Assembly: GCA_947629005.1 (NCBI GenBank)
Contig: CANRCD010000014.1
Coordinates: 1 to 44,720 of the forward strand
Length of the DNA stretch: 44,720 bases
Source of the DNA: an uncultured Clostridia bacterium
Lineage (GTDB): Bacteria > Bacillota > Clostridia > UMGS1883
Direction: 5' to 3'
The position numbers and the translations under genes were made by a program. The notes under the pieces were generated by a model that saw only the letters and a program-made list of their open reading frames with translations, did no database searches and was not told the origin of the DNA. This document shows positions 1-44,720 of this stretch, in pieces (the first letter of the stretch is position 1; every line of letters begins with the position of its first letter).

Positions 1-48
1 TATCTAATTTTCAAGGTTCGCGCTGCCGCCTCTCGCGACAGCTTCATT
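1..48 (-). other. 5' leader of an rRNA operon (leaves the window)
   Basis: Read on the minus strand this segment follows a strong promoter and ends with GAACCTTGAAAATTAGATA. That box resembles the CTTGAAAA element found in Firmicutes rRNA leaders and 16S-23S spacers. No mature 16S sequence is inside the window, so the assignment rests on the promoter strength, the box and the rRNA gene at the other window edge. Confidence 0.55.
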
Positions 49-77
49 AGTCTACCACAAATATTTTCGTTTGTCAA
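49..77 (-). promoter_or_regulatory. Strong sigma-A promoter, probably for an rRNA operon
   Basis: On the minus strand the -35 hexamer is TTGACA (72-77), the spacer is exactly 17 bp, and the -10 is TAGACT (49-54). The region upstream is rich in A and T tracts, like an UP element. It reads out of the left edge, away from all genes in the window. Confidence 0.7.
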
Positions 78-113
78 GTCTTTTTTTCAAACTTTTTTCT
101 GGTAAACTTGAAC

Positions 114-143
114 AAAAAACGGGCCGCATATTAGGCGGCCCGT
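114..143 (-). terminator. Rho-independent terminator of the ABC ATPase gene
   Basis: A 9-bp perfect stem (ACGGGCCGC at 119-127 with GCGGCCCGT at 135-143) and a 7-nt loop. On the minus strand it is followed by a run of T. It lies 18 bp past the stop codon of the ATPase gene and separates it from the rRNA promoter. Confidence 0.85.
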
Positions 144-161
144 TGTTCAGCAAATACACAA

Positions 162-1271
162 TCAGTTAGTGATAACGTTTTCAGTAGCCTTATCAAAAAC
201 GTGGATTTTCTGAGGATCAAGGCAAACCTTGATCGCGTCGCCTCTTTCGGCGGTGCTGGTAGGCTTAACTCTCGCGGTAAAGGGAATGTCGTCAACATTA
301 AGGTACAGATAGGTCTCGGCGCCCATGCGCTCGGTAACCTCGACATTAGCGTTGAAGGTGGTGTCTGCAAAGTTCTTGAGGGAGTCGGCGTCATCATACA
401 TATCCTCGGGACGGATACCCATGATAACTTCCTTGCCCACATAGTCCTTGCAGGCCGCGGCCTTTTTATCGGTGAGCTTAACCTTTTCGCCTTCGCCAAA
501 TTCAATATATGTACTGCCGCCTTCAGCAACAAGCTTCGCGGGGCAGAAGTTCATCTGCGGAGATCCTATGAAGCCGGCAACGAATACGTTGCAGGGATAG
601 TTGTAGAGCGTCTGAGGAGCGTCCACCTGCTGAATGAGACCGTCCTTCATAACGACGATACGGGTACCCATTGTAAGGGCCTCGGTCTGGTCGTGGGTAA
701 CATAAATGAAGGTAGTCTGGAGCCTCTGATGGAGCTTGGTGATCTCGGTTCTCATCTGAACGCGCAGCTTGGCGTCCAAGTTGGAGAGAGGTTCGTCCAT
801 AAGGAAAACCTTGGGCTCACGCACGATAGCACGGCCGAGGGCCACACGCTGACGCTGACCGCCGGAAAGAGCCTTGGGCTTTCTTTCAAGGAGATGCTCG
901 ATATCAAGAATGCGGGCGGCCTCGTGAACTCTCTTCTTTATCTCGTCCTTGGGAGTTTTGCGGAGCTTAAGGCCGAAAGCCATATTCTCGAAAACGGACA
1001 TATGCGGATAAAGAGCATAGTTCTGGAAAACCATCGCAATGTCTCTGTCCTTGGGAGCAACGTCATTTACAAGACGGTCACCGATGTAAAGTTCGCCTTC
1101 AGAAATTTCCTCAAGGCCGGCAACCATACGAAGCGTCGTGGACTTGCCGCAGCCGGAAGGGCCAACGAAAATGATGAATTCTTTGTCCTTGATTTCAAGG
1201 TTAAAGTCTGTAACGGCTGTAACCCCACCCGGATACCTCTTATAAATGTGTCTTAAGCTTAAACTTGCCAT
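162..1271 (-). CDS. ugpC: Sugar ABC transporter ATP-binding protein (MsmK/UgpC/MalK family)
   Basis: This 369-residue ATPase would energise carbohydrate importers of the CUT1 type from the cytoplasmic side of the membrane. Walker A is GPSGCGKST (37-45), the Q-loop is at Q83, the signature LSGGQ is at 135-139, Walker B is VFLMDEP (about 155-161) and the switch histidine is H193. Residues beyond about 240 form the TOBE/OB regulatory region typical of MalK/UgpC/MsmK, and the length is normal. A GGAGGG ribosome-binding site precedes the ATG. No permease or binding-protein gene is next to it. In several Firmicutes a lone MsmK-type ATPase serves many sugar importers, and that is the simplest reading here. 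The symbol is family-level: msmK or malK would fit equally well. Confidence 0.93.
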   Translation of the reverse strand: MASLSLRHIYKRYPGGVTAVTDFNLEIKDKEFIIFVGPSGCGKSTTLRMVAGLEEISEGELYIGDRLVNDVAPKDRDIAMVFQNYALYPHMSVFENMAFGLKLRKTPKDEIKKRVHEAARILDIEHLLERKPKALSGGQRQRVALGRAIVREPKVFLMDEPLSNLDAKLRVQMRTEITKLHQRLQTTFIYVTHDQTEALTMGTRIVVMKDGLIQQVDAPQTLYNYPCNVFVAGFIGSPQMNFCPAKLVAEGGSTYIEFGEGEKVKLTDKKAAACKDYVGKEVIMGIRPEDMYDDADSLKNFADTTFNANVEVTERMGAETYLYLNVDDIPFTARVKPTSTAERGDAIKVCLDPQKIHVFDKATENVITN

Positions 1272-1301
1272 TGGTTATAACCCTCCTAAATTATATATAC
1301 C

Positions 1302-1326
1302 TTAACGCCAATATCCTCGGCGTTAA
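1302..1326. promoter_or_regulatory. Inverted repeat at the start of the ABC ATPase transcript
   Basis: TTAACGCC (302-309 of this kb) and GGCGTTAA (1319-1326) form perfect 8-bp arms around 9 bp. The repeat starts just downstream of the probable -10 box (1331-1336), so it covers the expected transcription start. It could be a repressor operator or a 5' hairpin. The sequence alone does not decide. Confidence 0.5.
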
Positions 1327-1330
1327 ATAT

Positions 1331-1358
1331 ATAATAGCACATTTTTTGCGGATTGCAA
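1331..1358 (-). promoter_or_regulatory. Probable promoter of the ABC ATPase gene
   Basis: On the minus strand TTGCAA (1353-1358) is followed after 16 bp by TATTAT (1331-1336). It lies about 60 bp upstream of the start codon. It is weaker than most promoters in this window. Confidence 0.5.
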
Positions 1359-1397
1359 ATTCGCTTATTGTACAAATATTGCTATTTTTATTTGTAA

Positions 1398-2099
1398 CTA
1401 TTGTATAGTAAGTAAGATTTTTTCAATCTCTTTTGTGCAAAGTTCCCGATACTGCCCCGGCTCAAGTCTTTCGTCCAGCTCGAGGCCGGCAAAACTGACG
1501 CGCTTAAGGTATTCCACACGGCTGCCGACTGCGGCAAACATACGCTTGACCTGATGAAATTTCCCCTCTGTCACGGTTATAATTGCCGAAAAATCGCTTA
1601 TTTTTTCTACCTTGCAGGGCAGGGTGACGTATCCGCCGATATCCACGCCTTTTTCTAAAATATCAATTTTATCGTCGAGGAGGGGCAGGGAAAGGCGGAC
1701 GAAATATTTTTTGCCGACCTTTTTCTTTGGGGAAAGAACTCTGTGGGCCAGAGCGCCGTCGTTGGTTATGAGCAGAAGGCCCTCGGCGTCCTTATCGAGG
1801 CGGCCGGCGGGGAAAAGCCCACGCCGCCGCAGCTCCGGCGCCAATAGGTCGAGCACGGTTTTTTCGCGGGCGTCCTCGGTGGCGCTGACGCAGCCGGCGG
1901 GCTTGTTCATCATAATATAAATAAAGTCCGAAGCTTTCAGCGGTCTGCCGTCAAGGCAGACGGCTTCGCTGCCGTCAAGGTTCAGGCCGATATTGCCCTC
2001 GACGGAGCCGTTCACGGTGACGGCTCCGCTTTTTATTCGGGCGCGGGCCTCGCTGCGGGTGAGTCCGGCGGCGCCGGCCACAAATTTGTCCAGTCTCAT
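1398..2099 (-). CDS. rsuA: Pseudouridine synthase, RsuA family (16S rRNA)
   Basis: A 233-residue enzyme that isomerises a uridine in rRNA to pseudouridine. The first 45 residues are an S4 RNA-binding domain (MRLDKF, then SEARARIKSGAVTVNG). The catalytic motif GRLDKDAEGLLLITNDG carries the active-site aspartate, and KKYFVRL and GKFHQVKRMF are conserved RsuA/RluB/E/F motifs. The length matches RsuA (about 230) rather than the longer RluB. Its ATG overlaps the stop codon of the upstream small gene by 4 bp (ATGA), so translation is probably coupled. RsuA is favoured by length and the SDF-to-KRMFAA layout, but RluE/F specificity cannot be excluded from sequence alone. Confidence 0.88.
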   Translation of the reverse strand: MRLDKFVAGAAGLTRSEARARIKSGAVTVNGSVEGNIGLNLDGSEAVCLDGRPLKASDFIYIMMNKPAGCVSATEDAREKTVLDLLAPELRRRGLFPAGRLDKDAEGLLLITNDGALAHRVLSPKKKVGKKYFVRLSLPLLDDKIDILEKGVDIGGYVTLPCKVEKISDFSAIITVTEGKFHQVKRMFAAVGSRVEYLKRVSFAGLELDERLEPGQYRELCTKEIEKILLTIQ

Positions 2100-2461
2100 T
2101 TAAGTTTATCCCTTCTTAACGGCAGCATTATCCCGTCGATGGTTATGGAGCAGATATCCCCGCCTATGACCTCGCCGTCGCAGACGAGAATGTTCCCGCG
2201 GGCAAACAGGTCGGGTATCTCGTACGTATAGCGAGTGCAGGATCTGCCTTTGTATGCTGACAGGTCAAAGCCTCCGCTGCGCTGTAGCTCGTTGTAGTTT
2301 TCGTAGACCGGCCCCCAGACCTCCGGAATGGTCAGCTCAACGACTTCCGACGGGGCGGGAGCGGGGCTGTACCCCATATTCACGAGCACGGAGGAGTAAT
2401 CCTGCCCCGCACGCAGCAGCACGGCCGCCGCGAAAACGGCCATCAGTTTTTGCCCGAACAT
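2096..2461 (-). CDS. Small exported protein, DUF4830-like
   Basis: A 121-residue protein with a hydrophobic N-terminus (FGQKLMAVFAAAVLLRAG) that could be a signal peptide or anchor. The body has the pattern GFDLSAYKGRSCTRYTYEI, followed by an LVCDGEVIGGDICS segment and a short DG-LPL end. I recognise this from small Firmicutes proteins grouped as DUF4830, but no function is known to me. The start is supported by AGAGGTG about 6 bp upstream. That sequence is also the 3' arm of the terminator of the preceding ribosomal operon. The gene overlaps rsuA by 4 bp, so the two are co-expressed. Confidence 0.7.
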   Translation of the reverse strand: MFGQKLMAVFAAAVLLRAGQDYSSVLVNMGYSPAPAPSEVVELTIPEVWGPVYENYNELQRSGGFDLSAYKGRSCTRYTYEIPDLFARGNILVCDGEVIGGDICSITIDGIMLPLRRDKLK

Positions 2462-2463
2462 AA

Positions 2464-2499
2464 AAACACCTCTTTGAAATATACTCCAAAAAGGTGTTT
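2464..2499 (-). terminator. Terminator of the rpsF-ssb-rpsR operon
   Basis: A 13-bp stem with one mismatch (2464-2476 with 2487-2499) and a 10-nt loop. On the minus strand it is followed by TTTTTAT. Its 3' arm doubles as the ribosome-binding site of the next gene, so any readthrough message would have that site buried in the stem. Confidence 0.7.
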
Positions 2500-2511
2500 A
2501 ATATGTCTTGC

Positions 2512-2763
2512 TTACTCGGCGCTGAAGGGCAGCAGAGCTATGTGTCTGGCCCTCTTTATAGCCACCGTAAGCTGGCGCTGGTGCTTGGCGCAGGTGCCTG
2601 TAATCCTTCTGGGAAGAATCTTCGCGCGCTCGGAAACATAGCGGCGGAGCTTGGCGACGTCCTTATAGTCTATTTCCTGAACCTTATCAACGCAGAACTG
2701 GCAGACCTTTTTCTTGGCCTTGCGGCTTCTGTAAGGTCTTTCGGTCTTTTCTCTTTCCATCAT
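2512..2763 (-). CDS. rpsR: 30S ribosomal protein S18
   Basis: An 83-residue protein matching S18. It has [34 protein letters not shown] and [23 protein letters not shown], the RNA-binding core that sits with S6 on the platform of the 30S subunit. It is last in the classic rpsF-ssb-rpsR order, 50 bp after ssb, and is followed by a terminator. It keeps a CxxC plus C arrangement at the N-terminus, as in zinc-type (C+) S18 variants; the fourth ligand is not obvious. Length and context are standard. Confidence 0.97.
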
Positions 2764-2813
2764 GGCTAAAACTCCCTTCCGTCAATACTGACAAAAATTC
2801 ATTTCCGAAAACC

Positions 2814-3344
2814 TCAGAACGGCAAATCGTCCTCGGTTCCGATGGGAGATATGGGGTCGCCCAGTCCGCCGTAAGAGGGAGCGAAGTCGTTCCCCTGCGC
2901 GGGCGCGCTCTGGGCGGGAGCGGGATTCTGAGCCTGATAGCCGCCGTTATTGTAGCCTCCGCCGTAGCCTCCTCCGTTATTATATCCGCCGCCGTATTCT
3001 CCGCCGCCGGAATTATTGGAGTCGCGCCTGCTTTCAACGAAGTGAGTCCTGTCAACGACAACCTCGGTCACATAGTGCCGCTTGCCTTCGTTATCATCCC
3101 AAGTCCTTGTCTGGATACTTCCCTCAAGGGCCACAAGGTTGCCCTTCTTGAAGTACCGTGTAATGAACTCCGCGGTCTGCCTCCACGCGACGCAGCTTAT
3201 GAAATCGGCCTTGCGCTCCTCGCCTTGGCGGACAAAATTTCTGTCCACGGCGATGGTGAAGCTGCAAGTGCTGACGCCGCTCTGAGTGGTGCGGAGCTCG
3301 GGGTCGCGGGTAAATCTGCCGATCAACTGAACACTGTTAAGCAT
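2814..3344 (-). CDS. ssb: Single-stranded DNA-binding protein
   Basis: A 176-residue SSB that coats single-stranded DNA during replication, repair and recombination. The N-terminal OB fold runs from MLNSVQLIGRFTRDPELR to about residue 110 (VTEVVVDRTHFVESR). It is followed by a glycine/asparagine-rich tail with repeated GGGYNNGG units. The C-terminus EDDLPF is the canonical acidic tip that recruits partner proteins. A longer reading exists upstream, but the ATG at 3344 has an AAAGGGGAG ribosome-binding site at the right distance and starts exactly at the family consensus. It lies between rpsF (14 bp upstream) and rpsR, the conserved Firmicutes arrangement. Confidence 0.97.
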   Translation of the reverse strand: MLNSVQLIGRFTRDPELRTTQSGVSTCSFTIAVDRNFVRQGEERKADFISCVAWRQTAEFITRYFKKGNLVALEGSIQTRTWDDNEGKRHYVTEVVVDRTHFVESRRDSNNSGGGEYGGGYNNGGGYGGGYNNGGYQAQNPAPAQSAPAQGNDFAPSYGGLGDPISPIGTEDDLPF

Positions 3345-3358
3345 TTTTCCACTCCCCT

Positions 3359-3655
3359 TTAGTTTTCCTTGCGTACAATAAGCGTGCGGATGACGCCGTC
3401 GGTGATGCCGTAAATACGCTCGAGCTCCTTCGGAAATTCGGGGCCGGAGCTGAAATTCACGAGCACGTAGTAACCTTCTGTCTTGTAGTTGATGGGGTAG
3501 GCAAGCCTTCTCTTTCCCCATACGTCAACGCTTTCAACCGTGCCGTTATCGGCGATCAGCTTCTGGAACTTTTCGGTAAGAGCAGCCGTTTTTTCCTCGT
3601 CCAGATCAGCGTCAAGAACAAAAATGGTTTCATACTTATTGATTATTTCAGCCAT
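3359..3655 (-). CDS. rpsF: 30S ribosomal protein S6
   Basis: A 98-residue S6 protein. It has NKYETIFVLDADLDEE, a WGKRRLAYPINYKTEGYYVLVNF core and FPKELERIYGITDGVIRTLIVRK, all typical of the S6 ferredoxin-like fold that pairs with S18 on the 30S platform. It heads the rpsF-ssb-rpsR operon and has its own near-consensus promoter about 60 bp upstream. An AAGGAGG-type ribosome-binding site is present. The leader holds a small TTGGG/CCCAA hairpin, but I could not identify the known S6:S18 autoregulatory motif with confidence. Confidence 0.97.
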   Translation of the reverse strand: MAEIINKYETIFVLDADLDEEKTAALTEKFQKLIADNGTVESVDVWGKRRLAYPINYKTEGYYVLVNFSSGPEFPKELERIYGITDGVIRTLIVRKEN

Positions 3656-3715
3656 TTTTACACCTCCTTCTGGTCTTATGGCCTTGGGTCATGCCCAAAG
3701 CAAGGATACTTTTGT

Positions 3716-3744
3716 ATTATATACCAGACTTAAAAATTTGTCAA
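3716..3744 (-). promoter_or_regulatory. Promoter of the rpsF-ssb-rpsR operon
   Basis: On the minus strand TTGACA (3739-3744), a 17-bp spacer and TATAAT (3716-3721): a perfect consensus sigma-A promoter. The start point would be roughly 55 bp upstream of the S6 start codon. Confidence 0.85.
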
Positions 3745-3837
3745 GAATTAATTTTCATTTTTTTATTTTCGCCGCGGAATTTTTTCTTTCCTTATTAAAT
3801 AGGCTTTAAAGTAAGCTGTATATTAGGGGGCGCTTTA

Positions 3838-4749
3838 ATGTCGGAAGCCGTGGGACTGTTTTTGCTGGGACTGTTTTTGCTGCTTTTAGGGGGGAGCTCC
3901 GTGCTCGAGCACGCCCTCGCGCTGGCGGAAAAGCTGCACTTGCCGCCGCTTGTGGTGGGCTCGGCGGTGGCGGCGGTGGGAACCACCCTGCCCGAGCTGG
4001 CCGTGACAATGGGCGCTGCCATGAACGGCCAAAGCGAGCTGGCCGTAGGGACGGCGGCGGGCTCGGCGGTGTGCGTCTGCTGCCTTGTGGGCGGGCTGTG
4101 CTGCCTAATCTCGCCGGTAAAGAAAATGCGCCGCCGCGACGCGGCAGGCCGGCTGCTTTACTTCCTGCTGGGGCTATGCTTCACGGCGCTTTCCGCCGTA
4201 AAGACCGGCAGATTGGACGTTGGGCTCGGAACGGTGCTGCTCTCAATTCTGGCTGTCTACGCGGTGACAAACGCCTCCTCGGCCACGGCGGGGCCCTCTC
4301 CCGAGCGGCCCGAGCTGATATGCGCCGGCCTTCTGATAGGCGGAGCCGCGCTGTACCTCGGCTCGGGGCTGGTCATCGACGCGGCTGTACTGGCGGCGGA
4401 GCTCTTAGGTATCGGCCACAGGGCCATTGGCACCGTGTTCATCGCGCTCGGCGCCTCTCTGCCCGAGCTTTTCACAGTGATGGCCGCTCTGCGGCGGGGA
4501 AATAGCGAGGCCGCGCTCGGGACGGCCGTCGGCGCGGGAATACTGAATGTACTTCTGGTTTTGGGTCTGCCCGCCGTGGCCGCGCCTATAGCCGCGCCAA
4601 GACGCATATACCGGCTGCTGGCGGTCTCTGCGACCGGCATGGGAGCGCTGCTTATCCCTCCCGCGCTGACAGGCCGGACCTACCGCTGGCAGGGCGCGGC
4701 GCTGATACTTATGTATGCCGGCTTTCTGGCGGTCGAGCTGACGCATTAG
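3838..4749 (+). CDS. Calcium/sodium antiporter-like membrane protein (CaCA family, YrbG-like)
   Basis: A 303-residue protein with about ten hydrophobic segments arranged as two inverted halves, as in the CaCA exchangers. Each half holds an alpha-repeat: VGTTLPELAVTMGAA near residue 48 and LGASLPELFTVMAA near residue 205. Both keep the PEL glutamate that coordinates the cation. The second part of each repeat normally reads G-N/D-x-x-G-S-N. Here it is GTAAGSAV and GTAVGAGIL, so the polar ligand after the glycine is replaced by threonine in both halves. The role as a Na+/Ca2+ or other cation exchanger is a family inference, and the ion may differ. It is divergent from rpsF and has a TAGGGGG ribosome-binding site. 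Confidence 0.83.
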   Translation: MSEAVGLFLLGLFLLLLGGSSVLEHALALAEKLHLPPLVVGSAVAAVGTTLPELAVTMGAAMNGQSELAVGTAAGSAVCVCCLVGGLCCLISPVKKMRRRDAAGRLLYFLLGLCFTALSAVKTGRLDVGLGTVLLSILAVYAVTNASSATAGPSPERPELICAGLLIGGAALYLGSGLVIDAAVLAAELLGIGHRAIGTVFIALGASLPELFTVMAALRRGNSEAALGTAVGAGILNVLLVLGLPAVAAPIAAPRRIYRLLAVSATGMGALLIPPALTGRTYRWQGAALILMYAGFLAVELTH

Positions 4750-4792
4750 TGCGGCGAAGTGAACGGCAACTTAATTTTTTCATAAAAAACCC

Positions 4793-4821
4793 TTGACAAA
4801 AGGGGAAAACGGTGGTAAAGT
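4793..4821 (+). promoter_or_regulatory. Promoter of htpG
   Basis: TTGACA (4793-4798), a 17-bp spacer and TAAAGT (4816-4821). The expected start point falls inside the CIRCE repeat that begins 5 bp downstream. Confidence 0.8.
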
Positions 4822-4825
4822 ATTG

Positions 4826-4852
4826 TTAGCACTCAAAAAGATTGAGTGCTAA
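4826..4852 (+). promoter_or_regulatory. CIRCE operator (HrcA binding site)
   Basis: TTAGCACTC (4826-4834), 9 bp, GAGTGCTAA (4844-4852). This is an exact match to the controlling inverted repeat of chaperone expression, which the HrcA repressor binds. It covers the htpG transcription start, so htpG should be a heat-shock gene of the HrcA regulon in this organism. Confidence 0.95.
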
Positions 4853-4887
4853 CAATTTTGTATATTAAACTTTAAGGAGAGATACAG

Positions 4888-6780
4888 ATGAGAAAAAAAC
4901 AGTTTAAGGCGGAGTCGAAAAAGCTGCTGGACATGATGATCAACTCCATCTACACCCACAAGGAGATCTTTCTGCGCGAGCTTATTTCAAACTCCTCCGA
5001 CGCCATTGACAAGCTGTGCTACACTGCCATGAACGCCGGCGACGCCTCTGTCAGCCGCTCTGACCGTTATATCAAGGTCCGCGCCGACAAGGAGAACCGC
5101 ACCCTCACAATAAGCGACAACGGTATCGGCATGAACAGTGAGGAGCTTGAAAACAACCTCGGCGTGATAGCCCGCAGCGGCTCGCTCCAGTTCAAAAACG
5201 ATATGGACGCCTCCGCGGAGGATGTAGACATCATCGGTCAGTTCGGCGTGGGCTTCTACAGCGCCTTCATGGTGGCCGACGAGGTCACCGTCATAACGAA
5301 AAAGTACGGCGAGGACGAGGCCTTCATGTGGCAGTCGGTGGGCGCCGACGGCTACACCATCGAGCCCACGGCCAAGGAGGGCGTCGGCACCGATATAATC
5401 ATAAAGCTGAAGGCCGACACCGAAGATGAGAAATACGGCGAGTATCTTGAGACTTATATGCTGAGGAACCTCATCAAAAAGTATTCCGATTATATCCGCT
5501 ATCCCATAAAGCTTGACGTGGAAAAGTCACGCAAGGTGGACGTGCCCGACAGCGACGAGCCCAAACATGAGACCTACACCGAGGAAGAAACCATTAACAG
5601 CATGGTTCCCCTGTGGCAGCGCAAGAAGGATGACGTCACCGAGGAAGAGCTGAACGAGTTCTATAAGGAAAAATTCTACGACATGAAGGACCCCGCCGAC
5701 GTTATCCGTATCGACGTGGACGGCAGCATAAGCTACAAGGCTCTGCTCTATATCCCCTCCGCCACACCTGTTGGCTACTACACGAAGGAGTACCAGCGCG
5801 GGCTGGAGCTTTACAGCAGCGGAGTAATGATAATGGAGCGCTGCGAGGACCTCATTCCCGAGCACTTCCGCTTCATAAAGGGCGTTGTGGACTCGCAGGA
5901 CCTGTCGCTGAACATATCCCGCGAGCTGCTCCAGCACAACCGCCAGCTTCGCACCATAGCCGCCAACATTGAGAAAAAAGTTAAGCAGGAGCTTAAACGC
6001 CTTCTCGACAACGACCGCGAGAAGTACGAAAAGTTCTGGGAGAGCTTCGGCCTCCAGCTCAAGTACGGCATAGTTTCGGAGTACGGCGCGAACCGCGAGT
6101 CGCTCAAGGACCTGCTGCTATACTACTCCTCCCGCGAGAAAAAGCTCCAGACACTTAAGGAGTACTTCGACTATATGCCCGAGGGTCAGGAGTACATCTA
6201 CTACGCCTGCGGCGACAGCGTTGCCCGCGTGGACAACCTGCCCCAGACCGAGCAGCTCAAGGACAAGGGCTACGCCATCCTCTACATGACCGACGAGGTG
6301 GACGAGTTCGTTGTAAATATGCTCGGAGAGTTTGAGGGCAAGAAGTTTAAGTCTATAAACGATAAGGACCTCGGCATTGAGGACGAAGAGGACAAAAAGG
6401 ACACCGAGCTCAAGGAGGAGGAAAACAAGGTCATGCTTGATTACCTCCGCGACAGCCTTGACGGCAAGGTTACGGCGGTGCGCCTGTCGCACAAGCTCAA
6501 GAGCCACCCCGTCTGCCTCAGCGCCGACGGCGAGATAAGCCTTGAAATGGAAAAGTATTTCAGCACAATTCCCGGCGACGGGCCCGACATCAAGGCCCAG
6601 CGCGTGCTGGAGATAAACCCCACCCACAAAGCCTTCTATATGCTGCTCGACACATGGCAGCTCGACAAAGACAAGTGCGCCCGTCTGGGCGAGCTGCTCT
6701 ACGATCAGGCCTTGCTCATAGCGAACCTGCCGCTTGACGATCCCGCGAGGTACACCGATCTTTTGTGGGAAATGATGTAG
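4888..6780 (+). CDS. htpG: Molecular chaperone HtpG (Hsp90)
   Basis: A 630-residue bacterial Hsp90, an ATP-driven cytosolic chaperone that works as a dimer. The N-terminal GHKL ATPase shows ELISNSSDAIDKL (catalytic glutamate and Mg-binding asparagine), DNGIGM and GQFGVGFYSAFMVAD. The middle domain carries the SLNISRELLQ segment with the catalytic-loop arginine region. The C-terminal dimerisation domain ends in LLIANLPLDDPARYTDLLWEMM. The length matches the family (about 625). AAGGAGA lies just ahead of the ATG. The CIRCE element upstream indicates HrcA control, whereas in Bacillus subtilis htpG is not in the HrcA class. The gene is monocistronic and converges on the SpoIID-like gene. Confidence 0.97.
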   Translation: MRKKQFKAESKKLLDMMINSIYTHKEIFLRELISNSSDAIDKLCYTAMNAGDASVSRSDRYIKVRADKENRTLTISDNGIGMNSEELENNLGVIARSGSLQFKNDMDASAEDVDIIGQFGVGFYSAFMVADEVTVITKKYGEDEAFMWQSVGADGYTIEPTAKEGVGTDIIIKLKADTEDEKYGEYLETYMLRNLIKKYSDYIRYPIKLDVEKSRKVDVPDSDEPKHETYTEEETINSMVPLWQRKKDDVTEEELNEFYKEKFYDMKDPADVIRIDVDGSISYKALLYIPSATPVGYYTKEYQRGLELYSSGVMIMERCEDLIPEHFRFIKGVVDSQDLSLNISRELLQHNRQLRTIAANIEKKVKQELKRLLDNDREKYEKFWESFGLQLKYGIVSEYGANRESLKDLLLYYSSREKKLQTLKEYFDYMPEGQEYIYYACGDSVARVDNLPQTEQLKDKGYAILYMTDEVDEFVVNMLGEFEGKKFKSINDKDLGIEDEEDKKDTELKEEENKVMLDYLRDSLDGKVTAVRLSHKLKSHPVCLSADGEISLEMEKYFSTIPGDGPDIKAQRVLEINPTHKAFYMLLDTWQLDKDKCARLGELLYDQALLIANLPLDDPARYTDLLWEMM

Positions 6781-6815
6781 AGATAATATACCGCAGCGAC
6801 CGCTTTGGTATGCGT

Positions 6816-8087
6816 TTATCCAACGGTTATGCCTGTGAAATAGTGCTTTAATATATCTATGTAGTCATAGCCCCGCTTAGCCATGCCGTAGGCGCCCCAC
6901 TGGCTCATGCCTACGCCGTGGCCGTAGCCCCTGCCGGTAAAGGTGAAGCTTCGGCCGTAAACCGAGGAGCCGGATATTTCGCCCGTGCCCGCCGCCGAGA
7001 GCACACTCCGTCCGGCCATAGGGGCCGTACCGTTGGCTGTCAGCACAAGTCCGTCGTAAAGGGGGCCTGCGGTCGTCATAAGGCCGCGGGCCTCTCCGTC
7101 GCCGGAAACGGTGAACATCCTGCCGTATATTTTATCCGAGCCGATCATCGTACGGCAGTCCTCGCGGACGAGCGTCTTGCTGCCGCCCGTACCCCTGAGC
7201 GTCATTTTGTTAACGCGGCCCGAAGGAGTGGTTTCGTCAACCGTTATTTCGGTTACATCGCCTATGTTGCAGCCGTGATTCGCAAGCCTTTGCCCAAGCT
7301 CCTCTCCGGTCAAAGTAACGTTCCAGCTATAGTGGCTGGCCAAATCCTGCGGCTCGTATGGGTCGTCCACCGAAACAAGGTACGGCGACGCATAGCCCCA
7401 CACATTTTCCGCGCTTTCGGTCTTGCCGCCGCTGGTGGCGAAAAAGTAGAGCGGCACGATTTCGCCGTTGTATTTCGCCGTCACCCCGCTTACGGACTCG
7501 GCGGCGGCCACGGTGCTGTCGTGCTCGGCGTCTGTGCCGGAATAGACCTGACAGTGGGTAGTGGCGCAAACGTCAAAGCCCTTGTGGCGGCCCTTCTCGC
7601 CCAGAACAAAATTCCTTGCGCACACGGCCTGAGCCTTCAGCGCCTCCGCCGGAAATGAGGGACTCATCTCACGGCCCAGAACGGAGCTTATGTACTGCGT
7701 CATCGGCAGAGGGTTCAGCGTCTCTATCGCCCCGCCGTCCCGCCGTAGGAAGAAATAGCCCCTGTAGGCGGAGGAATTATAGGTTATGGGAGTTTTGTTT
7801 ACAGACTGCACCGAGAGCTCGCCCACGGCCTCAGCCGCGAACTTGCCCTCCGCCGCGAAGCCGCCGCCGCTCGGCCGTACATCCACGGCCTCGCCCGGGC
7901 CGGAGCGGTAGAGCGTTTCGCCGGTCACGGCGTTATAGAAATTCAGCCCGTAGTCGCTTTTGAAAACCGCCGAACGCACGGCGGAGCCGCCATAATTTAT
8001 CCCCACCCAGACGAAATCCTCCGCCAAGGCCGGAGCGGCGAAAGCAAGGCTGAGCCACACCCCAAGCAGCAATATCCTTTTAATCAT
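6816..8087 (-). CDS. SpoIID/LytB domain protein (exported peptidoglycan-acting)
   Basis: A 423-residue exported protein with a signal peptide (MIKRILLLGVWLSLAFAAPALA). The SpoIID domain contains YISSVLGREMSPSFPAEALKAQAV, with the conserved glutamate that is catalytic in the SpoIID lytic transglycosylase. A CATTHCQVYSG segment follows, then the C-terminal GRGYGHGVGMSQWGAYGMAKRG motif. SpoIID digests septal glycan during engulfment, and LytB relatives modify wall hydrolases in vegetative cells. This copy stands alone, so either role is possible. A TTG start at 8105 is also open, but the ATG at 8087 has AAAGGA at proper spacing and begins the signal peptide cleanly. Confidence 0.85.
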   Translation of the reverse strand: MIKRILLLGVWLSLAFAAPALAEDFVWVGINYGGSAVRSAVFKSDYGLNFYNAVTGETLYRSGPGEAVDVRPSGGGFAAEGKFAAEAVGELSVQSVNKTPITYNSSAYRGYFFLRRDGGAIETLNPLPMTQYISSVLGREMSPSFPAEALKAQAVCARNFVLGEKGRHKGFDVCATTHCQVYSGTDAEHDSTVAAAESVSGVTAKYNGEIVPLYFFATSGGKTESAENVWGYASPYLVSVDDPYEPQDLASHYSWNVTLTGEELGQRLANHGCNIGDVTEITVDETTPSGRVNKMTLRGTGGSKTLVREDCRTMIGSDKIYGRMFTVSGDGEARGLMTTAGPLYDGLVLTANGTAPMAGRSVLSAAGTGEISGSSVYGRSFTFTGRGYGHGVGMSQWGAYGMAKRGYDYIDILKHYFTGITVG

Positions 8088-8182
8088 TATCCTTAGTCCT
8101 TTCAACGCGGTATCTACTTCTAATTTTTCGACGCGCGCCGCCTTATCCCTTTATTTTTTTTGCTAAACTCGGCAAAAAGAGT

Positions 8183-8211
8183 TTGACAGAGAGAGCAGAT
8201 AATGCTATAAT
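8183..8211 (+). promoter_or_regulatory. Promoter of dapA-dapB
   Basis: TTGACA (8183-8188), 17 bp, TATAAT (8206-8211), with TGC ahead of the -10: a perfect consensus. The leader to the start codon is only about 60 nt, too short for a lysine riboswitch. Confidence 0.85.
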
Positions 8212-8275
8212 AACCATATAAATATAAGAATCATATTATGTAGTGTAAATCTCTGTCAATGAAAGAAGGATTTCT

Positions 8276-9169
8276 ATGTCAAAGAAAAAGACCGTGTTCA
8301 CCGGCTCGGGTTGCGCGATAATAACGCCCTTCACAAACACGGGCGTAAACTATGAGGTTCTCGACGAGCTTGTTGAGTTCCAGATATCGAACGGCACCGA
8401 CGCCATAATCGTGGCCGGCACCACGGGCGAAGCCTCGACAATGGACGACCGCGAGCACTTAAGCGTTATCGAGCGCGTTGTCAAAAAGGTCGACGGCCGC
8501 GTGCCTGTCGTCGCCGGCGCCGGCAGCAACGACAGCCGCCACGGCGCGGCGCTCAGCCGCGGGGCAGAAAGTCTCGGCGCGGACGCGCTGCTCCACGTCA
8601 CGCCCTACTATAACAAGGCCACGCAGGGAGGCCTTATTGAGCATTTCACCCTTATGGCCGACAGCGTAAATATCCCAATAATCCTGTATAATGTGCCCTC
8701 GCGCACAGGCTGCGCCATTGCTCCGGCCACCCTTGACAAGCTGGCCGACCACCCCAACATCGTCGCCATTAAGGAGGCCGGCGGCAACATTGCCGTCACC
8801 GCCAAGATGATGGCCCTTTGCCGTGACAGAATTGATTTTTACAGCGGCAACGACGATATGAACGTGGCTATATGCGCGTTGGGCGGCAAGGGCACTGTTT
8901 CGGTGCTGGCGAACGTCGCTCCAAAGCAGAGTCACGAAATGATAGCGAAGTGCCTCGAGGGCGACTACGGGGCGGCAGCTAAGATACAGCTTGACGCGCT
9001 TGAGCTCATTGACGCGCTGTTCTGCGAGGTCAACCCCATTCCCGTCAAGACTGCCATGCGCCTCATGGGCTACGACGCCGGCCCTCTGCGTCTGCCCCTC
9101 AGCGAGATGAGCGAGGCCGGACTGAACGTACTTAAGACCGCAATGCGGAGCTACGGGCTAATAAAATAA
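8276..9169 (+). CDS. dapA: 4-hydroxy-tetrahydrodipicolinate synthase
   Basis: A 297-residue DapA that condenses pyruvate with aspartate semialdehyde, the first committed step of lysine and diaminopimelate synthesis in the cytoplasm. The TIM barrel shows the GTTGEAST pyruvate-binding loop (48-55), Y138 in LYNVPSRTG and the Schiff-base lysine K166 in IVAIKEAGGN. The length is standard. The ATG follows GAAAGAAGGA. dapB starts 20 bp downstream in the same operon, and the window also supplies lysC for the step before. No feedback riboswitch is visible ahead of it. Confidence 0.97.
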   Translation: MSKKKTVFTGSGCAIITPFTNTGVNYEVLDELVEFQISNGTDAIIVAGTTGEASTMDDREHLSVIERVVKKVDGRVPVVAGAGSNDSRHGAALSRGAESLGADALLHVTPYYNKATQGGLIEHFTLMADSVNIPIILYNVPSRTGCAIAPATLDKLADHPNIVAIKEAGGNIAVTAKMMALCRDRIDFYSGNDDMNVAICALGGKGTVSVLANVAPKQSHEMIAKCLEGDYGAAAKIQLDALELIDALFCEVNPIPVKTAMRLMGYDAGPLRLPLSEMSEAGLNVLKTAMRSYGLIK

Positions 9170-9188
9170 ACCGTAAGGAGCGTTACAA

Positions 9189-9944
9189 ATGACCGATATC
9201 ATACTTGTTGGCGCGAACGGCAAAATGGGTCAGGTAGTCTGCCGCATAGCCGAGGCGGACAGCGACGTGCGCATAAGCTGCGGCATAGATATAAGCGGCG
9301 AAAAAAAGAACGACTTTCCGGTTTACACCGAGTTCAACCCCGATGTGCGCGGCGACGTGATAGTGGATTTTTCCCACCCCTCGGCGCTGACCTCCACGCT
9401 TGAGTTCGCAAAAGAGCACAATATCCCCGCTGTGATTGCCGCCACGGGCTTTTCGCCCGAGCAGCGCGAGGAGATAGACCGCGCCGCGCTCAGCGTGCCG
9501 ATATTCTTTTCGGCCAATATGAGCCTCGGGATAAACCTGCTAATCCAGCTTGTTCAGCGGGCGGCGCAGCTTCTGGGAGACAGCTTTGACATAGAGATAA
9601 TTGAAAAACACCATAACCAAAAGCTCGACGCCCCCAGCGGCACGGCGCTCGCCATAGCCGACGCAATCAACGACGTCAGCCCCGAAGAAAACGAGTATAT
9701 CTACGACCGCCACAACGTCCGCAAAAAGCGCGGCAAGCGCGAAATAGGCATACACGCCGTGCGCGGCGGCACCATCGTGGGCGAGCACAGCGTGATTTTC
9801 GCCGGCCGCGACGAGGTTTTGGAGATCAAGCACCAGGCCGCCAGCAAGGAGGTTTTCGCCGCCGGAGCGGTGAAGGCCGCCAAGTTTATGGTCAGCAGGC
9901 CCGCGGGTATGTACAATATGCGGGACTTGGTTGCGGAGATGTAG
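9189..9944 (+). CDS. dapB: 4-hydroxy-tetrahydrodipicolinate reductase
   Basis: A 251-residue DapB that reduces the DapA product with NAD(P)H. The N-terminal Rossmann motif is GANGKMGQ (8-15). ATGFSPEQ and FFSANMSLGINLL line the nucleotide site. The substrate site is EKHHNQKLDAPSGTA, which holds the catalytic histidine and the lysine. HAVRGGTIVGEHSVIFAG is the conserved C-terminal dimer/tetramer segment. TAAGGAGC precedes the ATG. It is second in the dapA-dapB operon and is followed by a long hairpin. Confidence 0.97.
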   Translation: MTDIILVGANGKMGQVVCRIAEADSDVRISCGIDISGEKKNDFPVYTEFNPDVRGDVIVDFSHPSALTSTLEFAKEHNIPAVIAATGFSPEQREEIDRAALSVPIFFSANMSLGINLLIQLVQRAAQLLGDSFDIEIIEKHHNQKLDAPSGTALAIADAINDVSPEENEYIYDRHNVRKKRGKREIGIHAVRGGTIVGEHSVIFAGRDEVLEIKHQAASKEVFAAGAVKAAKFMVSRPAGMYNMRDLVAEM

Positions 9945-10039
9945 AATTAAACGTAAAAACGGGCCGTAAAAGTCACCCGAACCGTTTAGGGTCAGAAGGT
10001 GATACTGCCAAGACCCACGTTGATTTTAATCAAAACAGC

Positions 10040-10081
10040 TTAACGCATAGAATCCGCCGTTCGGCGGATTCTATGCGTTAA
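10040..10081. terminator. Long perfect hairpin between dapB and the ammonium transporter gene
   Basis: A perfect 19-bp stem (10040-10058 with 10063-10081) around the loop GTTC. The plus strand continues with ATTTATATCTTTT and the minus strand with AGCTGTTTTG, so it can end transcription from both converging genes. The stem is longer than most terminators in this window. Confidence 0.75.
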
Positions 10082-10137
10082 TTTATATCTTTTCAATTTT
10101 GTGGTAGTGGGTTTACGGTTGCGCTATTTCCGATTTT

Positions 10138-11868
10138 TTACCACTGGTCCTCGCCTTGGAGCGCGTCATAGCCCTCCTCGCCGGTACGAACCTTGATAAC
10201 ATTTTCGACGTCGTAAACGAAGATCTTGCCGTCGCCGATATTGCCGGTATAGAGCGACTTCTTGGCGGCGTCCACAACCGCGTCAACAGGCACGGCGCTG
10301 ACAACTATCTCCACCTTTATCTTGGGCAGGAGGTTCATCTCGCGGGCGACGCCGCGGTAATAGGTGGTCTTGCCGGCCTGCACTCCGCAGCCCAAAACCT
10401 GAGTTACCGTCATGCCGGTAACGCCAATCTCCTCCATAGCGGCCTTGAGGTCCTCGAACTTGGACTGCTTTGTAACGATAACGACCTTGCTGATGGGGCG
10501 GCCGTTTTCGTCGGTTGTCTTTGCCTTGGAAACGACCGTCCGAACAGGCACGGCCTCGGCAGGAGCTATAACGCCCACCTCTCTCTTGTCGGCGGAAGAA
10601 TACATGGTCAGGTCGTCGGCGGAGAAGTTGAAGTCCGCATAGGCGCTGGCGAGGTTATGCTCGGTAACGTCCAGACCGACGATCTCCTCTTCCTTGCTGG
10701 CGCGAAGGCCGATGGTGTGCTTGATTATCTGGAACAGGATAATGCCCGTAACAGCGCCCCACGCAGCTGTGGATACTACGCCGAGCGCCTCAATGCCAAG
10801 CATTTTAAGGCCGCCGCCGTAGAACAGACCGGGGGCCACGGTGCCGCTGCCGTCGGAGAACAGCCCTATGAGGAGAGTTCCAAGCGCGCCGCAGCAGCCA
10901 TGTACGCTGATGGCGCCGACGGGGTCGTCTACCTTAGCGACTTTTTCAAAGAACTCGACGGCGAACACGATAACGAAGCCGGCAATAATACCAATGACAG
11001 CCGCTCCCGCGGGAGAAACCGTGTCGCAGCCGGCAGTTATGGCAACAAGGCCGGCCAACGAGCCGTTAAGCGTCATGGAAACGTCGGGCTTCTTGTAGCG
11101 AATCCATGTAAAAATCATAACCGTAATGGTGGCCACGGCGGCGGCGAGGTTGGTGGTTACAAACACCTTGCCGGCAAGGGCAATGGCGTCGCCCTCCATG
11201 CTTACCGTGGAGCAGCCGTTGAAGCCGAACCAGCAGAACCAAAGGATGAAGCAGCCCAATGCGCCGAGCGTAAGGCTGTGGCCGGGGATGGCGCGAGGCT
11301 TGCCGTTCTTGTCGTATTTGCCGAGGCGTGGGCCGAGAATGGAAGCGCCCACAACGGAAAGCACGCCGCCCAGCATATGAACTGCGGTGGAACCGGCAAA
11401 ATCATGGAAGCCGAGCTGAGCGAGCCAGCCGCCGCCCCAAATCCAATGGCCGGAAATAGGATAAATCAGAAGGCTTATAACGCCGCTGTAAATGCAGTAC
11501 GCCGAAAACTTAGTTCTTTCGGCCATTGCGCCCGAAACGATGGTCGCCGAGGTGGCGCAGAACACCGTTTGAAATATAAGGTAGGCATACTTGGGAACTC
11601 CGGCCGGAAGTATTTCCGCGTATGTACCCGTGGAAAACATATCAATGGCCCCGAACAGAGCGCCGCTGCCGCCGAACATTATGCCGAAGCCGACGAGCCA
11701 GTACAGAGGCGAGCCTATACAAAAGTCCATAAGGTTCTTCATTATAATGTTGCCGGCGTTCTTCGCTCGGGTGAAGCCCGTCTCCACCATAGCAAAGCCC
11801 GCCTGCATGAAGAACACCAGCGCGGCCCCCAAAAGAACCCAGATAGTGTTTACGGCAGAATATTCCAT
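10138..11868 (-). CDS. amt: Ammonium transporter fused to a P-II (GlnB/GlnK) domain
   Basis: A 576-residue fusion. Residues 1 to about 410 are an Amt/Rh channel with eleven membrane segments. They carry FHDFAGSTAVHMLGG with one pore histidine and SVHGCCGALGTL with the second, as in ammonium channels. After a linker of about 45 residues, the last 115 residues form a PII protein: SKVVIVTKQSKFEDLKAAMEEIG, the T-loop region GKTTYYRGVAREMNLLPKIKVEIVVS, and GNIGDGKIFVYDVENVIKVRTGE. PII reads ATP/ADP and 2-oxoglutarate and normally blocks AmtB as a separate trimer; here it is tethered. The gene is divergent from the glutamate synthase operon. GGAGGGAGG precedes the ATG. Confidence 0.95.
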   Translation of the reverse strand: MEYSAVNTIWVLLGAALVFFMQAGFAMVETGFTRAKNAGNIIMKNLMDFCIGSPLYWLVGFGIMFGGSGALFGAIDMFSTGTYAEILPAGVPKYAYLIFQTVFCATSATIVSGAMAERTKFSAYCIYSGVISLLIYPISGHWIWGGGWLAQLGFHDFAGSTAVHMLGGVLSVVGASILGPRLGKYDKNGKPRAIPGHSLTLGALGCFILWFCWFGFNGCSTVSMEGDAIALAGKVFVTTNLAAAVATITVMIFTWIRYKKPDVSMTLNGSLAGLVAITAGCDTVSPAGAAVIGIIAGFVIVFAVEFFEKVAKVDDPVGAISVHGCCGALGTLLIGLFSDGSGTVAPGLFYGGGLKMLGIEALGVVSTAAWGAVTGIILFQIIKHTIGLRASKEEEIVGLDVTEHNLASAYADFNFSADDLTMYSSADKREVGVIAPAEAVPVRTVVSKAKTTDENGRPISKVVIVTKQSKFEDLKAAMEEIGVTGMTVTQVLGCGVQAGKTTYYRGVAREMNLLPKIKVEIVVSAVPVDAVVDAAKKSLYTGNIGDGKIFVYDVENVIKVRTGEEGYDALQGEDQW

Positions 11869-12119
11869 AAAAAATTCCTCCCTCCGGCATTTATGCCGAA
11901 TAAAATTAATAAAATATAGCGCGCTCCTTCACCCGGTTAAGGGGTGATTTGGAGTACGCCATTGTACCATATAACAAAGTATGCCGCGGGGCCGGATTTG
12001 TTTCCCCACGCGCCGCTTTTTTTAAAAAGAAAAAAGGCGCGGCAGAAATTGAATCAACTCCACAGCGCCTTTGCTATGCGTTTATAATAGCGCAAAAGCC
12101 GCTAAAAGTCAATAGTTTT

Positions 12120-12128
12120 TTTGTCGAA
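12120..12128 (+). promoter_or_regulatory. Candidate Spo0A box (distal)
   Basis: TTTGTCGAA is an exact match to the 0A-box consensus (core TGTCGAA). It lies 129 bp upstream of the -35 hexamer. Spo0A is encoded in this window at 30455-31222. Confidence 0.4.
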
Positions 12129-12242
12129 AAACCATTTTTGGTAAAATCGCATATAATTTACAATTTGTTCATCTTTTCTTTTCTACAGATTTTACAAAAC
12201 ACTTTCACGAATTTGGCGGCGGTATTAATTGAAAATTGCTTT

Positions 12243-12251
12243 GTTGTCGAA
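12243..12251 (+). promoter_or_regulatory. Candidate Spo0A box (promoter-proximal)
   Basis: GTTGTCGAA matches 8 of 9 positions of the 0A box, including the full TGTCGAA core. It ends 5 bp before the -35 hexamer of the glutamate synthase promoter, a position compatible with direct contact to RNA polymerase. Confidence 0.4.
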
Positions 12252-12256
12252 ACCCC

Positions 12257-12285
12257 TTGACAAACGCCGGTTTTTCAATTAGAAT
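12257..12285 (+). promoter_or_regulatory. Promoter of the glutamate synthase operon
   Basis: TTGACA (12257-12262), 17 bp, TAGAAT (12280-12285). The expected start is near 12292, leaving a leader of about 85 nt that begins with a strong hairpin. Confidence 0.8.
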
Positions 12286-12299
12286 AGATTAGAAACAAC

Positions 12300-12344
12300 G
12301 GCGTTTCGGTTTTTTTGTCGTACCGAAACGCCCATTTTATTTTT
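12300..12344 (+). terminator. Hairpin with U-rich tail in the glutamate synthase leader (possible attenuator)
   Basis: An 11-bp perfect stem (12300-12310 with 12322-12332) and an 11-nt T-rich loop, followed by CATTTTATTTTT. It starts within about 10 nt of the predicted transcript start and precedes the first gene. It may be an attenuator or a 5' stabilising stem. No competing antiterminator arm is obvious. Confidence 0.5.
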
Positions 12345-12377
12345 ATATGCGCTCTTGCGCGGAGAGGATGGTTTTTA

Positions 12378-13475
12378 ATGCTTGAAAAGGAAGGAAAGGT
12401 TCGCATACCGGCGGGCTGCGCCATATCGGGAATCTTTTCAAAAAGCGGAAAAAAGATAAACGGCGAAAGCATAATCAAGTCCATATCCATCATGCACGAC
12501 AGGAGCAACGGCCTCGGCGGCGGCTTCGCGGCCTATGGCATCTATCCGCAGTATAAGGACTATTACGCCTTTCACGTTTTTTATAACAACGACGCCGCCA
12601 AGGAGAGCTGCGAGGACTTTCTCGACAAGCACTTCGATATCGTCAATCTCAGCCGTATTCCTATCCGGCCCCACAAAAACATCACCGACGTTCCCCTTAT
12701 ATGGCGCTATTTCGTGACCCCGCGCCCCACACGGCTGGCCGCGAGCCAGCTTGACGAAAAGGAGTTCGTGGCCCGCTGCGTGTTCAGGATAAACACGCAG
12801 ATAGACGACGCCTACGTGTTTTCCTCCGGCAAGGATATGGGCGTGTTCAAGGCCGTGGGCTTTCCCGAGGACGTGGGCGAGTTTTACAGGCTCGAGGAAT
12901 ACGAGGGCTATTGCTGGACCTGCCACGGCCGCTACCCCACGAACACCCCCGGCTGGTGGGGCGGCGCGCACCCCTTCGCCATGCTGGACTATTCCATCGT
13001 CCACAACGGCGAGATTTCGTCTTACGACGCGAACCGCCGCACAGTAGAGATGTACGGCTACAGCTGCACGCTTTTGACCGACACCGAGGCCATTACCTAC
13101 ATTCTCGACTACCTTGTACGCAAGCAGGGCCTTACGCTGACCGAGGCCGCCAACACCATCGCGGCGCCCTTTTGGTCTACCATAGCCAAGCTGCCCGAGC
13201 CCGAGCGCGAACGGCTGACCTTCCTTCGCAACAAGTACAGCGGCTGCCTGATAACCGGTCCCTTCTCGATACTTCTGGGCTTCGAGGGCGGCATGATGGC
13301 CCTTAACGACCGCCTCAAGCTCCGCAGCATGGTCATCGGCGAAAAGGGTGATATGGCCTACGTTGCCAGCGAGGAAAGCGCCATCCGCGTTATTGAGCCC
13401 GATCTTGACAAAATCTGGGCTCCGCGCGGCGGCGAGCCCGTCATCTTCACGCTGAACGACGGAGCTCAGGTCTGA
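12378..13475 (+). CDS. Class II glutamine amidotransferase (GltS glutaminase subunit, archaeal-type)
   Basis: A 365-residue glutaminase that would release ammonia from glutamine for glutamate synthesis. After a short propeptide the nucleophile is Cys14 in PAGCAISGIF, so the first 13 residues are probably removed, as in GltB. CHGRYPTNTPGWWGGAHPFAML and YSIVHNGEISS carry the conserved arginine, asparagine and glycine of the class II site, and SCTLLTDTEAI follows. It corresponds to the N-terminal domain of GltB made as a separate protein. It heads a five-gene operon whose other members supply the synthase, electron-transfer and GXGXG parts. The ATG at 12378 follows GGAGAGG; a longer upstream reading lacks a ribosome-binding site and homology. 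Confidence 0.9.
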   Translation: MLEKEGKVRIPAGCAISGIFSKSGKKINGESIIKSISIMHDRSNGLGGGFAAYGIYPQYKDYYAFHVFYNNDAAKESCEDFLDKHFDIVNLSRIPIRPHKNITDVPLIWRYFVTPRPTRLAASQLDEKEFVARCVFRINTQIDDAYVFSSGKDMGVFKAVGFPEDVGEFYRLEEYEGYCWTCHGRYPTNTPGWWGGAHPFAMLDYSIVHNGEISSYDANRRTVEMYGYSCTLLTDTEAITYILDYLVRKQGLTLTEAANTIAAPFWSTIAKLPEPERERLTFLRNKYSGCLITGPFSILLGFEGGMMALNDRLKLRSMVIGEKGDMAYVASEESAIRVIEPDLDKIWAPRGGEPVIFTLNDGAQV

Positions 13476-13505
13476 ACCGAGAAAGCGAGAAAGGAAGAAC
13501 AGTAA

Positions 13506-15011
<1,506 letters not shown>

Positions 15012-15042
15012 AAGCCATGAGTTCAGAAAGGAATGAACCGCT

Positions 15043-15471
15043 TTGAAGAAAGTATATGTGAATGAGGAATGGTGCCTTGGCTGCCACCTTTGCGAATATT
15101 ACTGCGCCTTTGCCAACAGCGGCAAAAGGGATATGGCCTCGGCGCTCAAGGGCGTTGAGATAAACCCCCGTATCCGCGTGGAGGAGGGCGGCAGCGTGTG
15201 CTTCGCGGTAAACTGCCGCCACTGTCCCGACCCTATCTGCGTCAAAAGCTGCATAACGGGCGCGCTCAGCGTTAAGGACGGCCTTGTCGAAATAGATACC
15301 GACAAGTGCGTCGGCTGCTGCACCTGCGTTCTGGTCTGCCCCTTCGGCGCCATTATGCCGGGCGACGGCCACGCCGTACAGAAGTGCGAGCTTTGCACGA
15401 AGAACGGCTCCGAATCGCCGAGCTGCGTGGCGCACTGTCCCAACAACGCCATCGTCTTTGAAGAAAGGTAG
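15043..15471 (+). CDS. 4Fe-4S ferredoxin-type electron-transfer protein
   Basis: A 142-residue HycB/DmsB-like iron-sulfur protein with four cysteine clusters: CLGCHLCEYYC, CRHCPDPICVKSC, CVGCCTCVLVCPFG, and CELC followed later by CVAHCP. It probably carries electrons between the flavoprotein encoded downstream and the glutamate synthase subunit. Translation appears to start at a TTG (15043) preceded by AAAGGA; no ATG in frame fits better. It ends 9 bp before the next gene, so expression is tightly coupled. Confidence 0.9.
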   Translation: MKKVYVNEEWCLGCHLCEYYCAFANSGKRDMASALKGVEINPRIRVEEGGSVCFAVNCRHCPDPICVKSCITGALSVKDGLVEIDTDKCVGCCTCVLVCPFGAIMPGDGHAVQKCELCTKNGSESPSCVAHCPNNAIVFEER

Positions 15472-15480
15472 GGTGCAGGT

Positions 15481-16713
15481 ATGAACTACGTCATTATCGG
15501 AAACTCCGCCGCGGCCATAGGCTGCGTGGAGGGCATACGCAAAATCGACGCCGATGGCGCGATAACCCTTATTTCGTCGGAGCCGCACCACACCTACTCC
15601 CGCCCTCTCATATCATATCTGCTGCTGGGCGAGACCGACGAGCAGCGCATGAAGTACCGCCCCGACTCCTTCTACGCCGATAATCATGTGGACGCCCGTC
15701 TCGGCGTTTCCGTGACACGTATCGACGCCGAAGGCAGGGCCGTGGAGCTTGAGGGCGGAGAAAAGCTCCCCTTCGACAAACTCCTCATCGCCACCGGCTC
15801 CACGCCCTTTATCCCGCCCATGGCGGGGCTCGACAGCGTGGAGAAAAAATTTACCTTTATGGATAAGGACAGCGCTCTCGCCCTAAACCGCGCGCTGACG
15901 CCGGAAAGCCGCGTACTCATCGTGGGCGCGGGCCTTATCGGCCTAAAGTGCGCCGAGGGCATAGCTCACATGGTTAAGAGCATTACCGTCGTTGACCTCG
16001 CTGACCGCGTGCTCCCCAGTATACTCGACGGCGAGGCCGCCGCCATAATGCAAAAACATCTCGAAAAGCACGGCCTGCGCTTTATTCTTTCCGACAGCGT
16101 GAGCGAGTTTTCGGGCGGCAGCGCACGTCTAAGCAGCGGCAGGACAGTGGACTTTGACGTGCTTGTCATCGCGGTGGGCGTCCGTCCGGCGACCGCACTT
16201 GCCGCCGAGGCCGGCATAGGCGTGAACCGCGGTATCGTCACCGACGAACGCTGCGAGACCTCGACCAAGGACATATACGCCGCGGGCGACTGCACCGAAA
16301 GCCTCGACGTCAGCAGCGGGCAGGCCAAAATCATGGCCCTGCTCCCCAATGCCTATATGCAGGGCGAGTGCGCCGGACAAAACATGGCCGGCGGAGACGC
16401 GCTTTACGATAAGGCCATTCCAATGAACGCCATCGGCTTTTTCGGGCTGCACATCGTTTCGGCAGGCTGCTACGACGGCGAGGAATACGTTGAGTCCGAG
16501 AACGGAGGCTACAAAAAGCTTGTCGTGAAGGACGGTCTGCTGAAAGGGTTTATCATCATGGGCGACGTGCGCCGTGCGGGGATTTACACCTCGCTCATCA
16601 GGGAAAGAACGCCGCTTAACACAATTGACTTTGAGCTTATTAAGAAAAGCCCGCAGCTAATGGCCTTTGCCGCCGGTTCCGAGCGGCGCGGCAAGCTCAG
16701 CGGAAGGGCCTAA
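15481..16713 (+). CDS. NAD(P)/FAD-dependent oxidoreductase of the glutamate synthase operon
   Basis: A 410-residue pyridine nucleotide-disulfide oxidoreductase-fold protein. The FAD-binding N-terminus is YVIIGNSAAAIGCVEGIR. The NAD(P)-binding motif is VLIVGAGLIGLKCAEGIA near residue 143. The FAD-closing motif is IYAAGDCTES near residue 263. It resembles the rubredoxin-reductase/nitrite-reductase (NirB-type) flavoproteins and lacks a redox-active CxxxxC pair. In this operon it most likely takes the place of GltD, feeding electrons from NAD(P)H through the small Fe-S protein to the synthase. It sits between the Fe-S gene (9 bp upstream) and the GXGXG gene (12 bp downstream). Confidence 0.88.
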   Translation: MNYVIIGNSAAAIGCVEGIRKIDADGAITLISSEPHHTYSRPLISYLLLGETDEQRMKYRPDSFYADNHVDARLGVSVTRIDAEGRAVELEGGEKLPFDKLLIATGSTPFIPPMAGLDSVEKKFTFMDKDSALALNRALTPESRVLIVGAGLIGLKCAEGIAHMVKSITVVDLADRVLPSILDGEAAAIMQKHLEKHGLRFILSDSVSEFSGGSARLSSGRTVDFDVLVIAVGVRPATALAAEAGIGVNRGIVTDERCETSTKDIYAAGDCTESLDVSSGQAKIMALLPNAYMQGECAGQNMAGGDALYDKAIPMNAIGFFGLHIVSAGCYDGEEYVESENGGYKKLVVKDGLLKGFIIMGDVRRAGIYTSLIRERTPLNTIDFELIKKSPQLMAFAAGSERRGKLSGRA

Positions 16714-16725
16714 GGAGGAATTTCA

Positions 16726-17448
16726 ATGCGTATAACAGCAGGAGTTATGGACTTTCGCGATTTGAACCGCGCGGTCTGCGCCAGCCCCGATACCGACATA
16801 ACCATTGACGAATGCTACGGCCAGCGCTTTATCGGCGACGGCCTCAGCGGCAGGAACATCACCATAAACGGCACTCCCGGCAACGCGCTCGGGGCTTACC
16901 TTAACGGCGCCGTTATCCGCGTCAACGGAAACGCGCAGGACGCCATGGGCGACACCATGAACGACGGGGCTATTTACGTTCACGGCAGCAGCGGCGACGC
17001 CACCGGCTACGCCATGCGCGGCGGCAAGATTTTTGTGGAGCGCAACGCGGGCTACCGCGCCGGTATCCACATGAAGGCCTACAAGGATAAGGTGCCCACG
17101 CTGGTGATAGGCGGGCGAGTGGGCTCGTTTCTCGGCGAATATCAGGCCGGAGGCTACATAGTGGTGCTCGGTATCGGCGAGGAGGGCCGGCTGCCGGTAA
17201 GCAATTTTGTCGCGACGGGTATGCACGGCGGCAAGATTTTCCTCCGCAGCGATACCGCCCCCGCCGACCTCCCAAACAGCGTTATGACCCACGAGGCCAC
17301 CGCCGCCGACAAGGCCGAGATAAGCGGCCTTGTGGCCGAGTACTGCGCCGAGTTTGGCGGCGATAAGGACGAGATTCTCTCCGGCAAATTCTTTGTCATT
17401 TACCCCGATGTGGCAAATCCGTATAAGGAACTATTTGTGGCAAACTGA
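16726..17448 (+). CDS. GXGXG-domain protein (C-terminal domain of glutamate synthase as a separate subunit)
   Basis: A 240-residue right-handed beta-helix protein with repeated G-x-x-G-x-x-G turns: NGTPGNALGAYLNGAVIRVNGNAQDAMGD, HGSSGDATGYAMRGGKIFVERNAGYRAG, and VGSFLGEYQAGGYIVVLG. This matches the GXGXG domain at the C-terminus of GltB, which packs against the ammonia channel and links the glutaminase and synthase sites. In archaea and many Clostridia it is a free subunit, as here. AAGGAGG lies 6 bp before the ATG. It is the last gene of the operon and is followed by a strong terminator. Confidence 0.9.
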   Translation: MRITAGVMDFRDLNRAVCASPDTDITIDECYGQRFIGDGLSGRNITINGTPGNALGAYLNGAVIRVNGNAQDAMGDTMNDGAIYVHGSSGDATGYAMRGGKIFVERNAGYRAGIHMKAYKDKVPTLVIGGRVGSFLGEYQAGGYIVVLGIGEEGRLPVSNFVATGMHGGKIFLRSDTAPADLPNSVMTHEATAADKAEISGLVAEYCAEFGGDKDEILSGKFFVIYPDVANPYKELFVAN

Positions 17449-17459
17449 TGAATATAAAA

Positions 17460-17498
17460 GCAGTAAAGACCGCCTTTGTGGCGGTCTTTACTGCTTTT
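17460..17498. terminator. Bidirectional terminator after the glutamate synthase operon
   Basis: A perfect 15-bp stem (17460-17474 with 17480-17494), loop TTTGT, then TTTT on the plus strand. On the minus strand a TTTTATATT tail follows. It lies between convergent genes and can serve both. Confidence 0.9.
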
Positions 17499-17505
17499 GC
17501 GGCCC

Positions 17506-18096
17506 TTATGCGTCGCCGTTGTCGTGGTATTTTCCCCTGCAAAGGGCCGCGATCATTTCCAATGACCATACAGGCCCCGGGCTTAGCTTGAGTTCCCCGT
17601 TCTGTTTACAGACGATTCTCTGCGGTTCACCCTCGGTTTTTTCGGGGGAATTGTCGTAGACATAAAGTTCGTCGCACACCGCTATAAGCTCAGGGATCAG
17701 CTTCATCGCGCGGTAATAGCGAGCGCGCACCTTTTCGGGCGGAACACCGTGGCCGCCGTCCTTCTCGCGGCTTTCGACCCTTGCGATGTTAATCTCCGGG
17801 TCGATCGTCAAGACGTAAATGCACGCGACGTGATACCCCGCTAGCTTCGCTCTCTTCATAAGGTCGAGATTTCTCGGCGTTGACAGCACAGTCTCAAAGG
17901 TGAAGCTTTCGCCTTCGGCAAGCAGGTACTCTCGGGTATCTTCGGCTATCTGCGCGGCTTCCATGGAGCTGCATCCACGCTTACGCTGAATTTCGTCAGC
18001 GTTAACATAGTAACCTATCGGGGGATATTTTGCCGTAATAGTACTTTTTCCCGAGCCGTTAGGCCCGGTAAAGGCAAGAAGGACAAGGTTTTTCAT
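17506..18096 (-). CDS. Zeta toxin-like P-loop kinase
   Basis: A 196-residue P-loop protein of the zeta-toxin-related family (COG4185-like). Walker A is GPNGSGKST (10-18). NADEI near residue 32 carries the catalytic aspartate position, and SFTFETVLS near residue 65 is the conserved substrate segment. RVESREKDGGHGVPPEKVRARYYRAM and LYVYDNS are the hallmark C-terminal motifs. Zeta toxins phosphorylate UDP-N-acetylglucosamine and so hit wall precursors; whether this branch shares that substrate is unproven. The gene lies 23 bp after a RelB/DinJ antitoxin gene, in an AT-rich island between two terminators, which supports a toxin-antitoxin role. Confidence 0.8.
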   Translation of the reverse strand: MKNLVLLAFTGPNGSGKSTITAKYPPIGYYVNADEIQRKRGCSSMEAAQIAEDTREYLLAEGESFTFETVLSTPRNLDLMKRAKLAGYHVACIYVLTIDPEINIARVESREKDGGHGVPPEKVRARYYRAMKLIPELIAVCDELYVYDNSPEKTEGEPQRIVCKQNGELKLSPGPVWSLEMIAALCRGKYHDNGDA

Positions 18097-18119
18097 TGTT
18101 AATCTCCTTTCTAAAATTT

Positions 18120-18425
18120 TTACTTTTGTGAAATAGTAATCAGTCTTTTTGTTACAGGGTCCAAATAGGTGAATTCATCCGGTATTCCTTTATTTTCCGG
18201 ATCAGCTATTGCCATTTTTACCGCAGCGTCCAGTATAGTTTTGTCAATTATAGGTTTATCGACTGTTTTTTGGGGTACCGAAACATTAAACGGGAAGCCG
18301 TCATTTGCGACAAATCGTTTCAAAAAAATGTTTATTGCCGTGCTAAGCGAGATACCGATTTCTCCGGCTATTCTCTCCGCATCGGCTTTTGTCTGATCAT
18401 CAACTCTTGTAGATACATTAGCCAT
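18120..18425 (-). CDS. RelB/DinJ family antitoxin
   Basis: A 101-residue protein. Its N-terminal half, STRVDDQTKADAERIAGEIG followed by SLSTAINIFLKRFV, is a ribbon-helix-helix DNA-binding domain of the RelB/DinJ type. The C-terminal half would wrap the toxin. DinJ partners are normally YafQ/RelE-type ribonucleases, yet the gene downstream is a zeta-like kinase and no RelE-fold ORF is present. The coding region is more AT-rich than its neighbours, suggesting horizontal arrival. Such antitoxins usually repress their own promoter, and a perfect palindrome lies upstream. A GGAGGC ribosome-binding site precedes the ATG. Confidence 0.85.
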   Translation of the reverse strand: MANVSTRVDDQTKADAERIAGEIGISLSTAINIFLKRFVANDGFPFNVSVPQKTVDKPIIDKTILDAAVKMAIADPENKGIPDEFTYLDPVTKRLITISQK

Positions 18426-18519
18426 AATTGCCTCCTTTTCGGAATATAAATGAACCTGTCTGTAACAAAATCTCTCCCTTGTCCTAAGTTAAGGCAACCC
18501 CTTCTCTATGTTTGATTAT

Positions 18520-18548
18520 ATTGTATCACATTACATTATCTTTGTCAA
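18520..18548 (-). promoter_or_regulatory. Promoter of the toxin-antitoxin-like pair
   Basis: On the minus strand TTGACA (18543-18548), 17 bp, TACAAT (18520-18525). It lies about 95 bp upstream of the antitoxin start codon. Confidence 0.8.
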
Positions 18549-18589
18549 CACTTTTTATGCAAAAATATTGAAAATAATTAATTTTGCAT

Positions 18590-18618
18590 GTTTTTGTATG
18601 TATTATACATACAAAAAC
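18590..18618. promoter_or_regulatory. Perfect 13-bp palindrome upstream of the toxin-antitoxin promoter
   Basis: GTTTTTGTATGTA (18590-18602), TTA, TACATACAAAAAC (18606-18618). It lies about 42 bp upstream of the -35 hexamer, between that promoter and the lysC terminator. Its AT-rich dyad resembles ribbon-helix-helix operators, but an extra terminator arm or another regulator's site is possible. Confidence 0.5.
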
Positions 18619-18628
18619 GCGGTAACAT

Positions 18629-18650
18629 AAAAGGCCCCTTTAAGGGGCCC
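18629..18650 (-). terminator. Terminator of the hom-lysC operon
   Basis: GGCCCC and GGGGCC arms (18633-18638, 18644-18649) around TTTAA. On the minus strand a TTTTATG tail follows. It is 20 bp after the lysC stop codon. Confidence 0.75.
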
Positions 18651-18669
18651 ATTTTATTTACTGCCGTTA

Positions 18670-19890
18670 TCAGTCGCGCTTGGCGTCCAGATGGAACTTA
18701 GCGTGGATGGCGCGGACGGCGTCCTCGGCGTAGGGCTTATCAATGAGAACGCTGACCTTAATTTCGCTGGTGGATATCATATTGATATTTATGCCCGCGT
18801 CGTAGAGGGCCTCGAACATAGTCGCGGCCACGCCGGGATTGGAGGCCATTCCCGCGCCCACGATGGACACCTTCGAGACGTTCTCGTTTATGTCTATATG
18901 TTCGGCGCCTATCATGCCGCTGTTTTCGTCAAGAGTTTTCCTCGTAGCCTCAAGCTGGCTGCTGGGCACGGTAAAGCTGATATCCTTTTTGCCGTCGCGG
19001 CCGATGGACTGAAGAATAACGTCCACATTGACCTTCTTTTTCGCCAAATGAGCGAATATCTGGAACGCCTTGCCGGGAGTGTCCTCCACGCCCACAAGGG
19101 AAATTCTCGCAATATCATTGTCGCGGGCAACGCCCCTAACCAACATCTTTTCCACGCTGTTTGCCTCCTTAACTATCGTGCCGGGCGCCTTCTCAAGACT
19201 GGAAAGCACCTCAAGATTTATATTGTACTTCTTTGCCATTTCCACGCTTCTGTTGTGGAGCACATTCGCTCCGAGGGACGCAAGCTCAAGCATCTCGTCG
19301 TATGAGATGTCGTTAAGCTGCACGGCGTCGGGCACTATGCGCGGGTCGGCGGTGAATACTCCGCGCACATCGGTGTATATCTGGCACAAGTCCGCCCCCA
19401 GCGCTGAGGCTACGGCCACGGCCGAGGTATCGCTGCCGCCGCGGCCGAGGGTGGTGACGTCGTCGAACTTATTTATGCCCTGAAAGCCGGCCATAACCAC
19501 GATCTTGTGCTTGTCAAGCTCGGCCTGTATACGGTTGCCGACGATACGCTTTATGCGGGAATTAGAGTAGTTCGAGTCGGTCATCAGGCCAACCTGCCAA
19601 GCCGAAAGCGAAACCACCGGACGGCCGATTTTTTCAATCGCCATGGCAAGAAGAGCCATGGACTGCTGTTCGCCGGTGGAGAGCAGCACGTCCATCTCGC
19701 GCTTCGAGGCTCTGGGGTTTATCTCCTTCGCCTTTTCAATTAATTCGTCGGTGGTGTCGCCCTGAGCCGAAACCACCACCACCACGTCGTTATCCTGATC
19801 GTAGGTCTCCACAACGCGGTTTGCCACGTTAAATATACGCTCGGCATTGGCAACGCTTGTGCCGCCGAACTTCTGAACTATCAAAGCCAA
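18670..19890 (-). CDS. lysC: Aspartate kinase
   Basis: A 406-residue aspartokinase that phosphorylates aspartate, the entry step to lysine, threonine and methionine. The kinase domain begins with VQKFGGTSV (5-13) and includes GRGGSDTSAVAVA and DVRGVFTADPRIV. Two ACT domains follow (about 265-400): ISLVGVEDTPGKAFQIF and VSIVGAGMASNPGVAATMF. These give feedback control by the end products. The length is that of the monofunctional Firmicutes type. It is downstream of hom in the same transcript (23 bp gap), and no lysine riboswitch is seen ahead of either gene. Confidence 0.97.
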   Translation of the reverse strand: MALIVQKFGGTSVANAERIFNVANRVVETYDQDNDVVVVVSAQGDTTDELIEKAKEINPRASKREMDVLLSTGEQQSMALLAMAIEKIGRPVVSLSAWQVGLMTDSNYSNSRIKRIVGNRIQAELDKHKIVVMAGFQGINKFDDVTTLGRGGSDTSAVAVASALGADLCQIYTDVRGVFTADPRIVPDAVQLNDISYDEMLELASLGANVLHNRSVEMAKKYNINLEVLSSLEKAPGTIVKEANSVEKMLVRGVARDNDIARISLVGVEDTPGKAFQIFAHLAKKKVNVDVILQSIGRDGKKDISFTVPSSQLEATRKTLDENSGMIGAEHIDINENVSKVSIVGAGMASNPGVAATMFEALYDAGININMISTSEIKVSVLIDKPYAEDAVRAIHAKFHLDAKRD

Positions 19891-19913
19891 GCCAAAAACC
19901 TCCAGTTACTTAT

Positions 19914-21110
19914 TTACTGATATATTCTCATTCGGGAAACAACGCCCTCAACGCCGACAAGCCGCCTGTCGAGCTCTGTCCCGCTCATGGTCTCCGTCAC
20001 GAAGCCGAGGTCGCTCACGCCTCGTATAAACTCCGCGCCGGAAAAGCGCTCCGTCACGGCCTTTTGGGCCTTTGGAAGAATCCGGACAAAGAATTTATCC
20101 TCAAGTCCGGCGGGGTCAAAAGCAGCCGAGCCGTCGTCCTCCCACGAAAATTCGCCGCTGTAGCCGCCGCGCACGGCCGCGTCTATAAGGTCGGCCACTA
20201 CGGCGCTGGCCGTCGGCAGCTTGCCCGCCCCGCGGCCCATGAACACACAGTCGCCCACCATGTTGCCCTTGACCGCAACTGCGTTGAACACGTCCTCAAC
20301 CCCAGCGAGCGGGCAGGATTTCGGCACCATCATCGGGCCGACCGAAACTCCGGCGCGGCCGTCTCTGAACACTGCGCGTCCTATCAGCTTTATGGAGCAG
20401 CCCAGCGCCTCCGCGTAGGACATATCCTCCGCAGACACCGATGTGATTCCCTCTGTGGGGATATCGGCGCAGCTAACCCTTTTACCGAGACAAAGCGACG
20501 CCAAAATCGCAATCTTGCGGCAGACGTCGCGCCCCTCGATATCAGCCGAGGGATCCTTTTCGGCGTAGCCGTTCTCTTGCGCCGCTTTAAGAGCGCTCTC
20601 AAACGACTGGTTTCCACGAAACATTTTTGTCAGAATAAAATTCGTCGTACCGTTTATTATTCCGGCCACAGACTCAATTTCGTTGGCGGCAAGGCACCTC
20701 GCAAGGGGACGGATTATCGGTATGCCGCCGCCAACGCTGGCCTCGTAAAGATAACGGCAGTTATGCTCCCGTGCGAGGGCGAAAAACTCATGGCCGTGCT
20801 CCGCCACAAGCTCCTTGTTGCTTGTAACGACGCTTTTGCCGCGCAGCAGCGCCTGGCGGGTGTAATCGTAGGCGAACCGCACGCCGCCCATTGTCTCCAC
20901 GACGGCCTCCACCTCGGGATCGTCAAGAATTACGGAATAATCCTTGACAAAAAGCCCGCTTTCGGGGTGATCGGGGAAGTCGCGTATATCGAGAATATAT
21001 TTTATTTCTATGCTCTGTCCGGCCCGCTGCGCTATGCCGCCGGCGTTTTCCTTCAGTATTTCATAAACGCCGCTGCCGACAACTCCGTAGCCGATTATCG
21101 CTGCCTTCAT
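19914..21110 (-). CDS. hom: Homoserine dehydrogenase
   Basis: A 398-residue enzyme that reduces aspartate semialdehyde to homoserine for threonine and methionine. The NAD(P) motif is AIIGYGVVGSGVYEIL at the N-terminus. VTSNKELVAEHG, SVGGGIPIIRPL, IINGTTNFILTKM, and YAEKDPSADIEGRDVCRKI with the catalytic lysine region mark the substrate domain. A C-terminal ACT domain (about 325-398) is degenerate but present. The upstream ATG at 21134 has no ribosome-binding site, while the ATG at 21110 has AAAGGA 9 bp before it and starts at the family consensus. First gene of hom-lysC. Confidence 0.96.
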   Translation of the reverse strand: MKAAIIGYGVVGSGVYEILKENAGGIAQRAGQSIEIKYILDIRDFPDHPESGLFVKDYSVILDDPEVEAVVETMGGVRFAYDYTRQALLRGKSVVTSNKELVAEHGHEFFALAREHNCRYLYEASVGGGIPIIRPLARCLAANEIESVAGIINGTTNFILTKMFRGNQSFESALKAAQENGYAEKDPSADIEGRDVCRKIAILASLCLGKRVSCADIPTEGITSVSAEDMSYAEALGCSIKLIGRAVFRDGRAGVSVGPMMVPKSCPLAGVEDVFNAVAVKGNMVGDCVFMGRGAGKLPTASAVVADLIDAAVRGGYSGEFSWEDDGSAAFDPAGLEDKFFVRILPKAQKAVTERFSGAEFIRGVSDLGFVTETMSGTELDRRLVGVEGVVSRMRIYQ

Positions 21111-21160
21111 CTTCTGCGGTCCTTTCTTTGCCATATTATGACTGAAAACGGTTTTATGTT

Positions 21161-21189
21161 ATTCTACCACTTTTTCCAAGGCTTGTCTA
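21161..21189 (-). promoter_or_regulatory. Promoter of hom-lysC
   Basis: On the minus strand TAGACA (21184-21189), 17 bp, TAGAAT (21161-21166). The leader is about 45 nt, with no room for a T-box or riboswitch. Confidence 0.65.
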
Positions 21190-21230
21190 CATAAATTCTG
21201 CTTAATTTTTTTCGTTTTATCGCCTTAAAA

Positions 21231-22205
21231 CTATACGGTTTGTCCGTTTTCTTCCTTTTCCTGCTCTCCGGCGCGCTCCTTTTTACGCTCCGTTTTTTCG
21301 TTTATTTTTTCCAGACGGCGGATATAGGCGGCCTCGGCTTCGGGCGTACACTCGTACGTCACCTTCATAGCCACGCGCTCGCTGCCGCTGTTTACGGTGC
21401 CAAGACGCATCATAAATTTGCCGTGCTTTGCGCACTCGCACAGCGTCACGGGCTTGCGGCGGCCCATATCAATCCAGCGGCCCCGCGTCATGCGTTCGCC
21501 GCAGAAGGGACAAAGATTATGGTTAAACGCTTCATTGCAGCGGAGCTTGCCGTTTTGCAGCACGTAGATATAACGGTTTTTGGCCAAAGACCGAAGCCCC
21601 GAGATAAGCTCATAGTCTGATATTTTCGCGCCGGCGGAGCCGTAAGCCGCTATGCCCGCGGGCAGATCGAGCCGGCGGCAAATCGCCGCAGTGTAGCAGG
21701 CGTCGTTTAAGGCGTCGTGCCAAGGGCGCTCCTCGTCTATCTCACAGTTGAAATACTCCAGCGCGTACTTGAGCGAGCGCTGGTTTGAGCCTCCGTCGGT
21801 CTGTGCGTTGAAAATAACCTGAAGATTGTACCACTTTTTCACCCAGCCGGTGGGCAGGCCGTACATCTTCAAACAGGAAATGAGCATGGGAACGTCGTCG
21901 TAACCCCAAGTGATGAGGCACATATCATCGCCGCACCAAGCGCGGAATTCGTCGATAACATCCGGAAAAAAGCCCCCGCTCTCGAGCATTTTCGCGGTTA
22001 TCCCCGTCAGCTTCTTCACATGAGAATTAAGCCGCTTTATAAACGCGGGGCGCACAAGGCGCTTGTATGTATCCACAAAGGACATATCCTCGCCCAGCTT
22101 TACCGCGCCAATCTCAATTATTTCGTTTCTCACACGCTTTTTCCCCGCGGCGTCGGGCCTTGGGTAGGACTGGTTCCACTCCATATCCAGCACAATATAA
22201 TACAT
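21231..22205 (-). CDS. DEDDh 3'-5' exonuclease (KapD-like) with C-terminal zinc-ribbon-like segment
   Basis: A 324-residue protein. The exonuclease fold starts at once with YYIVLDMEWNQ (Asp7/Glu9), continues with ITGITAKMLESGG and ITWGYDDVPML, and closes with HDALNDACYTAAIC, giving the D-E-D-D-h set. The C-terminal part has CPFCGERMTRGRW and CECAKHGKFM, four cysteines that could bind zinc, then a charged tail rich in Glu and Lys. Relatives trim RNA or DNA 3' ends, and the true substrate is not known. The ATG at 22205 has AAAAGGGGA before it and matches the domain start; the longer reading crosses the promoter. It is the only separate proofreading-type exonuclease in the window. Confidence 0.85.
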   Translation of the reverse strand: MYYIVLDMEWNQSYPRPDAAGKKRVRNEIIEIGAVKLGEDMSFVDTYKRLVRPAFIKRLNSHVKKLTGITAKMLESGGFFPDVIDEFRAWCGDDMCLITWGYDDVPMLISCLKMYGLPTGWVKKWYNLQVIFNAQTDGGSNQRSLKYALEYFNCEIDEERPWHDALNDACYTAAICRRLDLPAGIAAYGSAGAKISDYELISGLRSLAKNRYIYVLQNGKLRCNEAFNHNLCPFCGERMTRGRWIDMGRRKPVTLCECAKHGKFMMRLGTVNSGSERVAMKVTYECTPEAEAAYIRRLEKINEKTERKKERAGEQEKEENGQTV

Positions 22206-22227
22206 AGGCGTTCCCCTTTTTTCTAAC

Positions 22228-22256
22228 AGTATATCACACGCCCGCCGCTTAGTCAA
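22228..22256 (-). promoter_or_regulatory. Promoter of the exonuclease gene
   Basis: On the minus strand TTGACT (22251-22256), 17 bp, TATACT (22228-22233), about 20 bp before the ribosome-binding site. Confidence 0.7.
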
Positions 22257-22281
22257 TAACTGTTTTTTGCTCGCGGCCCGC

Positions 22282-22313
22282 AAAAAAGCGGCCGCCCTTG
22301 CGGGCGGCCGCTT
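22282..22313 (-). terminator. Terminator of the solute-binding lipoprotein gene
   Basis: A 12-bp perfect stem (22286-22297 with 22302-22313), loop GCAA on the minus strand, then TTTT. It lies 14 bp after the stop codon. Confidence 0.9.
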
Positions 22314-22326
22314 AACGAAGCATTAT

Positions 22327-24495
22327 TTATTCGTCCTTTCCTCCGACCTCTATCTGCACGGGTATTTCTGTGCGGTTGCCCACGAAATCCTCCACATAGA
22401 TAGTTACGGGATAGACGCCTGGAACGGTCACGTCAAGCATAGTTACATCGGCGCTTACGTAGGACTTAAGGTCAATGCCGGTAACGTCCTCGGCTTTCTC
22501 AACGTAGTTGCTCCAGCTTATTTCGGAGGTATCCTTGTTAAGGTCAATGCCGTCAAGCTCCTCCTTGAGCTCAAGCGTCGGAGGAACGGTATTTTCCTTA
22601 TCGTAAACATAGACGGTCTCCTTGCGTTCGCCGGTGTTGCCGGCCCTATCCTTAATGCGGATAACAAGGCCGTTTTCGTACTTACCCACCTTTGTGAAGT
22701 CAACCGCGCTGTAGTCAACCTCGAAGCGGCCGCCCTCAAAGGGAACGGAATCCTCGTCGAACTCGTCCTCCTTACCGGCTTCCTTGGCCTCCTCCTCGGC
22801 AAGCTCGATATCGTTGGCGCCGCGAACGACTATCTCGCCGTCCTCGTACTTCATTTCGTACTCGCCGTCAACGCCGTCGCTGGCCTTGTAAAGCTCGAGC
22901 CAGTCTATATCCTCGGGATCGGTGCCCTCGGCAAAAACGACGGGCTTGTTTTCTATCTTCGATATGCTGGGGTTGACGTTATCCACAACCTCGCCGGAGT
23001 TAAGTGCCTTGGATATGCTTTCGATTTTGTTATATGTGCCGGACTTCTTGGCCTCGACGTTAATGCGGTACTTGGGAGTTCCGCCAACGCCGTAAACGCT
23101 GCGGCCAAACACGTCCTGAGCGTAGCTCCAGAACACCTCTATAGACTCGCCGAATTCGTTCTCGGGAATATTTCCGAGCTGGGTGTATATGCGCAGATTC
23201 GCGTCGCCTATTTCGGGGTGGAAAATGTCGATACCGTCCTCAACGGCTTTACCGGCCACGGCCTTTTCCTTGTATTCCTCGAAGCTGTCAACGTGGGCCA
23301 GCTCCTTGTAAAACTCGGAGCGGTAAAGGGCATAAGCCTCAAGCGCCAGACGGCTCTCCTCCTCGCTGAAGCCCTTCAGCAGACCAACGCTGTCGGCAAC
23401 GGAGCTGTATATCTGGTACCGGCCGCGGGTGGCCTCGTTCTCGTAGTCGGCATAAGGGTCGGTATAGTGTATATCGTCCGGACGGGGCCAAGGGATAACG
23501 CCCATGGACTCGCCGCGCTCGGCCAGAGCGCTGCCGCAGTTATCCATCATCCAGCGGGCGGCGTTGTTGAATACGCTTTCGCCGGCGGCGAATGCGTTAG
23601 TCGGAGCCATATAACCGGTATCGACGGAGTTGGGACCGGCCTTAAGGCAAACCGCCAAACCCTTCGTCAGCAGGCCGTCAAGGTATTCGGCGGCCACCTT
23701 GCCTTCCTCGGAGTCAATGCTTATGGTGCTGCCGTCGTATAGGCAGGCGCCGTTGGAGTGCAGAGCGAAAAGAATGGTATACATATAATTGGTGTGGAAA
23801 GCGTAGATGTCGTTGCCGGAGGCGGACTTTTTGCCGTTGAAATAGGTGCGCAGCTTTTCAAGGTAGTCCTCGAAGGTGCTCCATGTCCAGTCACCGCGCT
23901 CGTAAAGCGTGGCGGGATAGAGCGTTTTGCCGTTTTCCTTAAGGGCGGGCACCTGCTCTATGTATGTGGCGTTGTAAACCAGCGGCCAGTTGTTCATATA
24001 GATGAAGTCGCGGTTTATCAGATAGTAGTTGCCGAAGCACTTATCCACCAGCATCCAGCTATAGTCGGGATTATTCTCAAATATGTCGGTATACTTATCG
24101 AGCTGCTGGAGCACGTTCTGCGAGAGCAGCGTACCCTGCGAGCCGTTGGCCATGATGGGAATATGGCAGAGCGGATCGCCGGCCAGCACCGTCTGAAGCA
24201 GGCACTGCTTAATATCAGTCGGATAGGAAACCCATTTTATATCGACGCCCATTTCATCCTTAACGGTATTAAGAGCGGCGATGGCCGCGCGGCGGTTATC
24301 CTCGCTCATGCCGGATTCGCCGGTTATTTCGTCAACATAGTACGGATCGTCCTCAGGCAGGTAATGGTGCCCGATAAGGATTGTCGAAACCGCGTTTTTC
24401 GTCGCCCTGCTGCCAAGCGAGCAGCCGGTGAAGGCCGCCGCTATCAGCGTCACGCAAAGAGCGGCCAGCGCGCACTTTTTGAAACCTGATTTCAT
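22327..24495 (-). CDS. Extracellular solute-binding lipoprotein (family 1) with C-terminal Ig-like domains
   Basis: A 722-residue lipoprotein. The signal peptide ends in the lipobox IAAAFTGC, so Cys25 would be lipidated and the protein held on the outer face of the membrane. Residues 35 to about 480 look like an ABC sugar-binding protein: GESVFNNAARWMMDN, MGVIPWPRPDD and YSSVADSVGLLKGFSEEE are typical. An acidic linker (AEEEAKEAGKEDEFDEDSV) and two Ig-like DUF5011-type segments follow; each has the pattern of a strand, D-x-x-GN, and another strand. The architecture is unusual, and no permease genes adjoin it. The orphan ATPase at 162-1271 could serve its importer. The promoter is a perfect consensus, suggesting high expression. 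Confidence 0.85.
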   Translation of the reverse strand: MKSGFKKCALAALCVTLIAAAFTGCSLGSRATKNAVSTILIGHHYLPEDDPYYVDEITGESGMSEDNRRAAIAALNTVKDEMGVDIKWVSYPTDIKQCLLQTVLAGDPLCHIPIMANGSQGTLLSQNVLQQLDKYTDIFENNPDYSWMLVDKCFGNYYLINRDFIYMNNWPLVYNATYIEQVPALKENGKTLYPATLYERGDWTWSTFEDYLEKLRTYFNGKKSASGNDIYAFHTNYMYTILFALHSNGACLYDGSTISIDSEEGKVAAEYLDGLLTKGLAVCLKAGPNSVDTGYMAPTNAFAAGESVFNNAARWMMDNCGSALAERGESMGVIPWPRPDDIHYTDPYADYENEATRGRYQIYSSVADSVGLLKGFSEEESRLALEAYALYRSEFYKELAHVDSFEEYKEKAVAGKAVEDGIDIFHPEIGDANLRIYTQLGNIPENEFGESIEVFWSYAQDVFGRSVYGVGGTPKYRINVEAKKSGTYNKIESISKALNSGEVVDNVNPSISKIENKPVVFAEGTDPEDIDWLELYKASDGVDGEYEMKYEDGEIVVRGANDIELAEEEAKEAGKEDEFDEDSVPFEGGRFEVDYSAVDFTKVGKYENGLVIRIKDRAGNTGERKETVYVYDKENTVPPTLELKEELDGIDLNKDTSEISWSNYVEKAEDVTGIDLKSYVSADVTMLDVTVPGVYPVTIYVEDFVGNRTEIPVQIEVGGKDE

Positions 24496-24534
24496 TTTTT
24501 ACCCCTCTATTCCGATGATATTTTTCTATTTTTT

Positions 24535-24563
24535 ATTATACAACAATAATTTACCTTTGTCAA
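24535..24563 (-). promoter_or_regulatory. Promoter of the solute-binding lipoprotein gene
   Basis: On the minus strand TTGACA (24558-24563), 17 bp, TATAAT (24535-24540): a perfect consensus 40 bp upstream of the start codon. Confidence 0.85.
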
Positions 24564-24576
24564 TAACTTTAACCCA

Positions 24577-24607
24577 CAAAAAAAGGAATCCACATTTGTG
24601 AATTCCT
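24577..24607 (-). terminator. Terminator after the small conserved gene
   Basis: AGGAATTCAC and GTGGATTCCT arms on the minus strand (24598-24607 with 24584-24593, one G-U pair), then TTTTTTTGTG. It separates the gene at 24630 from the lipoprotein promoter. Confidence 0.85.
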
Positions 24608-24629
24608 GCCAAGACAAATTTATAAATTT

Positions 24630-24995
24630 TTACCTCAGAGAGTACCGTCCCATCATGTCGCTGCGGCAAAGGTCGCTTTCCACCACTTCGCGCAGAGTTA
24701 TTCCCAGCGCGCTGGCGAGGGAAGAGGTGTAAAACAGGGCCTCGCCCATCTCGGTAATAACGGTGCCTCGGCACTCGTCGCAGAGGCCGCCCCGAATTTG
24801 CGTCTCTTCTCTTTCGGGCGGGTTCCTGCGTCCGCCTATCTCCACGCAGCCGCACGCCGTGGCCGCCTTGACGACGCTGCGGGCCACTCTGGCGTTGGCG
24901 CATTGCAGCTTTGTCAGTATGTCAAGCAGGCTTTTGTTCCTTTCAAGAACCTTTTCCGCCCTGCTTTGGTATTCGGTTATCAAATCCGCTTCCAT
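24630..24995 (-). CDS. Small conserved helical protein of Clostridia, function unknown
   Basis: A 121-residue, mostly helical protein. Recognisable features are LDILTKLQCANARVARSVVKAATACGCVEIGG, a LCDECRGTVITEMGEALFYTSSLASALGI segment with a CxxC pair, and a short Arg-rich end. This layout recurs in clostridial proteins of the same size. The second half recalls MazG-type all-alpha NTP pyrophosphohydrolases, with the acidic ITEMGEALFYTSSL helix, but a complete EExxE catalytic set is not visible. I cannot assign a function. AAGGAGA precedes the ATG, and a perfect promoter lies upstream. It is divergent from the pqqD-ispG-polC operon. Confidence 0.7.
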   Translation of the reverse strand: MEADLITEYQSRAEKVLERNKSLLDILTKLQCANARVARSVVKAATACGCVEIGGRRNPPEREETQIRGGLCDECRGTVITEMGEALFYTSSLASALGITLREVVESDLCRSDMMGRYSLR

Positions 24996-25037
24996 GGCAA
25001 TTCTCCTTATTTTTGATCATATATTCACCATGTTTAA

Positions 25038-25066
25038 ATTATACAGCCGCACGCCGCCTTTGTCAA
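25038..25066 (-). promoter_or_regulatory. Promoter of the small conserved gene
   Basis: On the minus strand TTGACA (25061-25066), 17 bp, TATAAT (25038-25043): perfect consensus. Confidence 0.85.
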
Positions 25067-25127
25067 TGAGAAAGATTGTCGATTGAGCCAAGGAAAGCGC
25101 AAATGAAAAATATCCCTCTCATCTCTC

Positions 25128-25156
25128 TTTACAAAATCCTAAATACGTGATATAAT
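25128..25156 (+). promoter_or_regulatory. Promoter of the pqqD-like/ispG/polC operon
   Basis: TTTACA (25128-25133), 17 bp, TATAAT (25151-25156), with TGA just ahead of the -10. No other promoter is visible before polC. Confidence 0.8.
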
Positions 25157-25188
25157 TATAGTATCTTTTTGTATCGGAGGAAAAAGCT

Positions 25189-25455
25189 ATGAGGCTTAAC
25201 GGAAAATACAAGCTAAGGAAGGTAAGCGACACCTACGTTGTGGTTAAGCTGGGCGGGAGCGAACTCAACCTGAGCAAGCTCATAACCGTGAACGAGACCG
25301 GCGCTTTCATCTTTGAAAAGCTGAAGAACGACATCTCAATGGACGAGCTTGTGGCCGCAATCGTGGCCGAGTACGACATAGACGAGGAAGGCGCGCGCAA
25401 GGCCGCCGATACTTACGTTGACAAACTGGTCGAGCTCGGCGTGGCCGAGAGGTAG
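25189..25455 (+). CDS. PqqD-like small protein (RiPP recognition element fold)
   Basis: An 88-residue protein with the PqqD pattern: KYKLRKVSDTYVVVKLGG strands, LNLSKLITVNETGAFIFEKL, then helices ISMDELVAAIVAEYDIDEEGA and KAADTYVDKLVELGV. PqqD-type domains bind the leader peptide of ribosomally made peptides and present it to a radical SAM enzyme. No such enzyme or precursor gene is nearby. The gene is 6 bp upstream of ispG and shares its promoter, which is an unexpected home for this fold. CGGAGG precedes the ATG. Confidence 0.85.
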   Translation: MRLNGKYKLRKVSDTYVVVKLGGSELNLSKLITVNETGAFIFEKLKNDISMDELVAAIVAEYDIDEEGARKAADTYVDKLVELGVAER

Positions 25456-25461
25456 AGCGTT

Positions 25462-26514
25462 ATGATTAAAAGAAAAATCACCCGTCAGATAAACGTGGGC
25501 GGCGTGGCCGTGGGCGGCGGAGCGCCCGTGAGCGTGCAGTCGATGTGTACGACGGACACCCGCGACGCAAAAGCCACGGCGGCCCAGCTTAACGCGCTTA
25601 AGGCTGCCGGCTGCGACATTGCCCGCGTGGCAGTTCTCGATATGGACGCCGCCAAGGCCTTGAGGGAGATAAAGAGCCGCACGAATATTCCCCTTGTGGC
25701 GGACATTCACTTCGACTACCGTCTGGCGCTGGAGTGCGTCAGGAACGGGGCCGACAAGATACGCATAAATCCCGGTAACATAGGCGGGGCCGACAAGGTC
25801 CGCGCCGTGGCCGACGCCTGCGGCGAAAGGGGCGTGCCCATACGCATAGGCGTGAACGGCGGCTCGCTCGAGAAGGAGCTGCTCGAAAAGTACGGCCACC
25901 CCACGGCCGAGGCGCTGTGCGAAAGCGCCATGGGCCACATTCGGCTGCTGGAGGACTGCGGCTTTCACGATATAGCCCTTTCCATCAAGTCCAGCGACGT
26001 ACCGCTGACGGTAGAGGCCTACGAAATGATATCCTCAATGACGGATTACCCGCTGCACTTGGGCGTGACCGAGGCGGGGACCGAATACACCGGCATAATA
26101 AAGAGCAGCGCCGGCATAGGCTCGCTGCTGCTCGGCGGCATAGGCGACACGATACGCGTTTCGCTGACGGCGGATCCCGTCCGCGAGGTCGCGGCGGGCA
26201 TCGAGCTTCTCAAGGCCCTCGGCCTCAGAAAGGGCGCGAGGCTCACCTCCTGCCCCACCTGCGGTCGCTGCCGCATAAGCAATATGATAGACATAGCCTC
26301 TCAGGTGGCGAAACGGCTTGAGGGCGTCGATAAGGACATACACGTCGCCGTCATGGGCTGCGCCGTCAACGGCCCCGGAGAGGCCCGAGAGGCCGATGTG
26401 GGCTTTGCTTGCGGCGACGGAGCGGCTCTGCTGTTTAAACGCGGCGAGATACTTAAGAAGGTCCCCATAGGCGAGGCCGTGGACGCGCTGTTCGAGGAGA
26501 TTGAACGGCTGTAG
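25462..26514 (+). CDS. ispG: (E)-4-hydroxy-3-methylbut-2-enyl-diphosphate synthase (flavodoxin)
   Basis: A 350-residue IspG/GcpE of the non-mevalonate isoprenoid pathway. It reductively opens methylerythritol cyclodiphosphate. The TIM barrel has PVSVQSMCTTDTRDA, LVADIHFDYRLAL, KIRINPGNIG and PIRIGVNGGSLEKEL. The [4Fe-4S] site is supplied by TSCPTCGRC and by the C-terminal VAVMGCAVNGPGEAREADVG. The length is typical for bacterial IspG without the extra domain of the plant form. It is embedded between the pqqD-like gene and polC and is probably co-transcribed. Confidence 0.97.
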   Translation: MIKRKITRQINVGGVAVGGGAPVSVQSMCTTDTRDAKATAAQLNALKAAGCDIARVAVLDMDAAKALREIKSRTNIPLVADIHFDYRLALECVRNGADKIRINPGNIGGADKVRAVADACGERGVPIRIGVNGGSLEKELLEKYGHPTAEALCESAMGHIRLLEDCGFHDIALSIKSSDVPLTVEAYEMISSMTDYPLHLGVTEAGTEYTGIIKSSAGIGSLLLGGIGDTIRVSLTADPVREVAAGIELLKALGLRKGARLTSCPTCGRCRISNMIDIASQVAKRLEGVDKDIHVAVMGCAVNGPGEAREADVGFACGDGAALLFKRGEILKKVPIGEAVDALFEEIERL

Positions 26515-26538
26515 CCTCGGGGATAAGGAGGCCCCATT

Positions 26539-29500
26539 ATGGAAAAGGAATACATTCTGAGCGAGGTTTTCCCCCTTGCCGAGGGAGACACGAGCGTTCT
26601 CGGGGGGAAGGTCGAAAGGCTCGTTATAGATAAAGAGGAACGTACGGCCCTTGTCCGCGTGCGCTTCGGCGAGCTTCCGCCTCCGGCGGCGCTGGAGCGC
26701 TACCGCGAGGAACTGCGCCGCTGCTACAAGCTCACGGAGGTGCGCTTCGAGCCGCTGCTCAACGTCGAAAACCCAACCGCGGACGACGCGCTGCGCTACC
26801 TTAACGCGGCGATAGCCTCTCTGCGGACGGAAAAGCCGCTGTGGGGAGCTATCCTCTGCGACAGCAGGGCCGAAATAAACGGCGGCGCGGCGCGAATAAC
26901 TCTGCGCCACGGCAACCGCGAGGTACTGGAGAGCGAGGGCGCGGGCGAGTTTTTACGGAAAAGCCTGAGCCGCGGGCTCGGCGTAGACTACGCCGTGGAG
27001 TTCGCCGAGGAGGAAATGCAGGTTGAGCGTAAGCTCGAGCCCATATTTGAGAAAAAGCCCCGTAAGGAGGAAGCGAAAACCCTCGGCGACGTGATTTTCG
27101 GCAAGCAGTTCACCCCAGAGGACGAGCTTATCCCAATAAGCGAAATAACCGACGAGGTGCAGTTCGCCTGCATAAAGGGCGATACCTTTGGCAAGGCCGA
27201 CGACAAGGGCAAAATTCCCGGCTGCGAGGTGCGCGAGCTCAAAAAGAGCGACAAGGTTCTTATCACATTCTACATAACCGACTACACCGGCAGCATAACG
27301 GTAAAGCTCTTTGTTCCCAAAAAGAACGCCGCCGCGGTCGCCGATTTCTTTGACAAGCCCTACAAGTGCGTCGCGGTTCGGGGAAAAGTGGAATTTGACG
27401 CCTTCAACCGTGAGCTGACCGTCATGGCACGCGACATAATAAAGGCAAGTATGCCCGAGGAAGCGGACGAGGCTCCCGTCAAGAGAGTGGAGCTTCACGC
27501 TCACAGCAAGTCGTCGGCGATGGATTCCGTGATGGACGCCGCCGCCTACGTCAAGCAGGCCGCCAAGTGGGGGCACAGGGCGGTAGCTCTGACCGACCAC
27601 GGGGTCGTGCAGAGCTTTCCCGAAATATACCATGCCAAGCCCGAGGGGCTAAAGGTAATATACGGCTGCGAGGGTTATCTCATCCGCGACGGAGCCGCTT
27701 ACAACAATAAGGACACTCATCGCTATCATATCATCCTGCTGGCGAAAAACCTTGTCGGGCTTAAAAACCTGTACCAACTCGTGAGCCTTTCCCACACAAA
27801 GTATTTTTATAAGCGTCCCCTCATCCCCAAGGACGTACTGACGGCCCATCGGGAGGGACTCATAATCGGCAGCGCCTGCGAGGCGGGCGAGTTGTTCCGT
27901 GCCGTAAGGGACGGAGCGAGCGAGGAGGAAATTCGCGAAATCGGCTCGTTCTACGATTATTTTGAAATTCAGCCCATTACAAACAACCGCTATATGGTTC
28001 GCGAGGGCATAGTTCCCGACGACGAAGCCCTTCGCGAGCTTAACCGCAGAATAGTCCGCCTCGGCGATGAAATGGGCAAGCTCACCGTGGCCACGTGCGA
28101 CGTTCACTTCCTTAAAAAGCGCGACGAGGTCTACCGCCGTATCCTTCAAGCAAGTCAGGGCTATAAGGACGCCGATATCCAGCCGGAGCTCTATTTCCGC
28201 ACCACCGAGGAAATGCTTGACGAATTTTCCTACTTCGGCGATAGGGCATACGAGCTTGTTGTGGAAAACACGAACAAAATTGCGGATATGGTCGAAGACA
28301 TTGCCCCCATTGCCAAGGGCAATTACCCTCCGAAAATTGACGGCAGCGAGGAAATAGTTCCGCGCTTAGCCTTTGAAAGGGCCAAAGAGCTTTACGGCGA
28401 CCCGCTGCCCGAGCTTCTTCAAAAAAGGCTCGAGGACGAAATTGAAAGCGTGGTCGGCCACGGATACGCCGACCTGTATAACTACGCGCGGATGCTTGTC
28501 AAGCACTCAAACGAGGACGGCTACATCGTCGGCAGCCGCGGCAGCGTGGGCTCGTCGTTTTTAGCCTTCTGCCTCGGCATAACCGAGGTGAACGGCCTGC
28601 CGCCGCATTACCGCTGCCCCAAGTGCCGCCGCAGCGAATTTTTCCTCAAGGGAGAATACTTCGTCGGCTGCGATATGCCCGACAAGGTTTGCCCCGAGTG
28701 CGGCACGCCATATATAAAGGACGGCTTCGATATCCCCTTCGAGACCTTTCTCGGCTTCGGCGGCGGGAAGCAGCCCGATATCGACCTCAACTTCTCGGGC
28801 GAATACCAGCCCAAGGCACACAAGTACACCGAGGAGATTTTCGGCGAGGGCTATGTTTACCGAGCCGGCACGGTTTCGACAGTGGCTCAAAAAACCGCCT
28901 ACGGCTATGTGCTCCACTATTTTGAGGAACGGAACAAATATATCCACAGCGCCGAGGCGGAGCGGCTTAAAAACGGAATAACCGGCGTAAAAACAACTAC
29001 CGGCCAGCACCCCGGCGGCGTGGTAATTCTGCCTCACGGCCACGACATAAATGAGTTCACACCCGTTCAGTATCCGGCAAACAAAACCGACTGCGGCATA
29101 ATAACCACCCATTTCGACTATCACAGTATCGAGGAAAATCTGCTGAAAATGGACATACTGGGCAAGGACGACCCTACCATGCTTAAGCTGCTGAGGGACC
29201 TCACCGGCGTTGAGCCCACCGAAATAAACATCGCCGACGAAAAGGTTCTCAGCCTTTTCACCTCGACCGAAGCTCTGGGCGTGACGCCGGAGGATATAGG
29301 CAGCGAAACGGGCACCTACGCCATCCCCGAGATGGGCACCGGCTTTGTCCGTCAAATGCTGGTGGACTCCCAACCCAAGACCGTGGGCGACTTAGTTCGC
29401 ATTTCCGGCCTTTCCCACGGCACCGACGTATGGGCCAACAACGCGCAGGACCTCATTCAAAACCATGGCCACACCCTCGAAAATGTTATCTGCTGCCGCG

Positions 29501-30204
29501 ACGATATCATGGTTTATCTCATGCACATGGGGCTGGAGCCCCAGCGCGCCTTCACAATAATGGAGCAGGTCAGGAAAGGCAAGAGGCTCAAGCCCGGCGA
29601 CGAGGAGGAAATGCGCGCCCACGACGTTCCTCAATGGTATATCGACAGTTGCAACAAAATAAAATATATGTTTCCCAAAGGCCACGCCGCGGCATACGTC
29701 ACCATGGCAAACAGGGCCGCATGGTACAAGGTTTACGAGCCGCTGGCCTTTTATCAGGCATATTTCACCGTTGTGGCCGACACATTTGACTACGAGAAAA
29801 TGGCCTGCGGACGGGAACGCTGCCTTAGAGCCATGGCGGAGATAAAGGCGCTTGAAAAGCCGACCGCTACCGAAAAGGCGACCTATACCATCCTTGAGAT
29901 AGTAAACGAGATGTACGCCCGAGGCTTTGAATTCACCCCCATTGACATTTACAAGGCCCATCCGTCGCAATTTTTGAACGTCGGCGGTAAAATAATGCCG
30001 GCCTTCAACAGCATTGTCGGGCTCGGCCTCGCCGCGGCCCAAACCATAGCCGACGCCCGCGAAAAAGGGCCCTTCCTTTCGGTGGAGGACTTCAAAAACC
30101 GCACCTCCGTCAGCGAAAAGCATATCGACATAATGCGCTCCATGGGCTGCTTCGACGGTATGCCGGAGCAGACGCAGCTGAGCATATTCGAGTTTGCGAT
30201 TTAG
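26539..30204 (+). CDS. polC: DNA polymerase III alpha subunit, PolC type, lacking the inserted exonuclease domain
   Basis: A 1221-residue replicative polymerase of low-GC Gram-positives. An N-terminal region and an OB domain (VKLFVPKKNAAAVADFF, about 255-310) lead into the PHP domain (ELHAHSKSSAMD from H320, LTDHGVVQSF, YGCEGYLIRD near 375-384). The palm has GSRGSVGSSF, a zinc-binding segment with four cysteines near 692-720, and the catalytic PDIDLNF (746-752). GSVGSS-type and helix-hairpin-helix elements continue to the end (VGLGLAAAQTIADAR). Typical PolC is about 1430 residues because a DEDDh exonuclease is inserted in the PHP domain. Here residues 385-395 run straight from the PHP strand into RYHIILLAKN, with no exonuclease motifs. 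Proofreading must come from elsewhere. AAGGAGG precedes the ATG. Confidence 0.96.
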   Translation: MEKEYILSEVFPLAEGDTSVLGGKVERLVIDKEERTALVRVRFGELPPPAALERYREELRRCYKLTEVRFEPLLNVENPTADDALRYLNAAIASLRTEKPLWGAILCDSRAEINGGAARITLRHGNREVLESEGAGEFLRKSLSRGLGVDYAVEFAEEEMQVERKLEPIFEKKPRKEEAKTLGDVIFGKQFTPEDELIPISEITDEVQFACIKGDTFGKADDKGKIPGCEVRELKKSDKVLITFYITDYTGSITVKLFVPKKNAAAVADFFDKPYKCVAVRGKVEFDAFNRELTVMARDIIKASMPEEADEAPVKRVELHAHSKSSAMDSVMDAAAYVKQAAKWGHRAVALTDHGVVQSFPEIYHAKPEGLKVIYGCEGYLIRDGAAYNNKDTHRYHIILLAKNLVGLKNLYQLVSLSHTKYFYKRPLIPKDVLTAHREGLIIGSACEAGELFRAVRDGASEEEIREIGSFYDYFEIQPITNNRYMVREGIVPDDEALRELNRRIVRLGDEMGKLTVATCDVHFLKKRDEVYRRILQASQGYKDADIQPELYFRTTEEMLDEFSYFGDRAYELVVENTNKIADMVEDIAPIAKGNYPPKIDGSEEIVPRLAFERAKELYGDPLPELLQKRLEDEIESVVGHGYADLYNYARMLVKHSNEDGYIVGSRGSVGSSFLAFCLGITEVNGLPPHYRCPKCRRSEFFLKGEYFVGCDMPDKVCPECGTPYIKDGFDIPFETFLGFGGGKQPDIDLNFSGEYQPKAHKYTEEIFGEGYVYRAGTVSTVAQKTAYGYVLHYFEERNKYIHSAEAERLKNGITGVKTTTGQHPGGVVILPHGHDINEFTPVQYPANKTDCGIITTHFDYHSIEENLLKMDILGKDDPTMLKLLRDLTGVEPTEINIADEKVLSLFTSTEALGVTPEDIGSETGTYAIPEMGTGFVRQMLVDSQPKTVGDLVRISGLSHGTDVWANNAQDLIQNHGHTLENVICCRDDIMVYLMHMGLEPQRAFTIMEQVRKGKRLKPGDEEEMRAHDVPQWYIDSCNKIKYMFPKGHAAAYVTMANRAAWYKVYEPLAFYQAYFTVVADTFDYEKMACGRERCLRAMAEIKALEKPTATEKATYTILEIVNEMYARGFEFTPIDIYKAHPSQFLNVGGKIMPAFNSIVGLGLAAAQTIADAREKGPFLSVEDFKNRTSVSEKHIDIMRSMGCFDGMPEQTQLSIFEFAI

Positions 30205-30285
30205 GCCCGAATAAGCTCCGATTTGGTCAACGGCGTTTTACTTCATTTTTTAATCCGTATTTTCTCAAAAACCCTTATTACCCGC

Positions 30286-30336
30286 AAAATCGGCAGAAAC
30301 CGCAAGATGTTGTGGCTTTTGCCGATTTTTGCTGTC
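30286..30336 (+). terminator. Terminator of the polC operon
   Basis: A 20-bp stem with one mismatch and two G-U pairs (30286-30305 with 30310-30329), loop GATG, then TTGCTGTCGTTTTTT. It is 80 bp after the polC stop codon. Confidence 0.75.
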
Positions 30337-30361
30337 GTTTTTTACAATATACAGACGATAA

Positions 30362-30384
30362 AAATTTACAAAAAGTGTAAATTT
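30362..30384. promoter_or_regulatory. Perfect inverted repeat just upstream of the spo0A promoter
   Basis: AAATTTACA (30362-30370), AAAAG, TGTAAATTT (30376-30384). The arms are perfect over 9 bp, and the repeat ends 4 bp before the -35 hexamer. It is a candidate operator for a regulator of spo0A. It does not match the 0A box. Confidence 0.5.
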
Positions 30385-30388
30385 CCTC

Positions 30389-30420
30389 TTGCATTTTCTC
30401 CCATTTTATGGTAATATAAT
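30389..30420 (+). promoter_or_regulatory. Promoter of spo0A
   Basis: TTGCAT (30389-30394) with TAATAT after 17 bp (30412-30417). TATAAT lies 3 bp further on (30415-30420). It is about 35 bp upstream of the start codon. Confidence 0.65.
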
Positions 30421-30454
30421 ATCATAAAACAAAAAGAAAGCGGAGGAATATGCT

Positions 30455-31222
30455 ATGGAAAAGACTATTAAGACGGTAATTGCCGGCGACGGACGGGATA
30501 CTACAGAGGAAATCAGCGGATTTCTCTCGGAAAAGAGCGATATTTTTATTGCGGGCTCGGCTAATGACGGAGAAGAAGCCCTTGAAAAGGTGAAAAAGCT
30601 GCGGCCCGACCTTTTGATAATGGACGTGATGATGCCCAAGCTCGACGGTATAGAGCTTTTGAGGCGGCTTCAGGAGCTGAGCCGCAAGCCCGTGGTCATA
30701 ATCGTGACCTCCACATCCAACCGCACTCTGATAAATCACTGCATGGAGCTGGGCGCGGACTACTTTATGATAAGGCCCTGCAACTTCGCGACACTTTACG
30801 AGCGCATAAAGATGCTCTGCGTTAAGTCGTCTCTGCGGCGCGGCGGCGAGGTGGGCGACCGTCCCGGCGACCGTGCGATTGAGATTACCGTCACCAACAC
30901 TATTCACTCCGTGGGCGTACCCGCCAATATAAAGGGTTACCAATACCTGCGCGACGCAATCATCATGTGCATAAAGGACAGCGAGCTCATTAATGCCGTC
31001 ACCAAGCAGTTATATCCCAAGGTGGCCGAAAAGCACAACACCTCGCCCAGCCGCGTGGAGCGCGCCATACGCCACGCCATTGAAGTAGCCTGCACCCGCG
31101 GCAACGAGGAGGCTCTCTATAACCTTTTCGGCTATACCGTCAGCAACAATAAGGGCAAGCCCACCAATTCCGAATTCATTGCCATGATAGCCGATAAGCT
31201 CCGGCTGGAAATGCTGGCCTGA
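30455..31222 (+). CDS. spo0A: Sporulation transcription factor Spo0A with a divergent receiver domain
   Basis: A 255-residue response regulator that controls entry into sporulation. The C-terminal DNA-binding domain is fully recognisable: [43 protein letters not shown] and [18 protein letters not shown]. The receiver keeps the phosphorylation site D57 in [13 protein letters not shown]. It is changed at two otherwise near-invariant places. The acidic pair near residue 11 reads GD instead of DD, and the lysine of the KPF motif is R107 (MIRPCN). Phosphorylation or its readout may therefore differ. CGGAGG precedes the ATG. Monocistronic, and convergent with the hydrogenase operon. Confidence 0.95.
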
Positions 31223-31245
31223 TTTTCCCCATTTCGGGGAATACC

Positions 31246-31306
31246 TGCGCCGCCGTCTCACGGCTGATTGTGGCCGAATAAGCAGTCGAAAGCGATTGCC
31301 GGCGCA
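31246..31306 (+). other. Compact multi-hairpin segment in the spo0A 3' region
   Basis: A closing stem TGCGCC (31246-31251) with GGCGCA (31301-31306) encloses two further perfect or near-perfect hairpins: GCCGT-CTC-ACGGC (31252-31264) and CAGTCG-AAAG-CGATTG (31283-31298, one G-U). It lies between the spo0A stop codon and its terminator. It could be a structured 3' UTR or small RNA, but I recognise no known RNA family. Confidence 0.35.
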
Positions 31307-31327
31307 AAAACGCGGTTCATCAAAATG

Positions 31328-31362
31328 CAGAAATCCGCTCTTTCGAGCGGATTTCTGTTATT
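31328..31362. terminator. Terminator between spo0A and hndD
   Basis: A perfect 13-bp stem (31328-31340 with 31345-31357), loop TTTC, followed by TTATT on the plus strand and by a weaker ATTTTG on the minus strand. It can serve both convergent units. Confidence 0.75.
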
Positions 31363-31404
31363 AATCGAAGATATTGGCCTAACGCGTTATACCTAGCGCA
31401 GAGC

Positions 31405-33153
31405 TTACTGAACCTCGTATTTGGGACGGGCAATATAATGAGTGTGGAGAAGCTCGTGGGCCTTATGGCCGCCGGCCTCGCCAAGATACTCGCTGTAAAG
31501 CTGCTGAATATAGGGGTTGTCGTGGCTCTTGCGCACCTTGAGGCTCTTGTCTTCGGCATAAATGGCCTTGGCGCGCTCGGCGGAAACATTCACATCCATC
31601 TTCACTCTGGAGGAAACTATGGGCTGGCCGCCGCCTGTTACGCAGCCGCCGGGGCAGGCCATGATTTCGATGAAATCAACCTGAGTTTCGCCGGCTTTAA
31701 TGCTGTCAAGCAGCTTTCTGGCATTTCCAAGACCATGGGCCACAGCCGCGCGGATAACCTTATCCCCCGCGGGAACGGAGGCTATCTTCACGCCGTCAAG
31801 GCCGCGAACCTCCTCGTAGTCCACCTTGTCAACGGGCTTGCCGCTGAGTATTTCGGCAACGGTGCGGAGAGCCGCCTCCATAACGCCGCCGGTAACGCCG
31901 AAGATAACGCCCGCGCCGGTGGCCTCGTCGCCGAAGGGTGAGTCAAACACTTCGTCGGGGAGCTTATCGAACTGAATGCCACTCTGCTTTATCATTCTGG
32001 CGAGCTCGCGGGTGGTGATAACGGCGTCAACATCGGGAACGCCGTTGGCGGCAAGCTCGTCGCGGGCCGCCTCGAACTTCTTGGCGGTGCAGGGCATTAC
32101 GGAAACAACGTAGATATCCTTGGGGTCAATGCCGGCCTTCTGGGCGTAATAGCTCTTGATGATAGCGCCGAACATTTCATGGGGCGACTTGCAGGTGCTG
32201 AGATTATCCAAAAATTCAGGATAGTTGTGCTCGCAGAACTTAACCCAGCCGGGGCTGCACGAGGTTATCATCGGCAGCGTGCCGCCGTTTTGTATCCTAT
32301 GGAGCAGCTCGGTACCCTCCTCCATGATGGTGAGGTCGGCGCCGAAGTCGGTATCGAACACCTTATCGAAGCCCAAGCGGCGCAGCGCGGCGGCCATCTT
32401 GCCGGTCACGCGCTCGCCCATAGGCAGGCCAAATTCCTCGCCGAGAGCGGCGCGGACGGCGGGAGCCGTCTGAACCACAACGTGCTTGTCGGAGGCGAGA
32501 GCGTCCCAAACCTCCTTAGTGGAGTCCTTCTCGCGAAGGGCGCCGACAGGGCAGACAGCTATGCACTGACCGCAGTTCACGCAATCGACATCGCCAAGGC
32601 TGGCCTCGAACGCGCAACCGACCTTGGTCTTGAAGCCGCGCTCCATAGTGTCGATAACGCCGACGGTCTGAATTTTTTTGCAGACGTTTACGCAACGGCG
32701 GCAAAGCACGCACTTATTGTTGTCGCGCACGATAGAAGGAGAAATGTCGTCTATATCATACTCGCTGCGAACGCCCTCGTAAGGGATGTCCTCAACACCG
32801 AGCTCGTCGGCAAGAGCCTGAAGCTCGCAGTTGCGGTTGCGGGGGCAGGTGAGGCACTTGCGGTCGTGATTGCTGAGCATTAACTCAAGCACGGCGCGGC
32901 GTGTCTCACGCACGGCGGGGGTATTGGTCTGAACCTCAATACCCTCGGCGACGGGATAAACGCAGGCCGCCTGAAGTGCGCGGCTGCCCTTTATTTCAAC
33001 AAGGCACATTCTGCACGAGCCGGTTTGGCTGACATCCTTAAGATAGCAAAGGGTGGGGATTTCGATTCCGGCCGAGCGAGCGGCCTCCAGAACGGTGGTT
33101 CCTGCGGGGACGGAAACGTCCTGCCCGTTTATTTTTAAATTAACCATATCCAT
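31405..33153 (-). CDS. hndD: [FeFe] hydrogenase catalytic subunit (HndD/HydA)
   Basis: A 582-residue catalytic subunit of a multimeric NAD(P)-linked, probably electron-bifurcating hydrogenase. The N-terminal 2Fe-2S domain (CYLKDVSQTGSCRMCLVEI plus a later Cys) is followed by the His-ligated cluster region (HDRKCLTCPRNRNCELQ). Next come two 4Fe-4S clusters (CVLCRRCVNVCKK, CVNCGQCIAVCPVGAL). The H-cluster motifs are TSCSPGW, MPCTAKKFEA and EIMACPGGCVTGGGQP, and a small-subunit-like tail ends the chain. Start codons TTG (33162) and ATG (33153) are possible; AAAGGAG is best spaced for 33153. It is last in the hndA-HATPase-hndB-hndC-hndD order and makes H2 from electrons of NAD(P)H and ferredoxin. 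Confidence 0.96.
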   Translation of the reverse strand: MDMVNLKINGQDVSVPAGTTVLEAARSAGIEIPTLCYLKDVSQTGSCRMCLVEIKGSRALQAACVYPVAEGIEVQTNTPAVRETRRAVLELMLSNHDRKCLTCPRNRNCELQALADELGVEDIPYEGVRSEYDIDDISPSIVRDNNKCVLCRRCVNVCKKIQTVGVIDTMERGFKTKVGCAFEASLGDVDCVNCGQCIAVCPVGALREKDSTKEVWDALASDKHVVVQTAPAVRAALGEEFGLPMGERVTGKMAAALRRLGFDKVFDTDFGADLTIMEEGTELLHRIQNGGTLPMITSCSPGWVKFCEHNYPEFLDNLSTCKSPHEMFGAIIKSYYAQKAGIDPKDIYVVSVMPCTAKKFEAARDELAANGVPDVDAVITTRELARMIKQSGIQFDKLPDEVFDSPFGDEATGAGVIFGVTGGVMEAALRTVAEILSGKPVDKVDYEEVRGLDGVKIASVPAGDKVIRAAVAHGLGNARKLLDSIKAGETQVDFIEIMACPGGCVTGGGQPIVSSRVKMDVNVSAERAKAIYAEDKSLKVRKSHDNPYIQQLYSEYLGEAGGHKAHELLHTHYIARPKYEVQ

Positions 33154-33174
33154 TTCAGGCAACTCCTTTCTTAC

Positions 33175-34968
33175 TTAACCTTTGACAACTGCGCCGAACT
33201 TGCAGGTCTCCATGCAGACGCCGCACTTGACGCACTTGGTGGCGTCGATGACGAAAGGCTTCTTGATCTCGCCGGAAATGGCGCCCACGGGGCACTTGCG
33301 CGAGCAGGCGGAGCAGCCCTTGCACTTTTCGGCGTCGATGGAGTACCTTGTGAGGGCCTTACATACGCCGGCGGGGCACTTCTTATCCACAACGTGAGCA
33401 ATATACTCGTCGCGGAAATAGCGCAGCGTGGAAAGAACGGGGTTCGGAGCCGTCTGGCCGAGGCCGCAGAGCGAGGCGTTCTTGATATGGTAGCAAAGAG
33501 CCTCAAGACGGTCGATGTCCTCAAGAGTGCCGTTGCCCTTGGTTATCTTGTCAAGTATCTCCAGCAGACGCTTGGTGCCTATACGGCAGGGCGTACACTT
33601 GCCGCAGGACTCGTCAACGGTGAACTCGAGGAAGAACTTGGCTATATCAACCATGCAGTTGTCCTCGTCCATAACGATAAGGCCGCCGGAGCCCATCATC
33701 GAGCCTATGGAGATGAGCGAATCGTAGTCGATGGGCGTATCAATGAGGGAGGCGGGTATGCAGCCGCCGCTGGGGCCGCCTGTCTGGGCAGCCTTGAACT
33801 TTTTGCCGTTGGGTACGCCGCCGCCGATCTCTTCAACGATTTCGCGCAGGGTAGTGCCCATGGGAATTTCAACAAGACCGGTGTTGTTTATCTTGCCGCC
33901 GAGAGCGAACACCTTGGTTCCCTTGCTCTTTTCGGTGCCGATAGAAGCGAACCAGTCCGCGCCCTTATTGATGATAACGGGAATATTGGCGTAGGTTTCA
34001 ACGTTGTTCAGAATAGTGGGCTTTTCCCACAGTCCCTTTACGGCTGGGAACGGCGGACGGGGACGGGGCTCGCCGCGGTGGCCCTCGATGGACGTCATGA
34101 GGGCGGTCTCCTCGCCGCAGACGAAGGCGCCGGCGCCGAGGCGTATCTCGATGTCGAAATCAAAGCCCGTGTCAAATATATTCTTGCCGAGCAGGCCGTA
34201 TTCCTTGGCCTGTTCAATGGCTATCTGGAGTCTCTTTACCGCGATGGGATACTCGGCGCGGATATAGATGTAACCCTGATTTGCACCGATGGCGTAGCCG
34301 GCGATCGCCATAGCCTCGAGCACGCTGTGGGGGTCGCCCTCAAGCACGCTTCTGTCCATGAATGCGCCCGGGTCGCCCTCATCGGCGTTGCAGCAGACGT
34401 ACTTCTGCTCGTTCACGCTCTTGGACGCAAAGTCCCACTTGGTGCCGGTGGGGAAACCGCCGCCGCCGCGGCCGCGCAGGCCGGACTTCTTGACGGTATC
34501 AATAACCTCGGCGGGGGTCATTTCGGTAAGGACCTTGCCGAGAGCCTGATAGCCGTCAACGGCAATGTACTCCTCAATATTTTCAGGGTTGATAACACCG
34601 CAGTTGCGCAGAGCGACTCTCTGCTGCTTCTTGTAGAAATTAACGTCGTTGAGGGACTTTATGCCGTCGTCCTCAACGGTCTCGTCATACACAAGCCTCT
34701 TGACGATACGGCCCTTCAAAAGGTGCTCCTTGACGATCTCCTCCACGTCCTCCTTCTTGACGCGGCTGTAGAAGGAGCCCTCGGGGTATACGACGACGAT
34801 GGGGCCGAGGGCGCAAAGGCCGAAGCAACCCGTTTTTATAACCTTTACCTCTTTGGAAAGGCCGTTTTCCTCAAGCTTGGCCTCGAACTCGTCCATAAGC
34901 GTCTGGCTGCCAGAGGAAGTGCAGCCCGTGCCTCCGCAGATAAGCACATGGGATCTAACAAGCTCCAT
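33175..34968 (-). CDS. hndC: NADH/NADP-reducing hydrogenase flavin subunit (HndC/NuoF-like)
   Basis: A 597-residue NuoF-like subunit. The first 100 residues are a thioredoxin-like 2Fe-2S domain (CGGTGCTSSGS with a later TGCFGLC). The NuoF core has SGLRGRGGGGFPTGTKW and CNADEGDPGAFMDRSVLEGDPH for FMN and NAD(H), then GAGAFVCGEETALM. The SLBB segment leads to ESCGKCTPCRIGTKR and SLCGLGQTAPNPVLST, which bind a 4Fe-4S cluster. Two ferredoxin clusters close the protein (CKGCSACSRKCPVGAI, CVKCGVCMETCKFGAV). In the HydABC class this subunit carries the NAD(P)H site and is thought to host flavin-based bifurcation. It lies between hndB (16 bp upstream) and hndD (21 bp downstream). Confidence 0.96.
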   Translation of the reverse strand: MELVRSHVLICGGTGCTSSGSQTLMDEFEAKLEENGLSKEVKVIKTGCFGLCALGPIVVVYPEGSFYSRVKKEDVEEIVKEHLLKGRIVKRLVYDETVEDDGIKSLNDVNFYKKQQRVALRNCGVINPENIEEYIAVDGYQALGKVLTEMTPAEVIDTVKKSGLRGRGGGGFPTGTKWDFASKSVNEQKYVCCNADEGDPGAFMDRSVLEGDPHSVLEAMAIAGYAIGANQGYIYIRAEYPIAVKRLQIAIEQAKEYGLLGKNIFDTGFDFDIEIRLGAGAFVCGEETALMTSIEGHRGEPRPRPPFPAVKGLWEKPTILNNVETYANIPVIINKGADWFASIGTEKSKGTKVFALGGKINNTGLVEIPMGTTLREIVEEIGGGVPNGKKFKAAQTGGPSGGCIPASLIDTPIDYDSLISIGSMMGSGGLIVMDEDNCMVDIAKFFLEFTVDESCGKCTPCRIGTKRLLEILDKITKGNGTLEDIDRLEALCYHIKNASLCGLGQTAPNPVLSTLRYFRDEYIAHVVDKKCPAGVCKALTRYSIDAEKCKGCSACSRKCPVGAISGEIKKPFVIDATKCVKCGVCMETCKFGAVVKG

Positions 34969-34984
34969 AAAAGACCCTCCCTTC

Positions 34985-35356
34985 TTACATTCCGGCGGAG
35001 CCGATGGTGTATTCCGATACCACCTGTCCGTTCACGATGTGTTCCGATACTATGCGCGCAACCTTTTCGGGGGTCATCTTTATGTAAGTGACCTTGTCCT
35101 GACCGGGCGCGTAAATCTCAACGATGGGCTCAAGGCGGCAAAGGCCTATGCAGCCCGTCTGCTCAACAACTACGTTCTGAAGATTTCTCTTGTTGATTTC
35201 CTCAAGGAAAGCCGTCATAACGGGGCGGGCGCCGGCGGCTATGCCGCAGGTGGCCATGCCGACAACGACTCTCGTGCCGTCCTCTCTTTCCTTCCTAAGG
35301 TTTACATTTTCGATTGCTTTCTGCTTCAGCGCCTGAAGCTCGGCTAAGCTTTTCAT
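34985..35356 (-). CDS. hndB: 2Fe-2S thioredoxin-like hydrogenase subunit (HndB-like)
   Basis: A 123-residue protein with a short helical start (LAELQALKQKAIENV) and a thioredoxin-like 2Fe-2S ferredoxin fold. One cysteine pair site is GMATCGIAAGA and the other is VEQTGCIGLCRLEPIVEIY. It is an electron-transfer subunit of the Hnd hydrogenase in Desulfovibrio and Clostridia. Its start codon directly abuts the stop of the ATPase gene upstream, so the two are translationally coupled. It is followed after 16 bp by hndC, which itself starts with a related domain. Confidence 0.9.
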   Translation of the reverse strand: MKSLAELQALKQKAIENVNLRKEREDGTRVVVGMATCGIAAGARPVMTAFLEEINKRNLQNVVVEQTGCIGLCRLEPIVEIYAPGQDKVTYIKMTPEKVARIVSEHIVNGQVVSEYTIGSAGM

Positions 35357-35908
35357 TTATTCTGCACCTCCATAAATATTTGCAATACCTTCGTCAATAT
35401 AGTCCTTGATCCACGCCGCGACCGTCGGGTCGCTGAGCGGAACCTCGCCGAGGATATCCTTCATTTCCTTTGTGCTGAGTTCAAACACCCTTTTGTTAAA
35501 AGTGTGCCTGTAGCAAAAGTCAATTTCGGGATTCATGGATATCAGCGCCGTCATAGTGCCGGCAATGTCGCCGAGGGGTTGGCGGTCGATATGGCTGTAG
35601 GAAAAACGGGCCTCTATAAAGGTTCCCTTCCCCACCTCGCTTGTGAGCTCAACGTCGCCGCCGGTGGCTTGGGCCGCACTGCGAAGGAGCGATATGCCCA
35701 TGCCCACCTTGCGCGTGGTGCGCGTTGTAACGAAGGGGTCCATCACCCTCGCAACCATGTCGCTGTCCATGCCGCAGCCGTTATCCTTCACCGAAAATGA
35801 CAGGATATCCTCGTCCGTGTCCTCGCGGAGCTCGACCTCGATTAGCGTCGCCCCCGCGCGGACCGAATTCTGCACAATGTCCAGAATGTTCAGACTAATT
35901 TCCTGCAT
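35357..35908 (-). CDS. Stand-alone HATPase (histidine kinase-like ATP-binding protein) in the hydrogenase operon
   Basis: A 183-residue protein whose first 110 residues are a GHKL ATP-binding domain. The N-box is SLNILDIVQNSVRAGA, the G1 box DNGCGMD and the G2 box KVGMGISLLRSAAQATGG. There is no phospho-accepting histidine domain or sensor, so it is not a classical kinase. The remaining 70 residues are not recognisable. It sits inside hndA-hndB with 1 bp and 0 bp gaps, an arrangement I associate with clostridial hnd operons. A role in protein phosphorylation or partner switching that tunes the hydrogenase is an inference. Confidence 0.85.
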   Translation of the reverse strand: MQEISLNILDIVQNSVRAGATLIEVELREDTDEDILSFSVKDNGCGMDSDMVARVMDPFVTTRTTRKVGMGISLLRSAAQATGGDVELTSEVGKGTFIEARFSYSHIDRQPLGDIAGTMTALISMNPEIDFCYRHTFNKRVFELSTKEMKDILGEVPLSDPTVAAWIKDYIDEGIANIYGGAE

Positions 35909-35909
35909 A

Positions 35910-36398
35910 TCAGTATTTGGCGATTATACCGGGAACGTCGTCCACAACAAGGCGGCCGTAAACGTCGTCGTTGACGGTCATAACGGGGGCAAGGCCGCAG
36001 GCGCCTATGCAGCGGGTGGCCGTGAGCGAATACTTGCCGTCGCTCGTGCAGCCGTCAACGTCTATTCCCAAAATCTCCTTAACCTTATTAATGATGTCGC
36101 CGCTGCCCTTAACGTAGCAGGCGGTGCCGAGGCAAACGCTGATTTGATAGTCGCCCTTGGGATTGAGGGAAAACTGCGTATAAAATGTTACAACGCCGTA
36201 AACCTCCGCCAGCGTAACGCCCAGTCCCTTGGCAATAATGCTCTGAACCTCGATGGGCAGGTAGCCGTAGATGTCCTGAGCCTCGTGGAGCACGGATATA
36301 AGCGCGCCGGCCTGATCCTTGTGCTTGGCGATGACCTCCATGAGCTTCGCTTCCTGCTCAGCGGTGCCCTTGAAGGGCACGGTAGCCTGATTACTCAT
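35910..36398 (-). CDS. hndA: Hydrogenase 2Fe-2S subunit (HndA/NuoE-like)
   Basis: A 162-residue NuoE-like protein. A helical N-terminal part (GALISVLHEAQDIYGYLPIEVQ) precedes a thioredoxin-like 2Fe-2S domain. Its cysteines are in VCLGTACYVKG and TATRCIGACGLAPVM, the four-cysteine pattern of the family. It transfers electrons between the flavin subunit and the rest of the complex. It is the first gene after a strong internal promoter, with an AAGGAGG ribosome-binding site, so the catalytic half of the cluster can be expressed apart from the regulatory half. Confidence 0.95.
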   Translation of the reverse strand: MSNQATVPFKGTAEQEAKLMEVIAKHKDQAGALISVLHEAQDIYGYLPIEVQSIIAKGLGVTLAEVYGVVTFYTQFSLNPKGDYQISVCLGTACYVKGSGDIINKVKEILGIDVDGCTSDGKYSLTATRCIGACGLAPVMTVNDDVYGRLVVDDVPGIIAKY

Positions 36399-36478
36399 AT
36401 ATTGTTACCTCCTTAAAGTATTATCAAAATTATGCACAAAACTGCGGCCTTGCGGGCCTTTGCCCACACGGCACAATT

Positions 36479-36507
36479 ATTATATCAGAATAATATCGGT
36501 TTGTCTA
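36479..36507 (-). promoter_or_regulatory. Promoter of the hnd catalytic operon
   Basis: On the minus strand TAGACA (36502-36507), 17 bp, TATAAT (36479-36484). An imperfect dyad with TGTCT and AGACA ends (36502-36519) overlaps the -35 and may be a regulator site. The leader is about 75 nt and GC-rich in its middle. Confidence 0.8.
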
Positions 36508-36536
36508 TACTAACAGACAGTTTTCCATAAATTTTT

Positions 36537-37250
36537 TTACATAATATTTCTTTTTTTGCCTAAGAGTTCTAGCACGGCGGCGACGCTCTTTTCCTCAAGG
36601 TTCAGCCGCCACACGGCGTCGGAAATATCCGTCAGATAGTGGGCGTCGCTGTCGTGAAGATAGCGGTACCTGTCGTCCGAGGCCATTTCGGGGCCGGCCC
36701 GCTTGGAAAGCTCCAGCGTGGCGAAGCCCATTTCCTCCGGCACAGAGCCGAGGTTCGACACAATACTGTTGCTGGGGCGGTCGATATGGGCCGGTATGCA
36801 AACGCCGCCGCGCTCCTCGACGAGGGCCTTTATCCGCTCTACGGGAAGGTCGGTGGCGTTTATGAGCAGCTTTTCTATGGTGCCGGTCTGCTCGTCACGG
36901 CTGTTCATTATCCTCTGCTCGCCAAAAATTTCAGGACGGTTTTTTATGGGCGGGAGGCTATTCTCCAGAATTTCGCCCATGGCGAGCGCGGCCTCCACCG
37001 TGGGAAAAAGACACAGCAGGTGAACCTCCTCGGCGCTTTCGGCCTCGATTGCGGGCACCACGAGCAAATCCCACTCCTTTGCCGCCTCGACGACGGCGGG
37101 CAGATTTTTTGCGGTGTTATGGTCGGAAAGGGCAATTATATCAAGCCCGTTCAGCATTGCCATGGCCGCTATGTTATGGGGCGTCATATCGTCGTCGCCG
37201 CAGGGCGACAGGCACGAGTGTATATGCAAATCGTAAGCGTACCTGCCCAT
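36537..37250 (-). CDS. PHP-domain phosphoesterase-like protein
   Basis: A 237-residue PHP-fold protein. DLHIHSCLSPCGDDDMTPHNIA gives the first histidines, IIALSDHNTAKN the third, VVPAIEAESAEEVHLLCLF a glutamate and histidine, VCIPAHIDRP another histidine, and LHDSDAHYLTDI the final Asp-His pair. All metal ligands of a trinuclear PHP site appear present. Family members act on phosphoesters of nucleotides or histidinol phosphate. Its location after HydS-like and DRTGG genes suggests a signalling role. It starts at the ATG at 37250, overlapping the preceding stop codon (TGATG), rather than at the GTG one codon earlier. Confidence 0.87.
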   Translation of the reverse strand: MGRYAYDLHIHSCLSPCGDDDMTPHNIAAMAMLNGLDIIALSDHNTAKNLPAVVEAAKEWDLLVVPAIEAESAEEVHLLCLFPTVEAALAMGEILENSLPPIKNRPEIFGEQRIMNSRDEQTGTIEKLLINATDLPVERIKALVEERGGVCIPAHIDRPSNSIVSNLGSVPEEMGFATLELSKRAGPEMASDDRYRYLHDSDAHYLTDISDAVWRLNLEEKSVAAVLELLGKKRNIM

Positions 37251-37579
37251 CACACCAGATCCTTCAACTCGCAGACAAGCTCAAAGGCCGTTTTTTCGCT
37301 GCTGTAGACGGGTATGCCCTCCATATCGGCCCGTTTGGCGGCGTTGGGGTCGGGGCTGAGCCCTTCGGCGAGAATTATCATCGCGGCGTCGGTAAGGCTG
37401 GCAACGGCCACTATGTTAATGTTCGTCTGGATAGTCACCCATGCGTTGCCGCTCTGGGCCTTGCCCATGACAAGGCTCAAAAGGTCGCCCACGTAGCCTC
37501 CGCTGACCTCGCGGCCGACGCCGTCCTCGCCGCATTTCAGCGTCAGTTCAAGCCTTTCGGCTATATCCTTAACTGTCAT
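37250..37579 (-). CDS. DRTGG-domain-like small protein (hydrogenase regulatory cluster, second copy)
   Basis: A 109-residue protein similar to the DRTGG fold: VKDIAERLELTLKCGEDGVGREVSGGYVGDLLSLVMGKA, then WVTIQTNINIVAVASLTDAAMIILAEG and a short C-terminal helix. In larger proteins this fold sits between CBS or phosphotransacetylase domains, and its ligand is not established. It is the shorter relative of the protein at 39350-39703, so the cluster has two such proteins. It overlaps the PHP gene by 1 bp and follows the HydS-like gene after 19 bp. A GGGGAGA ribosome-binding site is present. Confidence 0.8.
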   Translation of the reverse strand: MTVKDIAERLELTLKCGEDGVGREVSGGYVGDLLSLVMGKAQSGNAWVTIQTNINIVAVASLTDAAMIILAEGLSPDPNAAKRADMEGIPVYSSEKTAFELVCELKDLV

Positions 37580-37598
37580 TTTTCTCTCCCCTTCGATT

Positions 37599-38900
37599 TT
37601 ACTCCGTCATGGACGGGGGCAGTTTGCTCTCAAGCTCGGCCATCTCCTTGGCCAGCAGGCTGACGCGCTCGCGCAGCTTAAATATACAGTCGGTCTCGTT
37701 CGCCTTGCCGCGCACGATGTCCTCAGCCAGTTCGCGGCAGGTAGGCGCCCCGCAGGAGCCGCAGTCAAGTCGGGGCAGACCCTCAATTATCTCGTTCATC
37801 CTTATGGCCTTCTGCATAGCTATGCCGAAATCGGCGTCCAGCGGCGAGAAGGGCTGATACTCGATTTTTCTGTTCCAGTAAAGGTCCATATCGTCCTTAA
37901 GCTCGCCCTTTTTGTCCTCAAGGCCCTGTGATATACGCCTTATGCGGGAATTTGCCACGAAGTTGTTCTCCACCGTCAGGCTTCCGCCCACGCAGCCGCC
38001 CGTACAGGCCAACGCCTCGATAAAGTCAATGCCCTTTATCTTTTCGTCCTCGAGCTGGTCAAGCACCTCGATGACGTTGGCGATACCGTCCACGGCTATG
38101 TACTTCTCAATGCCGAGGGCCTCGGCCTCGCCGCCGTGGTTTGCCCAGCGGACGCCGCTGCGGCCCGACTTGCTCAAATGCTCGACCTTGGTTATTTTAT
38201 CTATACTGTGCGCCAGACGCATATATACGTCCTTAATAGACAGCGCCCAGTCGACATTTGACTTTTCCAGCGCGATGGGCCACTTTATAGCCGTTACCTT
38301 GGCCGGACACGGCGTGATGAAGAACACGCCGATGTCCTCGTCGCTGAGGCCGGTCTTTTCCCTCGCCTCGCGGCGGGCCATTTCGGCGGCGGCCTCCATG
38401 GGCGAGGTCAGCGGAGCGACGTGGCTCATCAAATCGTGGTACTTCACCGCCACGAGCCTTACCACGGCCGGACAGGCCGAAGAGATAAGCGGAGCCTCGT
38501 ATTCGCCGCTCTTAATAAGCTCCTTCATTTTTTCGGTGATGACCTCGGCCCCGCGGGCCACCTCAAACACGTCGTCAAAGCCCAGCATTTTAAGGCCGGT
38601 CAAAACTATATCGAAGTCCGTCGCCTTTGAAAACTGGCCGCAGAAGGCCGGCGCCGGAAGCGCAATCTTATATTTGTAGCGGTCCATAACCTCAAATCCG
38701 TCGGTTATGGCCTTTTTGGCGTGGTATTGGCAGCGGCGGATACACTCGCCGCAGTCGATACACCGTTCGCTGATAATCTTCGCCTTTCCCTGCTGCACGC
38801 GGATTGCCTGAGTGGGGCAATAGCGTATGCAGGTGGTGCAGCCCTTGCACATCGGTTTATCAAGGGTAACGCTGTGAAATCTTCTTTCGATCTCTCCCAT
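37599..38900 (-). CDS. HydS-like putative sensory [FeFe] hydrogenase
   Basis: A 433-residue protein with two N-terminal 4Fe-4S clusters (CKGCTTCIRYCP, CIDCGECIRRC). A hydrogenase large-subunit domain follows, whose H-cluster motifs are altered: SSACPAVV in place of TSC[CS]PGW, TPCPAKVTA in place of MPCxxKK, and ALACTGGCVGGSL in place of xMACPGGCxGGGG. The cysteines needed to hold a cluster remain. The C-terminus has an extra Fe-S motif (LDCGSCGAPTCRELAEDI and a final Cys). This layout matches putative H2-sensing or regulatory hydrogenases that accompany Hnd/Hyd enzymes. No PAS domain is attached, so any output must go through neighbours. GGAGG is best spaced for the ATG at 38900; a GTG at 38906 is too close. 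Confidence 0.85.
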   Translation of the reverse strand: MGEIERRFHSVTLDKPMCKGCTTCIRYCPTQAIRVQQGKAKIISERCIDCGECIRRCQYHAKKAITDGFEVMDRYKYKIALPAPAFCGQFSKATDFDIVLTGLKMLGFDDVFEVARGAEVITEKMKELIKSGEYEAPLISSACPAVVRLVAVKYHDLMSHVAPLTSPMEAAAEMARREAREKTGLSDEDIGVFFITPCPAKVTAIKWPIALEKSNVDWALSIKDVYMRLAHSIDKITKVEHLSKSGRSGVRWANHGGEAEALGIEKYIAVDGIANVIEVLDQLEDEKIKGIDFIEALACTGGCVGGSLTVENNFVANSRIRRISQGLEDKKGELKDDMDLYWNRKIEYQPFSPLDADFGIAMQKAIRMNEIIEGLPRLDCGSCGAPTCRELAEDIVRGKANETDCIFKLRERVSLLAKEMAELESKLPPSMTE

Positions 38901-38924
38901 TTGCACAGCCTCCTATACTGTTTG

Positions 38925-39353
38925 CTACTTTATATATACCGTCATGTCAACCGTGGTACCGACGCCGAGTTCGGTGTCGATATTCATTTCGTCGGTGTAT
39001 TTTTTCATGTTGGGAAGGCCCATACCCGCTCCGAAGCCCAGCTCGCGCACCTGCTGGCTGGCGGTGGAGAAGCCCTCCGTCATGGCCTTTTCAACGTCCG
39101 GTATGCCGGGGCCCACGTCCTTATGTATCATGCGTATCTTATCCGGCGATATCTCAACGTCTATAACTCCGCCCCTTGCGTGGATAACCATATTTATCTC
39201 GCACTCGTACATGGCTATGGCAACCTTGCGGATGACGTCGGCGCTTATGCCAAGCTGCTTGAGCACCTTTTTCACGGCCCCGCTGGCCTCGCCGGCCACG
39301 GTGAAGTCGGTGCCGTCCACGGTGTAGTGCAGCTTCATCAACGGCTCGCTCAT
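38925..39353 (-). CDS. RsbT/SpoIIAB-like serine-kinase-type ATPase
   Basis: A 142-residue GHKL protein of the anti-sigma/partner-switch family. The N-box is VAIAMYECEINMVIHARGG, the G1 region KDVGPGIPDVEKAM, and the C-terminal GFGAGMGLPNMKKYTDEM is very close to RsbT and SpoIIAB-type kinases. Such kinases phosphorylate STAS-domain partners. No STAS or sigma-factor gene is seen here, so the partner may be the DRTGG or HydS-like protein. It overlaps the upstream DRTGG gene by 4 bp (ATGA) and is 24 bp before the HydS-like start. Confidence 0.87.
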   Translation of the reverse strand: MSEPLMKLHYTVDGTDFTVAGEASGAVKKVLKQLGISADVIRKVAIAMYECEINMVIHARGGVIDVEISPDKIRMIHKDVGPGIPDVEKAMTEGFSTASQQVRELGFGAGMGLPNMKKYTDEMNIDTELGVGTTVDMTVYIK

Positions 39354-39703
39354 GACCGCACACTTCCTCCGGCAAGCCCCGCTGCATAGAGTTTGCCGCA
39401 GGCGGGATACATGGGCAGGTCGGTTTTCATTATGACCATCTCGCGGCTTTCTGCAAGACTGAGCACCTCGGCCGTGGGCTCCTTGCCGCGAATAAAAATC
39501 ACGGCGTGTATGTCCATCATCTCGGCCGTGCGGATAACCTGACCGTTGACAAGCCCCGTGAGCAGCAAGGCCTGATCCTTAACAAAGGCCAGCACGTCGC
39601 TCATAAGGTCGCTGCCGCAGGCGGAAAACACCTCCCTGTCAAGCTCGTCTCCGCCGACAAGCACCTCGGCGTTCAGTATTTCTTTGATTTCACTCAGCTT
39701 CAT
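39350..39703 (-). CDS. DRTGG-domain-like protein heading the hydrogenase regulatory cluster
   Basis: A 117-residue DRTGG-type protein: KLSEIKEILNAEVLVGGDELDREV, CGSDLMSDVLAFVKDQALLLTGLVNGQVIRTAEMMDIHAVIF, then EVLSLAESREMVIMKTDLPMY. It is built like the second copy at 37250-37579 but is longer at both ends. A longer reading upstream runs through the promoter; the ATG at 39703 has GGAGG at correct spacing. It is the first gene of the regulatory half of the hydrogenase cluster. Its ligand and role are unknown. Confidence 0.82.
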   Translation of the reverse strand: MKLSEIKEILNAEVLVGGDELDREVFSACGSDLMSDVLAFVKDQALLLTGLVNGQVIRTAEMMDIHAVIFIRGKEPTAEVLSLAESREMVIMKTDLPMYPACGKLYAAGLAGGSVRS

Positions 39704-39739
39704 GACGATACCTCCAAAACAGATTGTACTTATATAAAT

Positions 39740-39768
39740 ATTATACACAAACCCCTGCCCCATTGCAA
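39740..39768 (-). promoter_or_regulatory. Promoter of the hydrogenase regulatory operon
   Basis: On the minus strand TTGCAA (39763-39768), 17 bp, TATAAT (39740-39745), about 30 bp upstream of the first start codon. Confidence 0.8.
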
Positions 39769-39811
39769 GTGTTTTTTATGAAAATGTTACAAAATATTGC
39801 CTTTGGCGCAC

Positions 39812-39841
39812 AAAAAATCCCGCGGAGCCATGCTTCGCGGG
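39812..39841 (-). terminator. Terminator-like hairpin
   Basis: CCCGCG (39819-39824) and CGCGGG (39836-39841) around an 11-nt loop. On the minus strand an ATTTTTTG tail follows. It would stop transcription coming from the repeat region before the hydrogenase regulatory promoter. Confidence 0.55.
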
Positions 39842-39921
39842 GGATTGCCATGCGGCGCGTATGCGGCGTGCGCCGACACGCTGGCGGCGGTATGGTATTG
39901 TCGCCCGCACGGCGTGCGCTG

Positions 39922-40116
39922 ACACAGCCGCCGCTTCGCGGACGCGCCTTTGGCGCGGGCAGTCGTATTTCATTTATTGTCTATGTTCTTTTGTGACCAA
40001 AAGAACCAAAAGTCCCGGGGGGCCTCGCAGCCAGCGGACCCCTCAACGCGTTTAAGGGGCCTGCGGGCCCCTTAAAAATCCCCATGACGGGTGCCGTTAC
40101 GGGACGGATTTATTTT
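39922..40116. repeat. Dispersed intergenic repeat, copy A
   Basis: About 195 bp, closely matching 44209-44405 in the same orientation. Shared blocks include CCGCCGCTTCGCGGACGCG, TATGTTCTTTTGTG followed by CAAAAGAAC, CCCCTCAACGC, TTAAGGGGCC and CCCCTTAAAAATCCCCATGA. Each half holds hairpins (GTTCTTTTG/CAAAAGAAC; AAGGGGCC/GGCCCCTT). No reading frame is conserved between copies, which points to a non-coding element. Confidence 0.8.
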
Positions 40117-40214
40117 TGCGCGGCGCGAATTGTAGCGTCGCTTTTTTCAATTTCCCATTATATGGTATTGGTATGTAAATATCATTCGTCATTCGCGCAA
40201 TGTTTATGCACTAC

Positions 40215-40262
40215 GAAAAAACAAATATGGCTCCGCAGCGGAAGGTGACCGCATACGGAGCC
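40215..40262 (-). terminator. Terminator of the acyl-CoA synthetase/ykvA-like operon
   Basis: A two-part stem: GGCTCCG (40229-40235) with CGGAGCC (40256-40262), and inside it GCGG with CCGC. On the minus strand it is followed by ATATTTGTTTTTTCG. It lies about 105 bp after the stop codon. Confidence 0.6.
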
Positions 40263-40368
40263 GGAGGAGGAGGGGGATTACAGTTATATGGTAAAATATA
40301 ATTATTGCCGCCGTGTGAAAAAGAATTGATATTTTTATAAAGATATTGTAAATAAAATGTAAATTGAT

Positions 40369-40845
40369 TTATTTTTTAGTAACGAGCTTTTTTATCGCAT
40401 TCCACACGCGGGTACCGACGAGCTTGTCACCCTTCTCAAGCACGCTTTTTATGAAGTCGTACACCCGCACGTCGCCCGCCCAGTACTCGTCCACAATGGC
40501 GGGGTCAATATCGTCAAGGGCGCGGTTTAGCAGCGTCACGCTGACGATGAGGTCATCCATCCAGCCGACCACGGGTATAAAGTCAGGCACAATATCAACG
40601 GGCAGGATAAAATAGCTCACCGCTCCCGTCAGCTTGAGCTTGGCCGCGGCGGGCACCCTTGTGTCGGCAATCAGCCTGACGATTAGGTAGAATATGTCCG
40701 GCACGGCGGCCAGATACCCCGCCGCCTTCACGTTAGGATGTTTTGCGAGATAGGCGTCGATTTTGGCGCGGAGCTTACGGTAGAAGTCCATCTCCTTCTC
40801 ACCCGTGCCAACCACCTCTGTTTCATAAACCTTGTTTTCGTCCAT
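40369..40845 (-). CDS. YkvA-like membrane protein (DUF1232)
   Basis: A 158-residue protein with the DUF1232 hallmark YFILPVDIVPDFIPVVGWMDDLIV (about residues 92-115). It is preceded by hydrophobic helices (YLAAVPDIFYLIVRLIAD) and followed by a helical tail. Family members are small, probably membrane-associated proteins of unknown function. It is 27 bp downstream of the acyl-CoA synthetase gene on the same strand and has its own AAAAGGAGA site. No functional link between the two is known to me. Confidence 0.87.
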   Translation of the reverse strand: MDENKVYETEVVGTGEKEMDFYRKLRAKIDAYLAKHPNVKAAGYLAAVPDIFYLIVRLIADTRVPAAAKLKLTGAVSYFILPVDIVPDFIPVVGWMDDLIVSVTLLNRALDDIDPAIVDEYWAGDVRVYDFIKSVLEKGDKLVGTRVWNAIKKLVTKK

Positions 40846-40872
40846 TTTTCACATCTCCTTTTTTGTTCTCTG

Positions 40873-42555
40873 CTATTTCTGATTATTGTTCCCGTATTTT
40901 TCAGCGTCCAAACGCCTTATCTCGGCGCGTCGTATCTTTCCGCTTATGGTTTTCGGCATTTCGTCCACAAATTCAACCAAGCGAGGGTACTTATACGGCG
41001 CGGTGCTGCGCTTGACGTAGGCCTGCACCTCGCGGGCCAGCTCCTCGGACGGCTCGCGCCCGTTTACGAGTACTATCGTCGCCTTGACGATCTGCCCCCT
41101 TATGGGGTGCGGTACAGGCGTTACGGCGCACTCCAGCACGTAGGGGAGTTCCATTATGATACTCTCCACCTCAAACGGCCCTATTCGGTAGCCGCTCGAC
41201 TTGATTATGTCGTCGGTGCGGCCCACGTACCAGTAATAGCCGTCCGCGTCGGCGTAGGCGGTATCGCCGGTGTGATAAACGCCGCCCGACCACACGTTCC
41301 TTGTGCTGTCCTCGTCCAGATAGTAGCCCATAAACAGTCCGCAAGGCACGCTTTTGCCGGTATATATGACAATCTCGCCGGTCTCGCCCACGGGGCAGGG
41401 ATTTCCGTCGGAGTCAACAATGCCCACGTCGTAGCCCGGCACAGGTTTCCCCATGGAACCGGGGCGGGGCGTCATGCCTACGAGCGTCCCAACCGAAAGC
41501 GTGGTTTCGGTCTGGCCGAAGCCCTCCATTATGTCGAGGCCGGTGGCTTTTTTCCACTGTATGTAAACCTCGGGATTCAAGGCTTCGCCGGCGGTGTTGC
41601 AGTATTTAAGGCCGCTCAGGTCGAATTTGCTCAGATCCTCCTTTATGAAAAAGCGGTACATCGTGGGCGGAGCGCAAAAGGTCGTAATGCCGTATTTCTT
41701 AAACATCGGCAGTATCTCCGCGGCCTTAAAGCGGTCGAAGTCGTATACGAAAATCGCCGTTTCACACAGCCACTGGCCATAAATTTTGCCCCAGAGCGCC
41801 TTGCCCCAGCCGGTATCGCTTATGGTAAAGTGAAGCCCGTCCGGCTTGCAGTTGTGCCAGAACTTTGCCGTCACAAGATGGCCCAGCGGGTATTTGTTGG
41901 AGTGAGCCGCAATGCGCGGGTACTTCGTGGTGCCGCTGGTGAACATCATCAGCATAAGGTCGTCGCCCTTCGGGCTGTCCGCCCGCCGCGGATACGAAGG
42001 AGAGGCCGCCTCCAGCCCCGCGTCAAAGTCCAGCCAGCCAGAGCGGCTGCCGTGCGTCATCATCCGGATATCCACGCGGCCGCACTCCTCCATGGCGAGC
42101 TCCGCCTGACGGGCCACGTCGCCGTCGCCGGTGCAGACGATGGCCCGCACCATAGCCGAGTTGAAGCGGTACTCAAAATCATGCTTGACGAGCAGGTTCG
42201 TGGCGGGTATGGCCACCGCGCCCATCTTTGTAAGCCCAAGCAGGGCGAACCAAAATTGGTAGTGCCGCTTCAGCACCAGCATAACGCGGTCGCCCCGCCT
42301 TATGCCGAGGCTTTCAAAGTAGTTGGCGGCGCGGCTCGAGTACTCGCTCATCTCGCGGAAGGTGATGTCGCGTCGCTCCTTGCTTTCCGATATGTAGACC
42401 ATGGCTGTTTTGTCGGGCTCCTTTTCGGCGAGAGCGTCCACCACGTCAAAGGCAAAGTTGAAATCGTCGGTATTCTTGAAATTTATGTCCTTCAAAACCC
42501 CGTTCTCATCGAGGGTGTAGTCGGCAAACTTTTCATATATGGGCCGGTTTTTCAT
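40873..42555 (-). CDS. AMP-dependent acyl-CoA synthetase (medium-chain/acetyl-CoA synthetase-like)
   Basis: A 560-residue ANL-superfamily ligase that would activate a carboxylic acid to its CoA thioester via an acyl-adenylate. Conserved parts are RGDRVMLVLKRHYQFWFALLGLTKMGAVAIPA, GFGQTET, YHTGDTAYADADGYYWYVGRTDDIIKSSGYRIGPFEVE, and the C-terminal ISGKIRRAEIR with the catalytic lysine. The P-loop reads FTSGTTKYPRIAAHS where the family has SGTTGxPK. It therefore lacks the second glycine and has arginine for lysine, which could alter ATP handling. The substrate is unknown; the MACS-like layout suggests short or medium chains. AAAGGA precedes the ATG. Confidence 0.9.
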   Translation of the reverse strand: MKNRPIYEKFADYTLDENGVLKDINFKNTDDFNFAFDVVDALAEKEPDKTAMVYISESKERRDITFREMSEYSSRAANYFESLGIRRGDRVMLVLKRHYQFWFALLGLTKMGAVAIPATNLLVKHDFEYRFNSAMVRAIVCTGDGDVARQAELAMEECGRVDIRMMTHGSRSGWLDFDAGLEAASPSYPRRADSPKGDDLMLMMFTSGTTKYPRIAAHSNKYPLGHLVTAKFWHNCKPDGLHFTISDTGWGKALWGKIYGQWLCETAIFVYDFDRFKAAEILPMFKKYGITTFCAPPTMYRFFIKEDLSKFDLSGLKYCNTAGEALNPEVYIQWKKATGLDIMEGFGQTETTLSVGTLVGMTPRPGSMGKPVPGYDVGIVDSDGNPCPVGETGEIVIYTGKSVPCGLFMGYYLDEDSTRNVWSGGVYHTGDTAYADADGYYWYVGRTDDIIKSSGYRIGPFEVESIIMELPYVLECAVTPVPHPIRGQIVKATIVLVNGREPSEELAREVQAYVKRSTAPYKYPRLVEFVDEMPKTISGKIRRAEIRRLDAEKYGNNNQK

Positions 42556-42585
42556 AGGCAGGATTCCTTTCAGCCGTTTTTATTA

Positions 42586-42614
42586 ATTATACCACTTAAC
42601 CACGGCCGTGTCAA
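42586..42614 (-). promoter_or_regulatory. Promoter of the acyl-CoA synthetase operon
   Basis: On the minus strand TTGACA (42609-42614), 17 bp, TATAAT (42586-42591): perfect consensus, 30 bp upstream of the start codon. Confidence 0.85.
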
Positions 42615-42656
42615 CCGCAAAGAGACCTGCGGCGCAAAATTTGTCACCTTTGCATA

Positions 42657-42685
42657 TTGAAAAAAGCGGACCGCCGGTGTATAAT
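42657..42685 (+). promoter_or_regulatory. Promoter of the MATE transporter gene
   Basis: TTGAAA (42657-42662), 17 bp, TATAAT (42680-42685). It is divergent from the acyl-CoA synthetase promoter, about 45 bp away. Confidence 0.75.
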
Positions 42686-42715
42686 TAAGGTAAGAACTAA
42701 TGAAAGGATTTTTTG

Positions 42716-44074
42716 ATGGATACGCAAGAAAACAAAATGGGCGTCATGCCCGTTAATAAGCTGCTTATAACCATGGCCGCGCCGATGATACTTTCCATGC
42801 TGGTGCAGGCCCTTTATAACGTAGTGGACAGCTTTTTCGTTTCCCGAATACACGAAGACGCTCTGACCGCGCTTTCGCTGGCCTTTCCGGTGCAAAATTT
42901 GATGATAGCCGTTGCTACGGGCACCGGCGTCGGCGTGAATGCCATGCTCAGCAAGAGCCTCGGCGAGGGCAACCGCCAAAACGTGAACAGCGCCGCAAGG
43001 AACGGTATTTTCCTCGCGGTGTGCAGCTATGCGCTTTTCCTCATTTTCGGCCTGTTCGGCGTGCGCGCCTTTATGCAGTCCCAGACCGACAGCGCGCGCA
43101 TAATCGGCTATGGGGCGCAGTATCTCACGATTTGCTGCGTGGCCAGCGCAGGCATATATATGCAGATAATTTTTGAGCGTCTGCTTCAGGGCACAGGCCG
43201 CACCTTCATTACCATGTGGACGCAGCTAATCGGCGCGGTGATAAACATCGTGCTTGACCCCATCCTGATTTTCGGCCTGCTCGGAGCGCCAAAAATGGGC
43301 GTCGCCGGCGCGGCCGTGGCCACCGTTATCGGGCAGATAGCGGCGGCTGTCGCGGCGATAATATGCAACCTCAAATTCAATAAGGAAATCGACTTTTCGT
43401 TTAAGGGCTTTCGCCCAAGCCCCCGAACTATAGGCCGTATCTACGCTGTGGGGTTTCCGTCCATACTTATGGTCGCGATTTCCTCAATAATGACCTACGT
43501 CATGAACAAAATCCTCATCGGCTTTACCTCCACGGCTGTGGCGGTGTTCGGCGCGTATTTCAAGCTCCAGAGCTTCGTGTTTATGCCGATTTTCGGCCTT
43601 AATAACGGCATGATACCCATAGTCGCCTACAACTACGGCGCGCGCAAGCGTTCGCGCGTGACGTCTACCATAAAGCTCAGCGTAGTTTTCGCCGAAACAA
43701 TGATGTTTGTCGGGGTGCTGATTTTCCAGTTTTTCGGCGAGTCGCTGCTCAAGTACGGCTTCGATGCCTCCGAAACCATGCTCGCACTGGGCGTTCCGGC
43801 GCTTCGGACGATAAGTCTGCACTTCCTTCTGGCGGGCTTCTGCATAATCTCGAGCAGTGTGTTCCAAGCGCTTGGCAACGGCGTATTCAGCCTTATCATT
43901 TCCTTTGCGCGCCAGCTTTTGGTGCTTCTTCCCACGGCTTGGCTGCTTTCGCTCAGCGGACGGGTGGATATGGTCTGGTGGAGCTTCGTTATCGCCGAGT
44001 TTGTCTCGTTGGTGCTCTGCGCGGTGTTCCTGAAGGTAATCTATAATAAAAAACTGAAAAACCTCGAAGAATAA
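42716..44074 (+). CDS. MATE family efflux transporter
   Basis: A 452-residue integral membrane protein with about twelve hydrophobic helices in two similar halves. PVNKLLITMAAPMILSMLVQALYNVVDSFFVSRI is the family's N-terminal motif. GTGVGVNAMLSKSLGEG and RLLQGTGRTFITMWTQLIGAVINIVLDPILIFGLLGAPKMGVAGAAVATVIGQ follow, and the second half repeats the pattern (FGAYFKLQSFVFMPIFGLNNGMIPIVAYNYGARK). It belongs to the DinF/NorM-like MATE exporters, which expel drugs or metabolites using Na+ or H+ gradients. The ATG at 42716 is chosen over a TTG one codon earlier because AAAGGA is well spaced. Monocistronic. Confidence 0.95.
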   Translation: MDTQENKMGVMPVNKLLITMAAPMILSMLVQALYNVVDSFFVSRIHEDALTALSLAFPVQNLMIAVATGTGVGVNAMLSKSLGEGNRQNVNSAARNGIFLAVCSYALFLIFGLFGVRAFMQSQTDSARIIGYGAQYLTICCVASAGIYMQIIFERLLQGTGRTFITMWTQLIGAVINIVLDPILIFGLLGAPKMGVAGAAVATVIGQIAAAVAAIICNLKFNKEIDFSFKGFRPSPRTIGRIYAVGFPSILMVAISSIMTYVMNKILIGFTSTAVAVFGAYFKLQSFVFMPIFGLNNGMIPIVAYNYGARKRSRVTSTIKLSVVFAETMMFVGVLIFQFFGESLLKYGFDASETMLALGVPALRTISLHFLLAGFCIISSSVFQALGNGVFSLIISFARQLLVLLPTAWLLSLSGRVDMVWWSFVIAEFVSLVLCAVFLKVIYNKKLKNLEE

Positions 44075-44094
44075 TTCATGCGAAGATAATTCGT

Positions 44095-44122
44095 GGGCGG
44101 CGTTATACGCCGCCCATGCTTT
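44095..44122 (+). terminator. Terminator of the MATE gene
   Basis: A perfect 8-bp stem GGGCGGCG/CGCCGCCC (44095-44102, 44108-44115), loop TTATA, then ATGCTTTTT. It is 20 bp after the stop codon. Confidence 0.85.
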
Positions 44123-44139
44123 TTCCTCGGTGATGAATC

Positions 44140-44155
44140 CGTAGGAAGCGCCGAC
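44140..44155 (+). repeat. Third copy of the terminal-repeat motif
   Basis: CGTAGGAAGCGCCGAC differs by one base from the motif at 44449-44464 and has the same orientation. With the inverted copy at 44619-44634 it could bound a larger unit that contains repeat copy B. Confidence 0.6.
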
Positions 44156-44208
44156 TCTGCGCCCGCGGGTTGTTGCTGTGTAATCATGCCGCCCGTGCGG
44201 GTTCTCCC

Positions 44209-44405
44209 ACACGTCCGCCGCTTCGCGGACGCGCCTGAGGCGCGGGCAGCCGTATTAAATTTTATGCTTATGTTCTTTTGTGCCCAAAAGAACATAATGT
44301 CTTGGGGGCTCCTCGATGCCCCCAAACCCCTCAACGCATTTAAGGGGCCCGCGGGCCCCTTAAAAATCCCCATGACAGGTGCCGCCACGGGGATATTTAT
44401 ATTTC
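44209..44405. repeat. Dispersed intergenic repeat, copy B
   Basis: Counterpart of 39922-40116, same orientation, with the same hairpin blocks. Differences are scattered and include compensating-looking changes around the GGGG/CCCC stems. A long identical stretch covers the AAGGGGCC...CCCCTTAAAAATCCCC part. Confidence 0.8.
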
Positions 44406-44448
44406 CATCGTACCACTTGGCGCACCGCCACCCTTGCCTTCTCCCGCG

Positions 44449-44634
44449 CGTAGGGAGCGCCGACTCGGCGCTCCGTTTTTTATTGCGTTTATATCTTACG
44501 TTATATATAAGCCGGCACACCATCTTGCCTTCTCCTCGGGGAGAAGGTGGCGCGAGCAAAGCGAGCGACGGATGAGGGGATTTCGTATGTACAAAACAAT
44601 CCCCTGCGGCGCGCCGAGGTCGGCGCTCCCTACG
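44449..44634. mobile_element. MITE-like element with 16-bp terminal inverted repeats
   Basis: CGTAGGGAGCGCCGAC at 44449-44464 is repeated exactly, inverted, at 44619-44634, with partial matching continuing inward (TCGGCGC). The 186-bp interior encodes nothing. It contains a terminator-like hairpin (GGAGCGCC/GGCGCTCC then GTTTTTT) and a CCTTCTCC/GGAGAAGG hairpin with GCGAGC repeats. No target-site duplication is evident, so mobility is a hypothesis. Confidence 0.5.
44454..44484 (+). terminator. Terminator-like hairpin within the MITE-like element
   Basis: GGAGCGCC (44454-44461), GACTC, GGCGCTCC (44467-44474), then GTTTTTTATT on the plus strand. It overlaps the left terminal repeat. Confidence 0.55.
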
Positions 44635-44643
44635 AATCATGCG

Positions 44644-44670
44644 AAAAAAAGCAGTCCTTACGGACTGCTT
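44644..44670 (-). terminator. Terminator of the rRNA operon
   Basis: A perfect 9-bp stem (44649-44657 with 44662-44670), loop GTAA on the minus strand, then TTTTTTT. It lies 9 bp beyond the 5S 3' end. Confidence 0.9.
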
Positions 44671-44678
44671 CTTCTTTA

Positions 44679-44720
44679 GCCAGCGGCTTCCTACTTTCCC
44701 GGGCAGCTTCCCGCCAAGTA
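44679..44720 (-). rRNA. rrf: 5S ribosomal RNA, 3' part (cut by window edge)
   Basis: Read on the minus strand: TACTTGGCGGGAAGCTGCCC, then GGGAAAGTAGGAAGCCGCTGGC. This is the conserved 3' portion of bacterial 5S rRNA (the loop E/helix IV region through the 3' arm of helix I). It is followed by a strong terminator. The 5' part and the rest of the operon lie outside the window. Confidence 0.85.

Follow-up and report, generated by a model that had tools for sequence, protein, structure and literature searches.

A group D-type [FeFe] hydrogenase in a conserved cassette with a SpoIIAB/RsbW-like ATPase and DRTGG proteins: a putative redox-signalling module

[FeFe] hydrogenases of group D have been termed putatively sensory, and their genes lie upstream of those for bifurcating hydrogenases, adjoining a kinase-like ATPase (PMC8163306, PMC3608648). 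Tam HydS, the group D enzyme of Thermoanaerobacter mathranii, reacts slowly with H2 (PMC8163306) and undergoes an H2-induced structural change (PMC13104023). That 2026 paper calls for the interaction partners and the signal path of group D to be identified. For the analogous group C sensors, deletion of hfsB, which encodes the sensor subunit, changes flux and adhE expression (PMC5707799, PMC11837493). An operon of Halanaerobium hydrogeniformans (Halsa_1862-1871) has been listed as encoding a hydrogenase, NADH dehydrogenase, a ferredoxin-like protein, a histidine kinase, NuoE, a PHP protein, an iron-sulfur binding hydrogenase, an anti-sigma regulatory factor kinase and an unidentified ORF (PMC4237134).

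The window analysed here, 44,720 nucleotides of contig CANRCD010000014.1 from an uncultured Clostridia bacterium, contains a comparable locus, transcribed in the order DRTGG-1 (D1), W, HydS, DRTGG-2 (D2) and PHP (Table 1). A sequence-only reading of this DNA had described five packed minus-strand genes with two stop/start overlaps, directly upstream of the catalytic hnd operon. The open reading frames bear this out: D1/W and D2/PHP overlap by 4 nt each, and the gene for NuoE/HndA comes after PHP. The limit of five genes was too narrow, as the GHKL ATPase K, encoded inside the hnd operon, is a sixth recurrent member of the system. D1 has a GGAGG-type ribosome site ahead of its ATG at 39703. A second promoter-like site lies between PHP and NuoE, and the cassette and hnd are thus possibly initiated separately in the window. 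Rex sites upstream of D1 were considered and set aside: at least 11 of 14 matches were found in 24/69 cases as compared with 6/81 in a control of upstream-HndC sequence that is largely coding, a signal that is too weak and composition-biased, and the best site in the window scores 10 of 14.

Table 1. Features of the cassette and the adjoining hnd operon in the window
Feature	Coordinates	Strand	Remarks
sigma-70-like promoter	39740..39768	minus	TTGCAA-17-TATAAT, upstream of DRTGG-1 (consensus scan)
DRTGG-1 (D1)	39350-39703	minus	117 aa, DRTGG-fold; first gene of the cassette
W (SpoIIAB/RsbW-like GHKL ATPase)	38925-39353	minus	142 aa; probably acts as serine kinase or transmitter
HydS (group D (M2e)-type [FeFe] hydrogenase)	37599-38906	minus	435 aa, putative H2/redox sensor
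DRTGG-2 (D2)	37250-37579	minus	109 aa
PHP (PHP-fold metallophosphoesterase)	36537-37253	minus	238 aa
sigma-70-like promoter	36479..36507	minus	TAGACA-17-TATAAT, TG before second hexamer; between PHP and hnd (consensus match only)
HndA/NuoE-like [2Fe-2S] subunit of the catalytic hydrogenase	35910-36398	minus	PF01257, 170.7 bits
K (second stand-alone GHKL ATPase)	35357-35908	minus	183 aa, HATPase_c 63.7 bits
HndB-like thioredoxin-type [2Fe-2S] protein	34985-35356	minus	PF01257, 23.6 bits, just under cut-off of 24.8
HndC (NuoF-like flavoprotein)	33175-34968	minus	Complex1_51K, NADH_4Fe-4S
HndD (catalytic group A [FeFe] hydrogenase)	31405-33162	minus	NCBIfam FeFe_hydrog_A6, 928 bits, cut-off 765

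The sensor-type hydrogenase and the ATPase W

In Pfam, HydS consists of Fer4 domains, Fe_hyd_lg_C (129 bits) and a C-terminal FeS domain (PF04060), and it carries two N-terminal [4Fe-4S] motifs. The motifs SSACPAVV, TPCPAKV and GGCVGGSL, which the sequence-only reading gave in place of the catalytic ones, are all found, and the protein retains the four H-cluster cysteines, the eight ferredoxin cysteines and a C-terminal Cx2Cx4Cx16C (C382, C385, C390, C407). All 16 cluster cysteines are conserved in the homologue alignment, and C145, C200, C301, C305 and the eight N-terminal cysteines are invariant, gaps aside, across 96 rows. The residue criteria for group D, taken from PMC8163306, are the replacement of C299 of CpI and a change of M353 to Ser or Thr. 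HydS has Ala144 at the former position, where most of the 96 rows have Ala or Ser, and Thr198 at the latter, which is Thr or Ser in 95/96 rows. The Pfam scan of HydS detected no PAS domain, as the sequence-only reading had stated, including the C-terminal PAS by which group C (M2f) is defined. By these residue and domain criteria, HydS is a [FeFe] hydrogenase of the group D (M2e) type; among its homologues the scores drop with a clear gap, from 295 to 234 and 163 bits. The proposal that HydS is a sensor and not an enzyme is supported in its first half, in that this is a sensor-type hydrogenase that lacks PAS, but the second half is too strict, as a characterised group D member does turn over H2, albeit slowly (PMC8163306).

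The gene directly upstream encodes W, which matches HATPase_c_2 in Pfam (41.9 bits). The label “RsbT-like” given to it previously has to be replaced, as W is closest to SpoIIAB/RsbW. It scores 55 bits with the NCBIfam spIIAB model (equivalog cut-off 135) and 30 bits with that of RsbW (cut-off 145), and thus fails both curated models. Its closest solved structures in a PDB sequence search are those of SpoIIAB, and the fold of a W homologue that is fused to D1 (L044) matches SpoIIAB 1til with Z 18.6 over 132 residues. Glu50, the catalytic residue, Asn54, which binds Mg, and the G-box residues are identical in 89/89 homologues. SpoIIAB-like ATPases are known signal kinases.

Conserved order, fusions and CBS variants

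Domain adjacency in about 180 loci places D1 directly before W in 160/173 and HydS directly 3' of W in 165/174 (95%), D2 adjoins HydS in 162/181, a denominator that includes some non-group-D matches, and PHP follows D2 in 155/167. An order kept in about 180 loci rules out chance, and speaks clearly for a linked module over genes that are scattered and unlinked to hydrogenases. No D1 was found beside W in a family group comprising L067, L074, L086, L089, L090 and L078, or in L085 and L113, and in family f80 the W-HydS pair is apart from D2-PHP (L045, L155). Across 249 genomes of the phylum, 91 have both HydS and the W subfamily, one has HydS only, seven have W only and 150 have neither. Module-type PHP, D2, K and W are each present in 15/15 genomes with HydS, and in 5/65 genomes that lack it, all taken together. 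The tie to hnd is looser than had been proposed: the cassette does adjoin hnd, but many genomes have five-gene cassettes without hnd genes in the fetched flanks, so that it is not strictly an hnd accessory.

Single-ORF fusions, with Pfam support for representatives, were found for D1~W (seven loci), HydS~D2 (two) and W~HydS (one). The D1~W fusions require two changes on the W tree and occur in two lineages; an AF2 model of one has confident domains connected by a disordered linker (116-127), with pTM 0.77. Taken as architectures, the three fusion types would join four proteins in one partner chain. The W~HydS fusion comes from a single draft genome. The HydS~D2 fusions are from two related genomes of the same family, with D2 at the C terminus of HydS.

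A pair of CBS domains is present on W in five loci from three families, and HydS is absent in 4/5. In one case a DRTGG1-W(CBS) pair is placed at the head of an Rnf operon; D1 and W are found without HydS beside Rnf (L150) and beside Rex and NfnAB (L154). The CBS~W loci without HydS support the notion that HydS is an exchangeable input to W. As L119 has both HydS and CBS~W, the CBS pair is no simple replacement for HydS. The fusions and these loci lend support to the earlier suggestion that signalling would pass through the stand-alone ATPase and the DRTGG proteins.

Possible mechanisms and their outputs

It is probable, in our estimate, that these genes form a modular redox-signalling cassette in which HydS acts on W, with DRTGG partners, to adjust the bifurcating hydrogenase. 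The H-cluster of HydS would be the site at which H2 or reducing pressure is sensed, and HydS would then pass a conformational signal to the adjoining W, perhaps within a physical complex. W would work with D1, to which it can be fused, and with D2, which in HydS~D2 appears to occupy the place where group C sensors have PAS. By analogy with SpoIIAB/RsbW, W may act as a serine/threonine kinase whose partners or substrates are DRTGG proteins in the place of STAS proteins. The output would tune the electron-bifurcating hydrogenase, or Rnf or NfnAB in the variants, either at the level of expression or at that of the complexes themselves, and PHP and K would be downstream parts. A wider formulation, which we offer tentatively and hold to be less likely than the redox-signalling reading, is that of a new class of partner switch, in which DRTGG proteins replace STAS as the phospho-switches of a SpoIIAB-like kinase, plug-in inputs (H2 for the group D hydrogenase, adenine nucleotides for the CBS pair) are read, and Hnd, Rnf and Nfn of anaerobes are governed.

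The DRTGG and PHP proteins bear on whether phosphorylation is involved. D1 matches PF07085 with 31.0 bits, above the cut-off of 25.2; D2 itself scores 21.9, under the cut-off, and the D2-homologous domain in a HydS~D2 fusion (L043) scores 30.1, above it. The D1-homologous domain of the L044 fusion resembles the DRTGG domain of AF1212 (2ioj, Z 17.8). D32, S35, T49 and A60 of D1 are identical in 70/70 homologues, while in D2, S35 is kept in 89/90 rows (one gap) and T49 and N55 in 90/90. Ser35 and Thr49 are candidate targets of W, although their conservation may be structural. PHP scores slightly under its Pfam cut-off (24.3 against 26.4) and conserves nine putative metal ligands (H10, H12, D44, H45, E70, H78, H156, D203, H205). 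The closest folds to its AF2 model (pLDDT 96.5) are EndoQ (Z 20.9), TM0559 (Z 17.0) and RNase AM (Z 16.7). A role as phosphotyrosine phosphatase was rejected, as CpsB/YwqE are far below these at Z 8. The fold thus suggests nucleotide or nucleic-acid substrates over phosphoproteins.

These folds would fit a nucleotide signal, in which adenine nucleotides are bound by the DRTGG proteins and, in the variants, by the CBS pair, PHP produces the nucleotide or removes it, and W and K sense ATP/ADP without protein phosphorylation. The nearest solved DRTGG domains include that of a CBS-pyrophosphatase (3l31/3l2b), the AMP-binding 2yb1 is, with EndoQ and RNase AM, among the nearer folds of PHP, and CBS~W variants exist. 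By itself, such a signal leaves the W~HydS and D1~W fusions and the kinase-type Glu of W unexplained, and we regard it as unlikely, if the strongest of the alternatives.

The position of K raises a different possibility, namely that the ATPases, DRTGG proteins and PHP mature, repair or protect HndABCD, with HydS as a cluster-carrying scaffold. The genes adjoin hnd or sit inside it: K is directly after PHP in loci such as L065, L068, L072, L076, L080, L101 and L106, and in most other loci is between HndA and HndB, often overlapping HndB. The many cassettes without hnd in their flanks argue against such a role, as do the D1 and W genes that accompany Rnf or Rex and NfnAB where HydS is absent, the CBS pair on W, which is an input domain and no assembly part, and the family of W, whose members are signal kinases. 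Assembly or maintenance is thus rather improbable.

Equally doubtful is classical partner switching, with W as the anti-sigma factor of an unlinked sigma factor and D1/D2 as diverged anti-anti-sigma factors. W has the fold, the conserved Glu and Asn and the G-boxes of SpoIIAB/RsbW, and in one split family the neighbours of W-HydS include signalling genes of the response regulator and sensor kinase-like types. However, the 22 neighbour clusters that recur most often, within about 6-9 kb, contain no STAS, PP2C or sigma gene, so that the classical output is missing, and a linked output of this kind was discarded. The 55 bits of W also remain far from the SpoIIAB equivalog cut-off. Whereas SpoIIAB/RsbW have STAS partners, the W cassette has proteins that match DRTGG and not STAS; it further differs in having no linked sigma factor, in a redox protein as the putative input of W, and in a longer ATP-lid region in the sequence alignment. 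That HydS is a low-rate enzyme of electron transfer among unrelated operon passengers, as the H2 turnover of Tam HydS (PMC8163306) might suggest, is highly improbable given the fusions, the co-occurrence, the order kept across the phylum, and one genome (G037) in which HydS, W and PHP have all decayed while HndA, K, HndB, HndC and HndD are intact.

Comparison with known systems

If the redox-signalling reading is correct, many fermenting gut and rumen bacteria would have a route to tune their hydrogen output, which would matter for the transfer of H2 between species, for methane formation and for biofuel strains. Bifurcating enzymes may then be controlled by switches of the kinase type that have neither STAS nor sigma partners. 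From the fusions and the unvarying gene order, the likely partners of HydS are W first and then the two DRTGG proteins, and the sensor question is now open to experiments on four small, soluble proteins and on natural single-chain constructs.

That group D hydrogenases are putative sensors, and that they are placed by a bifurcating hydrogenase and a kinase-like ATPase, is already known, and the gene order has been listed once, uninterpreted. The output pathway of such modules had been called undescribed, and in the papers searched no description was found. The fusions and the CBS-W variants lacking HydS add new evidence that goes beyond neighbourhood. HydS resembles Tam HydS and group D (PMC8163306, PMC10407848, PMC13104023) in its two-cluster N-terminal domain, the H-cluster cysteines, the loss of CpI C299, Ser/Thr at M353, the Cx2Cx4Cx16C motif, the lack of PAS and the position upstream of a bifurcating hydrogenase and beside a histidine kinase-like ATPase. 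These three publications name no DRTGG or PHP partner, fusion or CBS variant. The operon Halsa_1862-1871 (PMC4237134) matches the present one, but was given as a gene list only, with no signalling reading and no comparative test. Finally, the group C HydS/HfsB modules (HydS of Ruminococcus albus and hfsABCD of Thermoanaerobacterium saccharolyticum; PMC5707799, PMC11837493) also place a sensor-type [FeFe] hydrogenase by a catalytic one together with a Ser/Thr signalling enzyme; in group C the hydrogenase has PAS and its partner is a Ser phosphatase or a histidine kinase, whereas the cassette described here has no PAS and instead combines its hydrogenase with the SpoIIAB-like W and the DRTGG proteins.

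Gene order and linkage of the cassette

Five minus-strand ORFs, encoding DRTGG-1 (D1), a SpoIIAB/RsbW-like GHKL ATPase (W), a hydrogenase-like protein (HydS), DRTGG-2 (D2) and a PHP protein, were borne out by ORF reading as the sequence-only reading had described them, although the unit is larger than it claimed. In the window, ORFs and profile scans place HndA/NuoE, a second GHKL ATPase (K), HndB, HndC and HndD 3' of this cassette, HndD being a catalytic hydrogenase of group A6, at 928 bits against a profile cut-off of 765.

Features located in the window
Feature	Position	Strand	Basis
Five-ORF cassette DRTGG-1, W, HydS, DRTGG-2, PHP	36537-39703	minus	ORF reading
K, a further stand-alone GHKL ATPase, flanked by HndA and HndB	35357-35908	minus	domain scan
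Consensus promoter before DRTGG-1	39768-39740	minus	consensus match; by itself no evidence of function
Consensus promoter before HndA	36507-36479	minus	consensus match; by itself no evidence of function
Gene for a Spo0A-like response regulator, converging on the hnd operon end	30455-31222		translation only

Across the phylum, 249 genomes were sampled, with group D HydS copies set apart by score (full-length at 295 bits or more, with a gap below), and about 100 regions were fetched, their ORFs being labelled by profiles built from those regions. The order D1-W-HydS-D2-PHP is nearly universal there, followed by HndA-K-HndB-HndC-HndD or lying head to head with it, and the median intergenic gaps are -4 nt for each of D1-W, HydS-D2 and D2-PHP and 13 nt for W-HydS. 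A W-profile scan run separately on named genomes turned up at least 577 encoding stretches; the best 80 of these, mostly from Oscillospiraceae, Ruminococcus and Lachnospiraceae MAGs and also from Clostridium asparagiforme, Anaerobium acetethylicum and Eubacterium ramulus, again show this order. In the fetched loci whose contig extends far enough to tell, D1 lies immediately 5' of W in 160/173, HydS immediately 3' of W in 165/174, PHP 3' of D2 in 155/167 and D2 3' of HydS in 162/181 (a denominator that takes in some non-group-D matches), counts that include related species and a named-genome set picked by W similarity. In many of the best 80 loci the cassette is divergent from hnd or has no hnd genes within the fetched stretch.

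Recurrent neighbours include valS-folC, a SPOR-like protein and RnfC (names other than RnfC coming from sequence reading); sigma, STAS and PP2C genes are not among the recurrent neighbours of the fetched loci. Since valS, folC and the SPOR-like gene repeatedly lie upstream of DRTGG-1 on the cassette strand (25-33 fetched loci), an old chromosomal position of the cassette is suggested. A Rex gene is co-oriented with the cassette in 22/96 group D loci, sometimes overlapping the start of a fused D1-W gene.

Co-occurrence and variant loci

The cassette-type W subfamily scores at least 167 bits, general SpoIIAB-like matches reaching only about 63. W is present in 98/249 genomes, HydS in 92/249, both in 91/249 and neither in 150/249 (Fisher p about 2 × 10−58, kinship being ignored). 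In the only HydS-only genome, the contig breaks off within 100 bases of HydS, on the flank where W is expected. In a set of 15 genomes with and 65 without HydS, module-type PHP, D2, K and W each occur in 15/15 of the former, whereas among the latter only five genomes have any of them. One of these five (G037) retains decayed fragments of HydS, W and PHP beside intact hnd and K genes, and another (G005) retains only D2, a broken PHP gene and K.

K lies directly 3' of PHP in at least seven loci where the hnd genes are separate, and between HndA and HndB elsewhere in the fetched loci. It comprises a GHKL ATPase domain, closest to solved histidine-kinase ATPase domains, and a C-terminal extension. 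A conserved C-terminal motif surrounds H106-D108-R109-P111-G113, and some loci lack K.

Three loci carry D1-W-D2-PHP-K without HydS, W having an N-terminal CBS pair; in a fourth, D1-W(CBS) precedes an HndB-like gene and an Rnf operon, and in a fifth, D1-W lies 5' of Rex and NfnAB genes. The CBS-W state requires three changes on the W tree. On the simplest reading, D1-W would be a transmitter with exchangeable inputs, serving several ferredoxin/NAD(P)H enzymes. CBS can also be an added input to W, as one locus has both CBS-W and HydS.

In one family (f80), the cassette is split: W-HydS adjoins genes for a response regulator, a histidine-kinase-like protein and another hydrogenase-like protein, and D2-PHP, with D1 and K matches, is on another contig. 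In four loci of another family (f24), a HydS-D2 pair without W or PHP heads an HndB-HndA-HndC-HndD operon, a fuller cassette lying elsewhere in the genome; the extra pair is possibly a duplicated sensor sharing one W.

Conserved chemistry of the components

By domain scan and alignment, the window HydS has all the group D features of Land et al. (PMC8163306). Among 96 homologues its cluster cysteines are 16/16 invariant, gaps aside, position 144 (C299 in CpI numbering) is Ala or Ser in most rows and position 198 (M353) is Thr/Ser in 95/96. Glu 260 and 297, retained in 90 and 95 rows, align with the studied proton-path pair E252 and E289 of Thermoanaerobacter mathranii (Tam) HydS (PMC10407848). 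The altered motifs had been taken to indicate a sensor rather than an enzyme; the sensor-like character stands, but because Tam HydS, the characterised member, does turn over H2 at a low rate (PMC8163306), they would mean a slow enzyme, not a dead one.

In W, the N-box Glu and Asn and the G-boxes are kept in 89/89 rows, and a homologue model folds like SpoIIAB (Z 18.6, rmsd 1.9, 132 residues). The D1 domain of the same model has the fold of the DRTGG protein AF1212 (Z 17.8), with a weaker likeness to the HPr kinase N-domain. S35 and T49 are identical in 70/70 D1 rows, and in D2 they occur in 89/90 (one gap) and 90/90; both are candidate phospho-sites, or may instead be structural. In PHP, nine metal ligands are conserved. 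The closest folds to its model (pLDDT 96.5) are those of EndoQ, TM0559 and RNase AM, with the PHP tyrosine phosphatases far off, which favours a nucleotide or nucleic acid as the putative substrate.

Fusions and the proposed signalling path

Single ORFs join D1 to W in seven loci (two changes on a short W tree), W to HydS in one (L113) and HydS to D2 in two loci of one family (L043 and L049); therefore, four proteins are linked pairwise. Pfam sees both halves in L113, L043, L049 and one D1-W fusion (L044), and in another (L095) the DRTGG half is matched by the cassette-derived profile only. L043 and L049 also encode a group C-like hydrogenase that ends in a histidine-kinase ATPase domain (13669-15972 and 13943-16279), about 2.3-2.5 kb upstream of the group D cassette, placing two sensor types in one region.

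Group D enzymes have been described as putatively sensory, with genes that precede those of bifurcating hydrogenases and adjoin one for a histidine-kinase-like ATPase (PMC8163306, PMC3608648), and the full gene list of such an operon has been published once (PMC4237134). A 2026 study found that H2 does not reduce the C-terminal cluster and deemed identifying interaction partners critical (PMC13104023). Among open-access papers, the words hydrogenase and DRTGG occur together only in a mutant study of wide scope, which uses each of them once. The sequence-only reading had passed the signal through the stand-alone ATPase, DRTGG or PHP proteins. Comparative genomics gives good support to HydS as the input of W and the DRTGG partners, a reading that, taken whole, is on balance probable; the kinase chemistry of W, its target and the direction of the signal we infer.

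Group C enzymes offer an analogous case. Deletion of the group C sensor subunit gene hfsB in Thermoanaerobacterium saccharolyticum raised ethanol yield and adhE expression (PMC5707799). Whereas group C sensors carry a PAS domain after the C-terminal cluster (PMC8163306), the HydS-D2 fusions carry a DRTGG domain at that same place.
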